Translations under genes and position numbers: made by a program | Notes under the pieces: generated by a model | What the model was told of the DNA's origin: nothing | What the model saw: only the letters and a program-made list of their open reading frames with translations | Database searches by the model: none | NCBI GenBank assembly: GCA_001596135.1 | Contig: CP014773.1 | Span: forward strand, 1,240,001-1,304,000 | Direction of reading: 5' to 3' | Origin: Mucilaginibacter sp. PAMC 26640 | GTDB lineage: Bacteria > Bacteroidota > Bacteroidia > Sphingobacteriales > Sphingobacteriaceae | DNA: 64,000 bases | Shown here: piece after piece, positions 1 through 64,000 of the stretch | How the letters are laid out: each line of letters starts with the position of its first letter | How positions within the stretch are numbered: the first letter of the stretch is position 1

Positions 1-18
1 ACTGAAAGCGCTGAATAA
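1..18 (+). CDS. 3' end of an upstream gene, possibly rpsP (ribosomal protein S16)
   Basis: Only the last five codons (T-E-S-A-E) and a TAA stop lie in the window. An acidic Ala/Glu-rich tail just before rimM would fit the extended S16 proteins of this phylum, and rpsP-rimM is a common gene order. The assignment rests on neighbourhood only. The rho-independent terminator at 102-138 would serve this gene. Confidence 0.35.
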   Translation, partial: TESAE

Positions 19-101
19 TTTATTATAGACGACAAACATCAGGAACCGGGACACAAGATTTAGATCTTGCTTTCTGATCTCTTAAAATGTTTACGCTAAA
101 C

Positions 102-138
102 AATGGCGAAGCCCCCTAAAGGTCTTCGCCATTTGTTA
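102..138 (+). terminator. Rho-independent terminator before rimM
   Basis: A perfect 10-bp inverted repeat (AATGGCGAAG at 102-111, CTTCGCCATT at 124-133) with a 12-nt loop is followed by a short T-rich run. It sits between the end of the upstream gene and the rimM start. An ATG at 103 in frame with rimM lies inside the stem, so it is not a credible start codon. Confidence 0.7.
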
Positions 139-156
139 TTTAAAAGCAATAGAAGG

Positions 157-681
157 ATGAAAGCAGAAGATTGTTTCCGGATAGGTACCGTATTAAAAAC
201 AAAAGGATTAAAAGGCGAAATGCAGTTGTATATCGACTTTGAAGGCGCAGAGAACATTAAGGTTACCTCGCTGTTCCTGGATATTGCCGGCAAGCTGGTG
301 CCTTTTTTTGTTGAATCGATAAAATTCAATCAGAAAAATAGTGCATACCTGTATTTAGAGGACATAGATACCATAGAAAAAGCAGCGATGCTGGTTCGGA
401 AAGATATTTACCTTCCCAATAAGGCAAAGCCCAAAAAGAAAAAAGAAGAATTTACGCTTAAAGATTTAAAAGGCTTTATTGCTGTTGATATTTACGAAGG
501 CGAGCTGGGCGAGATCACGGAAGTTCACGAATTCCCCCAGCAGCTGATTGCTGCCGTTACTTACAAAGGTAACGAGGTGCTGTTCCCCTTAAATGAAAGC
601 ATTATCCAGGGGATAGATGTGGTAAAGAACATCGTATCTGTAGACCTACCGGAGGGTTTGCTGGATATTTATATGGAGTAA
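157..681 (+). CDS. rimM: Ribosome maturation factor RimM
   Basis: This 174-residue protein is of normal RimM length. RimM binds ribosomal protein S19 and the 30S head during maturation of the small subunit in the cytoplasm. The N-terminal RimM domain (about residues 8-85) carries the family-like stretch GTVLKTKGLKGEM, and a PRC-barrel domain follows (about 97-170), joined by a Lys-rich linker. I chose the ATG at 157, preceded by AGAAGG, because the in-frame ATG at 103 lies within the upstream terminator hairpin. The gene ends only 2 nt from the convergent lipoprotein gene. The trmD gene that often follows rimM elsewhere is absent here. Confidence 0.93.
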   Translation: MKAEDCFRIGTVLKTKGLKGEMQLYIDFEGAENIKVTSLFLDIAGKLVPFFVESIKFNQKNSAYLYLEDIDTIEKAAMLVRKDIYLPNKAKPKKKKEEFTLKDLKGFIAVDIYEGELGEITEVHEFPQQLIAAVTYKGNEVLFPLNESIIQGIDVVKNIVSVDLPEGLLDIYME

Positions 682-683
682 AA

Positions 684-1367
684 CTAATTCCCGGCGAATA
701 CAACTGATTTTGCCGCCATTTTTTTATTCACCCTGGTGATGTCCTTTCTATTCCCGGGGGTAAAGCTATAACTGGAAACCGTATCACCGGTTTTGGTAGC
801 AATCAGGCAAATATTGTAATCCATATCGTTTGCCTTAACGTATTTCAAACGCGGCGGAGCATTCTCAGCGGGTGGCGGCAACAAGCCGTTTAATACCGCG
901 AAGCCAATATTGGCCCATGCCGCTTCCTTAGCCGACATGTACCGCTCCCTGTCCATCTGCACTTTAATGACCAGGTCAGCGCCTATCATCCGGCCAACGC
1001 TGTCGGCCGGCATTGTCCAGGCCGTGCGCAGGTCAGCCATCTTCATTAATAGCAAAGCGTTGACGCTATCAGCACCCATCAGTTGCACAGGATATTGCCT
1101 GGAATGGCGCTCGTGGGTGTTCTTGTAATCAAAAAAAGTTTGAACCACCTCTGCCTGCAACTGGCGGCTTGCCTTTTGCTCTTCTGCATACCAGTCTTCT
1201 TCCTTTGGCTTTTCACCGCTGTAAAAAACATCAACAGGTAAAACAGCCAGTTTGCCGCCGATGGTATGTGAGGCTAAGTAGGCACGATTAATGTAAACCC
1301 CGCTACTGGCGCAAGAAGATGCAAATGTAGCTAAAGTGATCAGCAGGTTCAGGAGCTTTGTTTTCAT
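684..1367 (-). CDS. Putative lipoprotein of unknown function
   Basis: The 227-residue product starts MKTKLLNLL, followed by a hydrophobic stretch and a lipobox-like ASSC near residue 19, so it is probably a membrane-anchored periplasmic lipoprotein. The frame stays open upstream through the start of lutB on the other strand, but that extension has no signal peptide and overlaps a real gene, so I start at the ATG ending at 1367. The mature part has a GGKLAVLPVDVFYSG-like strand near the N terminus and a hydrophobic segment (IGFAVLNGLLPPP) in the middle. It loosely resembles secreted lipoproteins of the GNA1162/DUF799 type, but I cannot assign a family. It is monocistronic and divergent from lutB. 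Confidence 0.7.
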   Translation of the reverse strand: MKTKLLNLLITLATFASSCASSGVYINRAYLASHTIGGKLAVLPVDVFYSGEKPKEEDWYAEEQKASRQLQAEVVQTFFDYKNTHERHSRQYPVQLMGADSVNALLLMKMADLRTAWTMPADSVGRMIGADLVIKVQMDRERYMSAKEAAWANIGFAVLNGLLPPPAENAPPRLKYVKANDMDYNICLIATKTGDTVSSYSFTPGNRKDITRVNKKMAAKSVVFAGN

Positions 1368-1526
1368 TATTTGGGTAACTGTAACCAATACGAATAAAAG
1401 GGCTTGATTATTACCGGCAACGAAGAATAAATTGAACGGTAATCTATTAATCTTTCCAAGACCCGAAAAAGGCAATATTTTTAACTCAACCATAAAAGAT
1501 AATTGAGTTTGCTTAATTTCGCCAAA

Positions 1527-2921
1527 ATGGGAAACACCGCAGCAGCGTTTTTGGCAGCCTCCGAAGAGAAGGCATTCGAGATGGACCACCGGCGGATCAT
1601 CAATCATAACATAGATAAGTATGATACGGCTGTTGTTCGTGGTCAATCGCGGATGATCAACCTGGATAATTCCAAAAAAAAGGGCCATGCCATTAAATGG
1701 AAAGTAATGGAAAATCTGGATAAATTCCTGCCGGAATTCGAAGCCAATTTCCAAAAGCGCGGAGGTAAGGTGATCTGGGCCAATGATGCTGAAGAAGCCA
1801 ACCGCGAGATCCTTAGCATTATTCAAAAAGCCAACGCCAAAACGGTTATCAAATCCAAATCAATGGTTACCGAAGAAATTCAGTTGAATGAATTTTTAGA
1901 AAGCAACCAAATTGAATCATTGGAAAGCGACCTGGGCGAATATATTGTACAATTGCTTGGCCAAAAGCCATATCATATTGTTACCCCGGCCATGCACCTC
2001 TCCAAAGAGGATATTGCCAAGCTATTTAATGAAAAATTTGGCACACCGCCGGATGCCACGCCAGAGCAGCTTACCCAAAAAGCCCGTGAGCTGTTGCGCG
2101 AAAAATATTTAAAGGCCGATGTTGGCGTAACCGGGGCCAATTTCATCATTGCCGATACCGGCAGCATTGCCATCAGCGAGAATGAAGGCAATGCCAGGCT
2201 CACTACATCGTTCCCCAAGATCCACATCACGGTTGTAGGGATAGAAAAGCTAATTCCATCCATTACCGATCTCGATCTCTTTTGGCCAATGCTGGCAACC
2301 CACGGCACGGGGCAAAACCTTACGGTATATAACACCATACTGAGCGGCCCGCGCCAGCCTGACGAAACTGATGGCCCCGAAGAAATGTACGTAATACTGC
2401 TGGATAACGGCCGCACCAACCTGCTGGCTCAAAAAGACCAGCGCCAGGGTTTATACTGCATTCGTTGCGGCGCTTGCCTTAACGTTTGCCCGGTTTATAA
2501 AAACATTGGCGGCCATACGTATGATACGCCATACAGCGGGCCTATAGGATCTGTAATCACCCCGCACATGCGCGGCATGGAAGAATTTAAACACCTCAGT
2601 TACGCATCTACCCTGTGCGGCAAATGTACCGAGGTGTGCCCGGTTAAAATAGATATCCATAAAATGCTGCTGCTTAACCGCCGCGATGCGGTTACAGAAA
2701 ATCTGAGCCCCAAATTAGAACAATGGGGCTGGGCCCTCTGGAAAAAGGGAATGCTTAAACGCAATTTTACCGATTTTTTTGGCGGCAAAGTGAAGAACTT
2801 CATGCTGAAAACATTCTTTAAAAAAGCCTGGGGCAATTTTAAGGAAATGCCGGTAGTGGCTGATAAATCGTTCAGTAAACAATGGATAGAACGGGATAAG
2901 GCCGACAAACAAAACGACTAA
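1527..2921 (+). CDS. lutB: LutB-like LUD-domain iron-sulfur protein (lactate utilization)
   Basis: The 464-residue protein has an N-terminal LUD domain (about 60-300) and a C-terminal pair of [4Fe-4S] motifs, CIRCGACLNVCP and CGKCTEVCPVKID. In the LutABC complex, LutB is the iron-sulfur electron carrier for oxidation of L-lactate to pyruvate. A TTG at 1503 is in frame, but the ATG at 1527 gives the usual LutB-like start (MGNTAAAFLA). No lutA or lutC is next to it, which is unusual for a Lut operon; the partners may be elsewhere, or the protein may serve another dehydrogenase. It is translationally coupled by a TAATG overlap to the reductase gene downstream. Confidence 0.88.
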   Translation: MGNTAAAFLAASEEKAFEMDHRRIINHNIDKYDTAVVRGQSRMINLDNSKKKGHAIKWKVMENLDKFLPEFEANFQKRGGKVIWANDAEEANREILSIIQKANAKTVIKSKSMVTEEIQLNEFLESNQIESLESDLGEYIVQLLGQKPYHIVTPAMHLSKEDIAKLFNEKFGTPPDATPEQLTQKARELLREKYLKADVGVTGANFIIADTGSIAISENEGNARLTTSFPKIHITVVGIEKLIPSITDLDLFWPMLATHGTGQNLTVYNTILSGPRQPDETDGPEEMYVILLDNGRTNLLAQKDQRQGLYCIRCGACLNVCPVYKNIGGHTYDTPYSGPIGSVITPHMRGMEEFKHLSYASTLCGKCTEVCPVKIDIHKMLLLNRRDAVTENLSPKLEQWGWALWKKGMLKRNFTDFFGGKVKNFMLKTFFKKAWGNFKEMPVVADKSFSKQWIERDKADKQND

Positions 2922-3466
2922 TGCGTAAGATCATACTGAATGTGGCCGTGAGCCTGGATGGGTTTATTGAAGGGCCCGCCGGCGACTACGATTGGTGCCT
3001 AACCGACCAGGATTATGGAATGGCTGCTTTTTTTGAAGAAACAGATGCCATATTTATCGGCCGCAAAAGTTATGAGCTGATTGGTGCGCAAACCGATAGC
3101 TTCCCGGGCAAAAAGATGTATGTTTTCTCCGATACGTTACAGCCGGGTAAAAACGAGGATGTGGAGGTGATCCCCTCTGCCAGGTTTGACCATGCAGTTA
3201 ATGGCATTGTGAACGAAGCGGGGAAAAGTATCTGGCTTTTTGGCGGGGCCGGTTTAACAACAGCCTTTATCAACAAGAATCTTATCGGGGAGTTGCTGCT
3301 TGCTATCCACCCGGTTATTTTAGGCAGTGGCAAACGTTTGTTTGACGAGCTAAAAGAACAGGCAGATCTGCAGTTTGTATCGCAGCAGGTATATAGTACA
3401 GGGCTGGTACAAGTACGCTATGCGGTTAAGCCAAAGTTCGATATGGAAATGCTTAAACTTTTATAG
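2921..3466 (+). CDS. Dihydrofolate reductase-like / RibD C-terminal domain protein
   Basis: The 181-residue protein starts MRKIILNVAVSLDGFIEG and contains FIGRKSYELIG and LFGGAGLTTAF, the nucleotide-binding signatures of the RibD C-terminal/DHFR fold (COG0262). Members are NAD(P)H-dependent reductases; many of these stand-alone paralogues have no known substrate and are not true folate reductases. The start ATG overlaps the lutB stop (TAATG), so the two are translationally coupled and probably co-transcribed. Whether the reductase has anything to do with lactate oxidation is not shown by the sequence. Confidence 0.85.
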   Translation: MRKIILNVAVSLDGFIEGPAGDYDWCLTDQDYGMAAFFEETDAIFIGRKSYELIGAQTDSFPGKKMYVFSDTLQPGKNEDVEVIPSARFDHAVNGIVNEAGKSIWLFGGAGLTTAFINKNLIGELLLAIHPVILGSGKRLFDELKEQADLQFVSQQVYSTGLVQVRYAVKPKFDMEMLKLL

Positions 3467-3522
3467 TCGCATTTATCCCGCCACTGCTACCGTTACTGGC
3501 AATTCTCCGCATTGCAAAGCGG

Positions 3523-4377
3523 TTAATGTTTATTGCCGAAGCCAAATTCCCTGTAGGTATTGGGTAACTCGTCCTGGTTGCTAAACGCGAATGAGAAGGT
3601 AGACACCCAGGTTTCAAAGTCGGCATCATTTTTTACAGAAGGCTCTATGCGGATGCAGCGCAGCATGTATATCCCGTCGCGGCTCGGGCTAAAAAACACC
3701 TGTCCGTTGGCATCGGTAGCCAAAAGTTGCGGATGCACCGTGCCTGATGCCGTTTTTATGTACAAAAACACGTTGCTGGTTTTTAAGGGTTTACCTTTAA
3801 AATAAACTATCGCGGTAATATCATCGCCATAGCTCTTTTTATAGGGGTTTTGCTTCAACACAATTTCCAGTTCGCTCCCCATTACTTTGCTGTAAGCATT
3901 ACCGCCACCGTTATCCACATTAACAAGGGTTTTTAAATAGTAGCGATATTTTTCAACCAGGTTAAGTCTGGTATCGTCCTTTACCTTTTCCGCTAAGTTA
4001 TCATACCCCTGTTTGCTCAAATAGGCTACAAAATCTTCGTGAGGCAACTCATTCATCTCATCTTTTGTGTTCATCTCTACCATCACCATACCGCTGCCAT
4101 TTACGGTATAATCCAAAACCGGGGTAGCGCTGTCTTTAGCAACCTTCAGCAGGTCGGTCATCTTGCTGCCTTCGTAAATATTGAATTTGGTTGTTTTTTT
4201 GGAATTGTAGCGGCTTTCGTCTTCTTTGTTCAGGTTGTCTCCGCTCAGCAGGTGTACGCTCATTTTATCGCCTTTATGCAGGTAGAAACTTTCGGGCAAT
4301 AAAAAACTGTCGGGTGCGAAGGCGGTAAGGCCCAAAGCGACAAATATTACGAACGATATAGCATATAGGTTCTTCAT
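3523..4377 (-). CDS. DUF4198-type secreted protein
   Basis: The 284-residue protein has an N-terminal signal peptide (MKNLYAISFVIFVALGLTAFA) and a beta-rich body with the DUF4198-like opening PESFYLHKGDKMSVHLLSGD and a later stretch in which a putative carrier domain (GKPLKTSNVFLYIKT... DANGQVFFSPSRDG) resembles carboxypeptidase-regulatory-like folds. DUF4198 proteins are periplasmic and often lie near metal transport genes, but no transporter is adjacent here. A promoter-like TATGTTTG lies 20 nt before the start, at 4397-4404. Specific function is unknown. Confidence 0.75.
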   Translation of the reverse strand: MKNLYAISFVIFVALGLTAFAPDSFLLPESFYLHKGDKMSVHLLSGDNLNKEDESRYNSKKTTKFNIYEGSKMTDLLKVAKDSATPVLDYTVNGSGMVMVEMNTKDEMNELPHEDFVAYLSKQGYDNLAEKVKDDTRLNLVEKYRYYLKTLVNVDNGGGNAYSKVMGSELEIVLKQNPYKKSYGDDITAIVYFKGKPLKTSNVFLYIKTASGTVHPQLLATDANGQVFFSPSRDGIYMLRCIRIEPSVKNDADFETWVSTFSFAFSNQDELPNTYREFGFGNKH

Positions 4378-4396
4378 AGCAAAAAGATGGATTGCT

Positions 4397-4404
4397 CAAA
4401 CATA
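4397..4404 (-). promoter_or_regulatory. -7 box (TATGTTTG) for the DUF4198 gene
   Basis: Read on the minus strand the sequence is TATGTTTG, matching the Bacteroidota TAnnTTTG element, about 20 nt upstream of the ATG at 4377. I found no clear -33 TTTG at the right spacing. Confidence 0.45.
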
Positions 4405-4435
4405 CAAAGTTTTAAAAACTTCTTAGCTTTACCAC

Positions 4436-6412
4436 ATGACTTTCGACCGTAAACATATCGATAATGACGGTTTAATAACTTTTTACAAAAAATTATTATT
4501 GCCCCGGTTAGTTGAAGAGAAGATGCTGATCCTGTTGCGGCAGGGCAGAATTGGCAAATGGTTTTCGGGGATCGGGCAGGAGGCAATTGCCGTAGGCAGT
4601 ACGCTGGCTATGGAGGCCGACGAATACATTTTACCTATGCACCGTAACCTGGGTGTGTTTACCGCGCGCAATGTTCCAATCTCCCGTTTAATGGCGCAAT
4701 GGCAGGGTAAGCTGTCTGGTTTTACCCGCGGTCGCGACCGTTCTTTCCATTTCGGCACACAAGAATTTAAGATCATCGGGATGATCTCTCACCTGGGCCC
4801 GCAAATGGCGCTGGCTGATGGTATTGCCCTTGCCGATAAACTCAGCGGGAAGCAAAAAGTTACCCTGGTGTATTGCGGCGAGGGGGCAACCAGTGAAGGG
4901 GATTTCCACGAAGCCATTAATATTGCCGCCGTTTGGGATCTGCCCGTAATATTCCTGATCGAGAATAATGGCTACGGCCTCTCCACCCCCACCAAAGAAC
5001 AATACCGTTGCGAATCTATCTCAGACCGGGCCATTGGTTACGGTATCGAGGGCCGGAAGATTGATGGCAACAACATCCTGGAGGTTTACCACACGGTAAA
5101 TCAGCTGGCAACAGCAATGCGCCAAAACCCCCGCCCGGTTTTACTGGAATGCATCACGTTCAGGATGCGCGGGCATGAGGAAGCCTCGGGCACCAAATAC
5201 GTTCCGCAGGAACTGTTAGCGGAATGGCAAAAAAAGGACCCGCTGGACAACTTTGAAAAATACCTGCTGAGCGAACAAGTATTGCGGCCGGAATGGGTGC
5301 CTTACCTGCGCAATGAGTTCACCAAGCTGATAGATGCAGAGATAGAAAAGGTTTTCAGCGAGCCGGACATCATTCCCCACCTGCAAACCGAACTGGATAG
5401 CATGTACAGGATGTTTAACATCCCTAAGCTGCCGCCTTATGAAGCTTTAACAAACAAGCGATACATAGATGCCATTAGCGATGGCCTTCGCCAGGGCATG
5501 CGCAAACACCCCAACCTGGTGGTGATGGGGCAGGACATTGCCGAATACGGCGGTGCCTTTAAAATAACCCAGGGATTTTTAGAAGAGTTTGGCAAAGAGC
5601 GGGTACGCAATACGCCCATTTGCGAATCGGGCATTGTAGGCACGGCCATGGGCCTTGCATTGAACGGCTACAAGGCAGTTGTAGAAATGCAGTTTGCCGA
5701 TTTTGTAACCTGCGCATTCAACCAGATCATTAACAACCTGGCCAAAACTTATTACCGCTGGGGCCAGGCGGTAGATGTAGTGATCAGGATGCCGGCAGGC
5801 GGCGGTACCGGTGCAGGGCCGTTCCACTCGCAAACCAACGAAGCCTGGTTCACCAAAACGCCCGGCTTAAAAGTGGTTTACCCCGCCTTCCCTGATGATG
5901 CCAAAGGTTTGCTGATGGCCGCCATTGCCGACCCAAACCCGGTGATGTATTTTGAACATAAGGCCTTATACCGCAGCATTTCCGGCAACGTGCCGGATGA
6001 GGATTATTATGTGGAGATCGGCAAGGCTAATATAGTTCGCCCGGGTACAAAGGCCAGCATTGTTACTTATGGCATGGGGGTGCACTGGGCCATGGAATAT
6101 GCGGAGAAACATCCCGAACATGCTATAGAGATCCTCGACCTGCGCAGTTTGCAACCCTGGGACAAGGAAGCCGTGGTAAAAACGGTGAAGAAAACTTCCA
6201 GAGTACTGGTTCTGCATGAAGATACCCTAACCAGCGGCTTTGGCGCCGAAATAGCCGCATACATCGGCGAACATTCTTTTAAATACCTGGAGGCACCGGT
6301 AATGCGCTGCGCCAGCCTGGATACCGCCATCCCAATGAATAAAGACCTGGAAGACCAGTTCCTGGCCAAATCAAGGCTGGAAGAGTGCATGGATGCTTTA
6401 TTGAAATTTTAG
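4436..6412 (+). CDS. Thiamine-diphosphate dehydrogenase E1, fused alpha and beta subunits (branched-chain 2-oxo acid type)
   Basis: The 658-residue protein joins an E1-alpha domain (about 10-320) to an E1-beta transketolase-like domain (about 335-655). The alpha half has the ThDP/Mg motif GEGATSEGDFHEAIN ending in ENN (about 148-180). The beta half has QDIAEYGGAFKITQGF, PICESGIVG and MPAGGGTGAGPFHSQ. The fused arrangement is typical of the branched-chain 2-oxoacid dehydrogenase E1 in Bacteroidota; the enzyme decarboxylates a 2-oxo acid and passes the acyl group to a lipoylated E2. E2 and E3 genes are not in the window, so substrate specificity (branched-chain rather than pyruvate) is inferred from family architecture only. 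Confidence 0.9.
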   Translation: MTFDRKHIDNDGLITFYKKLLLPRLVEEKMLILLRQGRIGKWFSGIGQEAIAVGSTLAMEADEYILPMHRNLGVFTARNVPISRLMAQWQGKLSGFTRGRDRSFHFGTQEFKIIGMISHLGPQMALADGIALADKLSGKQKVTLVYCGEGATSEGDFHEAINIAAVWDLPVIFLIENNGYGLSTPTKEQYRCESISDRAIGYGIEGRKIDGNNILEVYHTVNQLATAMRQNPRPVLLECITFRMRGHEEASGTKYVPQELLAEWQKKDPLDNFEKYLLSEQVLRPEWVPYLRNEFTKLIDAEIEKVFSEPDIIPHLQTELDSMYRMFNIPKLPPYEALTNKRYIDAISDGLRQGMRKHPNLVVMGQDIAEYGGAFKITQGFLEEFGKERVRNTPICESGIVGTAMGLALNGYKAVVEMQFADFVTCAFNQIINNLAKTYYRWGQAVDVVIRMPAGGGTGAGPFHSQTNEAWFTKTPGLKVVYPAFPDDAKGLLMAAIADPNPVMYFEHKALYRSISGNVPDEDYYVEIGKANIVRPGTKASIVTYGMGVHWAMEYAEKHPEHAIEILDLRSLQPWDKEAVVKTVKKTSRVLVLHEDTLTSGFGAEIAAYIGEHSFKYLEAPVMRCASLDTAIPMNKDLEDQFLAKSRLEECMDALLKF

Positions 6413-6426
6413 CATATCTTAGTGTT

Positions 6427-6681
6427 ATGGTTACCCTTGAAGAAATATATAAGCAAGAGCCTATAGAAAAAGGTATAGATGAAGATGCCGGCTTAGGTGC
6501 CGAAGCTATGCTTAAGGCAGGTATCCCAATTTTTTACCGGGATGAATTATACCCCGAAACATTGAAAGGCGAGTTATTTGTTAAGGAGTATACAAGTGGG
6601 GCAAAGTTTATTGTACGCAAGCACCTCACCGAAGATCTCCGTTTAATAGAAGAAACAATCAGAGCTATAAATCCATTATAA
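6427..6681 (+). CDS. Small protein paired with a zeta-like kinase, candidate antitoxin
   Basis: The 84-residue product starts MVTLEEIYKQEPIEKGIDED and ends in a helix (LTEDLRLIEETIRAINPL). I chose the ATG at 6427 because the open frame upstream runs into the end of the E1 gene. The middle has a short beta-like segment (GELFVKEYTSGAKFIVRKH). I do not recognise a named family. Its TAA overlaps the ATG of the P-loop kinase (TAATG), a tight coupling typical of antitoxin-toxin pairs with the antitoxin first. An antitoxin role is inference from that arrangement alone. Confidence 0.7.
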   Translation: MVTLEEIYKQEPIEKGIDEDAGLGAEAMLKAGIPIFYRDELYPETLKGELFVKEYTSGAKFIVRKHLTEDLRLIEETIRAINPL

Positions 6682-7277
6682 TGCCGTTATTAGTAGTTGT
6701 TGGAGGGCCCAATGGTTCCGGTAAAACAACATTGACTGCTCAATTGATAAAACGCGGAAGGATAAAGACTGCGGTCATTAATCCGGATGATATCGCCTTA
6801 ACTGAATTTGGAAGTTATAAATTTCATATTCCTGCTTCTAGGGAAGCATTGCAAAGGCGAAAAAATGCGCTCGTTTCAAAATCCGATGTGGCATTCGAAA
6901 CTACTTTTTCAGGAAAATCTGAAATTGCCGATATCCGGGCGGCTCACAAAGGTGGCTATAGAACTATTTTATATTTTGTTGCTTTGGAATCTCTAATAGA
7001 CAATATAATAAGAGTAGAGGAACGGGCACATAATAATGGCCACAAAGTTGAATTGGAAGACATGATAAGGCGATATAATAAAATTAAACTCGCCCTGCAA
7101 AATCATATTGCGTTGTTTAACAGAGCCTACCTGTTTGACAATTCAGGGACCAGACGTTCACGTGTAGCCATATTTGAACACGGCAATTTAGTATGGCTTA
7201 ATACGAAGCATGAAAACCACCCTTTTTACCAGCACTTATTCAGCCCTCTACCAACTCCACCTCCGCTACAGGGCTAA
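6681..7277 (+). CDS. Zeta-toxin-like P-loop kinase (COG4185 type)
   Basis: The 198-residue protein has a Walker A motif GGPNGSGKT at residues 8-16, an NPDD motif near 34-37, an FETT motif with Glu73, and a later RVEERAHNNGHKVELED stretch supplying Arg residues, in the order seen in zeta/COG4185 ATPases. Zeta toxins phosphorylate UDP-sugar peptidoglycan precursors; the substrate of this chromosomal subfamily is generally not established. It is coupled by TAATG to the 84-aa gene. The last 12 codons (a Pro-rich SPLPTPPPLQG tail) run antisense into the 3' end of the SprT-like gene, so the C terminus may be a late extension. Confidence 0.82.
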   Translation: MPLLVVVGGPNGSGKTTLTAQLIKRGRIKTAVINPDDIALTEFGSYKFHIPASREALQRRKNALVSKSDVAFETTFSGKSEIADIRAAHKGGYRTILYFVALESLIDNIIRVEERAHNNGHKVELEDMIRRYNKIKLALQNHIALFNRAYLFDNSGTRRSRVAIFEHGNLVWLNTKHENHPFYQHLFSPLPTPPPLQG

Positions 7278-7851
7278 ACAGGTAAACCCGTTTGCTGCTG
7301 ATCTCAATACATTTGTAACGTTTGCGCAACTTTTCTTCTTTGCGAAATACCCGGCCATCTTTCAATTTAAAAACCGATTGTAACGGCAGTTTTTCTACCG
7401 TATGCACAGATTCCTTAACCGGGTCATATTTGCGCAGGGAACGGTAAAGTGTTAAGTCCGAACAGCTGGAAGCGGCCGGATTGTTCAAATAGCTCGTGAT
7501 GGCTTGTTTAATATCCGGCGGGAAAACATCCTTTTCAAAAAAGGGCTGCATCATTTTTTTGAAGTTTGTTTTCCACTCAATGCCATGGGGTTTTGCTTTT
7601 TGCTGATGCTCGTTCCAAGTATGGAGGTGCGCAAATTCATGCACGGTGGTTACCAAAAAAGCGTAAGGGTTTAAATCGAAATTTACAGAGATGCGGTGCC
7701 CTTTACCATCAAAAGGTGCCCGATAATCGCCAAACTTAGTACCGCGGTTTCGCGAGATCTTGAACTCGCATTTAAAATAATCGATCCAGCGGCCTATTAA
7801 AGGTGCCGCTTCCTTCGGCAAATATTTTTCGAGAATTTGTACTTTATCCAA
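7240..7851 (-). CDS. SprT-like zinc metalloprotein
   Basis: The 203-residue protein carries HEFAH at residues 71-75 and a further His at 89 (HGIEWK), the zinc site of the SprT-like domain. Eukaryotic Spartan of this fold degrades DNA-protein crosslinks; bacterial SprT-like proteins are poorly characterised. A basic C-terminal half (KLKDGRVFRKEEKLRKRYKC) could form a small beta domain. There is no signal peptide, so it is probably cytoplasmic. It converges on the zeta-like gene with a 38-bp 3' overlap. Confidence 0.85.
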   Translation of the reverse strand: MDKVQILEKYLPKEAAPLIGRWIDYFKCEFKISRNRGTKFGDYRAPFDGKGHRISVNFDLNPYAFLVTTVHEFAHLHTWNEHQQKAKPHGIEWKTNFKKMMQPFFEKDVFPPDIKQAITSYLNNPAASSCSDLTLYRSLRKYDPVKESVHTVEKLPLQSVFKLKDGRVFRKEEKLRKRYKCIEISSKRVYLFSPVAEVELVEG

Positions 7852-7941
7852 TGTTTACCTCTGTATCAAAGATAGTTTATTGCGTTTAAAGGTGGAAACA
7901 GAATGGCAAAAGGTTAGGAACAGATGACAGATTAAAGTTTG

Positions 7942-10056
7942 CTACCGCAGCAAATGGTAAACCAAAAACGCTGCTCCGTAAGCAAGGGCGGTCATATACG
8001 CGAATTGCGCGGCGGGCCAGCGCCAGTCTTTTGTTTCACGGTAAACTACCGCTACCGTGCTGGCACACTGCATAGCGAAGGCGTAAAACATCATTAATGA
8101 AAAGGCTACCGCCAGGGTAAAAACAGGTTGCCCGGTTGCCGGATTTTTTGCATGGCGCATTTTATCCTGTACCGAATCTATTTTATCGGCATCGCCCTCT
8201 ACACTGTAAATAGTGGCCATGGTGCCTACAAATACTTCCCGGGCGGCAAAGGATGTAATGAGCGCTATCCCTATCTTCCAATCGAAGCCTAATGGCCGGA
8301 TAGCAGGTTCGATGGCATGCCCTAATACCCCGGCGTAGGAGTTCTCCAGCTTTTCTGAGGATACCATGCGCTTCAGGTCATCCGGCTTAACGGTGGTGGT
8401 ATAGGTTTTTGCACTATATTTTTGCTCGATCTTTTCGAAACGGTTCCCCGGCCCGTACGACGACAGAACCCATAAGATCACCGATACCGCTATGATCACT
8501 TTGCCTGCCTCAAACACAAAGGTTTTAGCCCGCTCATACATCGAAAATAAAACATTGTTCCAGCGTGGCATACGGTAAACGGGCAGCTCCATAATGAAGT
8601 AGCCACGTTCGCGGGCTTTTAGCAGGTGTTTCATCACCCAGGCTACAATTACTGCTGATATCAGGCTCAGCACATACATACCGGTTAATGCAAGGCCCTG
8701 CAAATTAAAAATCCACCAGATGTTACGGCTGGGTACCACCAGGGCGATAAGTAAAGTATAAACCGGTAACCGGGCCGAGCAGGCCACCAGCGGCGTAACC
8801 ATAATGGTGATCATCCGGTCCTTCCAGTTCTCAATAGTGCGGGTACTCATGATAGATGGCACCGCACAGGCAAAACCGCCTATCAGCGGCACTACCGATT
8901 TTCCGTTAAGGCCAACCTTACGCATGATCTTATCCATCATAAACGTAACCCGCGACATATAGCCGGTATCTTCCAGTATAGAAATAAAAGCAAATAAAAT
9001 AGCAATCTGCGGGATAAACACCATCACACCACTTAACCCGGCAACAACGCCGTCTATCAGCAGATCGGCCAGTGGCCCTCCCGGTAAAACACTACGAAGC
9101 CCACCCTCTATCCAGATAAAAAGATCTTCAATGAGCGACATAGGGTACGCCGACCAGGCAAAAATGGCCTGGAACATAAACAGCAGGATACCCATGAAAA
9201 TGATAAAGCCAAATACTTTATGGGTAAGTACCTTATCTATCTTATTGCTGTGGCTTTCGTCATATGCGGTTACCGGTGTTTTAACCGTATCGTAAAGTAC
9301 ATCATTAATATAGTTGTACCGCGCAATGGTTTCCGTGGCTTGTGCCTTTTGCGAATGGAAGGTGTACTCTTTCTCAAGTTCCTCTATGCGGCTGCTTTGG
9401 GCAGGCGTTAAAAATTTAAGTGTTTCGTGCTGGTGTGCAAGCTGAAGTGCAAAGTAAGGGTTATCGATGTTTAATTCAGCACTTATGGCTGCTATCAGCC
9501 CGGGAGCTATCCCCTTTACATCTATGCTTTCCAGCTGCAAGGCAAACTTGTTAGCAAAGGAGATTCCCTCCTTCAATTCAGCTATTCCTTCCAGCCGCCT
9601 TGCCGAAACCGGAATAATCGGTACCCCCAGCTTTTGGGAGAGCAAATTGATATCGATGCTGATCCCCGCTTTTTTGGCAAGGTCGCTCATATTTAAAGCG
9701 ATGATCACCGGGATCTTCAGATCGGCAACCTGGCTGTAGAGTAAAAGATTTCGTTTAAGGTTTGTTGCATCCAGGATCACCACTACCAGATCGGGAGCAA
9801 GCTCACCGCCCTTTTCGGCAAGTACCGAAAACACGATCGATTCGTCCTGACTTTTTGGGTATAAGCTGTATGTACCCGGCAGATCAATAATTTCCGCACG
9901 GCGGCCATCAGGCAGTTGGGAATAACCTACTTTTTTATCAACAGTAACACCAGGAAAATTTCCTATTTTTTGATTGAGTCCGGTTAATGCGTTAAATAAC
10001 GTGGATTTACCGGTATTGGGATTGCCTACTAATGCTACTCTGATATCAGCTTTCAA
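7942..10056 (-). CDS. feoB: Ferrous iron transport protein B (FeoB)
   Basis: The 704-residue inner-membrane protein has an N-terminal G domain with G1 GNPNTGKS (residues 11-18), G3 DLPG (58-61) and G4 NMSD (122-125), a helical linker, and a polytopic membrane region with two Gate-like repeats (GLSGVMVFIPQIAILF and a CSARLPVYTLLI core). It imports Fe(II) across the inner membrane. It lies 15 nt downstream of feoA in the same operon, transcribed from the promoter upstream of feoA. Length and motifs look intact. Confidence 0.96.
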   Translation of the reverse strand: MKADIRVALVGNPNTGKSTLFNALTGLNQKIGNFPGVTVDKKVGYSQLPDGRRAEIIDLPGTYSLYPKSQDESIVFSVLAEKGGELAPDLVVVILDATNLKRNLLLYSQVADLKIPVIIALNMSDLAKKAGISIDINLLSQKLGVPIIPVSARRLEGIAELKEGISFANKFALQLESIDVKGIAPGLIAAISAELNIDNPYFALQLAHQHETLKFLTPAQSSRIEELEKEYTFHSQKAQATETIARYNYINDVLYDTVKTPVTAYDESHSNKIDKVLTHKVFGFIIFMGILLFMFQAIFAWSAYPMSLIEDLFIWIEGGLRSVLPGGPLADLLIDGVVAGLSGVMVFIPQIAILFAFISILEDTGYMSRVTFMMDKIMRKVGLNGKSVVPLIGGFACAVPSIMSTRTIENWKDRMITIMVTPLVACSARLPVYTLLIALVVPSRNIWWIFNLQGLALTGMYVLSLISAVIVAWVMKHLLKARERGYFIMELPVYRMPRWNNVLFSMYERAKTFVFEAGKVIIAVSVILWVLSSYGPGNRFEKIEQKYSAKTYTTTVKPDDLKRMVSSEKLENSYAGVLGHAIEPAIRPLGFDWKIGIALITSFAAREVFVGTMATIYSVEGDADKIDSVQDKMRHAKNPATGQPVFTLAVAFSLMMFYAFAMQCASTVAVVYRETKDWRWPAAQFAYMTALAYGAAFLVYHLLR

Positions 10057-10071
10057 TGGCTAACGGGGGAA

Positions 10072-10287
10072 CTATTGCAAAATAATGGTTGATGCTTCAA
10101 ACCTGCGCAAACTTAACTGATACCCCGAAACATGAATAGCGATAGGATCGCCAAGCGGGGCAACACGTGATACTCTAACTTCTTCACCGGGGAGGCATCC
10201 CATCTCCATCAATTTAACAGACATTTCCATATCAGTAAATTCCTTTACTATTCCGGTTTGTCCTGGCTCAAGCTGTGAAAGTGTCAT
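10072..10287 (-). CDS. feoA: Ferrous iron transport protein A (FeoA)
   Basis: The 71-residue SH3-like FeoA protein (MTLSQLEPGQTGIVKEF) is the small cytoplasmic partner of FeoB. It contains the family core MEMGCLPGEEVRVSRVAPLGDP. An upstream in-frame TTG at 10308 lies inside the promoter -7 box, so the ATG at 10287 is the start. feoB follows after 15 nt, so both are one operon. Confidence 0.93.
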   Translation of the reverse strand: MTLSQLEPGQTGIVKEFTDMEMSVKLMEMGCLPGEEVRVSRVAPLGDPIAIHVSGYQLSLRRFEASTIILQ

Positions 10288-10305
10288 CTGCGAAAATATT
10301 GAGCA

Positions 10306-10336
10306 CAAATGTAGCTTTATTTATATTAAATCCAAA
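10306..10336 (-). promoter_or_regulatory. Consensus Bacteroidota promoter for feoAB
   Basis: On the minus strand a TTTG at 10336-10333 is separated by 19 nt from TACATTTG at 10313-10306, matching the TTTG-N19-21-TAnnTTTG form. Transcription would start a few bases downstream, leaving a very short leader before the feoA ATG at 10287. I see no palindromic metal-regulator site overlapping it. Confidence 0.7.
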
Positions 10337-10367
10337 TAAGAAGAGTGAAATTTTTGAACAGTAAAGT

Positions 10368-10499
10368 CTATGCTCTGTAAACTTTAGCCGGGGTGGCTTT
10401 CATACTGAAATGCGGGCATCCACAGTCTTTTTTAAAGATACCGCAGGATGAGATGCTAAACAGTGTCACGATGATGGCGAGATATCTAAATGCTTTCAT
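10368..10499 (-). CDS. Short lipoprotein, 43 residues
   Basis: A 43-codon ORF encodes a signal peptide with a lipobox (LFSISSC, Cys at residue 19) followed by GIFKKDCGCPHFSM and a basic tail. Its ATG lies 14 nt before the stop of the vanZ-like gene, so the pair is probably translationally coupled. The mature protein would be about 25 residues with three extra Cys/His residues (DCGCPH), possibly a metal or disulfide site. The overlap, lipobox and codon use argue that it is a real gene. Function unknown. Confidence 0.7.
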   Translation of the reverse strand: MKAFRYLAIIVTLFSISSCGIFKKDCGCPHFSMKATPAKVYRA

Positions 10500-10881
10500 G
10501 TTTTATCGCGTTTGTGGTTACTAAAACTGCAAATATGCCCATACAAGCGCCAACTGTATCTGCAAAAAGATCTGTTGCATCACCTGTGCGCCACGTAAAT
10601 ACATACATCTGCAGCACCTCTATCAAAGCACCGTAACTAATAAGCACAATGGTATTCTTAACGGCAATTTCAATGCGCAATTCTTTGGTTTTATACTTAC
10701 GGATACTACCGGCGCAGTAAAATACCGCCAGTACAAAAAACAATCCGCAATGAACTAGTTTGTCAAACCCCGGGAAAAACATTGGTGCGTGGTCTACCCC
10801 ACCCATGCGGATACTGCAAATAGTCAAAATAAAGAGGGCCCACAAAATAGCGGGCCCGTAATATTTAAATCGGCCATTCAT
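10486..10881 (-). CDS. VanZ-like family membrane protein
   Basis: The 131-residue protein has about four hydrophobic segments and the VanZ-like motifs FDKLVHCGLFFVLAV and IEVLQMYVFTWRTGDATDLFADTVGA. VanZ homologues confer low-level teicoplanin resistance in some Gram-positives; in Bacteroidota the role is unknown. The start overlaps the gcvH stop (TAATG) and the end overlaps the short lipoprotein start, so the three genes form a translationally coupled operon. Confidence 0.85.
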   Translation of the reverse strand: MNGRFKYYGPAILWALFILTICSIRMGGVDHAPMFFPGFDKLVHCGLFFVLAVFYCAGSIRKYKTKELRIEIAVKNTIVLISYGALIEVLQMYVFTWRTGDATDLFADTVGACMGIFAVLVTTNAIKHESI

Positions 10882-11261
10882 TAAACACCGATAACGGATT
10901 TATAATCATCAGCGGATAAAAGGCTTTCAGCTTCTGCAGCATCACTCAGGCTGATCTTCACCATCCAGCCATCGCCATATGGGTCTGAATTTACCAGTTC
11001 CGGCTGGCTATCCAGCAATGGGTTTATTTCCAATACAGTTCCGTTCAAAGGCATAAACAGGTCAGATACTGTTTTTACCGCTTCCACTGTTCCAAAAACG
11101 TCTTCCTTAGCAACTTCCTGGCCTACGGTATTGATATCGATGTAAACGATATCGCCCAGTTCGCCTTGTGCAAACTCAGTAATTCCGATAGTGGCGGTAT
11201 CACCATCCACCTTTATCCACTCGTGGTCCTTTGTATATTTTAACTCGGCAGGGAAATTCAT
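10881..11261 (-). CDS. gcvH: Glycine cleavage system H protein
   Basis: The 126-residue protein is of normal GcvH length. The lipoyl-lysine is Lys63 in the motif [12 protein letters not shown]. GcvH carries the methylamine intermediate between the P, T and L proteins of glycine cleavage. The gcvP and gcvT genes are not in the window. It is the first gene of the gcvH-vanZ-like-lipoprotein operon and has a good promoter at 11282-11311. Confidence 0.95.
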
Positions 11262-11281
11262 GTTGTTTATTTTATATGTCC

Positions 11282-11311
11282 CAAAAATAATAAAACTTTA
11301 AGGTATAACAA
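11282..11311 (-). promoter_or_regulatory. Promoter for gcvH operon
   Basis: On the minus strand a TTG at 11311-11309 is followed after 19 nt by TATTTTTG at 11289-11282, close to the Bacteroidota consensus. The gcvH ATG is 20 nt downstream of the -7 box. Confidence 0.55.
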
Positions 11312-11405
11312 TAATTGCCACCATTTTAAAAACACCTCAGACAAAATGCATCAAAACCAAATGGGCCTAATTGTGTTACCTTAAAAACAAAAAACAACCT
11401 ACAAA

Positions 11406-11987
11406 ATGAAAAAGATTAGTTTAGCGGCAATGATTGCGCTCGCAGCGTTATCGTTCCAGGCTTGTAACCAGGCACCAAAAGACACAAAAGATGCAGCCGA
11501 CAGCGTAAATGCAGTAAAAGACACAACCACCAATGGCTCTACAGGTATTGCAGTTGATGAAAATGATGCAAAATTTGCGACAGGGATTGCAAACGCAGGT
11601 ATGACAGAAGTTGCACTTGGTAAAATAGCTGCAGAAAAAGGCGTAAATGCACAGGTAAAAGAGTATGGCGCTATGATGGCAACAGACCATAGCAAAGCCA
11701 ACGAAGAGTTGATGGCTATTGCCAAGACTAAAAACATTACTTTACCTGCATCACCAGATGAAGAGCACCAAAAAGAAATTACCGAAATTTCTGGTAAATC
11801 TGGTGCCGAATTTGACAAAGCATACGTTGATGCAATGGTAGATGGCCATAAAAAAGTAGCAGATATGCTGGAAGATGGTTCAAAAAACTGCAAAGACACA
11901 GACTTAATGGCATTTGCTACCAAAACTTTACCGGTAGTAAAAGCTCATTTAGCTAAAATAGAAGCGATTCAAAAAAGCATGAAATAA
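11406..11987 (+). CDS. DUF4142 domain lipoprotein
   Basis: The 193-residue protein has a signal peptide ending in a lipobox (LSFQAC, Cys20), a 30-residue Asp/Thr-rich linker, and a helical DUF4142 domain (about 55-193) with NAGMTEVALGKIAAEKG and VDAMVDGHKKVADMLEDG. DUF4142 proteins are predicted ferritin-like four-helix proteins found outside the cytoplasm; no catalytic role is established. It stands alone and is followed by a strong terminator. Confidence 0.9.
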   Translation: MKKISLAAMIALAALSFQACNQAPKDTKDAADSVNAVKDTTTNGSTGIAVDENDAKFATGIANAGMTEVALGKIAAEKGVNAQVKEYGAMMATDHSKANEELMAIAKTKNITLPASPDEEHQKEITEISGKSGAEFDKAYVDAMVDGHKKVADMLEDGSKNCKDTDLMAFATKTLPVVKAHLAKIEAIQKSMK

Positions 11988-12007
11988 GCTTAATTTGATT
12001 TAAGCGG

Positions 12008-12040
12008 AAAAGGGAATAGGCGAAAGTTTATTCCCTTTTT
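12008..12040 (+). terminator. Rho-independent terminator after the DUF4142 gene
   Basis: An 11-bp perfect stem AAAAGGGAATA (12008-12018) and TATTCCCTTTT (12029-12039) with a 10-nt loop merges into a T run, 20 nt after the stop codon. Confidence 0.85.
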
Positions 12041-12099
12041 GTTTTTTACGTTGTTTGGGGGGTTGCAAATGAATATATTGGGCATCCAAAGCCTTTCAG

Positions 12100-14538
12100 A
12101 TGAAAAAACATTACCTGCTCTTTGCGCTCTGCCTGCTGGCCATTCAAATGTTAAAAGCCCAAAAGGCAGAAACGATCCAGGCCAAAACGCAGGGACTCAC
12201 TAAATATACCGGCTACTTTAATTTTTACTGGGATGAAAAAACCGGCAAGGTGTATTTAGAGATTGCCCAACTGAACCAGGAGTTTTTATATGTTAATTCG
12301 CTCCCGGCGGGTGTAGGTTCCAATGATCTTGGGCTCGACCGCGGGCAGATAGGTAACAGCCGGATAGTAAAATTTATCAGGGTTGGCCCAAAAGTAATGT
12401 TGATACAGCCGAACTATAATTTCAGGGCAGTAAGTAACAATGCCGATGAGCGAAAATCCGTAGCCGAAGCATTTGCACAATCGGCTATATGGGGTACCAC
12501 CGCCATTGCCGAGGAGAACGGGCGGGTGCTGATAGACCTTACCCCATTTTTGTTGCGCGACAGCCACAAACTGGCCGACAGGTTAGCCGGCAACGACCAG
12601 GGAAATTTTAGCGCCGATGACAGCCGCTCGGCCGTTTACCTGCCTAATACCAAAAGCTTTCCTTACAATACAGAGTTTGAAGCGATGATCACCCTGGCCG
12701 GTAAGGCAAGCGGCAGCGAGATTGCCTCAGTAACACCGGATGCCAATTCAATCACTGTGCGGATGCACCAATCATTTATAAAACTGCCAGACGATACCTA
12801 TAAGCCGCGCAATTATGACCCGAGATCTGGCTATTTCAGTATCGATTACCTGGATTTTGCTACGCCGATAGACCAGCCTATTGTGAAGCGGCTTTTGGCC
12901 CGGCACCGGCTGACTAAAAAAGACCCGACTTTGGCCTTGAGCGAACCTGTAAAACCTATTGTTTATTATGTAGACCGCGGCGCACCCGAGCCGGTGCGTT
13001 CGGCGCTGATAGAAGGCGCATCCTGGTGGAACCAGGCTTTTGAAGCCGCAGGGTATAAAAATGCCTTCCTGGTAAAACTACTGCCGGAAGATGCCGACCC
13101 GATGGACGTGAGGTACAATATTATCCAGTGGATCCACCGCTCCAGCAGAGGATGGTCATATGGCTCATCCATTACCGATCCGCGCACCGGCGAGATCATT
13201 AAAGGCCAGGTATCACTGGGATCGCTTCGCGACAGGCAGGATTTTTTAATTGCCGAAGGCCTGGTACAACCCTATGAGGATGGCAAGCCCACCAGCGATA
13301 AAATGATGAAACTGGCCCTTGCCCGTTTAAGGCAGCTTTCTGCCCATGAGGTGGGCCATACACTTGGTTTGCAGCATAACTTTGCTGCCAGTACCAAAGA
13401 TAGGGCCTCTGTGATGGATTACCCGCCACCGGTTATCAGCCTCAGCACCGATGGCACTATCGACCTCAGCGCAGCTTACAAAACTGAAATCGGTGGATAC
13501 GATAAACGCGCCATATTATATGGCTACCAGGATTTCACGGCGGGAACAAATGAGGATGAAACCCTAAAAGGCATCATCGGCGAAACGTTGAAACAGGGGT
13601 ACCAGTTTATTTCTGATGATGATGCCCGCGCCGCGGGCGGCGCGCACCCTCAGGCTCACCTTTGGGATAGCGGCGTAAACGCTGCCGAGGAGCTAAACCG
13701 GCTGATGATTTTACGCAAACACGTGTTAGATAACTTCTCGGCAAAAGCCATTCGGCAGGATGCGCCAATGGCTACCATAGAAGAAGTTTTGGTGCCGATG
13801 TACCTGATACACCGCTACCAGGCAGAGGCCGCCTCAAAAATGCTGGGCGGTTTAAACTATACGTTCGCTTTAAAAAATGATGGGCAAACCGTTACTAAAT
13901 TTATTCCCGCTGCCGAACAGTGGAAAGCCTTTGACGCATTGATGGGTACCTTAACGCCCGATGCCCTGGCTATTCCTGAGAAATTGCTGGCGATGATCCC
14001 TCCGCGCCCACCGGGCTATCCGCGTACAAGGGAGCTTTTTAAATCACGCACCGGCCTAACGTTCGACCCAATGGCAGCGGCAGAGTCTGTGGCAGGCACC
14101 ACCCTGTTGTTTATGCTGCAGCCAGAACGCGCCGCCAGGCTGATAGAATACCAGTCGCGGGATGCAGGCCAGCCCGGCCTTTTGCCGGTATTAAATAAGC
14201 TGATTGCCCGAACCTGGCAGGCGCCACAACCAACCGGTTACAAAGGTGAACTACAACGCTTAGTAAACATTTTAACGTTAAAACAGCTGCTGGCACTCGC
14301 CGCTAACACAAGTGCTGCAGATAACGTACGGGGTATTGCATTGTTACAAGTTGATGAACTGAAAAATTATATGAAAGGTGCTTTAAAAACATCAGCCGGC
14401 AATACAAAGGCCAACCTGCTGTTTGGCCTATCGCAAATTAACCAATTCGAAAAAACCCCGGAGAAATTTCAGCAAACCCGGCCAATAGCCATGCCGGATG
14501 GTTCGCCGATAGGAATGGATGATGAGCCGGCTTACTAA
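12100..14538 (+). CDS. Secreted zinc-dependent metalloprotease (DUF5117/DUF4953 met-zincin)
   Basis: The 812-residue protein has a signal peptide (MKKHYLLFALCLLAIQMLKA), a DUF5117-like region (about 75-310) and a metzincin-type domain with the extended zinc motif HEVGHTLGLQH at residues 416-426, followed by a possible Met-turn at SVMDYPPP. It is probably periplasmic or exported and cleaves proteins or peptides; natural substrates are unknown. Family length is normal. It stands alone between a terminator and the oxidoreductase gene 45 nt downstream, which may be co-transcribed. Confidence 0.9.
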   Translation: MKKHYLLFALCLLAIQMLKAQKAETIQAKTQGLTKYTGYFNFYWDEKTGKVYLEIAQLNQEFLYVNSLPAGVGSNDLGLDRGQIGNSRIVKFIRVGPKVMLIQPNYNFRAVSNNADERKSVAEAFAQSAIWGTTAIAEENGRVLIDLTPFLLRDSHKLADRLAGNDQGNFSADDSRSAVYLPNTKSFPYNTEFEAMITLAGKASGSEIASVTPDANSITVRMHQSFIKLPDDTYKPRNYDPRSGYFSIDYLDFATPIDQPIVKRLLARHRLTKKDPTLALSEPVKPIVYYVDRGAPEPVRSALIEGASWWNQAFEAAGYKNAFLVKLLPEDADPMDVRYNIIQWIHRSSRGWSYGSSITDPRTGEIIKGQVSLGSLRDRQDFLIAEGLVQPYEDGKPTSDKMMKLALARLRQLSAHEVGHTLGLQHNFAASTKDRASVMDYPPPVISLSTDGTIDLSAAYKTEIGGYDKRAILYGYQDFTAGTNEDETLKGIIGETLKQGYQFISDDDARAAGGAHPQAHLWDSGVNAAEELNRLMILRKHVLDNFSAKAIRQDAPMATIEEVLVPMYLIHRYQAEAASKMLGGLNYTFALKNDGQTVTKFIPAAEQWKAFDALMGTLTPDALAIPEKLLAMIPPRPPGYPRTRELFKSRTGLTFDPMAAAESVAGTTLLFMLQPERAARLIEYQSRDAGQPGLLPVLNKLIARTWQAPQPTGYKGELQRLVNILTLKQLLALAANTSAADNVRGIALLQVDELKNYMKGALKTSAGNTKANLLFGLSQINQFEKTPEKFQQTRPIAMPDGSPIGMDDEPAY

Positions 14539-14583
14539 TTTGTAAATAAAAGCATTTATCTTGCGGTTCCTAAAAAGAAAAAC

Positions 14584-15600
14584 ATGGCAGCACCAATAGT
14601 TACAGGCTTAATGGCCTTCGGGATGTCGGGCAGAATATTTCATGCACCGTTTATCCATACCCATCCGGGCTTTACCCTAAAAGGTATCGTAGAGCGTAAT
14701 CAAAAAAAATCACCCGCTATTTACCCGGAGATCATCAGTTACAATAACCCCGATGAACTACTTAACGACCCCGAAGTAGAACTGATCATCGTTAATACAC
14801 CCAACAACCTGCACCTGGAGCAAACCATTGCGGCCATGCGGGCGGGTAAGCATGTATTGGTAGAAAAACCTGCCGCTGCTACTGCTGCACAGGTAAAAGA
14901 ACTTTTTGATGTTAGCCGAGAAACGGGCAAGCACCTTATGGTATATCAAAACCGCCGCTATGATAGCGGGTTTTTATCTACCAAAAAAATTATTGAAGGC
15001 GGCCAACTGGGCAACCTGCAAGAGGTGATCTTCCGCATGGACCGTTACAAGGCGCAATTGGGTGTAAAAAGCTTTAAAGAGACGAAAGATACCCCGGCGA
15101 ATGGATTGGTATACGACCTTGGTCCGCATTTGATTGACAATGCTATTGCCCTTTTTGGCAAACCGCTCTCTTTCCATAAAACCACCGGAATCTATCGTGA
15201 AGGCTCAGAAGTGCCGGATTATTTTCACTTCCATCTGTTGTATCCAAACCAGCTCAATGTTTATTTAACAGCCGGATTACTGATGGCCGAGGAGCAGCCA
15301 GGCTTTGTGGTGAACGGCACCGTAGGCAGTTTTGTAAAAGCCCGTACCGATGTGCAGGAAGCGCAATTGGATAAAGGCATGATGCCGGACGACGAGGCGT
15401 ATGGCGTAGAGCCCGCCGGAAGCGAAGGCAAGTTGGTAACAGTTGGTGCGGATAATAAAAAGACTGCAGAGCCTGTTGCATCAGATCGTGGCGATTATAT
15501 GCAAATATTTGACGCTGCTTATCATACAATCCGCAATAATGCGTTATTTCCTGTAACAGAAGAACATATTGCCTGGCAACTTGAACTACTGGAAGCATAA
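14584..15600 (+). CDS. Gfo/Idh/MocA family NAD(P)-dependent oxidoreductase
   Basis: The 338-residue protein begins with a Rossmann fold (GLMAFGMSGRIFHAPFI), contains the EKP motif (HVLVEKPAAAT, about residue 96-106) and continues into the C-terminal alpha/beta domain with DLGPHLIDNAIALFG. The SGRIFHAPFI start resembles the YdgJ/YvaA scyllo-inositol dehydrogenase subgroup of the family. Substrate cannot be told from the sequence; sugars or inositols are likely. It is cytoplasmic. Confidence 0.9.
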   Translation: MAAPIVTGLMAFGMSGRIFHAPFIHTHPGFTLKGIVERNQKKSPAIYPEIISYNNPDELLNDPEVELIIVNTPNNLHLEQTIAAMRAGKHVLVEKPAAATAAQVKELFDVSRETGKHLMVYQNRRYDSGFLSTKKIIEGGQLGNLQEVIFRMDRYKAQLGVKSFKETKDTPANGLVYDLGPHLIDNAIALFGKPLSFHKTTGIYREGSEVPDYFHFHLLYPNQLNVYLTAGLLMAEEQPGFVVNGTVGSFVKARTDVQEAQLDKGMMPDDEAYGVEPAGSEGKLVTVGADNKKTAEPVASDRGDYMQIFDAAYHTIRNNALFPVTEEHIAWQLELLEA

Positions 15601-15634
15601 TCATATTTATTAAGCCCGCATGCTATTATACCAA

Positions 15635-16126
15635 ATGAAAAAAATATTATTCGCTCTTTCCCTATTTATCGCCGTTGGATGTTCTGCACAGCCGCCTGCA
15701 ATTGCCCCTTATAAGATCCTGAAGATCGATAACTCGTATACAACTAATGCCGATCTGAAAAAGAATAAGCCAACTATGCTTATCTATTTTGCACCGGATT
15801 GCAGCCACTGCCAAAAGCTGGTATATGATATGAAGCCAAAGATGAACAGCTTTAAAGATCTGCAGATTGTGATGGTTACCTTTTCCGACATTAAAATGGT
15901 AAAACCTTTTTATGACGAATATAAGCTGGCATCATTTCCAAATATTACGATCGGCTCAGAAGGATACGGCGGATCGGTGCAGAAGTTTTACCAGATCCGC
16001 ACCACACCGTTCATAGCTTTTTATAACACAAAGGGCAACTTGGTTAAATCTTACGAGAAAGTGCCGGTAATGGCTGAATTGCAGGAGAGTGCTGCAAAAG
16101 CCGTTAAAGGTGAAAACGCAAAATAG
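15635..16126 (+). CDS. Thioredoxin-like lipoprotein
   Basis: The 163-residue protein starts MKKILFALSLFIAVGCSAQ, a signal peptide with a lipobox (IAVGC). A thioredoxin-fold domain carries the CxxC motif CSHC in YFAPDCSHCQKL and the cis-Pro strand RTTPFIAFY. This is the TlpA/thioredoxin-like type that handles periplasmic disulfides or redox. An in-frame ATG at 15620 would put five residues before the signal peptide, so I start at 15635. It is followed by a terminator shared with sdhB. Confidence 0.88.
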   Translation: MKKILFALSLFIAVGCSAQPPAIAPYKILKIDNSYTTNADLKKNKPTMLIYFAPDCSHCQKLVYDMKPKMNSFKDLQIVMVTFSDIKMVKPFYDEYKLASFPNITIGSEGYGGSVQKFYQIRTTPFIAFYNTKGNLVKSYEKVPVMAELQESAAKAVKGENAK

Positions 16127-16173
16127 ATAAAAGCATAAAGACCAAAGCTTAAAGCTACAATGGTTTAGAACTG

Positions 16174-16209
16174 AAAAGTCCCGGTTACAAATGTAGCCGG
16201 GACTTTTTT
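16174..16209. terminator. Bidirectional terminator between the thioredoxin-like gene and sdhB
   Basis: An 11-bp perfect inverted repeat, AAAAGTCCCGG (16174-16184) and CCGGGACTTTT (16197-16207), is flanked by T runs on one strand and A runs on the other, between two convergent genes. Confidence 0.85.
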
Positions 16210-16226
16210 ATATCAAATAGCTGCTA

Positions 16227-17015
16227 TTACTCGCCGCCGGTATGGTCGTGGGCGTGTTCCTCGCGGAATAGCTTTGCACTGTAATAATCATTGTTCATAC
16301 GGCCAATGTTCATCAGCGTAATCTCTTTAGGGCATTCTGCTTCGCAGGCACCGGTATTGGTACAGTTACCAAACCCTTCTTCGTCCATCTGGGCAACCAT
16401 TGCCTGTACACGGCTGTAACGCTCGGGCTGGCCTTGCGGTAATAAGCCCAACTGGGTGATCTTTGCCGATGTAAACAACATGGCCGAAGCATTTTTACAT
16501 GCCGCTACGCAAGCACCGCAACCGATACAGGTAGCGGAGTTGAAAGCCTCATCAGCAATCACCTTCGGAATAAGGATAGCGTTGGCATCCTGAGCTGCAC
16601 CGGTGTTTACCGAAATAAAGCCACCAGCCTGCTGTATCCTGTCGAACGCAGAGCGATCTGTACCCAGATCTTTTACAACCGGGAAAGCAGCCGCGCGCCA
16701 TGGTTCAATAGTGATGGTTTCGCCATCACTAAAAGTACGCATGTGCAGCTGGCAGGTAGTAATTGCCTTTTTTGGACCATGAGGCCGGCCGTTGATATAT
16801 AGCGAACAAGACCCGCAGATACCTTCGCGGCAATCGTGATCAAAATGGATTGGCTCACCGTTATTTTTAGTCAGGCTTTCGTTCACCACGTCCAGCATTT
16901 CCAGGAATGACATGTCCGGAGAAATACCTTCTGCTTTATAAGTTACAAACTTACCTGCCGTTTGTGAATTTTTTTGGCGCCATACTTTCAGCGTCAGATT
17001 CATGTTTCCGCTCAT
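16227..17015 (-). CDS. sdhB: Succinate dehydrogenase/fumarate reductase iron-sulfur subunit
   Basis: The 262-residue protein has a plant-type [2Fe-2S] motif (CREGICGSC then a Cys in ITTC) and two cysteine clusters in the C-terminal half, [11 protein letters not shown] and [14 protein letters not shown]. It links the flavoprotein to the membrane quinone site in complex II. It is the last gene of sdhCAB, 80 nt after sdhA; that spacer holds a short-period repeat. Confidence 0.95.
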
Positions 17016-17029
17016 CTTAATATTAGATT

Positions 17030-17092
17030 GGGTATCAAGTATTTAGTATCAAGTATAAAGACAGAATCTTGCTACCTGATACTTGCTACTAA
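17030..17092. repeat. Short repeat between sdhA and sdhB
   Basis: The spacer repeats the motif AGTATCAAGTAT (direct copies near 17032 and 17045, the first beginning GGTATCAAG) and has a near-inverted copy (TGATACTTGCTACT) at about 17078-17091. It could form a hairpin in the transcript between sdhA and sdhB. Confidence 0.5.
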
Positions 17093-17095
17093 GTA

Positions 17096-19030
17096 CTATT
17101 TATAGCTTCTTTGTGATAACTTAACATTTTCGAAGATCAGCTCTTCTTTATGCAATTCCTCTTCCTGGTTTTCACCTTTGAACTCCCAGGCAGCAACGAA
17201 GGCGTAATTATCATCGTCGCGCAGTGCCTCACCTTCCGGGGTTTGTGATTCTAAACGGAAGTGACCGCCGCATGATTCACGGCGCATCAAAGCGTCATCA
17301 ATCATTAATTCGCCCAGTTCAATAAAGTCGGCAACACGACCGGCTCTTTCAAGCGCTGCGTTAACCTCATCATTTTCGCCGGTTACAATTGCATTCACCC
17401 AAAAATCAGCCTTCAGGGCCTTGATCAGTCCTTTTGCTTTTATCAGGCCCTCTTCGGTACGCGCCATGCCGCAATACTCCCAAATAATGTGGCCCAATTC
17501 GCGGTGATATTCAACCACTGTTTTATTGCCCTTTAGAGCAAGCAATTTGTTATTGTATGCAATTACTTCCTGTTTGGTTTTCTCAAAAGCAGGGTGACTG
17601 GTATCAATGGCTTTAGGGCCAATAGTTGCCAGGTAATCACCTATTGTGTAAGGGATAACAAAATAACCATCTGATAAACCCTGCATCAATGCCGAAGCAC
17701 CCAAACGGTTTGCACCGTGATCGCTAAAGTTACACTCGCCCATGGCGTAAAGGCCCGGTACGTTGGTGCTCAAGTTATAATCCACCCAAAGGCCACCCAT
17801 GGTATAGTGCACCGCCGGGTAAATACGCATTGGCTGTTTGTAGGGGTTTTCGTCGGTAATTTGATAGTACATATCAAACAGGTTACCATATTTGGCCCTT
17901 ACGGTATCTTCGCCCAAACGCTGGATAGCTTCTGCAAAATCAAGATATACTGCTAAACCGGTAGTGCCAACGCCTTTACCTTCGTCGGTCATCTCCTTGG
18001 CATTACGAGAAGCTACGTCACGCGGAACCAGGTTACCGAACGATGGGTACTTACGCTCCAGGAAATAATCGCGCTCATCTTCTTTCACTTGCGCAGCAGT
18101 AATTTCCTTTTTGCGCAGTTTCTCTGCAACCTCAGCAGTTTTAGGCGCCCAAACACGTCCGTCGTTACGCAACGATTCGGACATCAGGGTAAGCTTGCTC
18201 TGGTGATCACCGGTTACCGGGATACAAGTTGGGTGAATTTGTGTATAACAAGGATTGGCGAAGAACGCACCACGTTTATGAGCGCGCCATGCTGCCGTTA
18301 CGTTTGAACCAATTGCATTGGTTGACAGGTAAAAAACGTTACCATAGCCACCGGTAGCCAATAGTACGGCGTGGCCGCCGTGAGACTCTATTTCGCCGGT
18401 CTTCAGGTTACGGGTAATAATACCTTTTGCCTGTCCGTCAACAACCACCACGTCCAGCATTTCTGTACGGGTATACATTTTCACCTTACCCAAATGGATC
18501 TGGCGGTTAAGTGCAGAATAGGCACCCAGCAACAGCTGCTGGCCAGTTTGACCACGGGCGTAAAACGTACGTGATACCTGTGAACCACCGAATGAACGGT
18601 TATCCAATAAGCCGCCGTATTCGCGGGCAAATGGTACGCCCTGTGCAACGCACTGGTCAATAATGTTTACAGAATTCTCAGCAAGGCGGTAAACGTTAGC
18701 TTCACGTGCACGGTAATCGCCACCTTTAATGGTATCATAAAACAAGCGATAAATACTATCGCCGTCGTTTTGATAGTTTTTTGCTCCGTTGATACCACCC
18801 TGTGCAGCAATAGAGTGCGCACGGCGAGGGCTATCCTGGAAACAAAACGCTTTAACGTTGTAACCAAGCTCAGCCAATGATGCCGCTGCTGATGCACCAG
18901 CCAAACCGGTACCAACAATGATCACATCATATTTACGCTTGTTAGCAGGGTTAACCAGCTTTAAGTTAAATTTATGCTTGCTCCATTTTTCGGCCAGCGG
19001 GCCCTGCGGAATTTTAGCATCTAAACTCAT
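17096..19030 (-). CDS. sdhA: Succinate dehydrogenase/fumarate reductase flavoprotein subunit
   Basis: The 644-residue protein has an FAD dinucleotide-binding motif [20 protein letters not shown] (residues 40-59) and the covalent-FAD His in [11 protein letters not shown] (His72). It oxidises succinate to fumarate and passes electrons to SdhB. Its length fits the epsilon/type-B subfamily, consistent with a single large cytochrome b gene upstream. Confidence 0.96.
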
Positions 19031-19069
19031 ATTCTTATTTTAGATTAAAGAGTTGAAAACAAAGTGCCT

Positions 19070-19147
19070 TGATAACGTGGCCTGATGTCTCATCTCTGTC
19101 TTATGTGCGTTTATTGAAGTCTTAAATCTCGATTCCTGAAATCTTGA
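19070..19147. repeat. Degenerate heptamer-like repeat between sdhC and sdhA
   Basis: The 126-nt spacer includes a run of near-repeats around ATCTCGATTCC/ATCTTGATTCG and GATGTCTCATCTCTGTCTTATG. It is a different sequence from the sdhA-sdhB spacer but of the same short-period kind. No ORF is present. Confidence 0.35.
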
Positions 19148-19156
19148 TTCGTATTA

Positions 19157-19942
19157 CTATTTTGATAAACTCTGTATAAAATATACAACCGGCATCAGGG
19201 CAAAGCCCAGCGGTATAATTACACCAAAGAACCAGGTGCCGATGAAATGTACTACCGGTGTGTACTTACGGTGTCTCCAGCCCATTGTTTGAAATGCACT
19301 CTGGAAGCCATGCAGCAGGTGGAAGGATAAAGCACCCATCGCGATCACGTAAAATACAACGTAGATAGGGTTGCTAAAGCTCTCCTGCACACGTGCGTGG
19401 ATGTCTTTAACCCGCATAATTTCCACATCCCCATCGGTAGTGAATGATCTTTCGAACTCCTGGTTTGGCGGGGTAAATGCTTCTACTTTTCTTTCGCCGG
19501 TTACCTGGTTGGTGGTATACTGTTTAAAGCCAAGAATATGCTTGTATTTATAAGTTAACCAAAAATCGCCCATGTGGATTACGATGAACACCAACAGGAT
19601 AGAACCCAGCAGCCCCATGTTTTTTGATGACCATGACGCAGGCGATTTAGTTTGCACAGCATAACCTACCGGCCTTGCCCTGCGGTTTTTAACCGTTAAA
19701 ACCAGCGCATATACCGCATGGATAATAATGCATAGATACAAGATGTAAGCAATAACTTCTATCGGCGGGAAATGCGTTAAAAAATTTGCATAGGCATTGA
19801 AAGAGTAACCGTCATCATTACTAAAAAGTAACAGGTTACCACCAAGGTGCACAATTAAAAAAGTACACAAAAACAAGCCAGTTAAAGCCATGATCAGCTT
19901 TTTTCCCAGTGATGAGTTAAAGGTTTGTTTGAATTCGCTCAT
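19157..19942 (-). CDS. sdhC: Succinate dehydrogenase cytochrome b subunit
   Basis: The 261-residue membrane protein has five predicted transmembrane segments and conserved His residues (LIVHLGGNLLLF, IIHAVYA, VIHMGDFW, FHLLHGFQSAF) typical of type-B di-heme cytochrome b558. It anchors complex II and carries electrons to menaquinone. It is the first gene of sdhCAB, with a promoter box at 19963-19970. Confidence 0.93.
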   Translation of the reverse strand: MSEFKQTFNSSLGKKLIMALTGLFLCTFLIVHLGGNLLLFSNDDGYSFNAYANFLTHFPPIEVIAYILYLCIIIHAVYALVLTVKNRRARPVGYAVQTKSPASWSSKNMGLLGSILLVFIVIHMGDFWLTYKYKHILGFKQYTTNQVTGERKVEAFTPPNQEFERSFTTDGDVEIMRVKDIHARVQESFSNPIYVVFYVIAMGALSFHLLHGFQSAFQTMGWRHRKYTPVVHFIGTWFFGVIIPLGFALMPVVYFIQSLSK

Positions 19943-19962
19943 TGATTATCAGATTTATTAGG

Positions 19963-19970
19963 CAAAAGTA
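19963..19970 (-). promoter_or_regulatory. -7 box (TACTTTTG) for sdhCAB
   Basis: TACTTTTG on the minus strand lies 20 nt upstream of the sdhC ATG at 19942 and matches TAnnTTTG. No convincing -33 TTTG is visible at the usual spacing. Confidence 0.5.
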
Positions 19971-20123
19971 TTTATTAAAAGCCAAATGGTATAAACGGTT
20001 TTGGTATTATGAAGCATAATCGGCTATTTAGAAACAATCTAAAAGAAATGTTTTTTAATAAGTCGGTCTCAACTTTGTAAATTTTCAAGGTTGTTTTCGC
20101 AGAGCTGAGCGAGACAGCTCCAT

Positions 20124-22493
20124 TTATTTCCCCTTCAGTGTTTCTTCAAACAGTTTATAGATCCGTTTGTACTCGTCTGTCCAGCTGCTGGGTTGCACAA
20201 AGCCATGGTCTTCTACTGGGTAGGAAGCCAGTTCCCAGTTTTCTTTATGCAGCTCTATCAGTTTTTGCGTAAGGCGGATGATATCCTGGTAGTTTACATT
20301 CTGGTCTACCATGCCATGCAGCATCAACAACTTACCTTTTAAACCGTCTGCAAAGTAAATGGGCGAACTTTGGCGGTAGGCTATCTCATCTTCAAAAGGC
20401 TGGTTCAGGATATTGGAGGTGTAATTGTGGTTATAATGCGCCCAGTCGGTAACCGAACGGATGGCACCGCCCGAGGCGAAAACGTCAGGCTGGGTAAACA
20501 GGGCCATCAGGGTAATAAAGCCGCCGTAGGAGCCGCCATACAAACCAACATGCTTTGGGTTAACGCCGTATTTCTCTACCAGGTATTTCACACCGTCGGA
20601 CTGATCGGTTAGATCCTTGCCACCCATATGCCGGTAAATCCCGGTACGCGTGTCCCGCCCATAACCCGAGCTGGCGGTATAATCGATATCCATAACGGTA
20701 TACCCATTATCTACGAGCATATTGTTAAACATGTACTCGCGGAAGTAGCTGCTCCACCAGTAGTGTGCGTTTTGCAGGTAACCGGCGCCATGCACAAATA
20801 CTACGGCCGGTTTACCTGGATCAGGGGTTTTAGGCTGGTAAACCCGCGCGTAAATATCGCTGCCATAACGGTTCTTAAAGCTGATCACCTCCGGTTGCTT
20901 CCATGGGTACGAATTAAATTCAGCCGTGGCGGACCGGGTTACCTGTACAGCTGTTGCGCCGGCCCGGTTAGGCTGGATAAAAAGTTCCCATGGTTTGTTG
21001 GAGTAGGAGTAACGGATAGCGATCCACTTTTCATCGGGCGAAAGAGAGATCTCATTACCGCCTTTCATCGAAGTGAGTTTCAACGGTGTACCGCCAGTTA
21101 CCGGGATACGATAAAAATGAGTGATGCCCGGGTGATCGATATTGGCGGTAAAATAAAAATCCTTTTTATTGACAGAAAGGTGCAGCGTTTGCACCTCCCA
21201 TCGGCCGGAGGTTAGCTGCTTCTTTACGCCGGTTGCCACATTTACCACGTATAAATGCGAATAGCCACTTGCCTCGCTCTGATAGTAAAAGTTTGTATTA
21301 TCGATAAAACCCAGGCTGCCGCTGCTAAAAAAGCCGCCGGTACCGGGTCCGCCAATCCAGGCTTCGTCGCGCTGGCGGTCTAAAAGGCTTAGGGTACCTT
21401 TTGCTGCATTCAGCTTCATGATCCAGCGGTCTTTATTATCCAGTGATTCTACCACTACCACAGCATATTTGCCGTCTTCGCTCCAAACCGGGGCGCCTAC
21501 GTCTACCAGCCGGTCCGCATTGGCTTTTTTGCGCGCTTCCAGCACTTTTGGATAATCTTTCAGGTAGTCGGGCAGGTCTTTAATCCCCGGCAGATCTTTC
21601 GTATTGATGACATAAACGCTATCGCGCAGCGTATCGAAAACGTAGCTAACCGATGTAGATTGCGCTGCGCCAACCTTCGTCCGGTTGGGGATGTCTTCCG
21701 TAAAGCCCGATGCGGTTACATAGTTGGGCACAATTGCTCTTTTGTCACCTTCAGCAGGCTGCACCAAACGATAGGTGATGTATCGCCCATCCGGACTTGC
21801 CTTTACGGCCGTAACCCGTTTATCGCCAAATACCAGCTCCTTCAGCTTATCGGGCTGCGTAAGTTTACTCTCAGCGCTATCCAGCTTGCGGTCCTTTTCG
21901 TTCACTTTGATGATATCAAAAAGTTCCAGCTGCTGTTGTTTCAGGAATTTCTCCTGTTGGTTATCAGTATTTTTTTTGGGAGCAGAAGCCGTTTTTACGA
22001 AGTTGGTCAACTGCACCAACTCACCCTTAGCAAGGCTAAGCTGGTAGAGGTTACTACCCTTTGTGAATATAATAGCTTTTTCGTCTCCGGTAAAAACCGG
22101 GTTTGCTTCCTGGTCGGTTGTGCTGGTAAGTTGCCTTACCGCGCCGGTTTTGAGGTCCTCCAGAAAAATGTCATCGTTACGCTCAAACGTTTTAAGGGTA
22201 AATTTCTTGTTGAAACTGCCGTTTTCAGATACCAGTTCGCGCAGCTCATCTTTGGCAACTTCGCGCGGTTTGGTGTTGGTGGGCGTTATAAAATAGCGGT
22301 CGTCGCGCTCAGTATTTTTGGGGTTCCAATCGAAATAGAGCTTTTTGCTATCGTCGCTCCAGCGAACGTTTGACGGCGATACGCCCATCCATTTCGGATC
22401 GCGCATGATTTTTTCGATGGTTAAGGTTTCCAGTTTTTGTGCCGAAGCGCCGGTAAACAGGAACAGCAGGATGGGGGCGAAGCGTTTTTTCAT
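20124..22493 (-). CDS. Secreted S9 (prolyl oligopeptidase/DPP4-like) peptidase
   Basis: The 789-residue protein has a signal peptide, an N-terminal beta-propeller region (about 35-550) and a C-terminal alpha/beta hydrolase domain. The nucleophile is Ser655 in GGSYGG, with Asp730 (HGMVDQN) and His763 (EDHGF) in the expected order. It probably removes N-terminal dipeptides or cleaves after proline in the periplasm; exact specificity is unknown. It is monocistronic. Confidence 0.92.
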   Translation of the reverse strand: MKKRFAPILLFLFTGASAQKLETLTIEKIMRDPKWMGVSPSNVRWSDDSKKLYFDWNPKNTERDDRYFITPTNTKPREVAKDELRELVSENGSFNKKFTLKTFERNDDIFLEDLKTGAVRQLTSTTDQEANPVFTGDEKAIIFTKGSNLYQLSLAKGELVQLTNFVKTASAPKKNTDNQQEKFLKQQQLELFDIIKVNEKDRKLDSAESKLTQPDKLKELVFGDKRVTAVKASPDGRYITYRLVQPAEGDKRAIVPNYVTASGFTEDIPNRTKVGAAQSTSVSYVFDTLRDSVYVINTKDLPGIKDLPDYLKDYPKVLEARKKANADRLVDVGAPVWSEDGKYAVVVVESLDNKDRWIMKLNAAKGTLSLLDRQRDEAWIGGPGTGGFFSSGSLGFIDNTNFYYQSEASGYSHLYVVNVATGVKKQLTSGRWEVQTLHLSVNKKDFYFTANIDHPGITHFYRIPVTGGTPLKLTSMKGGNEISLSPDEKWIAIRYSYSNKPWELFIQPNRAGATAVQVTRSATAEFNSYPWKQPEVISFKNRYGSDIYARVYQPKTPDPGKPAVVFVHGAGYLQNAHYWWSSYFREYMFNNMLVDNGYTVMDIDYTASSGYGRDTRTGIYRHMGGKDLTDQSDGVKYLVEKYGVNPKHVGLYGGSYGGFITLMALFTQPDVFASGGAIRSVTDWAHYNHNYTSNILNQPFEDEIAYRQSSPIYFADGLKGKLLMLHGMVDQNVNYQDIIRLTQKLIELHKENWELASYPVEDHGFVQPSSWTDEYKRIYKLFEETLKGK

Positions 22494-22658
22494 GAATGGC
22501 TAATCAGGCGCAATTTAGCAGTTTAACCAATATTACTGTTTTTAAACAGCAGATTATCGCAAAAAGAGGTTTGATGGAAATTTTATACCTAAAAACGATT
22601 TTGCCCGGGGTTTACATCGTTAAGTGCATCAAAGTGGGAAGATGCGGTTTTATCTGTG

Positions 22659-22666
22659 TAGATTTG
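22659..22666 (+). promoter_or_regulatory. -7 box (TAGATTTG) for the PhnA-domain gene
   Basis: TAGATTTG lies 17 nt before the ATG at 22683, matching TAnnTTTG. No clear -33 element. Confidence 0.45.
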
Positions 22667-22682
22667 CCGCCAAACAATCACA

Positions 22683-22901
22683 ATGGAAGAGTTAATCGTA
22701 AAAGACAGCAATGGCAATCAATTGAAAGATGGCGATAGCGTAACGCTAATCAAAAGCCTGAAAGTAAAAGGCGGCGGCACTACGCTGAAACAAGGCACGC
22801 TTGTAAAAAAGATTCGCCTTACCGATAACGAGGAAGAAGTAGATTGCAAGATTGACGGAATGAGCATTGTGCTGAGAACGGAATTTTTGAAGAAGAGATA
22901 A
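22683..22901 (+). CDS. PhnA-domain (YjdM C-terminal) protein
   Basis: This 72-residue protein consists only of the PhnA domain: [20 protein letters not shown] followed by [21 protein letters not shown] and [18 protein letters not shown]. Full-length YjdM/PhnA has an N-terminal zinc ribbon that is missing here. Despite the name, a role in alkylphosphonate use is not established. It is a common stand-alone gene in Bacteroidota. Confidence 0.85.
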
Positions 22902-22980
22902 GCTTTCCGGATCACCTCACTATCATTGGGTTATAAAAAATTATTTTATTTTAATCCAAATTTTTGTATACCTTTAAATT

Positions 22981-23214
22981 ATGGCAACTCCCGAAAACCG
23001 GAAACTAATCTTCCCGCTGATGATCTTCATCGGTATGGTTGCGGTGGGTGTGAACACCATTAATAAGGCTATTAATTCGCACCAAACCTGGCGCCTGATC
23101 ATAGCCGTGATCCCTACGCTGATGTTTAGTGCCGCCACCATCCTGGTCATTATGCAGTATAAATACCACCATAAAGAGTCGGAAGAAGAAACTACCGATC
23201 ACCGCCTGGATTAA
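22981..23214 (+). CDS. Small two-helix membrane protein, unknown function
   Basis: The 77-residue protein has two hydrophobic segments (LIFPLMIFIGMVAVGVN and LIIAVIPTLMFSAATILVIM) and a charged C terminus (HKESEEETTDHRLD). It starts with an ATG close behind a TATACCTTTAAATT stretch that weakly resembles a -7 box. I do not recognise the family. Confidence 0.6.
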   Translation: MATPENRKLIFPLMIFIGMVAVGVNTINKAINSHQTWRLIIAVIPTLMFSAATILVIMQYKYHHKESEEETTDHRLD

Positions 23215-23243
23215 AACCCCATGTAGATTTTATTGAGTGAATA

Positions 23244-23279
23244 CGAATTTTTCGAATAAATCGAATTTCACGAATTGAA
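23244..23279. repeat. Four 9-bp direct repeats (CGAATnnnn)
   Basis: CGAAT recurs exactly every 9 bp at 23244, 23253, 23262 and 23271, with variable last four bases. It lies between two convergent genes. Similar short-period runs are common in Bacteroidota spacers; function unknown. Confidence 0.55.
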
Positions 23280-23408
23280 GTTATGTCTGTAATATTGGCA
23301 AATGGCGGTGTAATTCAAACGTACTTACTTCAAACAGCTTCTTGCCAATTGCAGACCCTGTGATGCTCTGCGTCATTTCCGTTTCCTCTGCTGTTTAAAA
23401 ACCAGTCT

Positions 23409-24071
23409 TTACAAGTCCACCAAAATATTCTCTCCAAATTTTTGCGATACCGTTGTGTTGGCGCCATCGGCAATGCTGATCACCAGTGAACTGTCATACT
23501 GAATCTTTTCTACCAGCTGCACCATGGTGCCGATGTTGATATCAAGCTTTTGCAGGTATTGCAAAAAAGCACTGCTGGTGTCTTTAACGGCAGAGATACG
23601 GCAATGGGTTCCCGGCTTTAAATCAGCCAGGGTAGTTGATGATCTTTTGGCCATTTTACCGTTAGCTTTCGGGATAGGATCACCATGCGGATCGTACTCC
23701 GGGAAGCCCAGGAATTTATCCAGCCTGTCGGCCAGGGATGTATCTTTAATATGCTCCAACTCTTCGGCAATATCATGGATCTCATCCCAATGGTAGCCCA
23801 GTTTTTCTAATAGAAACACCTCCCAAAGCCGGTGGCGGCGAACAATCAGCACGGCATCTTTCTGCCCCTGGGTAGTAAGTTCAACGCCTTTCTTTTTATC
23901 ATATGCTATCAATTGCTTATCCGTTAGCTTGCGGATCATATCCACAACCGAGGCCGGGTTGTTACCCAACGATTCGGCAATGGCCGTAGGCGTTATTTTC
24001 TCACCCCGATCCTGCCAAAGGCGATAAATACATTTTAAATAGTTCTCCTCAGATAGCGTATGCATATTCAT
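23409..24071 (-). CDS. MntR/DtxR-family metal-dependent repressor
   Basis: The 220-residue protein has a winged helix-turn-helix DNA-binding domain (about 1-70), an iron-dependent repressor dimerisation domain (about 70-140, with HDIAEELEHI and FPEYDPHGDPIP) and a C-terminal FeoA/SH3-like domain (about 148-220). Such proteins sense Mn2+ or Fe2+ and repress metal uptake genes when metal is plentiful. It is divergent from a TonB-dependent receptor, with a 15-bp perfect inverted repeat between them, so it probably regulates that receptor and itself. The start could also be the next ATG (MHTLSEEN). Confidence 0.9.
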   Translation of the reverse strand: MNMHTLSEENYLKCIYRLWQDRGEKITPTAIAESLGNNPASVVDMIRKLTDKQLIAYDKKKGVELTTQGQKDAVLIVRRHRLWEVFLLEKLGYHWDEIHDIAEELEHIKDTSLADRLDKFLGFPEYDPHGDPIPKANGKMAKRSSTTLADLKPGTHCRISAVKDTSSAFLQYLQKLDINIGTMVQLVEKIQYDSSLVISIADGANTTVSQKFGENILVDL

Positions 24072-24084
24072 TTATTGGGTATTA

Positions 24085-24092
24085 CAAACATA
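24085..24092 (-). promoter_or_regulatory. -7 box (TATGTTTG) for the MntR-type regulator gene
   Basis: TATGTTTG on the minus strand, about 14 nt upstream of the ATG at 24071, matches TAnnTTTG. Its -33 region would overlap the inverted repeat at 24109-24144. Confidence 0.5.
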
Positions 24093-24108
24093 AACAAAAT
24101 TGGCCCGT

Positions 24109-24144
24109 TATAAATATAATTAGTCTGCCCTAATTATATTTATA
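24109..24144. promoter_or_regulatory. Candidate MntR/DtxR operator, 15-bp perfect inverted repeat
   Basis: Arms of 15 nt (24109-24123 and 24130-24144) are perfectly complementary around a 6-nt centre TCTGCC. The core TTAG-N6-CTAA is reminiscent of DtxR/IdeR boxes (TTAGGnnAGnCTAA type). It sits between divergent promoters, overlapping the -33 region of both, where a repressor would act. Confidence 0.7.
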
Positions 24145-24165
24145 TGTTTTGTATAATTTAATTTA

Positions 24166-24173
24166 TACGTTTG
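24166..24173 (+). promoter_or_regulatory. -7 box (TACGTTTG) for the TonB-dependent receptor
   Basis: TACGTTTG lies 16 nt before the ATG at 24190 and matches TAnnTTTG. A TTTG at 24148-24151 is the only upstream candidate, with a short 14-nt spacing. The operator ends 21 nt upstream. Confidence 0.5.
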
Positions 24174-24189
24174 TACAATAAATAATATC

Positions 24190-26652
24190 ATGCGTAACCT
24201 CCTCCTGGCTATATTGTTATTTTTCATCGCCGGAAATTCTTTTGCACAAACCGGCAGCCTGAGCGGAAAAATCACCGCAGGCAACAGCCCCCTGGCCTAT
24301 GGCACAATCACCCTGGCCGGCACCCGGCATGGCACCACCGCCAATGAGCAGGGCTTTTACGAGATCAAAAATCTGGCTCCCGGTGAATACCTTGCTCTGT
24401 TTTCCCGCCTGGGGTATTATTCCGAACGAATTAAAGTAACCATCGTTGCCGGGCAGGCAGCCACCCGTTCTGCAGATCTTAAGGAGGGTAGTTCAGCCCT
24501 GAGCGAGGTAGTGGTTACCGGGGTATCGCGCGCAACACAGCTCCGTAGTAACCCCGTGCCTATTGTAGTGCTGACTAAAAAGGAGATCGACCAAAACGTG
24601 AACAATAATATAATAGATGCCATTATTAAAGGGGTGCCGGGCGTTACAGCGGTTACTACGGGGCCAAATATCTCCAAGCCTTTTATCCGTGGACTGGGGT
24701 ACAACCGTGTGTTAACCCTGTATGACGGCATTCGCCAGGAGGGGCAGCAATGGGGCGATGAGCATGGCATCGAGATAGATCAGTATGGCATTTCCCGTGC
24801 AGAAGTGATCAAAGGCCCCGCCAGTTTAACCTACGGATCGGACGCCCTGGCAGGGGTGATCAACCTTATTCCATATATTCCGAATGGAGAGGACGGGAAG
24901 CTGAAAGGTGACTGGGTAACCGATTATCATACCAATAACGGTTTAATCGCTTCGTCACTGGGTTTATCGTACAAAAAAAACGACTGGAAGTATGCGTTCC
25001 GGGCAAGCGGCAAAATGGCCCGCGATTACCAAAACACGATAGATGGCCCTGTTTATAATTCGGGTTTCCGCGAATACATTGTTTCCGGCATGCTTCGTAC
25101 TGATAAAAAATGGGGTTATTCACAACTGGCGGCAACGGTTTACAACAATCAGCAGGAGATCCCCGATGGCAGCCGCGATTCGCTTACCCGCAAATTTACC
25201 ATGCAGGTTGCAGAAAGTGCTGCCGATGATATTAAAGACCGGCCAGTGGTTTCTGCAGCCCGGCTCAGTTCATATGCCATTAGTCCGTTGTATCAGCATA
25301 TTCAACATTACCGGATCTATAATAAAAACGAGTTTAAGCTGGGCGATGGCATCCTGGACCTGTCAATCGGTGGGCAGCAAAGCATAAGGCGCGAATACAA
25401 CCACCCAACCCTGCCGCAACAGGCCGGGCTATACGTTACCCTGAACACTTTTAATTACGATCTGCGCTACAGTCCGCCCTTATTTGCCGGGATAGAAACC
25501 TCGTTTGGCATCAACGGCATTTATCAAACTAACCGCAGCAAGGCCGCAACCGATTTCCCTATCCCGGATTACAACCTGTTTGATGCAGGCGGCTTTTTCT
25601 TCGCCAAAAAAACGCTTGGCAAAGTGGATATATCAGGCGGCATCCGGTACGATACCCGTAACATTCGTTGGGAAGATTTTTATGTAGGCCCAAATGCCGC
25701 CAATGGCTTCGAACAAAAAGCAATACCTGGTTCACCAGGCGCCAAACTGCAGTTCCCCAATTTTGATTATCACTATCATGGCGTTTCAGGAAGCCTTGGC
25801 CTCACTTATAACCTGAGCGAACGCTTATTGCTAAAAGCCAATATCGCCCGCGGTTACCGGGCACCAAACATTACCGAAATTGGCAGCAACGGCCTTGATC
25901 CGGGTGCACATATTGTTTACCTCGGCAACCGCAGCTTTGTGCCGGAATTTAACTTACAGGAAGACCTGGGCTTCATTGCATACCTGAAGGATGCCGATAT
26001 CATGGTGGAGCTATTTAATAACCAGGTGCAAAACTTTATCTACCAATCCCGGCTGGACGATGCCAACGGCAACCCGGTAATTATTGTTGCGGGGAACAGC
26101 ACCTACCAATACCAGCAATCTAAAGCCAGGCTCTACGGCGCAGAATTCAGCCTGAACCTGCATCCCCATGGTATCAAATGGTTATCGCTCAACAACAGCC
26201 TGGCCTGGGTAACGGGGATCAACCAAAACGAGGCACTTATTAAACAATCTGGCGGGGCGGCCAAATACTTACCCTTTATCCCGCCCCTGCACCTGCGCTC
26301 GCAGCTGATGCTAAAACTCCAGGGCACCTATGGCATATTCAGTAAAATCTATTTACGGGCCGAGGCAGATGCTTATGCAACTCAAAACAATTTTTATGCC
26401 CTTAACAATACCGAAACAGCAACACCCGGCTACACGCTTATCAATACCGGTATTGGTGCAACGCTTACCCGCAAGGGCGGCAAGCCCTTTTGCGAGCTCT
26501 TTTTACAGGCCGATAATTTGTTTGATGTGGCATATCAATCTAACCTGAACCGTTTAAAATATTTTGAATATTATAATAGTTCGCCGAATGGCCGCCTGGG
26601 CATCTACAATATTGGCCGTAATTTAAGTTTCAAGGTGATTGTGCCTTTCTAA
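24190..26652 (+). CDS. TonB-dependent outer-membrane receptor, probably for a metal
   Basis: The 820-residue protein has a signal peptide, a carboxypeptidase-regulatory-like domain (about 22-105), a plug domain (about 115-225, with VITKKEI-like VLTKKEIDQNVNNNIIDA and GIRQEGQQWGDEHG) and a beta-barrel to the terminal Phe (LSFKVIVPF). These receptors import metal chelates or other ligands using TonB energy. The His/Glu-rich plug segment GDEHGIEID and the neighbouring MntR-type regulator suggest a metal such as Mn, Zn or Fe, but the ligand is not proven. No SusD partner is present, unlike glycan receptors. Confidence 0.9.
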   Translation: MRNLLLAILLFFIAGNSFAQTGSLSGKITAGNSPLAYGTITLAGTRHGTTANEQGFYEIKNLAPGEYLALFSRLGYYSERIKVTIVAGQAATRSADLKEGSSALSEVVVTGVSRATQLRSNPVPIVVLTKKEIDQNVNNNIIDAIIKGVPGVTAVTTGPNISKPFIRGLGYNRVLTLYDGIRQEGQQWGDEHGIEIDQYGISRAEVIKGPASLTYGSDALAGVINLIPYIPNGEDGKLKGDWVTDYHTNNGLIASSLGLSYKKNDWKYAFRASGKMARDYQNTIDGPVYNSGFREYIVSGMLRTDKKWGYSQLAATVYNNQQEIPDGSRDSLTRKFTMQVAESAADDIKDRPVVSAARLSSYAISPLYQHIQHYRIYNKNEFKLGDGILDLSIGGQQSIRREYNHPTLPQQAGLYVTLNTFNYDLRYSPPLFAGIETSFGINGIYQTNRSKAATDFPIPDYNLFDAGGFFFAKKTLGKVDISGGIRYDTRNIRWEDFYVGPNAANGFEQKAIPGSPGAKLQFPNFDYHYHGVSGSLGLTYNLSERLLLKANIARGYRAPNITEIGSNGLDPGAHIVYLGNRSFVPEFNLQEDLGFIAYLKDADIMVELFNNQVQNFIYQSRLDDANGNPVIIVAGNSTYQYQQSKARLYGAEFSLNLHPHGIKWLSLNNSLAWVTGINQNEALIKQSGGAAKYLPFIPPLHLRSQLMLKLQGTYGIFSKIYLRAEADAYATQNNFYALNNTETATPGYTLINTGIGATLTRKGGKPFCELFLQADNLFDVAYQSNLNRLKYFEYYNSSPNGRLGIYNIGRNLSFKVIVPF

Positions 26653-26987
26653 GCCCCCCTGCGCCCTCAAGGGGAAGCAAAACTTTATATATCCCAAAAT
26701 CATTGTGCTGTTTTGAATTACAGTAATACATTTAGTTGCTCGTCTGGCGCGGAATGGTTAGTAACCTTATACATTGCCTAAATCCTTCGGATTGGTCAAA
26801 TCTAAAAAGCTGACCAATCTTGTTTCCGCTTTTTCACCGACTCCAATCTGCCGTTTACCGATATAAATCCGCCGTACATCTATTAGGCCGGATCTGGCTG
26901 TAACGTTTCTCGTTTGAGGTCGTCATATGGGTGTATTTAATAAATAGCGAAAACATAATAACACTCATAATCAAAATATTAATCATC
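26653..26987. other. Gap with a hairpin, before the GIN-domain gene
   Basis: This 335-nt gap starts with a C/G-rich fragment (CCCCCCTGCGCCCTCAAGGGG) that resembles dispersed Bacteroidota repeat debris. A 9-bp inverted repeat, GATTGGTCA (26790-26798) and TGACCAATC (26811-26819), could form a hairpin. I see no gene in it apart from in-frame TTG/ATG extensions of the next ORF that I do not believe. Confidence 0.4.
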
Positions 26988-27593
26988 ATGAAAACTCAAA
27001 TATTCACCATCGCCACCATCTTCACTTTAGCCTTAGGTACAGTAAGCAGCACCTTCGCCGGCACCAATGATAAAGCCAAAGAAGAAGTAACCACTTTAAA
27101 CAATGTAAGCCAGATCAGCAGGATCGAGATCCGCGGTAATGTGCAGTTGTTCGTTTCAGACGGCAGCGCCGACCAGGTAAAGGTTTACAATAAATTCTAT
27201 GCAGAAAATGCAGTAGTAAAAAGCGATAACGGCACATTGAGCATTGCCTCATACGACGCCAGAACTTTAGTAGTTTGGGTAACCGCTGCCGACCTGCGCA
27301 CCATCAACGCATACGATAATGCAGAAGTTAAATCTTTCGGTAACCTGTCAAAGATCGATCTGGATGTTAACCTGTATAACAATGCATCAGCCAAACTCAA
27401 CCTGGATGCCTACAAAGCCAGCATTACGGTAAACGACCGGGCTAAAGCCGATGTAAGCGGTACCGTAACCGAGTATAGCGTAACCCGCGACCAGTCGGCC
27501 AGTGTTAACGCCAGCACCTTAGCTGCTACTAACAAAACCGAAAAGGTGACCAACAAATTCACTCCGGCTAAAAACGAAGTAGCCACGCTGTAA
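26988..27593 (+). CDS. Secreted GIN-domain (DUF2807-type) protein
   Basis: The 201-residue protein begins MKTQIFTIATIFTLALGTVSS, a signal peptide, and continues with the GIN-domain beta-helix: ISRIEIRGNVQLFVSDG, LRTINAYDNAEVKSFGNLS and LDVNLYNNASAKLNLDAYKA. These putative head-GIN domains are extracytoplasmic and of unknown function. The frame extends upstream to 26931, but the extra residues precede the signal peptide, so I start at 26988. A terminator follows. Confidence 0.85.
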   Translation: MKTQIFTIATIFTLALGTVSSTFAGTNDKAKEEVTTLNNVSQISRIEIRGNVQLFVSDGSADQVKVYNKFYAENAVVKSDNGTLSIASYDARTLVVWVTAADLRTINAYDNAEVKSFGNLSKIDLDVNLYNNASAKLNLDAYKASITVNDRAKADVSGTVTEYSVTRDQSASVNASTLAATNKTEKVTNKFTPAKNEVATL

Positions 27594-27633
27594 GCATTTA
27601 CTTTTGCAAAAGTTCAACATATAGTTCACCAGG

Positions 27634-27660
27634 AGCCATCGCGTAAGCGGTGGCTTTTTT
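27634..27660 (+). terminator. Rho-independent terminator after the GIN-domain gene
   Basis: AGCCATCGC (27634-27642) and GCGGTGGCT (27647-27655) form a 9-bp stem with one G-T pair and a GTAA loop, followed by six T residues. Confidence 0.8.
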
Positions 27661-27691
27661 GGTTTTAAATCCTGGAATGCGCTGACCAACT

Positions 27692-28404
27692 TGCTACTGA
27701 GGCACGAAGCATCTGTTAACCGGTAGACATCACGCACAATGCAGGGCGTTTAACAGATCCTTCCTTCGTCAGGATGACAATTGGGAAAAAAACAACCTTG
27801 TCATGCTGAGGCACGAAGCATCTGTTAACCGATAGGCATCACGCACAATGCAGGGCGTTTAACAGATCCTTCCTTCGTCAGGATGACAATTGGGAAAAAA
27901 ACAACCTTGTCATGCTGAGGCACGAAGCATCTGTTAACCGATAGGCATCACGCACAATGCAGGGCGTTTAACAGATCCTTCCTTCGTCAGGATGACAATT
28001 GGGAAAAGAACAACGTTGTCATGCTGAGGAACGAAGCATCTGTTAACCGATAGGGATCGCGCACAATGCGGGGCGTTTAGTAGATCCTTCCTTCGTCAGG
28101 ATGACAATTGGGAAAAAAACAACCTTGTCATGCTGAGGCACGAAGCATCTGTTAACCGATAGGCATCACGCACAATGCAGGGCGTTTAACAGATCCTTCC
28201 TTTGTCAGGATGACAATTGGGAAAAAAACAACCTTGTCATGCTGAGGTACGAAGCATCTGTTAACCGATAGGCAAACTAAGCATGGCGTTTAACGGATTC
28301 TTCCTTGCTGAAGCAACCTTGTCATGCTGAGGCACGAAGCATCTGTTAACCGATAGGCAAACGTAAGCATGGCGTTTAACAGATTCTTCCTTCGTCAGAA
28401 TGAC
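27692..28404. repeat. Tandem array of 109-bp palindromic units
   Basis: Seven copies begin at about 27692, 27801, 27910, 28019, 28128, 28237 and 28322. The first five intervals are exactly 109 bp; copy six is shortened to 85 bp and copy seven is cut off. In copy two, arms 27798-27828 and 27859-27889 are 31-nt inverted repeats matching at 26 positions, starting TTGTCATGCTGAGGCACGAA; a 17-nt A-rich spacer joins units. Copies two and three are almost identical, copy four is most diverged. There is no open frame across it. A related single copy lies at 34081-34180. Confidence 0.9.
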
Positions 28405-28622
28405 AATTGGTGACTCTTGGGTAGTAATCGTAAGGTTTACCAGCTTTCGCTTTAAGAAGACCCCCAGTTGCTGCCGCTCCCCCCCCGGCATGACAATTGG
28501 TTTTCCATTGTCAATTGACCGATCTCACAGGAGATAACGGGCAAGATGTAACTGTTTGTTAACAACCTTTTTTTGGCTTTCTCCGCAAATACCCTCAACT
28601 TCGCAATCCTGAAATTGAATGT
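28405..28622. other. Spacer after the repeat array, before tex
   Basis: A remnant of the repeat end (CATGACAATTGG) recurs near 28489-28500, followed by ATTGTCAATTG, so the array once reached further. The rest is a C-rich run and the upstream region of tex. I see no gene. Confidence 0.4.
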
Positions 28623-30923
28623 ATGATCAATCATGATATTAAAATAGCACAGGAACTTGCTGTAAGCTCCAAACAAGTTACTGCCACTATAGCCCTTTTG
28701 GATGAGGGTGCAACTGTGCCTTTTATCTCCCGCTACCGCAAAGAGGTTACCGGCAGTTTAGATGAGGTGCAGGTAGCCGCCATCCGCGACCGCGTGCAGC
28801 AACTGCGCGAACTGGATAAACGCCGCGAGGCTATCCTTAAATCGCTCACTGATATGGCTAAGCTTACACCGGAATTGACGGCGCAGATCAATGCAGCAGA
28901 AACCATGGTGCAGCTGGAAGACATTTATTTGCCTTACCGCCCCAAACGCAAAACCCGTGCAACCGCCGCCCGCGAAAAAGGCCTGCAGCCTTTGGCGGAT
29001 GTATTGCTGGAACAAAAGAATTTGGATCCCGAACTGGAGGCAGGCAAATATATTGATGCCGAAAAGGGCGTTGCCAGTATGGAGGAAGCTTTAGCCGGAG
29101 CCCGCGATATCATAGCAGAACATATATCTGAACATGCCGAAACCCGCGCAAAAATGCGCCAGCTGTTTACCGAAAAAGGCACTTTTCAATCAAAAGTGGC
29201 GGATGGTAAAGAAGTGGAAGGCATCAAATACAAAGATTATTTCGACTGGACCGAGCCGGTTAAATCAGCCCCCTCTCACCGCATCCTGGCCATGCGCCGG
29301 GGTGAAAAAGAAGAGATCCTGTGGCTGGATATTAAACCAACCGAAGAAGATGCATTGCACCTGCTGGAAAGTGAATTTATAAAAGGGCGTGGTGCTGCCT
29401 CATCACAGGTGCAGCTGGCTATTGGTGATGGCTATAAGCGCCTGCTTAAGCCCTCTATGGAAACAGAGATTCGCCTGCTCACAAAAAAGAAGGCCGACGA
29501 AGAAGCGATCCGTGTATTTGCGGAGAATGCCCGCCAGTTATTATTAGGTGCACCGCTCGGTCAGAAACGTATTATGGCAATAGATCCGGGATTCCGTACA
29601 GGATGTAAGCTGGTTGTTTTAGACGAACAGGGGCAGTTATTGGAAAATACGGCCATTTACCCACATACTGGTGCGGGCCAGGCAAAGGAAGCAGAGAAAA
29701 CTGTTCAGCATTTATTTGAAAGATATAAAATTGAGGCCATTGCCATTGGCAACGGCACCGCCGGCCGCGAAACAGAGGTTTTTGTAAAAAACCTTAACCT
29801 CCCGGGGGCAGTCATCGTCATGGTGAACGAAAGCGGTGCTTCTATCTATTCGGCATCGGATGTGGCTAGAGAGGAGTTTCCGGATAAGGATATTACGGTA
29901 AGAGGCGCTGTTTCTATCGGCCGGCGACTGATGGATCCGCTTGCCGAATTGGTAAAGATCGATCCAAAATCTATCGGGGTGGGCCAGTACCAGCACGATG
30001 TGGACCAGAACAAATTGCAAACCTCGCTGGATGATACCGTTGTAAGCGCGGTAAATGCGGTAGGTGTAGAATTAAATACGGCATCCAAACAGATCCTGGC
30101 TTATGTATCGGGCCTTGGCCCGCAACTGGCGCAGAACATTGTGGAATACCGAAACGCCAATGGTGCTTTTAAACGCCGCGACCAACTGAAGAAAGTGGCC
30201 CGTTTAGGCGATAAAGCTTATGAGCAGGCGGCAGGTTTCCTGCGCATCCGCGGAGCGGAAAACCCTTTGGATACCAGCGCAGTTCACCCGGAGCGCTATG
30301 CTTTGGTGGAGCAAATGGCCAAAGACATCAATTGCAAAGTACTGGACCTGATGCGTGATGAGAAACTGCGGAAATCTATCCCGCTGCAAAAATATATTTC
30401 AGACACGGTTGGATTACCGACTTTGAATGATATAATGGCCGAACTGGCCAAACCCGGGCGCGACCCGCGTGAGCAATTTGAAGCATTCAGTTTTACCGAA
30501 GGCGTAAACGCCATCGGCGACCTTAAGGTTGGGATGAAACTGCCGGGCATTGTAACCAATATTACCAACTTTGGAGCCTTTGTTGATATAGGTGTACACC
30601 AGGACGGGTTGGTACATTTGAGCCAGATCACCAATCGTTATATTAAGGACCCTAACGAAGTTTTAAAAGTACACCAAAAAGTAGAGGTAACCGTAACTGA
30701 GGTAGATGCTAACCGCAAGCGCATTTCATTATCTATGAAAGAAAACGAAAAACGCGAAGCGCCTGTGGCTAAAAAAACCGCAGGATCGTTTTCAAGTAAC
30801 CCTGCCGGAACTAAAACCAAGCCCGCTCAAAAGCCAATTGCCCAACGCCCCGCAAAATCACAGGCCGAACCGGAAATGGATATGATGAGCAAACTGGCTG
30901 CATTGAAGAATAAATTTAAGTAA
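28623..30923 (+). CDS. tex: Tex-family S1 RNA-binding protein
   Basis: The 766-residue protein has the Tex order: N-terminal helical domain, YqgF/RNase H-like fold (about 315-450, IMAIDPGFRTGCKLVVLDEQ), helix-hairpin-helix repeats (about 485-560) and an S1 domain (about 635-705, GMKLPGIVTNITNFGAFVDI). Tex is a cytoplasmic nucleic-acid-binding protein linked to transcription and stress. A 55-residue Lys/Ala/Pro-rich tail follows the S1 domain. Confidence 0.95.
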   Translation: MINHDIKIAQELAVSSKQVTATIALLDEGATVPFISRYRKEVTGSLDEVQVAAIRDRVQQLRELDKRREAILKSLTDMAKLTPELTAQINAAETMVQLEDIYLPYRPKRKTRATAAREKGLQPLADVLLEQKNLDPELEAGKYIDAEKGVASMEEALAGARDIIAEHISEHAETRAKMRQLFTEKGTFQSKVADGKEVEGIKYKDYFDWTEPVKSAPSHRILAMRRGEKEEILWLDIKPTEEDALHLLESEFIKGRGAASSQVQLAIGDGYKRLLKPSMETEIRLLTKKKADEEAIRVFAENARQLLLGAPLGQKRIMAIDPGFRTGCKLVVLDEQGQLLENTAIYPHTGAGQAKEAEKTVQHLFERYKIEAIAIGNGTAGRETEVFVKNLNLPGAVIVMVNESGASIYSASDVAREEFPDKDITVRGAVSIGRRLMDPLAELVKIDPKSIGVGQYQHDVDQNKLQTSLDDTVVSAVNAVGVELNTASKQILAYVSGLGPQLAQNIVEYRNANGAFKRRDQLKKVARLGDKAYEQAAGFLRIRGAENPLDTSAVHPERYALVEQMAKDINCKVLDLMRDEKLRKSIPLQKYISDTVGLPTLNDIMAELAKPGRDPREQFEAFSFTEGVNAIGDLKVGMKLPGIVTNITNFGAFVDIGVHQDGLVHLSQITNRYIKDPNEVLKVHQKVEVTVTEVDANRKRISLSMKENEKREAPVAKKTAGSFSSNPAGTKTKPAQKPIAQRPAKSQAEPEMDMMSKLAALKNKFK

Positions 30924-30961
30924 AGCATGCCGGCAAAGAGGTAATTGATTATAGGTTTAGT

Positions 30962-31810
30962 TCACTGCTTTACCAGTTCCGGCGGCAGCTGACTGATGGG
31001 CTGAATCTTTATCTGCCGGTAAAAGATCTCGGCCCCTTCCGATTGGATCTGGATCTTGCCTTTTGTTAGGGGCAGCATTTTGCCATTTTCAGGTTGTTTA
31101 AGGTGGTAAAGTACCATCATCACCTTATCATTGATCACGTGGATACTGGTATCGCCGCTGCAATACAGGTCCAGCGTGTTCCACTCGCCAGTGGGGGTTT
31201 CAGCATTGCCACACTTTGTGCAATGCCTTCCGGCTTTGCCACCCTCGGCAAAGGTTGTCAGTATACCACCTACGTTGTAAACATATTCTTTACCGTAGCG
31301 CACTATCACGGGGATTTCGGCAGTTGCGCCAGCTACGCCCCAATAATCACCGCAGTTACCTTCTTCTACCTGGAACTCCTGCGAGCGCATCCATGCGCCA
31401 TAGTCGGCACCGTGTTTGCCGGTTGCGTGGTACAATACGCCGCTATCCATCTTCTGGCCTTTCTTTTGCCCCCAGGATAGTTTGCCCCATTTAAATTCCA
31501 GCTGCAGGTGGTAATTCTGATATTCCTTTTTGGTGGAGATGCCGCCCCAGTTTTCGCCCGAGATGCGGATGGCACGTTCGCCGTCTTCTTTCACAATCGT
31601 AAAAACGCCTTTAGGGTCGTTGTTCAAACCGATAGGCACATTGTTTACCGGCTTTCCTTTATCGTCCAGATCTGGACCAATATAGGTATCCCAACCAGTG
31701 AGGTCTTTCCCGTTAAAAAGCTTTTCCCATTTGTCAGTTGCTTCCTTTTGGGTAAAAGCAAGAATACCTGCACAAAGCACTAGTAGAAGCAGCAATTTAG
31801 CGGTTTTCAT
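30962..31810 (-). CDS. DUF1080 (3-keto-disaccharide hydrolase-like) secreted protein
   Basis: The 282-residue protein has a signal peptide (MKTAKLLLLLVLCAGILAF) and a single DUF1080/LamG-like jelly-roll (WEKLFNGKDLTGWDTYIG, SGVLYHATGKHGADYGAWM, SQEFQVEEGNCGDYWG). The family includes 3-keto-glycoside hydrolases acting on oxidised sugars outside the cytoplasm. The frame opens further upstream, but the ATG at 31810 gives the proper signal peptide. It stands alone. Confidence 0.88.
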   Translation of the reverse strand: MKTAKLLLLLVLCAGILAFTQKEATDKWEKLFNGKDLTGWDTYIGPDLDDKGKPVNNVPIGLNNDPKGVFTIVKEDGERAIRISGENWGGISTKKEYQNYHLQLEFKWGKLSWGQKKGQKMDSGVLYHATGKHGADYGAWMRSQEFQVEEGNCGDYWGVAGATAEIPVIVRYGKEYVYNVGGILTTFAEGGKAGRHCTKCGNAETPTGEWNTLDLYCSGDTSIHVINDKVMMVLYHLKQPENGKMLPLTKGKIQIQSEGAEIFYRQIKIQPISQLPPELVKQ

Positions 31811-31891
31811 AATAAGGCGATTAACCATATAAATATATTAAATATCTGTTAGAAATTAGCTGTTTAACCCTTTCCTGATAGTAGAAAAGAA

Positions 31892-31899
31892 TAAATTTG
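31892..31899 (+). promoter_or_regulatory. -7 box (TAAATTTG) for the SGNH hydrolase gene
   Basis: TAAATTTG lies 25 nt before the ATG at 31925 and matches TAnnTTTG. Confidence 0.4.
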
Positions 31900-31924
31900 C
31901 TGGAATTACATCAACCCATCTGCT

Positions 31925-32662
31925 ATGAAATTCACCCTGCTGATACCAGCCCTCCTATTAACCGCATCCTCTTTTGCCCAACAGTCTAAAACGGATATGG
32001 TAAAACCCGCGCCGAGCGTAGCCGCAAAGGAGGATTTTGCAGATGATTGGGCCGATCTGCGCCATTATGCAGCAGAAAATTCGGTTTTGCCTACCCCGGC
32101 GCGAGATGAGCACAGAGTGGTGTTTTTAGGCAGTTCTATTTTTGAGCGTTGGAAAGTGCTGGTACCCGAATATTTTAACAATAAAAACTATATAGACAGG
32201 GGGGTAAGCGGGCAGATCTCACCGCAACTCTTGCTGCGTTTCAGGCAGGATGTGATCGGTCTTAAACCAAAAGCGGTAATTATTTTGGCGGGAAGTAATG
32301 ATATTGCCGGCACAACCGGCCATGTTACCAATGAAAGAATTATGGATAACATCCGGTCGATGACGGAACTGGCCCAGGTTAACCACATTAAAGTGATCCT
32401 GTGTGCATATTTGCCGGTATTTGATTACCCCTGGCGCAGGGGCCTTGAACCTGCCGGGAAGATCATTGCACTTAATAAGCTTATTAAAACCTATGCCACC
32501 GCAAATAACCTCACACTGCTGGATTATTTTACCCCGCTTGTTGATAGCCAAACTAACGGCCAAAAAGCGGAGCTGACACTAGATGGCGTACACCCCAATG
32601 TAGCAGGCTATAAAATTATGGCGACGGTAACGGATGCTGCGATCAAAAAGGCATTGAGATAG
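31925..32662 (+). CDS. Secreted SGNH/GDSL-type hydrolase
   Basis: The 245-residue protein has a signal peptide (MKFTLLIPALLLTASSFA). SGNH blocks appear in order: VVFLGSSIFERW (block I, with GSS instead of GDS), DRGVSGQ (block II), LAGSNDIAG (block III) and DGVHPNVAGY (block V, Asp and His). Such enzymes are esterases or acetylhydrolases, often acting on carbohydrate esters. Serine remains at the expected place in block I. Confidence 0.88.
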   Translation: MKFTLLIPALLLTASSFAQQSKTDMVKPAPSVAAKEDFADDWADLRHYAAENSVLPTPARDEHRVVFLGSSIFERWKVLVPEYFNNKNYIDRGVSGQISPQLLLRFRQDVIGLKPKAVIILAGSNDIAGTTGHVTNERIMDNIRSMTELAQVNHIKVILCAYLPVFDYPWRRGLEPAGKIIALNKLIKTYATANNLTLLDYFTPLVDSQTNGQKAELTLDGVHPNVAGYKIMATVTDAAIKKALR

Positions 32663-32865
32663 CACCCGCGTTGAAAATTTTTTTTTCGCACGGGGCATGA
32701 TATGGCTCAGGTTTCTTTATCCGGCTGTAAAGCCCTATCTTGATCTTATTAAATAATTAGACCGTTTGGCATACTAGAGATCGATCGTTTTGCCTGGTTT
32801 TGCCATATATCGGCGTAATAGCGCACACAAAAAGCATATTCCGCTGTACATCTTTACTATATGCT

Positions 32866-32873
32866 TATCTTTG
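32866..32873 (+). promoter_or_regulatory. -7 box (TATCTTTG) for hflX
   Basis: TATCTTTG lies 15 nt before the ATG at 32889. It matches TAnnTTTG and argues for the short N terminus of HflX. Confidence 0.5.
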
Positions 32874-32888
32874 CATGTTAATTTATTT

Positions 32889-34073
32889 ATGAAGCAAAAA
32901 TTTTATGATACTGCTGTGAAGCAGGAGAAGGTAGTGCTGGTAGGTGTGATCACCCCCAATGAAACCGAAGCACGGGAAAAAGAGTATTTGGAAGAACTTG
33001 AATTTTTGGTTGCCACCGCCGGCGGCCTCACTGTGCATACTTTTACCCAAAAATTACAGCGCCCGGAGCGTGCCACTTTTGTGGGTACCGGTAAACTGGA
33101 AGAAATTAAAGAATATGTTACCGCTGAGGAGATAGATATTGTTGTTTTCGACGACGAGCTAACGCCTTCGCAATTGCGCAACATTGAGCGGGAATTGCAG
33201 GTGAAGGTTTTAGACCGAAGTAACCTTATCCTGGATATTTTTGCCGGGCGGGCACAAACCGCACAGGCCAAAACACAGGTGGAGCTGGCACAATTACAAT
33301 ACCTGTTGCCACGCCTAACCCGTTTGTGGACTCACTTAGAACGCCAGAAGGGTGGTATCGGGATGCGCGGACCCGGTGAATCGCAAATAGAAACCGACAG
33401 GCGTTTGATCTTGAATAAGATCTCGTTATTAAAAGAACGCCTTAAGCTGATCGACCGGCAGAATGAAACGCAGCGCAAGAACCGCCAGCAGCTGATCCGT
33501 GTGGCATTGGTTGGATATACCAACGTGGGTAAATCAACCATCATGAACATGCTCGCCAAATCTGACGTATTTGCCGAGAACAAGCTGTTTGCTACGCTGG
33601 ATACTACCGTGCGCAAAGTGGTGATAGAAAATGTTCCCTTCCTGCTATCGGATACGGTTGGATTTATCCGCAAATTGCCTCACCATTTGGTAGAGTGTTT
33701 TAAATCTACCCTGGACGAAGTACGTGAAGCTGACATTTTGATCCACGTGGTGGATGTGTCGCACCCAACTTTCGAAGATCAGATCCGTACGGTTAATGAA
33801 ACGCTGAAAGAACTAAAGGTGGTTGATAAAAAAACCATCACCGTTTTTAATAAGATAGATGCCTTTAACCCGGCAGATCATAACATCGATATTAAAGAAA
33901 CGCCATTGACCATGGACGACTTTAACCACAGCTGGATGGCGAAAAATAATGCACCGGCAATATTTATTTCTGCTACAGAAAAAGAGAATGTAGAGGAATT
34001 TAAAACCATGCTGTACGATGCCGTGAAAACTATCCATACCGAAAGGTACCCGTATGATAATTTACTCTATTAA
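32889..34073 (+). CDS. hflX: GTPase HflX
   Basis: The 394-residue protein has an N-terminal HflX domain, the GGIGMRGPGESQIETDRR motif, a G domain with GYTNVGKST (about residue 213-221) and DTVGFIRKLPH. HflX is a ribosome-associated GTPase that rescues stalled or heat-damaged ribosomes. The open frame extends 33 codons upstream through the promoter, so the ATG at 32889 is preferred. Confidence 0.95.
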   Translation: MKQKFYDTAVKQEKVVLVGVITPNETEAREKEYLEELEFLVATAGGLTVHTFTQKLQRPERATFVGTGKLEEIKEYVTAEEIDIVVFDDELTPSQLRNIERELQVKVLDRSNLILDIFAGRAQTAQAKTQVELAQLQYLLPRLTRLWTHLERQKGGIGMRGPGESQIETDRRLILNKISLLKERLKLIDRQNETQRKNRQQLIRVALVGYTNVGKSTIMNMLAKSDVFAENKLFATLDTTVRKVVIENVPFLLSDTVGFIRKLPHHLVECFKSTLDEVREADILIHVVDVSHPTFEDQIRTVNETLKELKVVDKKTITVFNKIDAFNPADHNIDIKETPLTMDDFNHSWMAKNNAPAIFISATEKENVEEFKTMLYDAVKTIHTERYPYDNLLY

Positions 34074-34080
34074 TTTCGGT

Positions 34081-34180
34081 TTGTCATGCTGACGAAGGAA
34101 GCATCTGTTGATGAACATGGCGATCCTATATACATGGCAGGATTGGCGCTTAACAGATCCTTCCTTCGTCAGGATGACAA
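34081..34180. repeat. Solitary long hairpin related to the 109-bp array
   Basis: Arms 34081-34109 and 34152-34180 are 29-nt inverted repeats with two mismatches, starting TTGTCATGCTGACGAAGGAA. The 42-nt loop differs from the array units. It sits between hflX and convergent pepT, where it may also act as a terminator. Confidence 0.8.
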
Positions 34181-34221
34181 ATTAAAAAGCGCGTACTAGG
34201 CCGCCAAACCGAAAGCTCCCT

Positions 34222-35487
34222 TTATAAGGCTGAAGGGCTATTCTCTTCCCAAATCATACACAAATGCAAAATGGTTTCCACGGCTTTTTGCATATCCTCC
34301 ACGCTTACCCATTCCTGTTTGCCATGAAAGGCATGTTCCCCGGCAAAAATGTTTGGGGTTGGCAGGCCCATGAACGATAGTCTTGAGCCATCGGTACCGC
34401 CGCGGATGCTGCACAGCCTGGCTTCCAGTCCAGCGCGGCGGATGGCTTGCATGCCGTAATCAACTATCTGCGGATGCTGTGCCAGCACATTTTTCATGTT
34501 GCGGTATTGTTGTTTCACCTCCAGTGTATACGTAGAATTTGGATAGGCATCCAAAACTTCCTCAGCGGTTTTCCTGATCACGTTGGCGTGACTCAGCAAT
34601 AATTCTTCTTCAAAATCCCGGATGATAAAATCAATCGTAGCTGTTTCTACATGCCCTGCCATATCTACCGGGTGCACAAAGCCCTGCATACCTTCGGTTG
34701 CTTCAGGCGATAATCCGGCGGGTAAAGCAGCAATGATCTGGCCGGCTATTTTGATGGCACTCTCCATTTTACCTTTGGCAAAGCCCGGGTGCGAGCTAAC
34801 ACCGTTGATCGTTAAACGTGCACCGTCTGCAGAAAATGTTTCATTCTCCATGTTGCCTGCGCTTTCACCATCTATAGTATAACAGGCAAAAGCGCCAATC
34901 TTTTCTATATCGGCCATATCCACACCCCGGCCAATTTCCTCATCGGGTGTAAATAATATTTTAACTGTACCGTGCTTTAGTTCGGTATGGGTCATCAACT
35001 GGTAACAGGCATCCATAATTTCGGCAACGCCGGCCTTGTTATCGGCCCCAAGCAAGGTACTTCCAGATGCGGTGATGATGGCATTACCGAGCTGATTTTG
35101 CAGGTCGGGGTGATCCGCCATCCGGAGTATTTGGGAACTATCGTCCGGCAAAACGATATCGGCACCATCATAATTCAAGTGCACCAGCGGCTTTACATCC
35201 TTTCCGCTGCAATCTGGCGCGGTATCCATATGTGAGCAAAAACAGATCACCGGCACCTGCATTTTATCAGAATTAGCAGGTATGGTAGCATACACATAAC
35301 CATGTTCATCCAGGTGAGCATCGGTTACGCCCATTTGCAACAATTCCTTAACCAGCAGTCGCCCCAGGTCCTTTTGCTTTTCGGTAGAAGGGCAGGTGAG
35401 CGAATTTGGGTCGGACTGCGTATCGATGGTTACATAACGCAAAAATCTTTCCGTTGCAGTGAAACTTAAACCTGTGTGAAAATCCAT
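34222..35487 (-). CDS. pepT: Peptidase T (M20 family tripeptidase)
   Basis: The 421-residue protein has the M20 zinc-site motifs FCSHMDTAPD, LGADNKAGVAE and PDEEIGRG, and a dimerisation domain with GVSSHPGFAKGKM. PepT releases the N-terminal residue from tripeptides in the cytoplasm. Length and motifs are normal. It is convergent with hflX. Confidence 0.95.
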   Translation of the reverse strand: MDFHTGLSFTATERFLRYVTIDTQSDPNSLTCPSTEKQKDLGRLLVKELLQMGVTDAHLDEHGYVYATIPANSDKMQVPVICFCSHMDTAPDCSGKDVKPLVHLNYDGADIVLPDDSSQILRMADHPDLQNQLGNAIITASGSTLLGADNKAGVAEIMDACYQLMTHTELKHGTVKILFTPDEEIGRGVDMADIEKIGAFACYTIDGESAGNMENETFSADGARLTINGVSSHPGFAKGKMESAIKIAGQIIAALPAGLSPEATEGMQGFVHPVDMAGHVETATIDFIIRDFEEELLLSHANVIRKTAEEVLDAYPNSTYTLEVKQQYRNMKNVLAQHPQIVDYGMQAIRRAGLEARLCSIRGGTDGSRLSFMGLPTPNIFAGEHAFHGKQEWVSVEDMQKAVETILHLCMIWEENSPSAL

Positions 35488-35564
35488 ATAAAGCCTATAT
35501 TAGTCAAAAATTTTGGTGAGGGTGTTTAGTGCGCAAAATTGGAAATAATCTTAACTTAATCACG

Positions 35565-36284
35565 TTGAAAAAGTACATATTATTGGTTGCCGTTACGATA
35601 ACATCGTTGGCAGCTAAAGCCCAGGGCGGGTACAATTATAATTCTTTTGGGTTTGGTATAGGCGTAAGCTATTTAAAGCCGCTTGCCGACTTAAAAAAGA
35701 ACTATAGTGATCTGGGTTATCATGCAGATTTTACATTTTACTACAACCCCTACATACCTGTTGCACTTGAATTTCAAACGGGTACGCTACGCGGCGGCGG
35801 CGACAATATTAGTGATGACCTGTATACCCGTAAATTTAACAACAAATACAAAGCTTTATTGCTGCATGTGGATTACCAGTTGGGGGATGCCTTAGATTAC
35901 GAGCGAAATGGTTTTTTTAATATCCTAAAGAATTTTTATGGGGGAATTGGTGCAGGCATAGTTTTTAACAATGTTACAACTAATCGCTACAGCCTTGTTG
36001 TACCCAATTATAAATTTCCGGGGGTAGATAAAAGTATGAGTTTTGCAGTGCCGCTGCGGGTGGGGTACGAATTTAAAGTTTTTGATTATTACGGAGTGCC
36101 TAAATTTGGCATCACGCTAGGTTATGAACACACCTTTACAATTGGCGAGGGCCTTGATGGCTATAATGACCCGACAGGACAGTTTAAAAATAATGCGGCC
36201 GACCAGTACCGCCAGGTAACTATTGGCCTGAAGTATAATTTTGGTTACGAGAATAGCTACGATAAATCGATTAAGGGAAATTAA
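35565..36284 (+). CDS. Outer-membrane beta-barrel protein
   Basis: The protein of about 239 residues starts, if TTG at 35565 is used, with a typical signal peptide (MKKYILLVAVTITSLAAKAQ). A GTG at 35529 is also in frame but would add 12 residues ahead of the signal peptide. The body has alternating aromatic strands (YNSFGFGIGVSYLKPLADL, VGYEFKVFDYYGVPKFGITLGY) and ends in a barrel-like strand. Function unknown; it may be co-transcribed with yjbR. Confidence 0.75.
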   Translation: MKKYILLVAVTITSLAAKAQGGYNYNSFGFGIGVSYLKPLADLKKNYSDLGYHADFTFYYNPYIPVALEFQTGTLRGGGDNISDDLYTRKFNNKYKALLLHVDYQLGDALDYERNGFFNILKNFYGGIGAGIVFNNVTTNRYSLVVPNYKFPGVDKSMSFAVPLRVGYEFKVFDYYGVPKFGITLGYEHTFTIGEGLDGYNDPTGQFKNNAADQYRQVTIGLKYNFGYENSYDKSIKGN

Positions 36285-36285
36285 T

Positions 36286-36651
36286 TTGAATATAGAAGAG
36301 CTGCGCGATTATTGCCTGGAAAAAAAGGCGGTGACGGAAACGTTTCCATTTGGAGAGGACACGCTGGTATTTAAAGTGGGTGGTAAAATATTCCTGCTGG
36401 CGGGGTTGGAAGACGGGCACCATTTTAACGCAAAATGCGACCCGGAACTTGCCAGCGAACTAAGAGAGCACCATACCGAGGTAAAACCCGGATACCACAT
36501 GAATAAAGCGCACTGGAACACGGTTTACATGAGCGGCACTTTAACCCGTAAACAGCTCTGCGAAATGATAGATCATTCTTACGGCCTGGTTTTGAAGAGC
36601 CTCCCAAAAAAATTACAGGCGGAAATTTCATCTGCAAATAAAACGGGCTAA
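36286..36651 (+). CDS. MmcQ/YjbR family protein
   Basis: The 121-residue protein (MNIEELRDYCLEKKAVTETF) has the YjbR motifs FPFGEDTLVFKVGGKIF and PGYHMNKAHWNTVYM. The family has a cyanophage-type fold with proposed DNA binding, not shown. It begins with a TTG one base after the stop of the barrel gene, so the genes are likely one operon; earlier in-frame starts lie inside that gene. Confidence 0.85.
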   Translation: MNIEELRDYCLEKKAVTETFPFGEDTLVFKVGGKIFLLAGLEDGHHFNAKCDPELASELREHHTEVKPGYHMNKAHWNTVYMSGTLTRKQLCEMIDHSYGLVLKSLPKKLQAEISSANKTG

Positions 36652-36663
36652 GGCCAATTTGAC

Positions 36664-38406
36664 ATGAAAAGAACTATTGCATTATTATTTAGCTGCTTTT
36701 ACGCTATCGCTTCATATGCCCAGCTTACCCCCTTTGAATTAAGTAAGAACAAAAACTACTCCGCAACGCATGCCGAGGTTATTGCTTATTACAGCAAACT
36801 AGCCAAATTATACCCGCAAATGCGGATGATAGATTATGGAATGACGGACGTTGGTAAGCCCCTAACTTTGATCGTTCTTTCAAAAGATAAAGTCTTCGAC
36901 CCGGCTGCTGTCAAAAAGCAAAATAAACGTGTACTGCTTATCAACAACGGCATCCATCCTGGCGAGCCGGAAGGGATAGATGCCAGCATGATGCTTTCCC
37001 GCGATCTTTTAAAAAATAATACCCTGCCAAAGGATGTGGTGATCTGCATGATAGCCGTTTATAATATAGATGGCAACATGAACAGGGGGCAGTCGCGCGC
37101 TAACCAGAACGGTCCGCAGGCATATGGTTTCCGCGGTAATTACCGCAACCTTGATCTCAACCGCGATTTTATAAAAGCCGATAGCCGCAATGCCCTGGCT
37201 TTTGCGCAAATCCTGAATACCTGGCAGCCGGAAGTGCTGTTAGATAACCACGTAAGCGACGGTGCAGATTATCAGTATGTAATGACGCTGATAGAAACCC
37301 AAAAGGATAAACAGAACCCTTTGTTAGCCGCCTATACCGCCAATACGATGACCGCTGACCTATACAAAGGCATGAAAAAAAGCGGATTCGAAATGATCCC
37401 CTATGGTGCGGGGGAAAGTGGGTTGCCGGATAGTGGTATTGTAAGTTTTATGGAAACGCCGCGTTTTTCTACCGGCTTTGCCGCCCAGCACAACATGATC
37501 AGTTACATGACGGAGACGCACATGCTGAAACCATTTGATAAGCGCCTATACGCTACTTATAACTTTATGCAGCAACTTATCGGCATTTGCCAGCGCGATG
37601 CCAGGGTAATAGGCGATCTGCGTAAAAAGGTAGATGCAGAAGTAAGTAAACAAACAACCTTTGGCCTGGCCTGGGCGCTTGATGAAAAAAAGGTGGATAC
37701 GATCACCTTTAAAGGCTATGAAGCGGCTTACAAAACCAGCGAGGTGAGCGGCCTCAACCGCCTGTATTATGACAGGACCAAGCCTTACACCAAAACCGTA
37801 AAATTCTTCAACACGTACAAAACCACCGCTGCTGCAGATAAACCGGTTGCCTACATCATCCCGCAGGCATGGGGTAAGGTTATTGATCTGTTTAAACTGA
37901 ATAACGTGGCTATGCACCGGTTGGCGCATGATACTACGCTCAGCCTGCAGATGTATTACATCGCCGATTATAAAACGGCACAACGCCCTTATGAGGGGCA
38001 TTATATTCACACAGGCGTTAAATTAAACCCGGTGGAAAGTAACATTAAATTTTACACCGGCGACTATGTGGTATATACAAATCAGGCCATTAACCGTTAC
38101 ATTGTAGAAACATTAGAGCCACAGGGCGTCGATTCGTTTTTTGCCTGGAACTTTTTTGATTCGGTACTGGGGCAAAAGGAATATTTTTCTGATTATGTGT
38201 TTGAAGATATCGCAGGCAACCTGCTGAAGAAAGACCCTGAGCTGCGTAAAAAGCTGGATGACGAAAAAGCTAAAGATCCTAAACTTGCGGCAAGTGGCGC
38301 TGCCCAATTGAATTTTGTGTACCGAAACTCGCCTTACTTTGAAAAAACTTACCTGCGCTACCCTGTAGGCAGATTATTAACCGATACTAAACTCGACCTG
38401 AAATGA
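36664..38406 (+). CDS. Secreted M14 zinc carboxypeptidase
   Basis: The 580-residue protein has a signal peptide (MKRTIALLFSCFYAIASYA) and an M14 domain with zinc ligands in HPGE (His98, Glu101), NRD (Arg167) and a third His at 196 (LLDNHVSDGADYQY). It probably trims C-terminal residues from peptides in the periplasm. A C-terminal half of about 280 residues has no motif I recognise. It overlaps the rhomboid gene start (ATGA). Confidence 0.88.
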   Translation: MKRTIALLFSCFYAIASYAQLTPFELSKNKNYSATHAEVIAYYSKLAKLYPQMRMIDYGMTDVGKPLTLIVLSKDKVFDPAAVKKQNKRVLLINNGIHPGEPEGIDASMMLSRDLLKNNTLPKDVVICMIAVYNIDGNMNRGQSRANQNGPQAYGFRGNYRNLDLNRDFIKADSRNALAFAQILNTWQPEVLLDNHVSDGADYQYVMTLIETQKDKQNPLLAAYTANTMTADLYKGMKKSGFEMIPYGAGESGLPDSGIVSFMETPRFSTGFAAQHNMISYMTETHMLKPFDKRLYATYNFMQQLIGICQRDARVIGDLRKKVDAEVSKQTTFGLAWALDEKKVDTITFKGYEAAYKTSEVSGLNRLYYDRTKPYTKTVKFFNTYKTTAAADKPVAYIIPQAWGKVIDLFKLNNVAMHRLAHDTTLSLQMYYIADYKTAQRPYEGHYIHTGVKLNPVESNIKFYTGDYVVYTNQAINRYIVETLEPQGVDSFFAWNFFDSVLGQKEYFSDYVFEDIAGNLLKKDPELRKKLDDEKAKDPKLAASGAAQLNFVYRNSPYFEKTYLRYPVGRLLTDTKLDLK

Positions 38407-39011
38407 TGGAATACCTGATGGTTGCCCCCGTGGCATCCATAATATTTGTAATTACCCTGGCAACTTCGGTTTACGCTTTCTCTAACGAAAACATCTACGC
38501 TAAATTTATTCTCAATCCGTACGAAGTATCACGGGGGAGCCGTGTTTGGACAGTTATTACCAGCGGCCTGATCCATGCAGACTGGAACCACATGTTCTTT
38601 AACATGCTGTCCTATTACTTTTTTGCTTTTAACCTGGAGCCGGTTTTGGGTCACTGGCAATTTGGGGTGCTATATCTGGTAAGCATGATCCTTGCCGATC
38701 TGCCATCTATTCAAAAGCATCGTGATGATTCCTGGTACAATACACTAGGAGCTTCGGGGGCAATAAGTGCGGTGGTATTTAGTGCAATTCTATTCAATCC
38801 AAAAGGAGAAATGGGGCTGATATTTTTGCCCTTTACAATACCAGCCTGGATCTTCGGGATCCTGTACTTAATCTATTGCCACTTTGCATCGAAACATGCC
38901 CGCGACAACATCAACCACGATGCTCACTTGTTTGGTGCTTTAAGCGGTATCCTCATCACTATAGCCTTGCACCATAGTGTCATCAATGATTTTGTAGCGC
39001 AGTTTAAATAG
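38403..39011 (+). CDS. Rhomboid family intramembrane serine protease
   Basis: The 202-residue protein has about six hydrophobic segments, the catalytic Ser118 in GASGAISAV, His175 in NHDAHLFGALSG, and HADWNHMFFNM (oxyanion-side His-Asn). Rhomboids cut membrane proteins within the bilayer. The start overlaps the M14 stop, so they are translationally coupled. It converges on the next gene with an 8-bp overlap. Confidence 0.9.
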   Translation: MMEYLMVAPVASIIFVITLATSVYAFSNENIYAKFILNPYEVSRGSRVWTVITSGLIHADWNHMFFNMLSYYFFAFNLEPVLGHWQFGVLYLVSMILADLPSIQKHRDDSWYNTLGASGAISAVVFSAILFNPKGEMGLIFLPFTIPAWIFGILYLIYCHFASKHARDNINHDAHLFGALSGILITIALHHSVINDFVAQFK

Positions 39012-39993
39012 GCAGGGAGATTTCTGCCGCCGGGATGCGGTTGCCGGCGTCGTCGAACAAAAAGCTCATTGGCTTTTCAGGGTTCTTGATGATCTCCAGC
39101 AACAGGAAACCCCAGTTCTTCCAGAAATTTTCCAGCACCTGTCCGTAGGTTTTGTTCATCCAGTCGTCAAACAAAGGTTTACTGCTGATGCCCCTTAGCG
39201 GCATAGCTTCTATGAAGATCTCGTCGTTCAGCGGCATAACCTCATACTCCGGCAGGCGGTTAAACAGGTAGGCTGAATAAAACACCCGGCCGGAGAATTC
39301 TTCAAACTGGATAGGGTGCAATACATCTTCTTTTATCTTATTATAAATCTCCCGGTGGTAGCTACCGTTTGCGCCGTTATCCTGCAGGCACATTACCAGG
39401 CCAAAATCTTTTATGCGCAGGGCAAAAGTTTGGGTGTTGATCTCATCGCGGTAGCCAAATTCCTTTTCGTTATTGTCAACCTTAAATAAAAACAGGCTGT
39501 AGGGCTTAAAGTCCTCAAAAACAACCGGCAGGTTAATGCTTTGCAGCATTAAATGCAGGTAGCTGAATTTGTGGATGATGGATTGTGAAATATTGAATTC
39601 CTCGCCCTGTGCATGCTGCATTTTAATGCCCGCCTGCAGTTCGTTAAATATAATGCCGTATAACAACTTGGCCACCCATTGAAAAAGGCGGAGATCATCC
39701 AGCGCTTTTACGCCGCCATACCCTTTACTGAAAGCTTCGGCTATTTCAAGTTCAAGGGCTTCCAGATAGGTGTTGTTAATTTCGGCAGAGCAGGGTATCT
39801 TGAGGTCTTTGTAAGTGGCTACACTTTCGTCAAGTAGTTTAAAGGGCTGGTCCTCCAGTCCGTAAAGGCTCATGAGCCACTGCGGAAAAACCTGGATCTT
39901 TTCTTCGGAGCTGCTAAGCGGCTGCCCGGTTAAAAAGCATTTGTTATTACTGAAATTAAAAGTACTAAAGGGGTGGTAAATTTCGGCCGCCAT
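39004..39993 (-). CDS. Conserved protein of unknown function
   Basis: The 329-residue protein has no signal peptide. It opens with NFSNNKCFLTGQPLSSSEEK, a small Cys-containing segment that may be a zinc-knuckle remnant, and its middle is helix-rich with DFKPYSLFLFKVD. I do not recognise a family, and no catalytic motif stands out. A good -7 box (TATCTTTG) just upstream supports the start at 39993. It overlaps the rhomboid 3' end by 8 bp. Confidence 0.75.
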   Translation of the reverse strand: MAAEIYHPFSTFNFSNNKCFLTGQPLSSSEEKIQVFPQWLMSLYGLEDQPFKLLDESVATYKDLKIPCSAEINNTYLEALELEIAEAFSKGYGGVKALDDLRLFQWVAKLLYGIIFNELQAGIKMQHAQGEEFNISQSIIHKFSYLHLMLQSINLPVVFEDFKPYSLFLFKVDNNEKEFGYRDEINTQTFALRIKDFGLVMCLQDNGANGSYHREIYNKIKEDVLHPIQFEEFSGRVFYSAYLFNRLPEYEVMPLNDEIFIEAMPLRGISSKPLFDDWMNKTYGQVLENFWKNWGFLLLEIIKNPEKPMSFLFDDAGNRIPAAEISLPI

Positions 39994-39998
39994 AGGCG

Positions 39999-40006
39999 CA
40001 AAGATA
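39999..40006 (-). promoter_or_regulatory. -7 box (TATCTTTG) for the 39004-39993 gene
   Basis: TATCTTTG on the minus strand lies only 5 nt before the ATG at 39993, suggesting a leaderless or very short-leader transcript. Confidence 0.5.
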
Positions 40007-40029
40007 AGCAGCTTTTAGAAGTATTATTT

Positions 40030-40037
40030 TAGCTTTG
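40030..40037 (+). promoter_or_regulatory. -7 box (TAGCTTTG) upstream of a short ORF and the epimerase
   Basis: TAGCTTTG matches TAnnTTTG. It lies 17 nt before the short ORF at 40055 and about 148 nt before the epimerase ATG. It is divergent from the box at 39999-40006. Confidence 0.5.
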
Positions 40038-40054
40038 AGTTTTATGTAGTAAAA

Positions 40055-40162
40055 ATGACTTTATCCCTTTTAGCCTTACCGGACAATGAGCACTGGATCT
40101 ACAAGCGGATTCAGCATCAGTTGAACAGCACAGTCATTACAAAAAGCGACCGGGGGATTTAA
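40055..40162 (+). CDS. Possible 35-residue leader or degenerate ORF
   Basis: An ATG behind a consensus -7 box opens a 35-codon frame (MTLSLLALPDNEHWIYKRIQ start) ending with TAA at 40162, 23 nt before the epimerase start. There is no RBS and no known family. It could be a small protein, an attenuator-like leader, or chance. Confidence 0.35.
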   Translation: MTLSLLALPDNEHWIYKRIQHQLNSTVITKSDRGI

Positions 40163-40185
40163 TGATCAAGACGGATAAATAACAC

Positions 40186-41199
40186 ATGAAACTTACCTAT
40201 CAACCATTTGATCTGCAGCTAAAGCATACATTCACCATTGCCAAATTCTCGCGCACATCTACCCCGGTAATGCTGGTGCAAATTGCGCACGAGGGATTAA
40301 CCGGCTATGGCGAAGCATCTATGGTGCCTTATATGGGCGAGAGTTTTGAAACCGCAGCCACTTTTTTAAGCAGGGTAGATGCCGGTCAGTTTCAGTATCC
40401 GCTTAATTTCCCGGCCATCATCAGCTACCTGGATAGCATCGCCCAGGGGCAGCCTGCTATTAAAGCCGCTATAGATATTGCCCTGCACGATCTGGATGGC
40501 AAACTACAAGGCAAACCCTGCTGGGAGCTATTGGGAACCGACCCGGCTAAGATGCCGCTAACCAGTTATACTATTGGGATAGATACCGAAGAGGTCATCA
40601 TTCAAAAGCTAAAAGACGCAGCCGAATTTAAAATAATAAAGGTAAAACTTGGCCGCGATAATGATAGAGAATTGATCCAAACCATCCGCTCGGTTACCAG
40701 CGTACCCTTATTTGTAGATGCTAACCAGGGCTGGACCGACCGCGAAAAAAGCCTCGACCTGATCTATTGGTTAAAAGAACAGGGCGTGGTACTGATAGAG
40801 CAGCCCATGCTTAAAACGGATATCGACGGCAATGCCTGGCTTACTGAACATAGTCCTATCCCCCTCATTGGCGATGAAGCAGTACAGCGATTGCCGGATG
40901 TAGCAAAAGCCAAAGGTGTGTATCATGGCATCAATATCAAACTGATGAAATCTGCAGGGATGTATGAGGCTAAACAAATGATCGACAAAGCCCGTGAACT
41001 CGGTTTAACGGTGATGATCGGCTGCATGAGCGAAACCAGCTGTGCCACTCTTGCCGCCGCCGCACTCGCACCGCAATGTGACTGGGCAGATTTGGACGGG
41101 CCTTTCTTAACAGTCAACAACCCCTATCAATTGCCTGCATTCGAAGATGGTAAATGGATATTAAATAATGCGGCTGGGTTAGGCTTAGAGAATTTTTAG
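40186..41199 (+). CDS. Dipeptide epimerase (L-Ala-D/L-Glu type, enolase superfamily)
   Basis: The 337-residue protein has an enolase-superfamily capping domain and barrel. KVKLG supplies the catalytic Lys pair, then metal ligands DANQGW, EQP and GDEA, and a second Lys in INIKLMKSAG. The C-terminal MIGCMSETSCATLAAA is typical of the AE epimerase subgroup, used in recycling of murein peptides. Substrate set is inferred from the family. Confidence 0.9.
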   Translation: MKLTYQPFDLQLKHTFTIAKFSRTSTPVMLVQIAHEGLTGYGEASMVPYMGESFETAATFLSRVDAGQFQYPLNFPAIISYLDSIAQGQPAIKAAIDIALHDLDGKLQGKPCWELLGTDPAKMPLTSYTIGIDTEEVIIQKLKDAAEFKIIKVKLGRDNDRELIQTIRSVTSVPLFVDANQGWTDREKSLDLIYWLKEQGVVLIEQPMLKTDIDGNAWLTEHSPIPLIGDEAVQRLPDVAKAKGVYHGINIKLMKSAGMYEAKQMIDKARELGLTVMIGCMSETSCATLAAAALAPQCDWADLDGPFLTVNNPYQLPAFEDGKWILNNAAGLGLENF

Positions 41200-41320
41200 C
41201 CATTTATGACTGAGGGGTGCGCAGAAAAAAGAGCACATGCCATATGTGACCTCGTTCTTCGCAACGGCCCGGGTGTCAAAATATCCACGGTGTTCTGTTT
41301 GTCGACATTTACACCGCAAA

Positions 41321-41352
41321 TAAAAAAAGGAGCGCCTAAGCACTCCCTTTTT
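41321..41352 (-). terminator. Rho-independent terminator after amt
   Basis: On the minus strand GGAGTGC-TTAG-GGCGCTCC-like stem (41346-41340 with 41335-41329; 7 bp with one G-T pair) is followed by a run of T residues (41328-41322). The flanking A/T runs also let it terminate the epimerase gene. Confidence 0.8.
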
Positions 41353-41373
41353 ATAAACATGTTCAATGTATTT

Positions 41374-42672
41374 TTATAGCTCTTCGTCGTGCTGGCTCAT
41401 ATCCAGACCAGCCATTTCGTCGGCTTCAGACACACGCAACTTGCTTATCATATCTGTTACCTTCAATAGAAGGAGCGACCCGAAGAAAGCAAATGCGGAA
41501 ACAGCAACCAATGCAATAAGGTGTTTAACAAACAAAGCAGTATCGCCATAAATGAGGCCATCTGCACCTGCGCTGTTAACACTCTTTGTAGCGAATACGC
41601 CGGTAAGCAGCATACCCATCATACCTCCAACACCATGGCAAGGGAACACATCCAATGTATCATCGATGTTTGTTCTGGAACGCCATATAACTACTAAATT
41701 ACTTACCACTGCGGCCACTATACCAACGATCAGCGAACTTGAAACGGTGATAAAGCCGGCAGCAGGTGTAACTGCTACCAAGCCAACCACAGCGCCAATA
41801 CAAGCACCCATTGCAGATGGTTTCTTACCTCTCAAAATATCAAAAAACACCCATGACATGGCTGCAGCTGCAGATGCTGTTGTAGTGGTGGCTAATGCCG
41901 TTGCAGCCAGCTCATTAGCGCCTAATGCAGAACCTGCATTGAAACCAAACCAACCAAACCAAAGCAAACCGGTACCCAATATTACGTAGCTGATACGGGC
42001 AGGTGTGTGAGCCGCCGGTATTTCATTACGCTTTTTAAGATATAAGGCAGACGCTAAAGCAGCCCATCCTGCGCTCATGTGTACCACAGTACCTCCTGCA
42101 AAATCCAAAACGCCCATTTTAAAGAAGTAACCTTCCGGGTGCCAGGTTGCGTGCGCAAGCGGCATGTAAATGATTACGATAAACAGGGTGATGAAGATGA
42201 GGTATGAATTGAAACGGATGCGCTCTGCAAATGCTCCGGTAATTAGCGCAGGGGTAATAACTGCGAATTTCAATTGGAACATTGCAAAAAGTACTACAGG
42301 GATGGTTCCCCAGGATACACCCAAAGTGTTCTGCATCATGAAGAAGGTTTTCGGGTTACCAATAATTCCATAGCCGCCAACATCTTCGCCAAAGGCCATG
42401 CTGAAACCAAATACTACCCATATGATCGTGATCAGACCCATACAAACAAAACTTTGCAGCATGGTTGAGATTACGTTTTTCTTTTGAACCATCCCGCCAT
42501 AAAAGAAGGCCAGGCCGGGGGTCATCAAAAGTACTAGTGCAGTTGATATCAACAGCCAGGCTGTGTCGGCTTTATCTATAACGCCCGGCTTGGCGGCCGT
42601 TGAATTGCCGGGAAACATAAACGCCAGGATTACTACGATTATAAGTATGCCAAATGGTACAATTTTTTTCAT
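41374..42672 (-). CDS. amt: Ammonium transporter (Amt family)
   Basis: The 432-residue membrane protein has a hydrophobic leader and 11 predicted helices. Signature stretches include ALVLLMTPGLAFFYGGMV, DFAGGTVVHMSAGWAAL and FPCHGVGGMMGMLLTGVFA, the pore-lining His of the last and second being the Amt twin-His pair. It moves ammonium/ammonia across the inner membrane. No glnK gene is adjacent. Confidence 0.95.
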   Translation of the reverse strand: MKKIVPFGILIIVVILAFMFPGNSTAAKPGVIDKADTAWLLISTALVLLMTPGLAFFYGGMVQKKNVISTMLQSFVCMGLITIIWVVFGFSMAFGEDVGGYGIIGNPKTFFMMQNTLGVSWGTIPVVLFAMFQLKFAVITPALITGAFAERIRFNSYLIFITLFIVIIYMPLAHATWHPEGYFFKMGVLDFAGGTVVHMSAGWAALASALYLKKRNEIPAAHTPARISYVILGTGLLWFGWFGFNAGSALGANELAATALATTTTASAAAAMSWVFFDILRGKKPSAMGACIGAVVGLVAVTPAAGFITVSSSLIVGIVAAVVSNLVVIWRSRTNIDDTLDVFPCHGVGGMMGMLLTGVFATKSVNSAGADGLIYGDTALFVKHLIALVAVSAFAFFGSLLLLKVTDMISKLRVSEADEMAGLDMSQHDEEL

Positions 42673-42859
42673 TGTGAGTTGTAATAAGTTATTTTAAATA
42701 AACAGTCAGTTGCGTAGGATGGATTGGAGTTTTGCAATGGGCTGTACCGAAAGCTTGTCAGTCGGCTTCGCGTAAATCATCAAATTATCAATCTGCATTA
42801 CAAAACCGGTGATAGTTTAAATTAGACAGATCATGAATTAAGCGAGAACAGCCTGTGTT

Positions 42860-43204
42860 TTACCAAAAGGAATGGTATGGAAACAACATCAGTTTAGTTA
42901 AACGCAAAACATTTAAATCATACCGATGGAAATCACTCTGCAGGTAAGAAAAACCTGAGTTAAAAATTACGAAAGCTTCCTTCATGAAGAAAAAGGAGCG
43001 AGTTCTTTGATTTTGAAAAGTCCTGGATCTATTTTTTAAATAGAAAGCAGCACTAACATGCCTCTTTTCCTGATTTAGCCTATAATTTGTGATTGAATTA
43101 ACCGAATAATTCTCTCTTTGCTCAAAACAGGGAACAGATAATAGAAAAAGCGCCTCGATTAACAAGAAAGAAGCGAAAATATTTCTAAATTTCCTTAGCG
43201 ACAT
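42860..43204 (-). CDS. Orphan hypothetical protein with a hydrophobic N terminus
   Basis: A 114-codon frame gives MSLRKFRNIFASFLLIEALF, a signal-peptide-like start, then Asn/Tyr/Phe/Arg-rich sequence without recognisable motif. It has an ATG start, and a TTTTG-N20-TATTTTTA arrangement close to the promoter consensus is upstream. The AT-rich composition and odd residue use differ from neighbouring genes, so it may be a transferred or decaying gene, or spurious. Confidence 0.45.
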   Translation of the reverse strand: MSLRKFRNIFASFLLIEALFLLSVPCFEQRENYSVNSITNYRLNQEKRHVSAAFYLKNRSRTFQNQRTRSFFFMKEAFVIFNSGFSYLQSDFHRYDLNVLRLTKLMLFPYHSFW

Positions 43205-43219
43205 AAGCTAAAAATAGAA

Positions 43220-43254
43220 TTTATAAATCAATATTGCAAAATTTGATTTATAAA
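43220..43254. promoter_or_regulatory. 12-bp perfect inverted repeat upstream of the orphan ORF
   Basis: TTTATAAATCAA (43220-43231) and TTGATTTATAAA (43243-43254) are separated by 11 nt, 16 nt before the orphan ATG at 43204. It overlaps the putative promoter of that ORF and looks like an operator. Confidence 0.5.
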
Positions 43255-43392
43255 CGTGATATTATTATACATTTTTTCTGCTAAAATATCAATCTTGATA
43301 AAAATTTAACGGAATAGTATAACGTTACACGTAATGAATTGGCGGAAAGATCATTTAAACGACAATAATTTAAATACAGCAGATCGTTGAAA

Positions 43393-44496
43393 CTAAAACA
43401 GGGAAAGCTGAGACGACTCGCCTTTGACCGTGATTTCAACTGCATTAAAGTTTGATACGGTAATACCTAATAGCCTAATGCGGCTATCATCCGTATCGGT
43501 GCTCAAAAGAAGACTTTTTGCGGTATTCAATATCGTCTGGAGATCATTGACTCTTTCGGGAAGAGATTGGCTCCGCGTTATCTGGCGAAAATCGCTGTAT
43601 TTTATTTTGAGGGTGACGGTACGGCCCAGGAGTTGATATTTTAACAAGCGCTCATGAACTGTTTTAGCAATCTTTTCCAGTTCTTCATCCATCTCTTCAA
43701 CCGATGTGAGGTCATAGGCGAAGGTATCTTCGGCACCCATCGATTTAGTTTCGCGATGGGGCTGCACTGCCCGTTCATCTATCCCCCTCACAATGCGGTA
43801 ATAAAACGAACCGGCTTTACCAAAGTGCTGCCGCAATTGCTCCTCTGTCAGTAGCTTTAAGTCGTAGCCGGTAAATAAACCCAGCTTCTTCATTTTGGCG
43901 GCAGTAACCTTACCCACACCATGAAATTTGTCTACTGCCAGGTTACCAATAAAATTCTCTATGGTTGATGGGCCGATAAAAGTTAGTCCGTCGGGCTTCT
44001 TTAAGTCTGATGCAATTTTTGCTACAAATTTGTTGATGGATACGCCCGCTGATGCCGTTAGGTTCAACTCATCCTTAATAGCTTGTTTAATTTGCTTTGC
44101 GATGTCTATGGCTGAGCCAATGCCGAGTTTGTCTTCAGTAACATCCAGGTAAGCCTCATCCAGCGACAGTGGCTCTATCAAATCGGTATAGCGGCTAAAG
44201 ATCTCGCGGATATGTTGCGAAACCTCCTTATAAGCAGCAAACCGGGGCCGTACAAAAATGGCATGCGGGCAAAGCTGTAAAGCCTGTTTGGATGACATGG
44301 CGGAGCGAATGCCAAATTTGCGCGCCTCATAACTGGCGGTGGCAACAACGCCGCCCCTGCCCTCGGGCAAGCCGCCTACAACAAGCGCCTTGCCCCGGTA
44401 TTCGGGGAAATCGCGCTGCTCTACCGACGCGTAAAACGCATCCATATCAATATGAATTATTTTCCGCCTTGGTTGTACCTCTTTTTCTTCCACCAC
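43393..44496 (-). CDS. dinB: DNA polymerase IV (Y-family)
   Basis: The 367-residue protein has the Y-family catalytic motifs IDMDAFYASVEQRD and SLDEAYLDVT, a thumb/HhH region (AVDKFHGVGKVTAAKM) and a little-finger domain. It copies damaged DNA. It ends in SQLSLF, a possible beta-clamp-binding motif (QLSLF). The start is one of two adjacent GTG codons. No LexA box is evident. Confidence 0.95.
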   Translation of the reverse strand: MVEEKEVQPRRKIIHIDMDAFYASVEQRDFPEYRGKALVVGGLPEGRGGVVATASYEARKFGIRSAMSSKQALQLCPHAIFVRPRFAAYKEVSQHIREIFSRYTDLIEPLSLDEAYLDVTEDKLGIGSAIDIAKQIKQAIKDELNLTASAGVSINKFVAKIASDLKKPDGLTFIGPSTIENFIGNLAVDKFHGVGKVTAAKMKKLGLFTGYDLKLLTEEQLRQHFGKAGSFYYRIVRGIDERAVQPHRETKSMGAEDTFAYDLTSVEEMDEELEKIAKTVHERLLKYQLLGRTVTLKIKYSDFRQITRSQSLPERVNDLQTILNTAKSLLLSTDTDDSRIRLLGITVSNFNAVEITVKGESSQLSLF

Positions 44497-44532
44497 AAAT
44501 ACCCTAACAAATATTAAGCTATTTATTTAAAT

Positions 44533-44540
44533 TATCTTTG
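44533..44540 (+). promoter_or_regulatory. -7 box (TATCTTTG) for the TPK-like gene
   Basis: TATCTTTG lies 21 nt before the ATG at 44562 and matches TAnnTTTG. Confidence 0.5.
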
Positions 44541-44561
44541 CTAAAAGTATCGTTTAATAAA

Positions 44562-45131
44562 ATGTCATCTCACCACATCGTTCGCGAAAAACAAGAACCT
44601 GCTTTGTTGCTGCTTAATATTGACGGCTTCGACGATGAACTATTGGGCCAGTTATTGGAGTGGAGCCCTACGGTGATCACTACACCCATAACTGCTGAGC
44701 AAATAAGCGCTTTTGGTATAAAGGTTGATTTCATTATTACCAACGAGCTTAACCAAGGATTACAATCCGATATCAAACTCATCCCAACAGGTGTCATCAG
44801 CGCTACCAATGCAGCCATGCATCACCTCATTAATGCAGGCTACACTTCTGTAAACGTAGTAACCGCTGAGATTATTTTAGATGAGTTACTGGCATATGCC
44901 GATAAAATCAACCTAGTTATATTCTGTAAAGATCAAAAGATCTTCCCTGTAAAATCGGGCTTTAGTAAATGGAAACCTGCCGGTGAGGACATCTTCTTGC
45001 TCAGTTCCGCAACAAACCTTATTACCGAAGGGCTTGCGGTAAACAGTAATGCCCGGTTTTTAACGCAGCACGATGGTTTTTACACACTATGGTTCGATGA
45101 ACCTTTTGTATTTATTGCAGAGTTTATTTAA
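44562..45131 (+). CDS. Thiamine-pyrophosphokinase-like protein lacking the usual metal motif
   Basis: The 189-residue protein begins MSSHHIVREKQEPALLLLNI, and the order of N-terminal strand, LLGQLLEWSP helix and later NSNARFLTQHDGFYTLWFDEP tail resembles Bacteroidota thiamine pyrophosphokinase. The family's GDFDS-like loop is replaced by ITNELNQ, and its aromatic/acidic catalytic residues are not evident, so it may not be an active kinase. An upstream TTG is inside the promoter box and is not used. Confidence in fold is moderate, in function low. Confidence 0.6.
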   Translation: MSSHHIVREKQEPALLLLNIDGFDDELLGQLLEWSPTVITTPITAEQISAFGIKVDFIITNELNQGLQSDIKLIPTGVISATNAAMHHLINAGYTSVNVVTAEIILDELLAYADKINLVIFCKDQKIFPVKSGFSKWKPAGEDIFLLSSATNLITEGLAVNSNARFLTQHDGFYTLWFDEPFVFIAEFI

Positions 45132-45168
45132 TCTGCTGCCAACCAGGCCGATGCAACTCTCCCAAACA

Positions 45169-45195
45169 AAAAACCCGGCTTTTGGCCGGGTTTTT
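45169..45195. terminator. Bidirectional terminator between the TPK-like gene and degP
   Basis: AAAAACCCGGC and GCCGGGTTTTT (45169-45179 and 45185-45195) form an 11-bp perfect stem with a T-rich loop, between two convergent genes. Confidence 0.85.
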
Positions 45196-45216
45196 AAGAT
45201 AACTACTTATACTAAA

Positions 45217-46764
45217 TTATTGTACTTCGAAAACGTTGCTGAAACTGCCACCGTTTGGATAATAACCGCTGATAATCAACCGGCCATTCTTTAAGTTGGT
45301 GATTACCCTGTCCATATCTTCTACACTGCCTATCGACTGCTTATTGATCGATGTAATTACAGAGCCGACTGGAATTTCGGTATCATCAAATATACCACCC
45401 GGGCGAACTTGTGTTACTACCACGCCAGAAGTTACGTGGAACTTGGCTTTTAGTGCCTGGCTTATCGGCTGGAAACTCGCGCCCATCTTGTTAAATAATT
45501 CAGACGCTGATTTAGATATTGCAGCTGTTTTGGCAACCGGGGCTTCTGCTTTAAGGGTCACATCAAAATTCTTTTCGCTGCCGCTACGTAAAACGGTAAT
45601 GTTGATCTTATCACCTGGTTGCAATCTGGCCACGCGCTCCTGCAAATCGGATGATTCAAAAACGGGATTACCTTCCACTTTAGTGATAATGTCACCAGGC
45701 TGAATGCCGGCTTTCTCTGCACCGCCGCCTGCTACCAGGCTATTTACATATAAGCCGTTAGTCTTGTCGGTTTTTAAGCCTTGTGCGGCTTCCGGGTCGC
45801 TTAGGTCAGCAAAGCTGATGCCGATGTAACCACGTTTAACCGATCCGAATTTTTTGATGTCGTTCAGCACCTTCTTAGCTAAGTTCACAGGAATAGCGAA
45901 GCCGTAGCCTTCATAAGAACCGGTATGAGATGCTATAGCGGCATTGATACCGATGAGTTCACCGGCTGTGTTTACCAATGCACCACCGCTGTTTCCAGGA
46001 TTAATTGCTGCATCTGTCTGGATGAAAGATTCGATGCCTTTTCTTAAAGTAGGCGTTTGCTCTTTTACCGGCCCAAAAGGATTCTGCTGGTCATCATCAT
46101 CATCTTTACCAATGATGTTGATGCTGCGGCCTTTTGCACTAACAATACCCGCAGTAACGGTTGAAGTTAATTTAAAAGGGTTGCCCACTGCCAAAACCCA
46201 CTCGCCTACGCGTACCGCGTCGGAATTGCCTAACTTTACTATAGGCAGATTAGTGGCGTTGATCTTGATCAACGCTAAATCTGTATTTGGATCGGTACCG
46301 ATCACTTTAGCCTCAAACTGACGGTGATCGTTCGTAACAATCGTAATTTTCTCTGCCTTTGCGACTACGTGGTTATTGGTTACAATGAACCCGTCGGGCG
46401 AGATGATAACACCAGAGCCTGATGCCATTTGCGGCCCCTGCGGGCGCATGCGCTGACCGAACATCTGCCCGAACATTTGCTCAAACTGGTCCTGGTTACC
46501 CTCGCTTTTTGAGGAGTAGGTAGTGCGGATGTAAACCACCGCTGGGGTTACCTCGGCTGCAGCCTGTGTAAAATCAGCTGCCCCGGCAGATGATACCATG
46601 GGTGCCGCCGAACGATTGCTGGCAAAATAAACTTTTTGTTTGTCTTCGAAACTCATGCCCTGGTCATACTTGTTTTCTGCAAACTTGTAAACGCCCAACG
46701 CCAAAGCGCCACCAGTAAAGGCGGTCAATAATGTTAAACCAAACTTTTTCATATTTCTATTCAC
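45217..46764 (-). CDS. degP: DegP/HtrA-family periplasmic serine protease
   Basis: The 515-residue protein has an N-terminal membrane/signal segment, a trypsin-like domain with triad His132 (NNHVVA), Asp162 (NTDLALI) and Ser259 (NPGNSGGAL), and two PDZ domains (about 310-400 and 430-515). It degrades or refolds misfolded envelope proteins. The ATG at 46764 starts MNRNMKKFG; an inner ATG at codon five is also possible. A good promoter lies at 46802-46833. Confidence 0.93.
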   Translation of the reverse strand: MNRNMKKFGLTLLTAFTGGALALGVYKFAENKYDQGMSFEDKQKVYFASNRSAAPMVSSAGAADFTQAAAEVTPAVVYIRTTYSSKSEGNQDQFEQMFGQMFGQRMRPQGPQMASGSGVIISPDGFIVTNNHVVAKAEKITIVTNDHRQFEAKVIGTDPNTDLALIKINATNLPIVKLGNSDAVRVGEWVLAVGNPFKLTSTVTAGIVSAKGRSINIIGKDDDDDQQNPFGPVKEQTPTLRKGIESFIQTDAAINPGNSGGALVNTAGELIGINAAIASHTGSYEGYGFAIPVNLAKKVLNDIKKFGSVKRGYIGISFADLSDPEAAQGLKTDKTNGLYVNSLVAGGGAEKAGIQPGDIITKVEGNPVFESSDLQERVARLQPGDKINITVLRSGSEKNFDVTLKAEAPVAKTAAISKSASELFNKMGASFQPISQALKAKFHVTSGVVVTQVRPGGIFDDTEIPVGSVITSINKQSIGSVEDMDRVITNLKNGRLIISGYYPNGGSFSNVFEVQ

Positions 46765-46801
46765 TTTCTTTTTTACAATTATGGTTGTGATGTTCTGTAT
46801 T

Positions 46802-46833
46802 CAAATTTAATACCATATAGACGACATAAACAA
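46802..46833 (-). promoter_or_regulatory. Promoter for degP
   Basis: On the minus strand TTG at 46833-46831 is followed after 21 nt by TAAATTTG at 46809-46802, matching the TTTG-N19-21-TAnnTTTG form except for the first T. The ATG at 46764 is 37 nt further. Confidence 0.6.
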
Positions 46834-46946
46834 TGATAAGTTATATGCAATTTTGTTAAAAATTGTTAAATGAATGCTAACGGACCAAAACTTTTGTTAC
46901 GATCTGTTAGTCTTATCAAATTACGGGCCTAATACACTCAATCATT

Positions 46947-47732
46947 GTGAATATAAAATTTTATAAATACCAGGGCGCGGGCAACGACTTCGTTTTGATA
47001 GACAATCGGGAAGAAATTTTAAATACGCCTGCTAAAGAGGCAGTTGCACGCCTGTGCGACAGGCGTTTTGGCATTGGCGGCGATGGCCTGATGCTGCTGG
47101 AAAACCTGGAGGGGTACGATTTTAAAATGGTATACTATAATGCCGATGGCAATGAAGGCAGTATGTGCGGCAACGGCGGCCGCTGCATAGTGGCTTTTGC
47201 CAAACACCTGGGCATTATAGCCGACACGACAAACTTTCTGGCTACAGATGGCCCCCACTATGCCAAAATTTCAGAAAATGGCAATTGGGTGAGTCTGCAA
47301 ATGATAGATGTTGCCGAGATCACTAAAGATGGGGATGCCTACGTATTGAATACGGGCTCACCACACTATGTTAAACTGGCCAGCGATCTGGAGATAAAAG
47401 ATGTTTATAACGAAGGTTATGCGATCCGTAACAATGCAACCTATAAGGCTAACGGCATTAATGTAAACTTCACCGAAAAAAACGGGGAGGGATATTTTGT
47501 GCGCACCTTTGAACGCGGCGTAGAAAACGAAACTTATGCCTGCGGCACGGGTGTTACAGCAGTTGCACTGGCAATGGCTAAGCATAACAGTCAATTCGGC
47601 ACCATTAGCACGCCGATTAAAGTTTTAGGCGGCGATTTAAATATCCGCTTTGATCACGATGGCGAAACGTTTAGCAACATCTTCCTGGAAGGGCCTGCGG
47701 AATTGGTGTTTGAAGGTGAGATAGTGATATGA
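46947..47732 (+). CDS. dapF: Diaminopimelate epimerase
   Basis: The 261-residue protein has the two catalytic Cys residues in GSMCGNGGRC (Cys74) and ACGTG (Cys199), with GAGNDFVL near the start. DapF converts LL- to meso-diaminopimelate for lysine and murein synthesis. The start codon is GTG. Length is normal. Confidence 0.96.
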   Translation: MNIKFYKYQGAGNDFVLIDNREEILNTPAKEAVARLCDRRFGIGGDGLMLLENLEGYDFKMVYYNADGNEGSMCGNGGRCIVAFAKHLGIIADTTNFLATDGPHYAKISENGNWVSLQMIDVAEITKDGDAYVLNTGSPHYVKLASDLEIKDVYNEGYAIRNNATYKANGINVNFTEKNGEGYFVRTFERGVENETYACGTGVTAVALAMAKHNSQFGTISTPIKVLGGDLNIRFDHDGETFSNIFLEGPAELVFEGEIVI

Positions 47733-47815
47733 GGCAATTAAATTAGCGTTAGCTTCTGCAATGGGCTTGATTGAAAAATCATCTTCAAAAATTTTCGCAT
47801 ATCAACTTTTTAGTT

Positions 47816-47823
47816 TACGTTTG
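47816..47823 (+). promoter_or_regulatory. -7 box (TACGTTTG) upstream of the SNF2 gene
   Basis: TACGTTTG matches TAnnTTTG and lies 47 nt before the ATG at 47871. The leader is longer than for most genes here. Confidence 0.4.
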
Positions 47824-47870
47824 AATTTTTTGCTGATGTAGCTTTCATTAATTTTTTACCTGAGAAATTG

Positions 47871-50771
47871 ATGTTACGCGTAGACAGCAGCAAACCGTGC
47901 CAAATTATTTATGCCATTGCCCGGCACGATTACCTGTCGTATGTTATTGAGCCGCACATCGTTCAGCTCAACCCGAACGGAGAATTTTCCTTTACGCACC
48001 AGCGCCTTTTTAGCAATACTGCGGTAGAATTTGTTCATTGCATAGATGATACCGACCGTAAGCTCATCAAGATCCTGGAGGACATGGAACAGGGCAACGT
48101 TATCAAAAAATTCTACAAGAAACCGATCCGTCCTTTTGAGTATTTCGCCAAGATTTTCAACGACCAGCTTTTTGATACCATACGCCCAAAAATAGAAAAG
48201 AAGATTGTAGAGGCACTTGGCCTGTTAGGTAGCGGCAACAAGCAGCTTTACCTGATGAGTAAAGAAGGTTATCCGGCCGGGCGCAAAGTGCATATAGCAG
48301 CAGAACCCGCTTCTGTATTGTTTCACTTTCGCCGCAATGAGGAGGAGATCCGTTATTTCCCTACCATCAAATATCAGGGCATGCGGATCGAGTTCATGTT
48401 TAAAGATGCCGAGATCATTTGCAACCACCCCGCATGGATGCTGCTGGATGATACCCTATATTACTTTGATAAAGAGATTGAAGGCAAAAAATTACAGCCT
48501 TTTTTAAATAAGCGGTTTATATCGATACCAAAATCATCCGAGCAATCTTATTTTGAAAAATTTGTTGCCCCGCTTATTGAAAAACACAACGTTTATGCTG
48601 AAGGGTTTGTCATAAATACCGAAAAGTACGATGCTACACCTTTTTTGAAACCTATTTATGTAGAAGGCGGCACGTCTCAGTTACAGCTTTATTTTAAATA
48701 TGCCGGGTATATTTTTCCTTACGGAGATGGCAGAAATGTATCTGTCCGGATGGAAAAAACAGGAGATGATTACCTTTTCCATCGCATTAGACGTTCGGTT
48801 ACCTGGGAGAAGGGCAAACTACAGCAATTGGAAGCGATGGGTTTGCAAATCACCTCATCGCTGTTTCAGAATTTAGAGGTGGCCACTGCGGATGATGATA
48901 CTGATAAATCTTTCCCCGTTTTTGAATGGCTTAACCAGCACCATGACGAGCTGATAGAAAAAGGCTTTGAACTGGAGCAGCCCGACGGGCAAAAGCGGTA
49001 CGTATTTGGCACCACTAAGATTGATCTGGAGATAAGTGAAAATAACGATTGGTTCGATATCAACGCGGTGGTGTATTTCGGCCCGTACCGCATTCCCTTT
49101 ATCCAGTTAAAGAACCATATTCTCAACCATAAAAAAGAATTTATACTGCCCTCGGGAGAGATAGCCGTTATCCCGGAGCAATGGTTTTCGCAATACGGTA
49201 ACCTGCTGCATTTTAGCGAAGGGGGCGACGGCTTGAGACTTCGCAGGCACCACATTGGCCTGGTTGGCGAGCTAACCGATGGTGAAATGGCCGAAACCGC
49301 CATGAACCGTAAACTACAAAAGCTTACCAATTATGAAGAAACCGAAGATGTGCCGATGCCGGTAAACTTTGCTGGCAGCTTGCGCCCTTACCAAAAGGCA
49401 GGGTATAACTGGTTTCATTTTTTGAAAGAATACCACTTTGGCGGCTGCCTGGCAGATGATATGGGCTTGGGTAAAACCATTCAAACCCTGGCACTGCTGC
49501 AAAAGCACAAAGAGGATACTGAAGCTTCGGGAAGCAAGAGCACTTCACTTGTGATCATGCCGACATCGCTAATCTATAACTGGCTCAACGAAGCGCATAA
49601 GTTTGCACCGCAATTGCGGCTGATGGTACACACCGGAGCCTTTCGCTATAAATCTGCTGAGGTATTTGCCAATTACGATGTGGTGATCACTACCTACGGA
49701 ATCAGCCGGATAGATATAGAAATGTTTAAGGCTTACTACTTTGATTACGTGATACTGGATGAGAGCCAGAACATTAAAAACCCGTCGTCAAAGTCGTTTC
49801 AATCTGTCAGGCAGCTAAAATCGCGGTTTAAGCTGATACTGAGCGGCACGCCGGTAGAGAATTCGGTTAACGATTTGTGGACACAGATGTCGTTCATCAA
49901 CCCGGGGCTGCTTGGCGCACAAATCTATTTCCAGAACGAATTTGTAACACCCATAGAAAAAAAGAAAGATGAAGAAAAGGCCCGCAAACTGCAGGCCATC
50001 ATTAAGCCTTTTGTGTTACGCCGTACCAAGGAACAGGTTGCCACCGAGCTGCCACCAAAAACAGAGAACCTTTTTTATTGCCAGATGAGCGAAGAGCAGG
50101 CTGAGGTTTATGACAAGGTAAAATCTGAATACCGAAACGAATTACTTAGAAGCATTGAGGATGGTAGTTATGCAAAAACGCAGATCCAGGTGTTGCAGGG
50201 GCTGATTAAATTGCGGCAGATTGCCAATCACCCGCTGATGATCGATAAAGATTACGAAGGGGATTCGGGTAAGTTTGAAAACGTAGTACACACGTTGGCC
50301 AACGTGCTGGATGGCGGGCATAAAGTTTTGATCTTTTCTCAGTTTGTAAAGCAGTTAACGATTTACCGGGAGCATTTTGATAGGGAACACATTCCGTATG
50401 TTTACCTGGATGGCAGCACGCAAAACCGTGGCGATGTAGTAAAGCAGTTCCAGGAAGATGTTAAAACACGGGTGTTCCTGATCTCGATCAAAGCCGGTGG
50501 TGTTGGTTTGAACTTAACCGAGGCTGATTACGTTTTCATTTTAGACCCATGGTGGAACCCGGCGGTAGAACAACAGGCGATAGACCGCACGCACCGTATC
50601 GGCCAAACTAAAAACGTGTTCATCTACAAATTCATTACAAAAGATACAGTAGAAGAAAAGATCCTGGCGCTTCAGCAGCGTAAACTGAGCGTAGCGCGTT
50701 CTTTGATCACCACAGAAGAGAGCTTTATCAAGTCACTTTCAGCTGATGATATTAAGGAAATATTAGGGTAG
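47871..50771 (+). CDS. SNF2-family DNA-dependent ATPase/helicase
   Basis: The 966-residue protein has a long N-terminal region (about 1-490, unassigned), then SNF2 motifs: DDMGLGKTIQ (about 528), DESQN as motif II (about 630), SGTPVENS, and helicase C motifs with SIKAGGVGLNL and QQAIDRTHRIGQ. Such enzymes move proteins along DNA, but the bacterial subgroup's role is not defined. A TTG one codon upstream is also possible. The gene stands alone. Confidence 0.9.
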   Translation: MLRVDSSKPCQIIYAIARHDYLSYVIEPHIVQLNPNGEFSFTHQRLFSNTAVEFVHCIDDTDRKLIKILEDMEQGNVIKKFYKKPIRPFEYFAKIFNDQLFDTIRPKIEKKIVEALGLLGSGNKQLYLMSKEGYPAGRKVHIAAEPASVLFHFRRNEEEIRYFPTIKYQGMRIEFMFKDAEIICNHPAWMLLDDTLYYFDKEIEGKKLQPFLNKRFISIPKSSEQSYFEKFVAPLIEKHNVYAEGFVINTEKYDATPFLKPIYVEGGTSQLQLYFKYAGYIFPYGDGRNVSVRMEKTGDDYLFHRIRRSVTWEKGKLQQLEAMGLQITSSLFQNLEVATADDDTDKSFPVFEWLNQHHDELIEKGFELEQPDGQKRYVFGTTKIDLEISENNDWFDINAVVYFGPYRIPFIQLKNHILNHKKEFILPSGEIAVIPEQWFSQYGNLLHFSEGGDGLRLRRHHIGLVGELTDGEMAETAMNRKLQKLTNYEETEDVPMPVNFAGSLRPYQKAGYNWFHFLKEYHFGGCLADDMGLGKTIQTLALLQKHKEDTEASGSKSTSLVIMPTSLIYNWLNEAHKFAPQLRLMVHTGAFRYKSAEVFANYDVVITTYGISRIDIEMFKAYYFDYVILDESQNIKNPSSKSFQSVRQLKSRFKLILSGTPVENSVNDLWTQMSFINPGLLGAQIYFQNEFVTPIEKKKDEEKARKLQAIIKPFVLRRTKEQVATELPPKTENLFYCQMSEEQAEVYDKVKSEYRNELLRSIEDGSYAKTQIQVLQGLIKLRQIANHPLMIDKDYEGDSGKFENVVHTLANVLDGGHKVLIFSQFVKQLTIYREHFDREHIPYVYLDGSTQNRGDVVKQFQEDVKTRVFLISIKAGGVGLNLTEADYVFILDPWWNPAVEQQAIDRTHRIGQTKNVFIYKFITKDTVEEKILALQQRKLSVARSLITTEESFIKSLSADDIKEILG

Positions 50772-50850
50772 CCATGAAGTCCGTACAACGCTCAGCTGGC
50801 CACAAAACAAAACAACATAATTTTCGTATAGCTAAATAAAAAGATTCATC

Positions 50851-51696
50851 ATGAAAAAAATCCTACTCCTCACATTACTTACCATCAGCACTATTACCAC
50901 ATTTGCTCAGCGCAGGGTGGTTTGCTGCAGTAATCCAACTGCTACCCAACGGTTTGCCATGCTGGCATCTGATGAGAAATTTAAAGCATCGCACAAAAAC
51001 CCGCTGGCTTTTCATTTTCAGAGTAGTATTGGCAAAACTGTTTCCTATAAAACAGCAGATGGCAAAACGTCAACGGGTTGGGAATTAAAGGCTAAAAAGC
51101 CTACCAACAATTATCTGTTAGTAATACACGAGTGGTACGGGTTAAATGATTATGTAAAACGAGAAGCAGAACGTTTATACAACGATATTGGAAATGTAAA
51201 TGTAATTGCATTAGACCTTTATGATGGTAAAGTTGCCGACAATAAGGATGATGCTGGTAAATACATGCAGGCCGTAGTAGAAACCCGGGCACAAGCCATC
51301 ATTAAAGGGGCAATTACCTACGCGGGTGCAAAAGCACGTATAGCAACCGTAGGCTGGTGCTTTGGCGGCGGATGGAGTTTGCAGGCAAGTTTACTGGCGG
51401 GTAAACAAGCTGTGGCTTGCGTAATGTACTATGGCATGCCGGAACAAGACATAGCTAAATTAAAAACCCTCCATACCGATGTTTTAGGCAATTTTGCAAA
51501 TAAAGATCAATGGATAAACACCAAAGTTGTGGGCAAATTTGCAACCGATATGAAAGCTGCCGGTAAGAAACTTTACCTGCACCAATACGATGCAGACCAT
51601 GGGTTTGCCAACCCCAGCAACCCTGCCTACGATAGTAAGGCTACAAAAGATGCATATACATTTACTACCGCTTTTTTAAAGGCGCGCTTAAAATAA
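50851..51696 (+). CDS. Secreted dienelactone hydrolase-family protein
   Basis: The 281-residue protein has a signal peptide and an alpha/beta hydrolase fold with the dienelactone-hydrolase nucleophile Cys170 in GWCFGGGW, Asp219 and His250 (DADHGF). Family members hydrolyse lactones or esters; this secreted branch has no known substrate. It stands alone, followed by a long hairpin. Confidence 0.88.
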   Translation: MKKILLLTLLTISTITTFAQRRVVCCSNPTATQRFAMLASDEKFKASHKNPLAFHFQSSIGKTVSYKTADGKTSTGWELKAKKPTNNYLLVIHEWYGLNDYVKREAERLYNDIGNVNVIALDLYDGKVADNKDDAGKYMQAVVETRAQAIIKGAITYAGAKARIATVGWCFGGGWSLQASLLAGKQAVACVMYYGMPEQDIAKLKTLHTDVLGNFANKDQWINTKVVGKFATDMKAAGKKLYLHQYDADHGFANPSNPAYDSKATKDAYTFTTAFLKARLK

Positions 51697-51710
51697 TCCG
51701 CCTGTTAAAA

Positions 51711-51749
51711 TAATATTAATGGCAAGCTAATAGCTTGCCTTTAATATTA
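51711..51749. terminator. Long hairpin after the dienelactone hydrolase gene
   Basis: Arms 51711-51728 and 51732-51749 are 18-nt inverted repeats with one mismatch, loop AAT. It lacks a strong T tract after it but the A/T-rich outer stem gives A on one side and T on the other. It probably ends the transcript. Confidence 0.65.
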
Positions 51750-51771
51750 TGTAATCTTGTACAAATTTTAG

Positions 51772-52746
51772 TTGTTGACAGCCTCCGCCAAAAAAATTCT
51801 TTCTTACCTGCTCAAAGCGGTTATTCTTTGCCTCGCTTTTGCTTTTATATACCACAAATTTTTAGGCAAAAACAATGATTTGCATCAGTTTATAACCCAA
51901 TTAGCTCACATCAGCCGGCGCGGGGTAGTCATCACCCTTGTTTCTGTAGTACTGCTGATGTTTGTAAACTGGCTGTTAGAAAGCCTAAAATGGCAGTATC
52001 TCTCAAAAAGACTTGTCAATATTTCGGTATGGGAAGCTGTTGAGGCCGTATTTTGCGGGCTTACCTGGGCTATTTTTACGCCCAACCGCATTGGCGAATT
52101 TGGCGGCCGGGTGATGTTTTTGCCTGGCAGGAAACGCATCCACGGGGTATTTGCAATGGCGGTTGGCGCTTTGGCGCAAAACGTAGTAACCAACATTACC
52201 GGGGTATTGGCTACCCTATGGTTTATCTGGCGTTTTTTACCCATTAACTCCTGGTTGTTTATCGGCATAGTTGTATTGGCGATAGTGTTTTTGGGCTTGC
52301 TGACCCTATTTTACTTCAATATAAAATGGATGGTTCAGCTTTTAGATAAAGTTCGATTCCTGAAAAAATATCACCGCTTTTTTGATATCATGGCGCGGTA
52401 TAATTACCGTGAGCTTACGATTGTTATAGGCTACAGCATTGCGCGCTTTTGCGTCTTTTCCTTTCAATATTATCTGGTGATCCACCTGTTGCTACCAACG
52501 CTACAGTTTTTACCGATGATGCTTACACTGCTGGTGTTTATTTTCATCCAGTCGGCCCTGCCATCATTAGATCTGCTGGATATTGGCGTACGAAGCTTTA
52601 CAGCAGCGCACCTGTTTTTTTATATTACCCATCAGCAAATAGCTATTATTGCAGCGGTATCGGCAATCTGGCTTATTAATTTAATCATTCCGGCCATAAT
52701 AGGTTCTGTTTTTGTTCTTAAACTCAAATTCTTTGATCGTACATAG
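51772..52746 (+). CDS. Flippase-like membrane protein (LPG synthase TM family)
   Basis: The protein of about 324 residues has around eight hydrophobic segments and the NRIGEFGGRVMF motif, with conserved residues of the lysylphosphatidylglycerol synthase transmembrane (UPF0104) family. These proteins are proposed flippases or lipid-linked transferases. The start is a TTG (TTGTTG at 51772/51775). It overlaps the glycosyltransferase gene and is probably in the same operon. Confidence 0.75.
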   Translation: MLTASAKKILSYLLKAVILCLAFAFIYHKFLGKNNDLHQFITQLAHISRRGVVITLVSVVLLMFVNWLLESLKWQYLSKRLVNISVWEAVEAVFCGLTWAIFTPNRIGEFGGRVMFLPGRKRIHGVFAMAVGALAQNVVTNITGVLATLWFIWRFLPINSWLFIGIVVLAIVFLGLLTLFYFNIKWMVQLLDKVRFLKKYHRFFDIMARYNYRELTIVIGYSIARFCVFSFQYYLVIHLLLPTLQFLPMMLTLLVFIFIQSALPSLDLLDIGVRSFTAAHLFFYITHQQIAIIAAVSAIWLINLIIPAIIGSVFVLKLKFFDRT

Positions 52747-53860
52747 CGTTATTTCCCTGTTTTTAACCAGCCTTTATTTGCTGGTGCTCGTCTATCTGAT
52801 AAAGGGCTGGGCTGCTCTAAGACGGCCCACCACTGATGGCGCTCCGCATACTACCAAAGTAACTATCCTGATAGCTGCGCGTGATGAAGAGCAGCGGATT
52901 CGTTATACGATAGAAGATATTATAGCCCAGGATTATCCAAGGCATTTGGTAGAGGTGATCATCGTTGACGATCACTCTTCCGATAACACTGCAGATATCA
53001 TCCGCAGCTACGCAGCTGATGGTATAAAGCTCATGCAGTTACAAGCCGATAAACCCCTCAACTCCTATAAAAAGAAAGCTATCGCCGAAGCCATTGCCCT
53101 CTCTACCGGAGAATTAATGGTAGCTACAGACGCAGACTGCCGTATGGGTACAAAATGGCTCTCGTCTGTTGTGGCTTATTATGAAACACATCACCCGGTA
53201 ATGATCTCCTCGCCGGTAACCTACTTTGAGGAACGCAGCCTTTTTGAACGGTTGCAAACATTAGAGTTTTCATACCTGATAGGAATTGGTGCAGCATTTA
53301 TTGGCAACGGGCGGGCATCAACTTGTAACGGGGCTAATCTGGCATATCGCAAGGATATCTTTTATGAAGTAGGTGGTTTTAAAGGAATCGATGACCTCGC
53401 ATCGGGCGATGATGAGTTGCTGTTACAAAAAGTAGCTGTAAAATATGCCGACAGGATTGGTTTCCTCAAAAATAGCGAAGCGGTAGTTTATACGCACGCC
53501 AAGCATACCTTGCAGGAGTTTTTACAGCAACGCCGCAGATGGGCATCCAAATCTACCCGGTATAAGGATAAATGGGTGGTAGCGCTGGCCGTATGTATTT
53601 GGTTGTTTAATTTATCCCTGTTGGTTAATGCCGCATTAAGCTTTTACGACTTGTTTTTTTTCAGACTGTTTCTGGTGCAGTTTGTTTTAAAGTATGTATT
53701 TGAATTAGCCTTTTTGCTGCCTATCATGTCCTTTTTTAAGCGTACCGGTTTGGTAGGTTTGCTGATTATCCTCTCGCCAATCCATATTATTTACTTTGTT
53801 TATGTAGGACTGATCGGTAACACGCGAAAATATTCGTGGAAAGGGCGGGTGGTACGATAA
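52733..53860 (+). CDS. Membrane-bound family 2 glycosyltransferase
   Basis: The protein of about 375 residues has an N-terminal helix, a GT2 domain (about 50-280) with TILIAARDEE, VDDHSSDNT, DADCRMG and QRRRWASKS, and three C-terminal helices. It probably transfers a sugar to a lipid or polymer at the inner face of the membrane. The start is uncertain: TTG at 52733 gives MIVHSVISLF, TTG at 52712 adds seven residues. Both overlap the flippase-like gene. Confidence 0.82.
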   Translation: MIVHSVISLFLTSLYLLVLVYLIKGWAALRRPTTDGAPHTTKVTILIAARDEEQRIRYTIEDIIAQDYPRHLVEVIIVDDHSSDNTADIIRSYAADGIKLMQLQADKPLNSYKKKAIAEAIALSTGELMVATDADCRMGTKWLSSVVAYYETHHPVMISSPVTYFEERSLFERLQTLEFSYLIGIGAAFIGNGRASTCNGANLAYRKDIFYEVGGFKGIDDLASGDDELLLQKVAVKYADRIGFLKNSEAVVYTHAKHTLQEFLQQRRRWASKSTRYKDKWVVALAVCIWLFNLSLLVNAALSFYDLFFFRLFLVQFVLKYVFELAFLLPIMSFFKRTGLVGLLIILSPIHIIYFVYVGLIGNTRKYSWKGRVVR

Positions 53861-53938
53861 CATTCGTATTAGCTATAAATAGCAAACAAATCCTTATTAC
53901 CAGGAATTATTGATTATTTTAGGCTGTCTATTAACATA

Positions 53939-55177
53939 ATGCAAAATAAACAAGATAGTTCCGGCGAAGAAGAACTGATCAGATTACTGCTGAAACGGCA
54001 ATCCGAGTTAAATTCATTATTGGAGATTACCCGTGCTATTAATAAAAATACGGCCACCAATGTATTGATCCAGATGCTGGAAGTAATTTTGCAAAGCTAC
54101 TTGCAAATAGGCAAATTTCGCTTCCTGATAGCTAAAGACAAAGTTTACACCTGCATCTCCAAATACGGCGGGGTGATAGAATCCCCCTCGGTACTGAACA
54201 ACACCTGGGAGCCCCTGAGCAAGATCAAATCACCAACGGCTCTTGCCGGTCATCCACACCCCATCATTAGCCGGTATGAATATTTTATCCCTATCTACCA
54301 TAAAAATAAAGCTTTGGCCTATGCGCTGATAGGGGAGTTTGATACCAGCGGCGAAATGCTGAGTAACGATTTAACGTTTATTCAAACATTGATCAATGTT
54401 ATTGTTGTAGCACTTGAGAATAAAAAACTGTTCCGCGAGCGCTTGCAGGCCGAACGGTTTCAGCGTGAAATGGAATTGGCTGTAGAAGTACAGAATATGT
54501 TGATTCCTGTGCGGGTTTTTAAAGAAGATGGCGTTGAAGTTGGTGCCAAGTACCTGCCCCATCAAAACATCGGCGGCGACTATTTTGATTTTTTCAGGCT
54601 TAATGAAAACGAGTTTCTGTGGTGTATAGCAGATGTATCGGGCAAAGGAATTTCGGCGGCGCTGCTAATGGCCAATTTCCAGGCAAGCCTGCAAGGCTTG
54701 GCCGCAATAGAGGATGACTTAACCAACATTGTAGAGCGCCTTAACAAGATTGTGATCAACAATACAAAAGGCGAGCGTTTTATTACCTTGTTCCTTGCGC
54801 GATTTAACCAAAAAACACGTAAGCTTAATTATATCAATGCCGGGCACAACGCTACTATCTTATACTGCAATGGAGAAGCGTTCCCATTAAGGTTAGGCAC
54901 CACTATGATAGGTGCCTTTGATGAATTGCCTTTTTTAAATGAAGGTGAAATTGATATCGAGCCAAACAGCCTGTTTTTTAATTATACAGATGGCCTGATG
55001 GACCACGAGTTGCAAAACTTTAAAGCCTGGAGCGAGGAAAAATTGTTAGAATTTGTCATCTCCAACGGCGAACTATCTCCCGATAAATTTAACGAGGCCA
55101 TGATGGAGCACATTAATGTAGTTATAAAGGGTAAGCCAATTGACGATATTACACTGCTTACCGTGAAGATCTCTTAA
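53939..55177 (+). CDS. PP2C/SpoIIE-type phosphatase with GAF-like sensor domain
   Basis: The 412-residue protein has a sensor domain (about 20-165, GAF-like) and a SpoIIE phosphatase domain (about 195-412) with GGDYFDFF, DVSGKGISAALLMAN and NAGHN. Such RsbU-type enzymes dephosphorylate anti-sigma-antagonist proteins. No rsbV/rsbW homologues lie nearby. It may be in the same transcription unit as the glycosyltransferase. Confidence 0.88.
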   Translation: MQNKQDSSGEEELIRLLLKRQSELNSLLEITRAINKNTATNVLIQMLEVILQSYLQIGKFRFLIAKDKVYTCISKYGGVIESPSVLNNTWEPLSKIKSPTALAGHPHPIISRYEYFIPIYHKNKALAYALIGEFDTSGEMLSNDLTFIQTLINVIVVALENKKLFRERLQAERFQREMELAVEVQNMLIPVRVFKEDGVEVGAKYLPHQNIGGDYFDFFRLNENEFLWCIADVSGKGISAALLMANFQASLQGLAAIEDDLTNIVERLNKIVINNTKGERFITLFLARFNQKTRKLNYINAGHNATILYCNGEAFPLRLGTTMIGAFDELPFLNEGEIDIEPNSLFFNYTDGLMDHELQNFKAWSEEKLLEFVISNGELSPDKFNEAMMEHINVVIKGKPIDDITLLTVKIS

Positions 55178-55533
55178 ACGGTATAACAATTCCTTATCAA
55201 CAGTTTATCTTAATTTTCTTGATGCGGCTTGCAATGCTGCATGTTCGCTTAAAACCCATCCTTGTATCTGTGTATAATTGATGTAGTAATTTGCATATCC
55301 AATGCTTTGATTTACTAATATTAGCACTGTATATTTGCGCGCCGCGACTTCCGCTACCAAAAAGCGCCAGCCCATACGGTTAGGTAAAAAATGTCTTTTA
55401 CGGTAATAAAACAAGGTAGTTTTCTTCCGTTTACTACATCAATTTTAGTAACAATTGGTGGCAGCATCAATCCAAAAAAAGATCATCTAAGATCTTCCGC
55501 ATTGTATTTTCACAATAACAATAATAATATATC
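55178..55533. other. Gap before the TerD genes, with a weak short ORF
   Basis: This 356-nt gap carries only a minus-strand frame (55205-55375, starting MGWRFLVAEVAARKYTVLIL, about 56 codons) that I cannot call a gene with confidence. No clear promoter precedes it. No repeats stand out. It probably contains the terD promoter, but I see no good TAnnTTTG box. Confidence 0.3.
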
Positions 55534-56109
55534 ATGGCTATTAATTTAAGGAAAGGGCAACGCATAAATATTGGCCTTTCGAAAATAAGCGTCGGCCTTG
55601 GCTGGAATCCAAACGAGGGAACCGGTTACGATTTCGACCTTGACGCATCGGCTATCATGATCGGCACCGACCGGCTGATCCCATCAGAAGAATTTTTCAT
55701 TTTTTATGGCAATACCGATTCGCCCGAAGGGTCGCTTCACCACTCGGGCGATGATCCAACCGGGGGCAACAGTGATGGCGGAGATGACGAAGTAATTAAT
55801 GTAGACCTGGATAAGGTGGACCCGCGCATCAACGAAATACTGTTTGTGGTAACTATTCACGAAGCTGCACAAAGGCGGCAGAATTACGGGCAGGTTAGAG
55901 AGGCTTATATCCGCATTGTTGATGAAGCCAACGGCGCAGAGATAGCAAAGTATGAACTGGACGAAGATTTTTCGATAGAGACCGGTATTGAATTCGGACG
56001 CCTTTATAAAAGGGATGGCAATTGGAAGTTCGAAGCATCGGGCATCGGTTACAGGGAAGATCTTGCTTTCTTCCTCAGTAAATATTTCAAAGGGCAAATC
56101 ATTAAATAA
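55534..56109 (+). CDS. TerD-family stress protein (first copy)
   Basis: The 191-residue protein has the TerD fold: LRKGQRINIGLSKISVGLGW, then DLDASAIMIG and HHSGDDPTGGNSDGGDDEVI, acidic loops for Ca2+. TerD proteins are linked to tellurite, phage or other stress resistance. It is followed after 1 nt by a second TerD gene. No other ter genes (terA, terC, terZ) are in the window. Confidence 0.92.
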   Translation: MAINLRKGQRINIGLSKISVGLGWNPNEGTGYDFDLDASAIMIGTDRLIPSEEFFIFYGNTDSPEGSLHHSGDDPTGGNSDGGDDEVINVDLDKVDPRINEILFVVTIHEAAQRRQNYGQVREAYIRIVDEANGAEIAKYELDEDFSIETGIEFGRLYKRDGNWKFEASGIGYREDLAFFLSKYFKGQIIK

Positions 56110-56110
56110 A

Positions 56111-56782
56111 ATGGCAATTAACCTAATCAAAGGGCAGACCATCGATCTGCGTAAAAATGAAAAAGGCGCTGATTACAACCTATCTGCCGTAACAATTGGC
56201 CTGGGCTGGGATGTCCGGAAAAAAGAAACGGGCTTTTTCAGCAAATTGTTTGGTAATGACAAAGAAGAGGAAGAGTACGACCTGGACGCTATCGCTTTTT
56301 TGCTGGATAGCAATGGAAAGGTGGCAAATCCCGGCAGAACAATTGAAAAGCCTAACGGCACCAGCGTCAGGTTTTACGGGGGCGATATCGTCTTCTTCAA
56401 CGCTATGCATCATCCGTCCGGTCACATCTGGCTTACCGGCGATAACCGGACGGGTGCAGGCGATGGCGACGATGAGCAGATCATTGTTAAATTAAACGAC
56501 CTTGACCAAAAATACCAGCGGATAGTTTTTTTAGTGGCCATTTATCAGGGCAAGGCAAAGTACCAGCACTTTGGGTTAGTAGAAAATGCTTTTATACGGG
56601 CGGTGGATAAAATGGGTCATGAAATAGCCAAATTCAGCTTATCAGGCAACAGTACTTATAACGGTATGTGTTCTATGATTTTTGCGGAAGCCTACCGAAA
56701 AGATAATTCATGGAGTTTCCGGGCCATTGGTGAACCTCACTCTACCGATAATTTTGTAGAGCTACTTAAAAACTACAGGTAG
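56111..56782 (+). CDS. TerD-family stress protein (second copy)
   Basis: The 223-residue protein starts MAINLIKGQTIDLRKNEKGA, with YNLSAVTIGLGWDV, FNAMHHPSGHIWLTGDNRTG and FIRAVDKMGHEIAKF. It is longer than the first copy, with an insert (KKETGFFSKLFGNDKEEEEYD). In-frame upstream codons lie inside the first terD, so the ATG at 56111 is the start. The two are co-transcribed. Confidence 0.9.
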   Translation: MAINLIKGQTIDLRKNEKGADYNLSAVTIGLGWDVRKKETGFFSKLFGNDKEEEEYDLDAIAFLLDSNGKVANPGRTIEKPNGTSVRFYGGDIVFFNAMHHPSGHIWLTGDNRTGAGDGDDEQIIVKLNDLDQKYQRIVFLVAIYQGKAKYQHFGLVENAFIRAVDKMGHEIAKFSLSGNSTYNGMCSMIFAEAYRKDNSWSFRAIGEPHSTDNFVELLKNYR

Positions 56783-56824
56783 CACCTACAGGTTCGGCAA
56801 GGCAGGTGCGTATTATTGGCTGCT

Positions 56825-57430
56825 TTAATTAACCTTAAGCCAGCCGGTAATGCTCATCCGCGCTTTAGCGGTTACCAGTACCTCATGCTCCAGCTCGGTA
56901 CTTTTAAAAAAAACGCTTTTGCCGTTCATGGGCGAAATGCGCTGCTCATGATCCGGGTGATGGATGCATAATTCTCCGCCGTCTGCCAAAACCCAGCCTG
57001 CATTTAAGTACATGATCATGGAGTATGCCCGCTTGCCATTATTTTGAAACTGATCAAGGTGCTTTTTGTAATACCGGCCCTTTTCATAAAGCGTGTAGTG
57101 GAATTCATACCCCGTGATACCCGTATAACAGGTGCGATTGAGGTAAGCGATAAAACTGTCCATAAAATCGAAAAAGGCATTCTCGTACGTATCGTTGTGC
57201 TTGCGGTCCAACCAATAAATACGGTCGCCCCTTATTAGTTTGTTGTGTGATACAAGGGTATTATTACCCGTCCCTGCTGCTTGCAGTAATTTGCCTGCAA
57301 ACAATGTTTCAAGGTTATTTTTGAGGTGCCCGGATAATGCCGCGGTTAAAAAATCTTCTGAAATACCTACGTTCGTATCCAGGTAACTATCTATAAAATT
57401 GCTAAAGATCTCTTCCAATAAAGGGTGCAT
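56825..57430 (-). CDS. 2OG-Fe(II) oxygenase (prolyl-hydroxylase-like)
   Basis: The 201-residue protein has the double-stranded beta-helix iron triad His124-x-Asp126 (KKHLDQF) and His182 (LEHEV), and Arg191 for 2-oxoglutarate. This small P4H/EGL9-like type may hydroxylate a protein residue, target unknown. A GTG precedes the ATG by one codon. It converges on the TerD genes with a 42-nt gap. Confidence 0.85.
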   Translation of the reverse strand: MHPLLEEIFSNFIDSYLDTNVGISEDFLTAALSGHLKNNLETLFAGKLLQAAGTGNNTLVSHNKLIRGDRIYWLDRKHNDTYENAFFDFMDSFIAYLNRTCYTGITGYEFHYTLYEKGRYYKKHLDQFQNNGKRAYSMIMYLNAGWVLADGGELCIHHPDHEQRISPMNGKSVFFKSTELEHEVLVTAKARMSITGWLKVN

Positions 57431-57514
57431 CACAAAACGTGATCGTGCATTTTGGTGAAGGTATGCTTAATTACCGGGTTAAAACCATTCTGCCGCTAAT
57501 GAGTTGTGTTACCT

Positions 57515-59473
57515 ATGCGATACTTATCAAAACAGCAAGCTACGCCCATAATGATTGGTGCCGAGGTTTTTATAGAACCCGGCCAAACACCCGCAGAAAT
57601 AGATACTTGGTTTTTGCGGTTAAAAGAGGCCGGGATGAAAGTAACCCGCATACGGCTGTTTGAAACGTATCTGCGTAAACCGGATGGCAGCTGGGATTTT
57701 GACTTGTTTGATGCCGCTTACCAGGCTGGTGATAAATACGGCATTAAAATCTATGGCAACCTATTCCCCGCAACTGCTTTTACCGACCTTGGCGGTTTAA
57801 AGTTTCCGCGCGACGAGGATCATTTGACAGCTATTGCCAACTATATCAAACACGTAGTATCCCATTTTAAAAATTTTGATTCATGCTATGGCTGGGTACC
57901 GGTGAACGAACCGGGAGTGGGTAGTTTTCCACAGGACCCTTATGCAACAAGTAAATACCTGGAATGGAAGGCCGCCCAGGCCCATCCGGATTATAACAGC
58001 AATGGTTATGATCATTTCGACTTTGCAGATGAGCGTTTCCTGCTGTATTACAACACCTGGTTCTTAAAATGGCTAACCGATGAGATTCACCGGTACGATC
58101 CTGGCAGCATTATCCACGTAAACAATCATGCTATATTTAAAAACGCAGCGGAATATAACTTTACCGACTGGCGCGAATTCCTAACCAGCCTGGGAGGATC
58201 CGCTCATGCCAGCTGGCATTTCAGCTATTTTAACCGCAGCCAGTACACACTTGCGGTTGCTGCCAATTGTGAAATGCTCCGCTCCGGCGCGGGAGAAATC
58301 CCTTGGTTTATGACCGAGTTGCAGGGCGGCAACAATACCTACAGCGGGTTTTTGGCGCTATGTCCCACAGCCGAAGAGATCAGTCAGTGGTTGTGGACGG
58401 CCATTGCTGCAGAAAGTAAAGGCGCTATTTTCTGGTGCCTCAACCCGCGTTCATCCGGTATTGAAGCCGGCGAATGGGCGATGCTCAACTACCATAACCA
58501 ACCATCAGACCGGCTGCTAGCAGCTACAGATGTGATGCGCACCATTAATCAGAACCTTAATTTATTTGAAAATGCCAAAGTGGTTGAATCTGGCATTAAC
58601 ATTCTGTATACCCGCGAATCGTTGTGGATAGAAAAGAAACTGCAAACCGGGGGCAAAAGCTACGAGGGGAGGGACGAGGGCGGGGTAATGCAATCAGCAA
58701 TAGCCTATTTTGAGGCCTTGAGCGAAGCCGGGATACAAGCCAACTTTAAAGAAATAAGCGAATTTGATTTTTCAGGGGATAACTATCATGGAATTGCTAT
58801 CATCCTGGCCCACCAGATCGCTATCCCTTCTAAATACTGGCCAGTACTGAGCTCGTTCGTGGAAATGGGCGGTAAATTACTATTAGATGGCTTGAGCGGC
58901 TATTATGACGAAAATGCGGTAGCAACTACACGACTGGGCTTCCCGCTTCGTGATTTGCTTGGTGGCGATGTTTTAGAGTATAAAGCAATAGATGAGATAG
59001 ATATTTTGCAGCTAGGCAGGAATGTACTGCCGGCGTACCAATGGAAGGGCTTACTCCATCCTACAACCGCCCAATGCCTATCTGCAGAGCAAGGGCAGGC
59101 CGCTGCCATGAAAAACTCTTTTGGCAAGGGTACGGTTTGGTGGTTACCAACACTTGTTGGTTTAGGCAGCCGGATCTCTGAAGACTACAACCATCTGAAC
59201 GTATTCCTCAAAAGTATCCTGGAGTATAAATCTTTAAACATCCCATTTAAATTTAACGCGCCTCAAAAGCTAGTGCTGATGAAAACGATGAGAAGCGGCA
59301 CCGATCTGCTAACCGTCGTTATCAATAAATCCACGGTGCGGCGTGAGTTTACACTTACCATCACCCCCTTTGCTTTACAGCCTGATGTATTGTTTGCCAA
59401 TAAGGGTGGAAAAATAGGCGGCAATCATATCAGTATAGACCCCGAAGAAACAATGGTTATTAAATGGAGCTAA
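57515..59473 (+). CDS. Family 42 glycoside hydrolase (beta-galactosidase-like)
   Basis: The 652-residue protein has a GH42 TIM barrel with acid/base Glu132 (VPVNEPG) and nucleophile Glu268 (WFMTELQGG), a trimerisation-like domain (about 370-575) and a small C-terminal beta domain. There is no signal peptide, so it is probably cytoplasmic, acting on imported beta-galactosides. No transporter or other sugar gene is adjacent. A GTG at 57506 is in frame but the ATG at 57515 is preferred. Confidence 0.82.
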   Translation: MRYLSKQQATPIMIGAEVFIEPGQTPAEIDTWFLRLKEAGMKVTRIRLFETYLRKPDGSWDFDLFDAAYQAGDKYGIKIYGNLFPATAFTDLGGLKFPRDEDHLTAIANYIKHVVSHFKNFDSCYGWVPVNEPGVGSFPQDPYATSKYLEWKAAQAHPDYNSNGYDHFDFADERFLLYYNTWFLKWLTDEIHRYDPGSIIHVNNHAIFKNAAEYNFTDWREFLTSLGGSAHASWHFSYFNRSQYTLAVAANCEMLRSGAGEIPWFMTELQGGNNTYSGFLALCPTAEEISQWLWTAIAAESKGAIFWCLNPRSSGIEAGEWAMLNYHNQPSDRLLAATDVMRTINQNLNLFENAKVVESGINILYTRESLWIEKKLQTGGKSYEGRDEGGVMQSAIAYFEALSEAGIQANFKEISEFDFSGDNYHGIAIILAHQIAIPSKYWPVLSSFVEMGGKLLLDGLSGYYDENAVATTRLGFPLRDLLGGDVLEYKAIDEIDILQLGRNVLPAYQWKGLLHPTTAQCLSAEQGQAAAMKNSFGKGTVWWLPTLVGLGSRISEDYNHLNVFLKSILEYKSLNIPFKFNAPQKLVLMKTMRSGTDLLTVVINKSTVRREFTLTITPFALQPDVLFANKGGKIGGNHISIDPEETMVIKWS

Positions 59474-59497
59474 AATGCAGCTTTTTGATTGCTGTTA

Positions 59498-59992
59498 CTA
59501 CAGTTTCTTCCGCATTACGTAATCATTCATCCAATAAGGTCCGATAGCAATATCCTCTTCATAAGCAATTTCGAATCCCATTTTTTCATAGAAAGTTCTG
59601 GCCTTATTATCCCTGTTTACGTTGAGATCCAATGTAGATTTTCCCGCTTCTTTGGTTTGTTCAACCACAGCATTAATTAACATTTTGCCATAACCCTTGC
59701 CTTGAGTTACCGGCAGGCAGTATAGTTTGTGCAGTTTGTAAATTTCCGGATCTTCCCCTCTTGGAGAATATGCAGCGAAAGCTACAGGTTGCCCATCGGC
59801 TACCAGTAATAAAAAAGTCTGCGATCCATTTTTTACCTGGTCTGTTATTTTATCAGGTGAATAAATAGTGCCAAGCATATAAGCAACCTGTTCTTTACCT
59901 AAAAGCGGCTCATAGGTTGGCCACCAGGTTTGTTCTGCTATTTGCAAAATGCTGTCAACGTCGGCTTCTGTGGCTTTCCTTATTAAATACAT
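59498..59992 (-). CDS. GNAT-family N-acetyltransferase
   Basis: The 164-residue protein has a GNAT fold with the acetyl-CoA motif QGKGYGKML and DLNVNRDNKARTFYEKMGF near the C terminus. The acceptor is unknown. It may be the second gene of an operon with rarA, 33 nt downstream of it. Confidence 0.88.
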   Translation of the reverse strand: MYLIRKATEADVDSILQIAEQTWWPTYEPLLGKEQVAYMLGTIYSPDKITDQVKNGSQTFLLLVADGQPVAFAAYSPRGEDPEIYKLHKLYCLPVTQGKGYGKMLINAVVEQTKEAGKSTLDLNVNRDNKARTFYEKMGFEIAYEEDIAIGPYWMNDYVMRKKL

Positions 59993-60025
59993 GCAATTCT
60001 CTCTCTTTAAATACGGTAAGGCAAC

Positions 60026-61306
60026 TTAATATTTATACCGATCGCCCCAGAGCTTTTTTAATTTTTCTTTCGATTCGTTTTCTTTGGCGTTATTACCCGG
60101 CTCATAAATTTTTGTTCCGCGTATTGCTTCGGGCAAAAAGTCCAGGTCGGCAAAGTTGCCTTCAAAACTGTGGGCGTACTTATAATTTTTGCCATAGCCT
60201 ATGTTTTTCATCAGCTTGGTTGGGGCGTTGCGCAAGTGAAGCGGCACGGGCAGGTCGCCGGTTTGCCTTACAAGAGCAATGGCAGCGCCAATGGCGGTAG
60301 TAGCTGAATTGCTTTTGGCCGATGTTGCCAGGTAGATGACCGTTTGTGACAGGATCAGCTGCGACTCGGGCATGCCGATCACCTGCACCGCATTGAAACA
60401 GCTTTGCGCGAGCAGTAACGCATTCGGGTTGGCGTTACCAATATCCTCTGATGCCAGGATCAGCATGCGGCGGGCAATAAATAAAGGGTCTTCCCCGCCA
60501 ACGATCATCCGTGCCAGCCAGTACACCGCTCCGTTAGGGTCACTGCCCCGCATGGATTTGATAAAGGCCGAGATAATATCATAATGTTGTTCGCCGGTTT
60601 TATCATACAGCGCCATGTTTTGCTGTACGTGCTCCAGCACTACATCATTGGTGAGCACTATTTTTTTACCATCAAATGCGTTTACCAGCAACTCAAAAAT
60701 ATTAAGCAGTTTGCGGGCATCACCGCCACTAAGGCGAAGCAGCGCTTCGTGCTCCTTTACAGTAATGTTCTTGTTTTTTAATACTACGTCTTCTTTTTTC
60801 GCCTTATCGATCAAATCCAACAGATCCTGTTCTTCTAAAGGTTTCAAAATATAAACCTGGCACCGGGATAGCAAAGCGGAAATCACCTCGAAAGAAGGGT
60901 TTTCTGTAGTTGCGCCGATCAGTGTTACAATGCCCCGTTCAACCGCCCCTAATAGGGAATCCTGCTGCGATTTGGAAAAACGGTGAATCTCATCGATGAA
61001 AAGGATCGGTAAAATTTCTCCCTGCTCTTTTAGTATAGAGGCCTTTTCTATTACCTCCCGTACATCTTTCACACCCGAATTGATAGCGCTAAGCGAAAAG
61101 AAAGGCCGGAACAATGATTGCGAAATAATATAGGCCAGCGTAGTTTTACCAACCCCGGGCGGCCCCCAAAACAGCATAGATGGCAAAGAGCCGGATTCAA
61201 TGGCCTTGCGAAGTACCGCACCAGGCCCCACCAAATGTTTTTGACCCACATAATCATCCAGTGATTTGGGGCGCATGCGTTCGGCTAATGGCGGCAAATT
61301 ATTCAT
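60026..61306 (-). CDS. rarA: Replication-associated recombination protein A (RarA/MgsA)
   Basis: The 426-residue protein has Walker A GPPGVGKTT (48-56), Walker B LFIDEIHRF (Asp105, Glu106), a sensor region SRCQVY and the C-terminal MgsA domain. RarA acts at stalled replication forks. A TTG at 61336 is in frame but the ATG at 61306 gives the family start (MNNLPPLAERMRP). Confidence 0.94.
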   Translation of the reverse strand: MNNLPPLAERMRPKSLDDYVGQKHLVGPGAVLRKAIESGSLPSMLFWGPPGVGKTTLAYIISQSLFRPFFSLSAINSGVKDVREVIEKASILKEQGEILPILFIDEIHRFSKSQQDSLLGAVERGIVTLIGATTENPSFEVISALLSRCQVYILKPLEEQDLLDLIDKAKKEDVVLKNKNITVKEHEALLRLSGGDARKLLNIFELLVNAFDGKKIVLTNDVVLEHVQQNMALYDKTGEQHYDIISAFIKSMRGSDPNGAVYWLARMIVGGEDPLFIARRMLILASEDIGNANPNALLLAQSCFNAVQVIGMPESQLILSQTVIYLATSAKSNSATTAIGAAIALVRQTGDLPVPLHLRNAPTKLMKNIGYGKNYKYAHSFEGNFADLDFLPEAIRGTKIYEPGNNAKENESKEKLKKLWGDRYKY

Positions 61307-61625
61307 AAATGTAAAATTCGGAAATGGAAACGCCAAATCCTAAAATGATTAGTAAGTTAGTTGGCGGTTATTTGTTTTATATCTGGTGAAGAAAAACGAT
61401 CTCTTGTATTGTTTCAGTTTAGTTACTGCACCGGGGATGTTGATAACTATTATATCATAGGATCTATTGGCTCCGGGCCGAACCTTGTACATAAGGTTAA
61501 TTTGCTGGCGCTTATCTTTAGTTTAAGTTTGGAATTTAATGGAAGCCTGGCAAGATAGGTTTAAACCATACATGGTACCATTTTTAGTTATAATTGTTAC
61601 TTAAATTACTTGTCAATAGATCCGA
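61307..61625. other. Gap between rarA and the glycosylase gene, with a promoter
   Basis: This 319-nt gap holds the consensus promoter at 61501-61531 and otherwise no gene or repeat that I can see. The frames across it are short. Confidence 0.5.
61501..61531 (+). promoter_or_regulatory. Consensus promoter for the AlkA-type gene
   Basis: TTTG (61501-61504) and TAAGTTTG (61524-61531) are separated by exactly 19 nt, a perfect match to TTTG-N19-21-TAnnTTTG. The leader to the ATG at 61626 is about 88 nt. Confidence 0.65.
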
Positions 61626-62282
61626 ATGCCAAAACAGTTCACCTCCGCTACTTACCATCCCATTTGTGATGAACTCGCTTTGATGGATCCTGATTTTGCC
61701 GATGTTATCCAAACTCACGGCTACCCGCCACTGTGGAGCCGGCCCAATACTTTCGAAACCCTGGTACATATCATTTTAGAACAGCAGGTATCACTGGCAT
61801 CGGCGCTTTCGGCATTAAACAAATTGCGTGAGCGTGTACAGGAAATTACACCAGCTAGGGTTTTGTTGCTTACAGATGCAGAACTGCGAGACTGTTATTT
61901 TAGCCGGCAAAAATCTGCCTACGTCAAATATCTGGCAGAAGCAATCATCGGTGGGCGTATTGATCTTGCGGCTTTTGAGCAAATGGAGGACCAGGAGATT
62001 CGCAGCAGTTTATGTGCCCTCAAGGGCATTGGCAACTGGACGGTTGATGTTTATCTGATGTTTGTGCTGAAGCACCCGGATATTATGCCGCTTGGCGACC
62101 TGGCAGTTGTCAACGCCATGAAACGGTTGAAGAAGCTGCCCAGGGAAACAAGTAAAGAAGAGCTAATGTCAATTGGCGAACAATGGAAACCCTATCGCAC
62201 CGTAGCAAGTATGTTGTTGTGGCATTATTATTTATCGTCGCCGGCTCCAAAAAGATCTAAGACAAAAAAGCAAATACTTTAA
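61626..62282 (+). CDS. DNA-3-methyladenine glycosylase (AlkA-type HhH-GPD)
   Basis: The 218-residue protein has the helix-hairpin-helix LKGIGNWTVDV (132-142) and the catalytic Asp158 in LGD, the HhH-GPD signature. It removes alkylated purines. It lacks the N-terminal TATA-like domain of E. coli AlkA, so it is the short AlkA-like form. Confidence 0.88.
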   Translation: MPKQFTSATYHPICDELALMDPDFADVIQTHGYPPLWSRPNTFETLVHIILEQQVSLASALSALNKLRERVQEITPARVLLLTDAELRDCYFSRQKSAYVKYLAEAIIGGRIDLAAFEQMEDQEIRSSLCALKGIGNWTVDVYLMFVLKHPDIMPLGDLAVVNAMKRLKKLPRETSKEELMSIGEQWKPYRTVASMLLWHYYLSSPAPKRSKTKKQIL

Positions 62283-62323
62283 ACACCCTAATTAACAGGG
62301 GCTTTTAGCTAACTGAAGCGCGT

Positions 62324-63166
62324 TTACTCAAACACTTCTACCTCACCATCGTGTAAAGCCCAAACCATATAAGGGTGCGTATCGGCGTGGTAAATATCTC
62401 CCATATTGCTGATGCCGATTACGCCGGCAAAGCCGTCGTAAGGTTTCATTTCGTCTAATGTTTTTTCTGTAGCCAGCGAGAGTGGCATACCATCAGTTAC
62501 GCGGGTAACTATTTTGGTAGCAACAGATCCGCTTGTAATATCTTCGCCCACGCCGGTACACGAAATGCCCGCAAAGGCGTTGGCATAATTGCCTGCCGTT
62601 GTTGCCGAATCGCTTACTCTGCCCGGAATTTCAAAGCCTTTACCACCTGTTGAAGTAGCGGCGGCAATGTCTCCATAAATATCAAGTGCTACGCAGCCAA
62701 CGGTACCGAGGCGAATGGAGTCGCTGAGTTTCTTTTCGTATTCTTTCCGGCGCTGTGGAATTTCTGTATTAAAATAGGCAAAGCCATTTTGTTTAGCAAA
62801 GTTACAGGCACCGCTTCCACTTAGCACACGGTCGTCATACTCCATCAGTTTTTCAGCCACACAAATAGGGTTCCGGATATCTTCTATATTGATCACGCCA
62901 GAAAATCGTTGGGTTTTGCCATCCATAAGCGCTGCGCTTAAACGGATCTTACCATCGCTTTGGATCTGTGAACCGGTTCCTGCGTTAAAAAGGTCACAAT
63001 CCTCCAGCAGGCGCACCGTATAAACAACGGTTTGGGCAGCCGTGTGGCTTTCCAGAAATTTATGGCCAAGTACAACAATTTCATGCAGAGCATCTTGCTT
63101 AGCTTTTTTAACTTCCTGATTGGTCCCCGATTCGCTGAAAAAACCTCCGTGAATAATTAGCTTCAT
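62324..63166 (-). CDS. iaaA: Isoaspartyl peptidase/L-asparaginase (Ntn-hydrolase)
   Basis: The 280-residue protein has an N-terminal IHGG loop and the autocatalytic Thr155 in RLGTVGCVALD, the typical cleavage site of the family. It hydrolyses beta-aspartyl dipeptides. Its start overlaps the stop of cyanophycinase (ATGA), so it would act on beta-Asp-Arg released by that enzyme. Confidence 0.9.
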   Translation of the reverse strand: MKLIIHGGFFSESGTNQEVKKAKQDALHEIVVLGHKFLESHTAAQTVVYTVRLLEDCDLFNAGTGSQIQSDGKIRLSAALMDGKTQRFSGVINIEDIRNPICVAEKLMEYDDRVLSGSGACNFAKQNGFAYFNTEIPQRRKEYEKKLSDSIRLGTVGCVALDIYGDIAAATSTGGKGFEIPGRVSDSATTAGNYANAFAGISCTGVGEDITSGSVATKIVTRVTDGMPLSLATEKTLDEMKPYDGFAGVIGISNMGDIYHADTHPYMVWALHDGEVEVFE

Positions 63167-64000
63167 TGTAGTAGATCGTTACTGCTATCCTGGGTGGAAA
63201 TAAATACACCCTCCTCAACCTTAACTGCTTGTTTGATGATCATTTTGTGCTGTTCGAGATCGTATTTATCAAATATCGACATCACATGCACTTTCAAATT
63301 TTCTATAGAGACCGGGCTGCCAATTTCTACATCATAAACATTAGTTTCCACAATATTAGTGCCATCAACCAGCATTACCAGGCCAGAACCAATAGCTTCC
63401 ATCATACTGCCTTCCGTTACCAGCAAACCGGCATCCTCGCCCAAGCCAATTCCAAGTATGCCGGGGTTGGTAGCTACCGCATATAATAACCTACCGATGC
63501 GGCCGCGCTGCACAAAGTGCGTGTCAACAATAACCGAATCGATGAAACCAAGGCCAGCTGTAATTTGCACCTCGCCTTTAATAAGCGCTTCGTTGCTTTG
63601 CCCACGGTAAATCATGTGAGTAGATGCAGCAGCAGCGCCTGCAGATGTGCCGGCAATTACAAAGTTCTCTTCGTTATAACGCTTTTTTAAGATCTGAAGG
63701 AATTGTGTGCCGCCAAAAATAGCGGTAAGCCGCAGTTGGTCGCCCCCGCTAAACATCACTACGTCTGCTCTGCTGATCCGGTCAAGATATTCCGGATTGG
63801 TAGCATCTTCGCGGCTTTTAATATGTAAAATATTTACATGGGTTACATTCAGCTGGTTAAAAGCCTTAGTATATTCATTGCCCACTAATTCCGGGATTTG
63901 CGAGGCTGTGGTGATCACCTCTACCAAAGAAGCTTCCTTTTTTGCCGATTCATTGATAATGCGGCGAAGGATCCCCTTTTCGAAAAATTTAATATAATGC
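63163..64000 (-). CDS. cphB: Cyanophycinase, N terminus outside the window
   Basis: The frame runs to the right edge, so the start is beyond 64000. The visible 278 residues begin HYIKFFEKGILRRI and include VITTASQIPE, FSGGDQLRLT and the nucleophile Ser in GTSAGAAAAST. Cyanophycinase cuts the poly-Asp/Arg polymer to beta-Asp-Arg dipeptides. It lies directly upstream of the isoaspartyl peptidase in one operon. Confidence 0.9.
   Translation of the reverse strand, partial: HYIKFFEKGILRRIINESAKKEASLVEVITTASQIPELVGNEYTKAFNQLNVTHVNILHIKSREDATNPEYLDRISRADVVMFSGGDQLRLTAIFGGTQFLQILKKRYNEENFVIAGTSAGAAAASTHMIYRGQSNEALIKGEVQITAGLGFIDSVIVDTHFVQRGRIGRLLYAVATNPGILGIGLGEDAGLLVTEGSMMEAIGSGLVMLVDGTNIVETNVYDVEIGSPVSIENLKVHVMSIFDKYDLEQHKMIIKQAVKVEEGVFISTQDSSNDLLQ

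Follow-up and report, generated by a model that had tools for sequence, protein, structure and literature searches.

Our analysis concerns a 64-kb stretch of the Mucilaginibacter sp. PAMC 26640 genome (hereafter the window), in which genes for a metalloregulator and an outer-membrane receptor diverge from either side of a long palindrome. The features of this locus, and of a second one elsewhere in the genome, are listed below.

23409..24071, minus strand: DtxR-family metalloregulator, 220 aa, with HTH (PF01325), metal-binding/dimerisation (PF02742) and FeoA (PF04023) domains
24085..24092, minus strand: -7 element TATGTTTG (TAnnTTTG) of the regulator, 34 nt from the operator centre
24109..24144, no strand: predicted operator, a 15-bp perfect inverted repeat with spacer TCTGCC and flank type A..T
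24118-24135: flank-typed form AATTAG-N6-CTAATT
24120-24133: DtxR-type core TTAG-N6-CTAA, at the centre of the 24109-24144 palindrome
24166..24173, plus strand: -7 element TACGTTTG (TAnnTTTG) of the receptor, 39 nt from the operator centre
24190..26652, plus strand: TonB-dependent receptor, 820 aa, with a CarboxypepD_reg-like domain, plug and beta-barrel
C2:3763946-3766506, same genome: DtxR paralog-NRAMP pair

A sequence-only reading of this DNA had described a 15-bp perfect inverted repeat, and the two arms (24109-24123, TATAAATATAATTAG, and 24130-24144, CTAATTATATTTATA) are indeed 100% complementary across the 6-bp spacer TCTGCC. When the 118-bp intergenic region (21% G+C) was dinucleotide-shuffled, a 15-bp arm was obtained in 0/5000 shuffles, with a maximum of 13. 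The palindrome is also the longest short-spacer inverted repeat of the 64-kb window, and its 24-bp form (TATAATTAG-N6-CTAATTATA) exists as a single exact copy genome-wide, the runners-up having 3 mismatches. The bare core TTAG-N6-CTAA, taken alone, is of little value as a sign of an operator, since about 1.5 chance copies are expected in 64 kb. Among 53 distinct sites chosen for having the core, the symmetry of the arms extends past it in most. An Rfam search of the palindrome locus returned no match and no sign of a known riboswitch.

The single-dimer operator of IdeR/DtxR is 14 bp long with the consensus TTAGGNNNNCCTAA (PMC8464063). The window site shares this length and matches the TTAG..CTAA core exactly, so that the resemblance to DtxR-family sites noticed earlier extends to the 14-bp geometry. 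The inner G/C of the consensus is present in one half only (TTAGTCTGCCCTAA), where a C lies beside the core (CCTAA), while the other half has a T (TTAGT); some relatives have it in both halves, e.g. TTAGGTATACCTAA in L030. Unlike the IdeR/DtxR operator, the window site has extended arms rich in A+T, and the base immediately outside its core is family-specific (A, T or G). Bacteroidota-type -7 boxes (TAnnTTTG) flank the palindrome divergently, as had been proposed, at 24166-24173 (+) and 24085-24092 (-). In most relatives tested the receptor-side box is 39 nt from the centre and the regulator-side box 30-40 nt, and a few have no -7 match on the receptor side. Since the operator arms extend about 18 nt out from the centre, a bound protein would adjoin the -33 regions. 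We predict, with near certainty, that the DtxR-family regulator encoded next to it uses the palindrome as its operator at the promoter of the receptor.

The regulator scores above the cut-offs for the DtxR-family HTH (PF01325, 50.3 bits; cut-off 26) and metal-binding/dimerisation domain (PF02742, 105.1 bits; cut-off 27), and its C-terminal FeoA domain (PF04023, residues 147-219, 46.8 bits; cut-off 23) is that of a long-form DtxR. It falls short of the curated NCBIfam MntR cut-offs (NF047407, 138.5/350 bits; NF003025, 62.6/138 bits; NF008273, 39.7/153 bits). Residues H80, E84, H99, E103, E106 and H107 together with N10 are invariant in regulator groups 1 and 2, and N10 is found in 72/72 sequences of these groups at the Asp position of MntR (D8) and SloR (D7). 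At this position of the primary metal site, MntR and SloR have Asp and DtxR has Met. The regulator does not have the MntR-type metal site of an Asp plus a Glu at the MntR E99 position, as Asn10 replaces the Asp (the references to MntR D8, SloR D7 and MntR E99 draw in part on alignments). We identified no characterised protein with the regulator's ligand set (N10 with H80, E84, H99, E103, E106 and H107), and because Asn10 replaces the Asp or Met of the primary site, its metal preference is unreadable from known proteins. Since the curated MntR cut-offs and one metal ligand fail, we file the regulator as a DtxR-family member that is MntR-like in its predicted role only. The earlier label of an MntR-type regulator therefore survives in the DtxR-family domains, but not in the MntR cut-offs or the Asp ligand.

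Thirty orthologous regulator loci were taken from the genus, 21 with a divergent adjoining receptor and nine without. The palindrome was present at 21/21 divergent loci, as exact AATTAG-N6-CTAATT in 20 and with a single change in one. At the nine loci without an adjoining receptor, no palindrome was found in the 250 bp before the regulator; in six of these genomes (G012, G016, G019, G026, G030 and G055) the receptor ortholog is unlinked and has the palindrome about 45-85 bp before it. In all, 30 of the 31 Mucilaginibacter genomes that have the regulator contain the exact operator, placed either before the receptor or before a barrel gene in its stead. Because the palindrome stays with the receptor when the regulator is unlinked, the operator appears to belong to the receptor, and autocontrol of the regulator would be a by-product of the divergent layout and not universal. 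The idea that a repressor blocks both promoters thus fits the shared divergent site, but not the unlinked regulator promoters, which have no such site. The proposed tie between the regulator and an outer-membrane receptor is supported, as the site is kept between both genes and follows the receptor to unlinked loci; the loss of conservation in related species, named as a counter-argument, was not seen.

Regulator and receptor orthologs also co-occur among 121 Mucilaginibacter genomes (both in 62, regulator only in 7, receptor only in 4, neither in 48), with a Fisher p of 4e-21 when genomes are treated as independent and shared ancestry is ignored. Of the seven regulator-only genomes, G250 has the operator in the gap that separates the regulator from a di-haem oxidoreductase (DHOR) operon, and G259 has it before a more distant receptor. 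In the remaining five (G004, G038 and G042, the source of the other three loci without an adjoining receptor, plus G020 and G257), which are receptor-less, the operator precedes a gene for a 277-aa PF13557 barrel that forms one operon with the regulator, and orthologs of this barrel (65-100% identity) were found in exactly these five of the 121 genomes. We regard the PF13557 barrel as a candidate outer-membrane Mn channel. Loci with a PF13557 ('Phenol_MetA_deg') barrel were recorded at L128:4451-5284, L129, L130, L131, L233 and L298:8533-9399.

Beyond the genus, a scan of named Bacteroidota genomes gave 80 receptor loci, 62 of them with at least 50% identity. TTAG-N6-CTAA was located within 330 bp upstream of 49 of these 62 receptor orthologs, while four other palindromic patterns gave 0-4 matches on the same set and spacers of 5 and 7 gave 0 and 1, respectively. 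Operator-positive receptor loci include those of Pedobacter, Chitinophaga and Hymenobacter. In Hymenobacter, mntH immediately precedes the receptor on the same strand at 14/14 loci examined, with an operator at the start of mntH in 14/14 and a second one before the receptor in 9/14; after the receptor, 11/14 have a homolog of the PF13557 barrel (27-35% identity).

Within its own genome, AATTAG-N6-CTAATT occurs in four copies versus two for a reversed control. The copies at C2:889030 (before an alpha/beta hydrolase gene) and C2:2184414 (between ribosomal protein genes) seem to be chance matches, and the copy at C2:1105185-1105202, about 30 bp before katG, is missing from the katG promoters of 25/25 relatives and is either chance or species-specific. 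The regulon therefore looks very small. The window also contains a feoB-like gene (named by eye; 7942-10056, minus strand), near which no TTAG-N6-CTAA site was found, and for this reason the circuit looks separate from ferrous iron uptake at this locus, as the sequence-only reading had suggested in calling it different from feoAB.

Mucilaginibacter has a second DtxR paralog, 45% identical to the regulator and translationally coupled to an NRAMP transporter. The NRAMP partner in our genome (P0003, outside the window) scores 567.4 bits against the cut-off of 430 for NCBIfam MntH (NF001923). Unexpectedly, P0003 (C2:3763946-3765859) has a C-terminal universal stress protein domain (PF00582) fused to the MntH-type NRAMP. 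About 36 bp before the start of the mntH operon lies a TTAG-N6-CTAA of the type T-TTAG-N6-CTAA-A, and the receptor operator of the same genome is of the type A-TTAG-N6-CTAA-T. The T..A type was found at the mntH-coupled paralog in 30/30 genomes examined (27/27 plus three more). In six genomes without the mntH-coupled paralog, the mntH promoter carries A..T in five and a mixed form in one (G059); in three genomes without the group-1 regulator, the operator of the receptor ortholog (60-64% identity) is T..A in 3/3. These six and three genomes with a missing paralog may represent few independent events, perhaps one or two. Going by these sites, the operator type at the receptor and at mntH matches the paralog that the genome has, an argument for both genes answering the same signal, most likely Mn(II).

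A third form, G-TTAG-N6-CTAA-C, accompanies a third group of regulators found in Chitinophagaceae and G097, in one case beside mntH. Placed on a tree built from 42 regulators, the operator form requires three changes, which is the minimum possible, compared with a mean of 16 for shuffled data. In and before the recognition helix, A-form regulators mostly read NNPASVVDM, T-form regulators TKASSVTDM or TKAASVTDM, and G-form regulators IKMPTVTSM or LKPATANDM-like. The flank type thus appears to track the regulator clade. Three flank types tied to regulator clades would offer a natural experiment in how duplicated repressors separate their targets and how operators are recoded when a copy is lost. 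The G..C form was seen at receptor promoters with further DtxR groups (L302, L317, L324, L328, L330 and L231); in L330 the receptor is transcribed away from the regulator and mntH.

The receptor itself has a plug (PF07715, 78.9 bits) and barrel (PF00593, 105.4 bits) that place it among the TonB-dependent receptors. It was modelled with AlphaFold from 86 sequences (pLDDT 88.6), replacing a version built from 23 close orthologs (pLDDT 64.8). The closest solved folds are ZnuD (Zn), ChuA/ShuA (heme), BtuB and OprC (Cu), with Z of 34-38 against ChuA, ZnuD, BtuB and OprC; ZnuD is first in Foldseek and third by VIA-align. Because these folds rank too near each other, the model would leave the substrate undecided. 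Although ZnuD of Neisseria and ChuA/ShuA are the nearest, the identities are 16-20%, and the receptor is far under the curated cut-offs of the Zn (ZnuD, NF038289, 48.8/950 bits) and heme/hemoglobin (TIGR01785, 154/316.85 bits) families. Conserved acidic and His residues include D190, E191 and H192 in the plug and H405.

The operator, promoter elements, gene families, conservation, co-distribution and flank code are sequence-level results, from which we infer binding, repression, metal and substrate. In a metal-replete cell, a metal-loaded dimer, most likely with Mn(II), would bind TTAG-N6-CTAA and mask the -33 regions of both divergent promoters, so that the receptor gene and, at this locus, the regulator gene are switched off. 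Upon metal shortage, the repressor would be released and the receptor made. The receptor would then carry a Mn(II)-containing substrate over the outer membrane, and MntH would move it over the inner membrane; in our genome, MntH would be under its own DtxR paralog with its own operator flank type. As a whole, the evidence suggests that a TonB receptor, a probable importer of manganese or a manganese complex that works with MntH, is silenced by a DtxR-family repressor in what is probably its Mn(II)-loaded form. Manganese is likewise the probable metal sensed, a reading that rests on the mntH link and not on the metal site, because the N10-bearing ligand set matches no characterised protein that we identified. 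Import of a Mn-containing substrate by the receptor is predicted with reasonable, slightly lower confidence. The initial suggestion of a Mn, Fe or Zn uptake circuit is upheld as metal uptake and narrowed towards Mn, since mntH has the same operator type. By model and family scores, the best named families and nearest folds of the receptor are heme and Zn receptors rather than Mn receptors, and this counts against Mn.

The same circuit could instead serve iron, with the regulator as a DtxR/IdeR-like iron sensor and the receptor importing heme or an iron complex. Among curated receptor families, those for heme/hemoglobin score best (TIGR01785, 154/317 bits), ChuA/ShuA are among the closest folds, the operator core is that of the IdeR/DtxR site, and the operator occurs at a DHOR operon in a few genomes. 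However, the conserved partner under the same operator is mntH and no heme or siderophore system, and no site accompanies the feoB-like gene of the window. Position 103 of the regulator is Glu, as in Mn-type sensors, whereas DtxR has Cys there. We consider iron unlikely.

Zinc, with the receptor as a ZnuD-like importer in the same circuit, is very unlikely. ZnuD is the top Foldseek match and third by VIA-align, and a Chitinophaga receptor adjoins genes that, by eye, encode a COG0523-type GTPase and a Fur-family protein. Yet TonB receptors fold alike, the VIA-align scores of ZnuD, ChuA, BtuB and OprC are close, and the receptor reaches 48.8 of the 950 bits set for NCBIfam ZnuD; moreover, no Zn transporter was seen under the same operator, whereas mntH is. 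That the palindrome is a chance AT-rich repeat, a bidirectional terminator or a hairpin with no operator role is hardly credible, for even though the intergenic region is 79% A+T and about 1.5 bare cores per 64 kb arise by chance, the 15-bp arm was reached in 0/5000 shuffles, the arms are symmetric outside the core in most of the 53 core-selected sites, the distance to the promoters is constant, the palindrome is 5' of both start codons, and its conservation at the same place in several genera already contradicts this explanation.

The manganese circuit has a parallel in Stenotrophomonas maltophilia, described in 2026, where MntR represses a TonB receptor (the TBDR-pTFP locus) and mntH, with de-repression in an mntR deletion, and where the promoter of the receptor contains the operator, 75 bp ahead of the start (PMC13217887). 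This is the closest functional precedent. The two systems are alike in having an MntR-type regulator near a TonB receptor and an operator in the promoter, and the S. maltophilia regulon includes mntH. In contrast, the S. maltophilia receptor belongs to a CQNC-plug family with a thioredoxin-fold partner; no CQNC motif was found in the 820-aa translation of our receptor, which has a CarboxypepD_reg-like N-terminal domain. The circuit described here also lies in another phylum and is split over two DtxR paralogs with different operator flanks. TonB-dependent outer-membrane uptake of Mn(II) is known from MnoT/TseM of Burkholderia thailandensis, and MnoP of Bradyrhizobium is an outer-membrane Mn channel (PMC9334652). 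Compared by description, MnoT is similar in the idea of TonB-dependent Mn uptake, but its partner is a T6SS-secreted Mn-binding protein, and none was seen here. MnoP is alike in the channel idea only, which bears on the putative function of the PF13557 barrel of the five genomes.

An MntR-controlled TonB receptor is therefore known already, and what is unusual here is that the operator forms follow the regulator paralogs. In the open-access literature (most subscription papers and regulon databases being outside the search), we found no earlier description of such a circuit in Bacteroidota, and this is probably an apparently undescribed manganese-uptake circuit of soil Bacteroidota. Manganese entry through the Gram-negative outer membrane is largely open, with a handful of cases (MnoP, MnoT, OmpU and the 2026 Stenotrophomonas locus). 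Our locus adds a strong Mn-receptor candidate from a different phylum; its regulation lends itself to a clear test, and the soil bacteria that have it can be cultured. We lean towards a broader proposal, namely a widespread Bacteroidota Mn system of a TonB Mn receptor, MntH and sometimes a PF13557 barrel. Its paralogous MntR-like repressors would read operators that differ in one symmetrical base pair outside TTAG-N6-CTAA (A, T or G); targets would be reassigned by that base upon paralog loss, and the barrel could replace the receptor under the same operator.

Several further gene arrangements were observed. The operator also precedes a DHOR (PF06537) operon that includes a small secreted protein and a porin-like protein (L234:1723-4695, L236:1098-2850, L238:2321-5259 and L135:92-2982); this operon occurs with the group-1 regulator in G250, with a 52-53% paralog in G249 and G184, and alone in G036. 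In G022 (L132:538-5805), the operator is followed, on the side opposite the group-1 regulator, by an apparent operon of the receptor, a distant DtxR paralog and a second mntH. In Chitinophaga L288 and L293 (~2700-8400), the receptor lies downstream of genes named by eye as a COG0523-type GTPase, a MerC-like membrane protein and a Fur-family regulator, possibly a zinc context. Lastly, most of the genus has a 46-48% receptor paralog whose upstream regions (L075-L089) are without such an operator; it is often preceded by a small secreted protein with a C-x-x-C-D-x-M-H-H-type motif and possibly belongs to another metal system.
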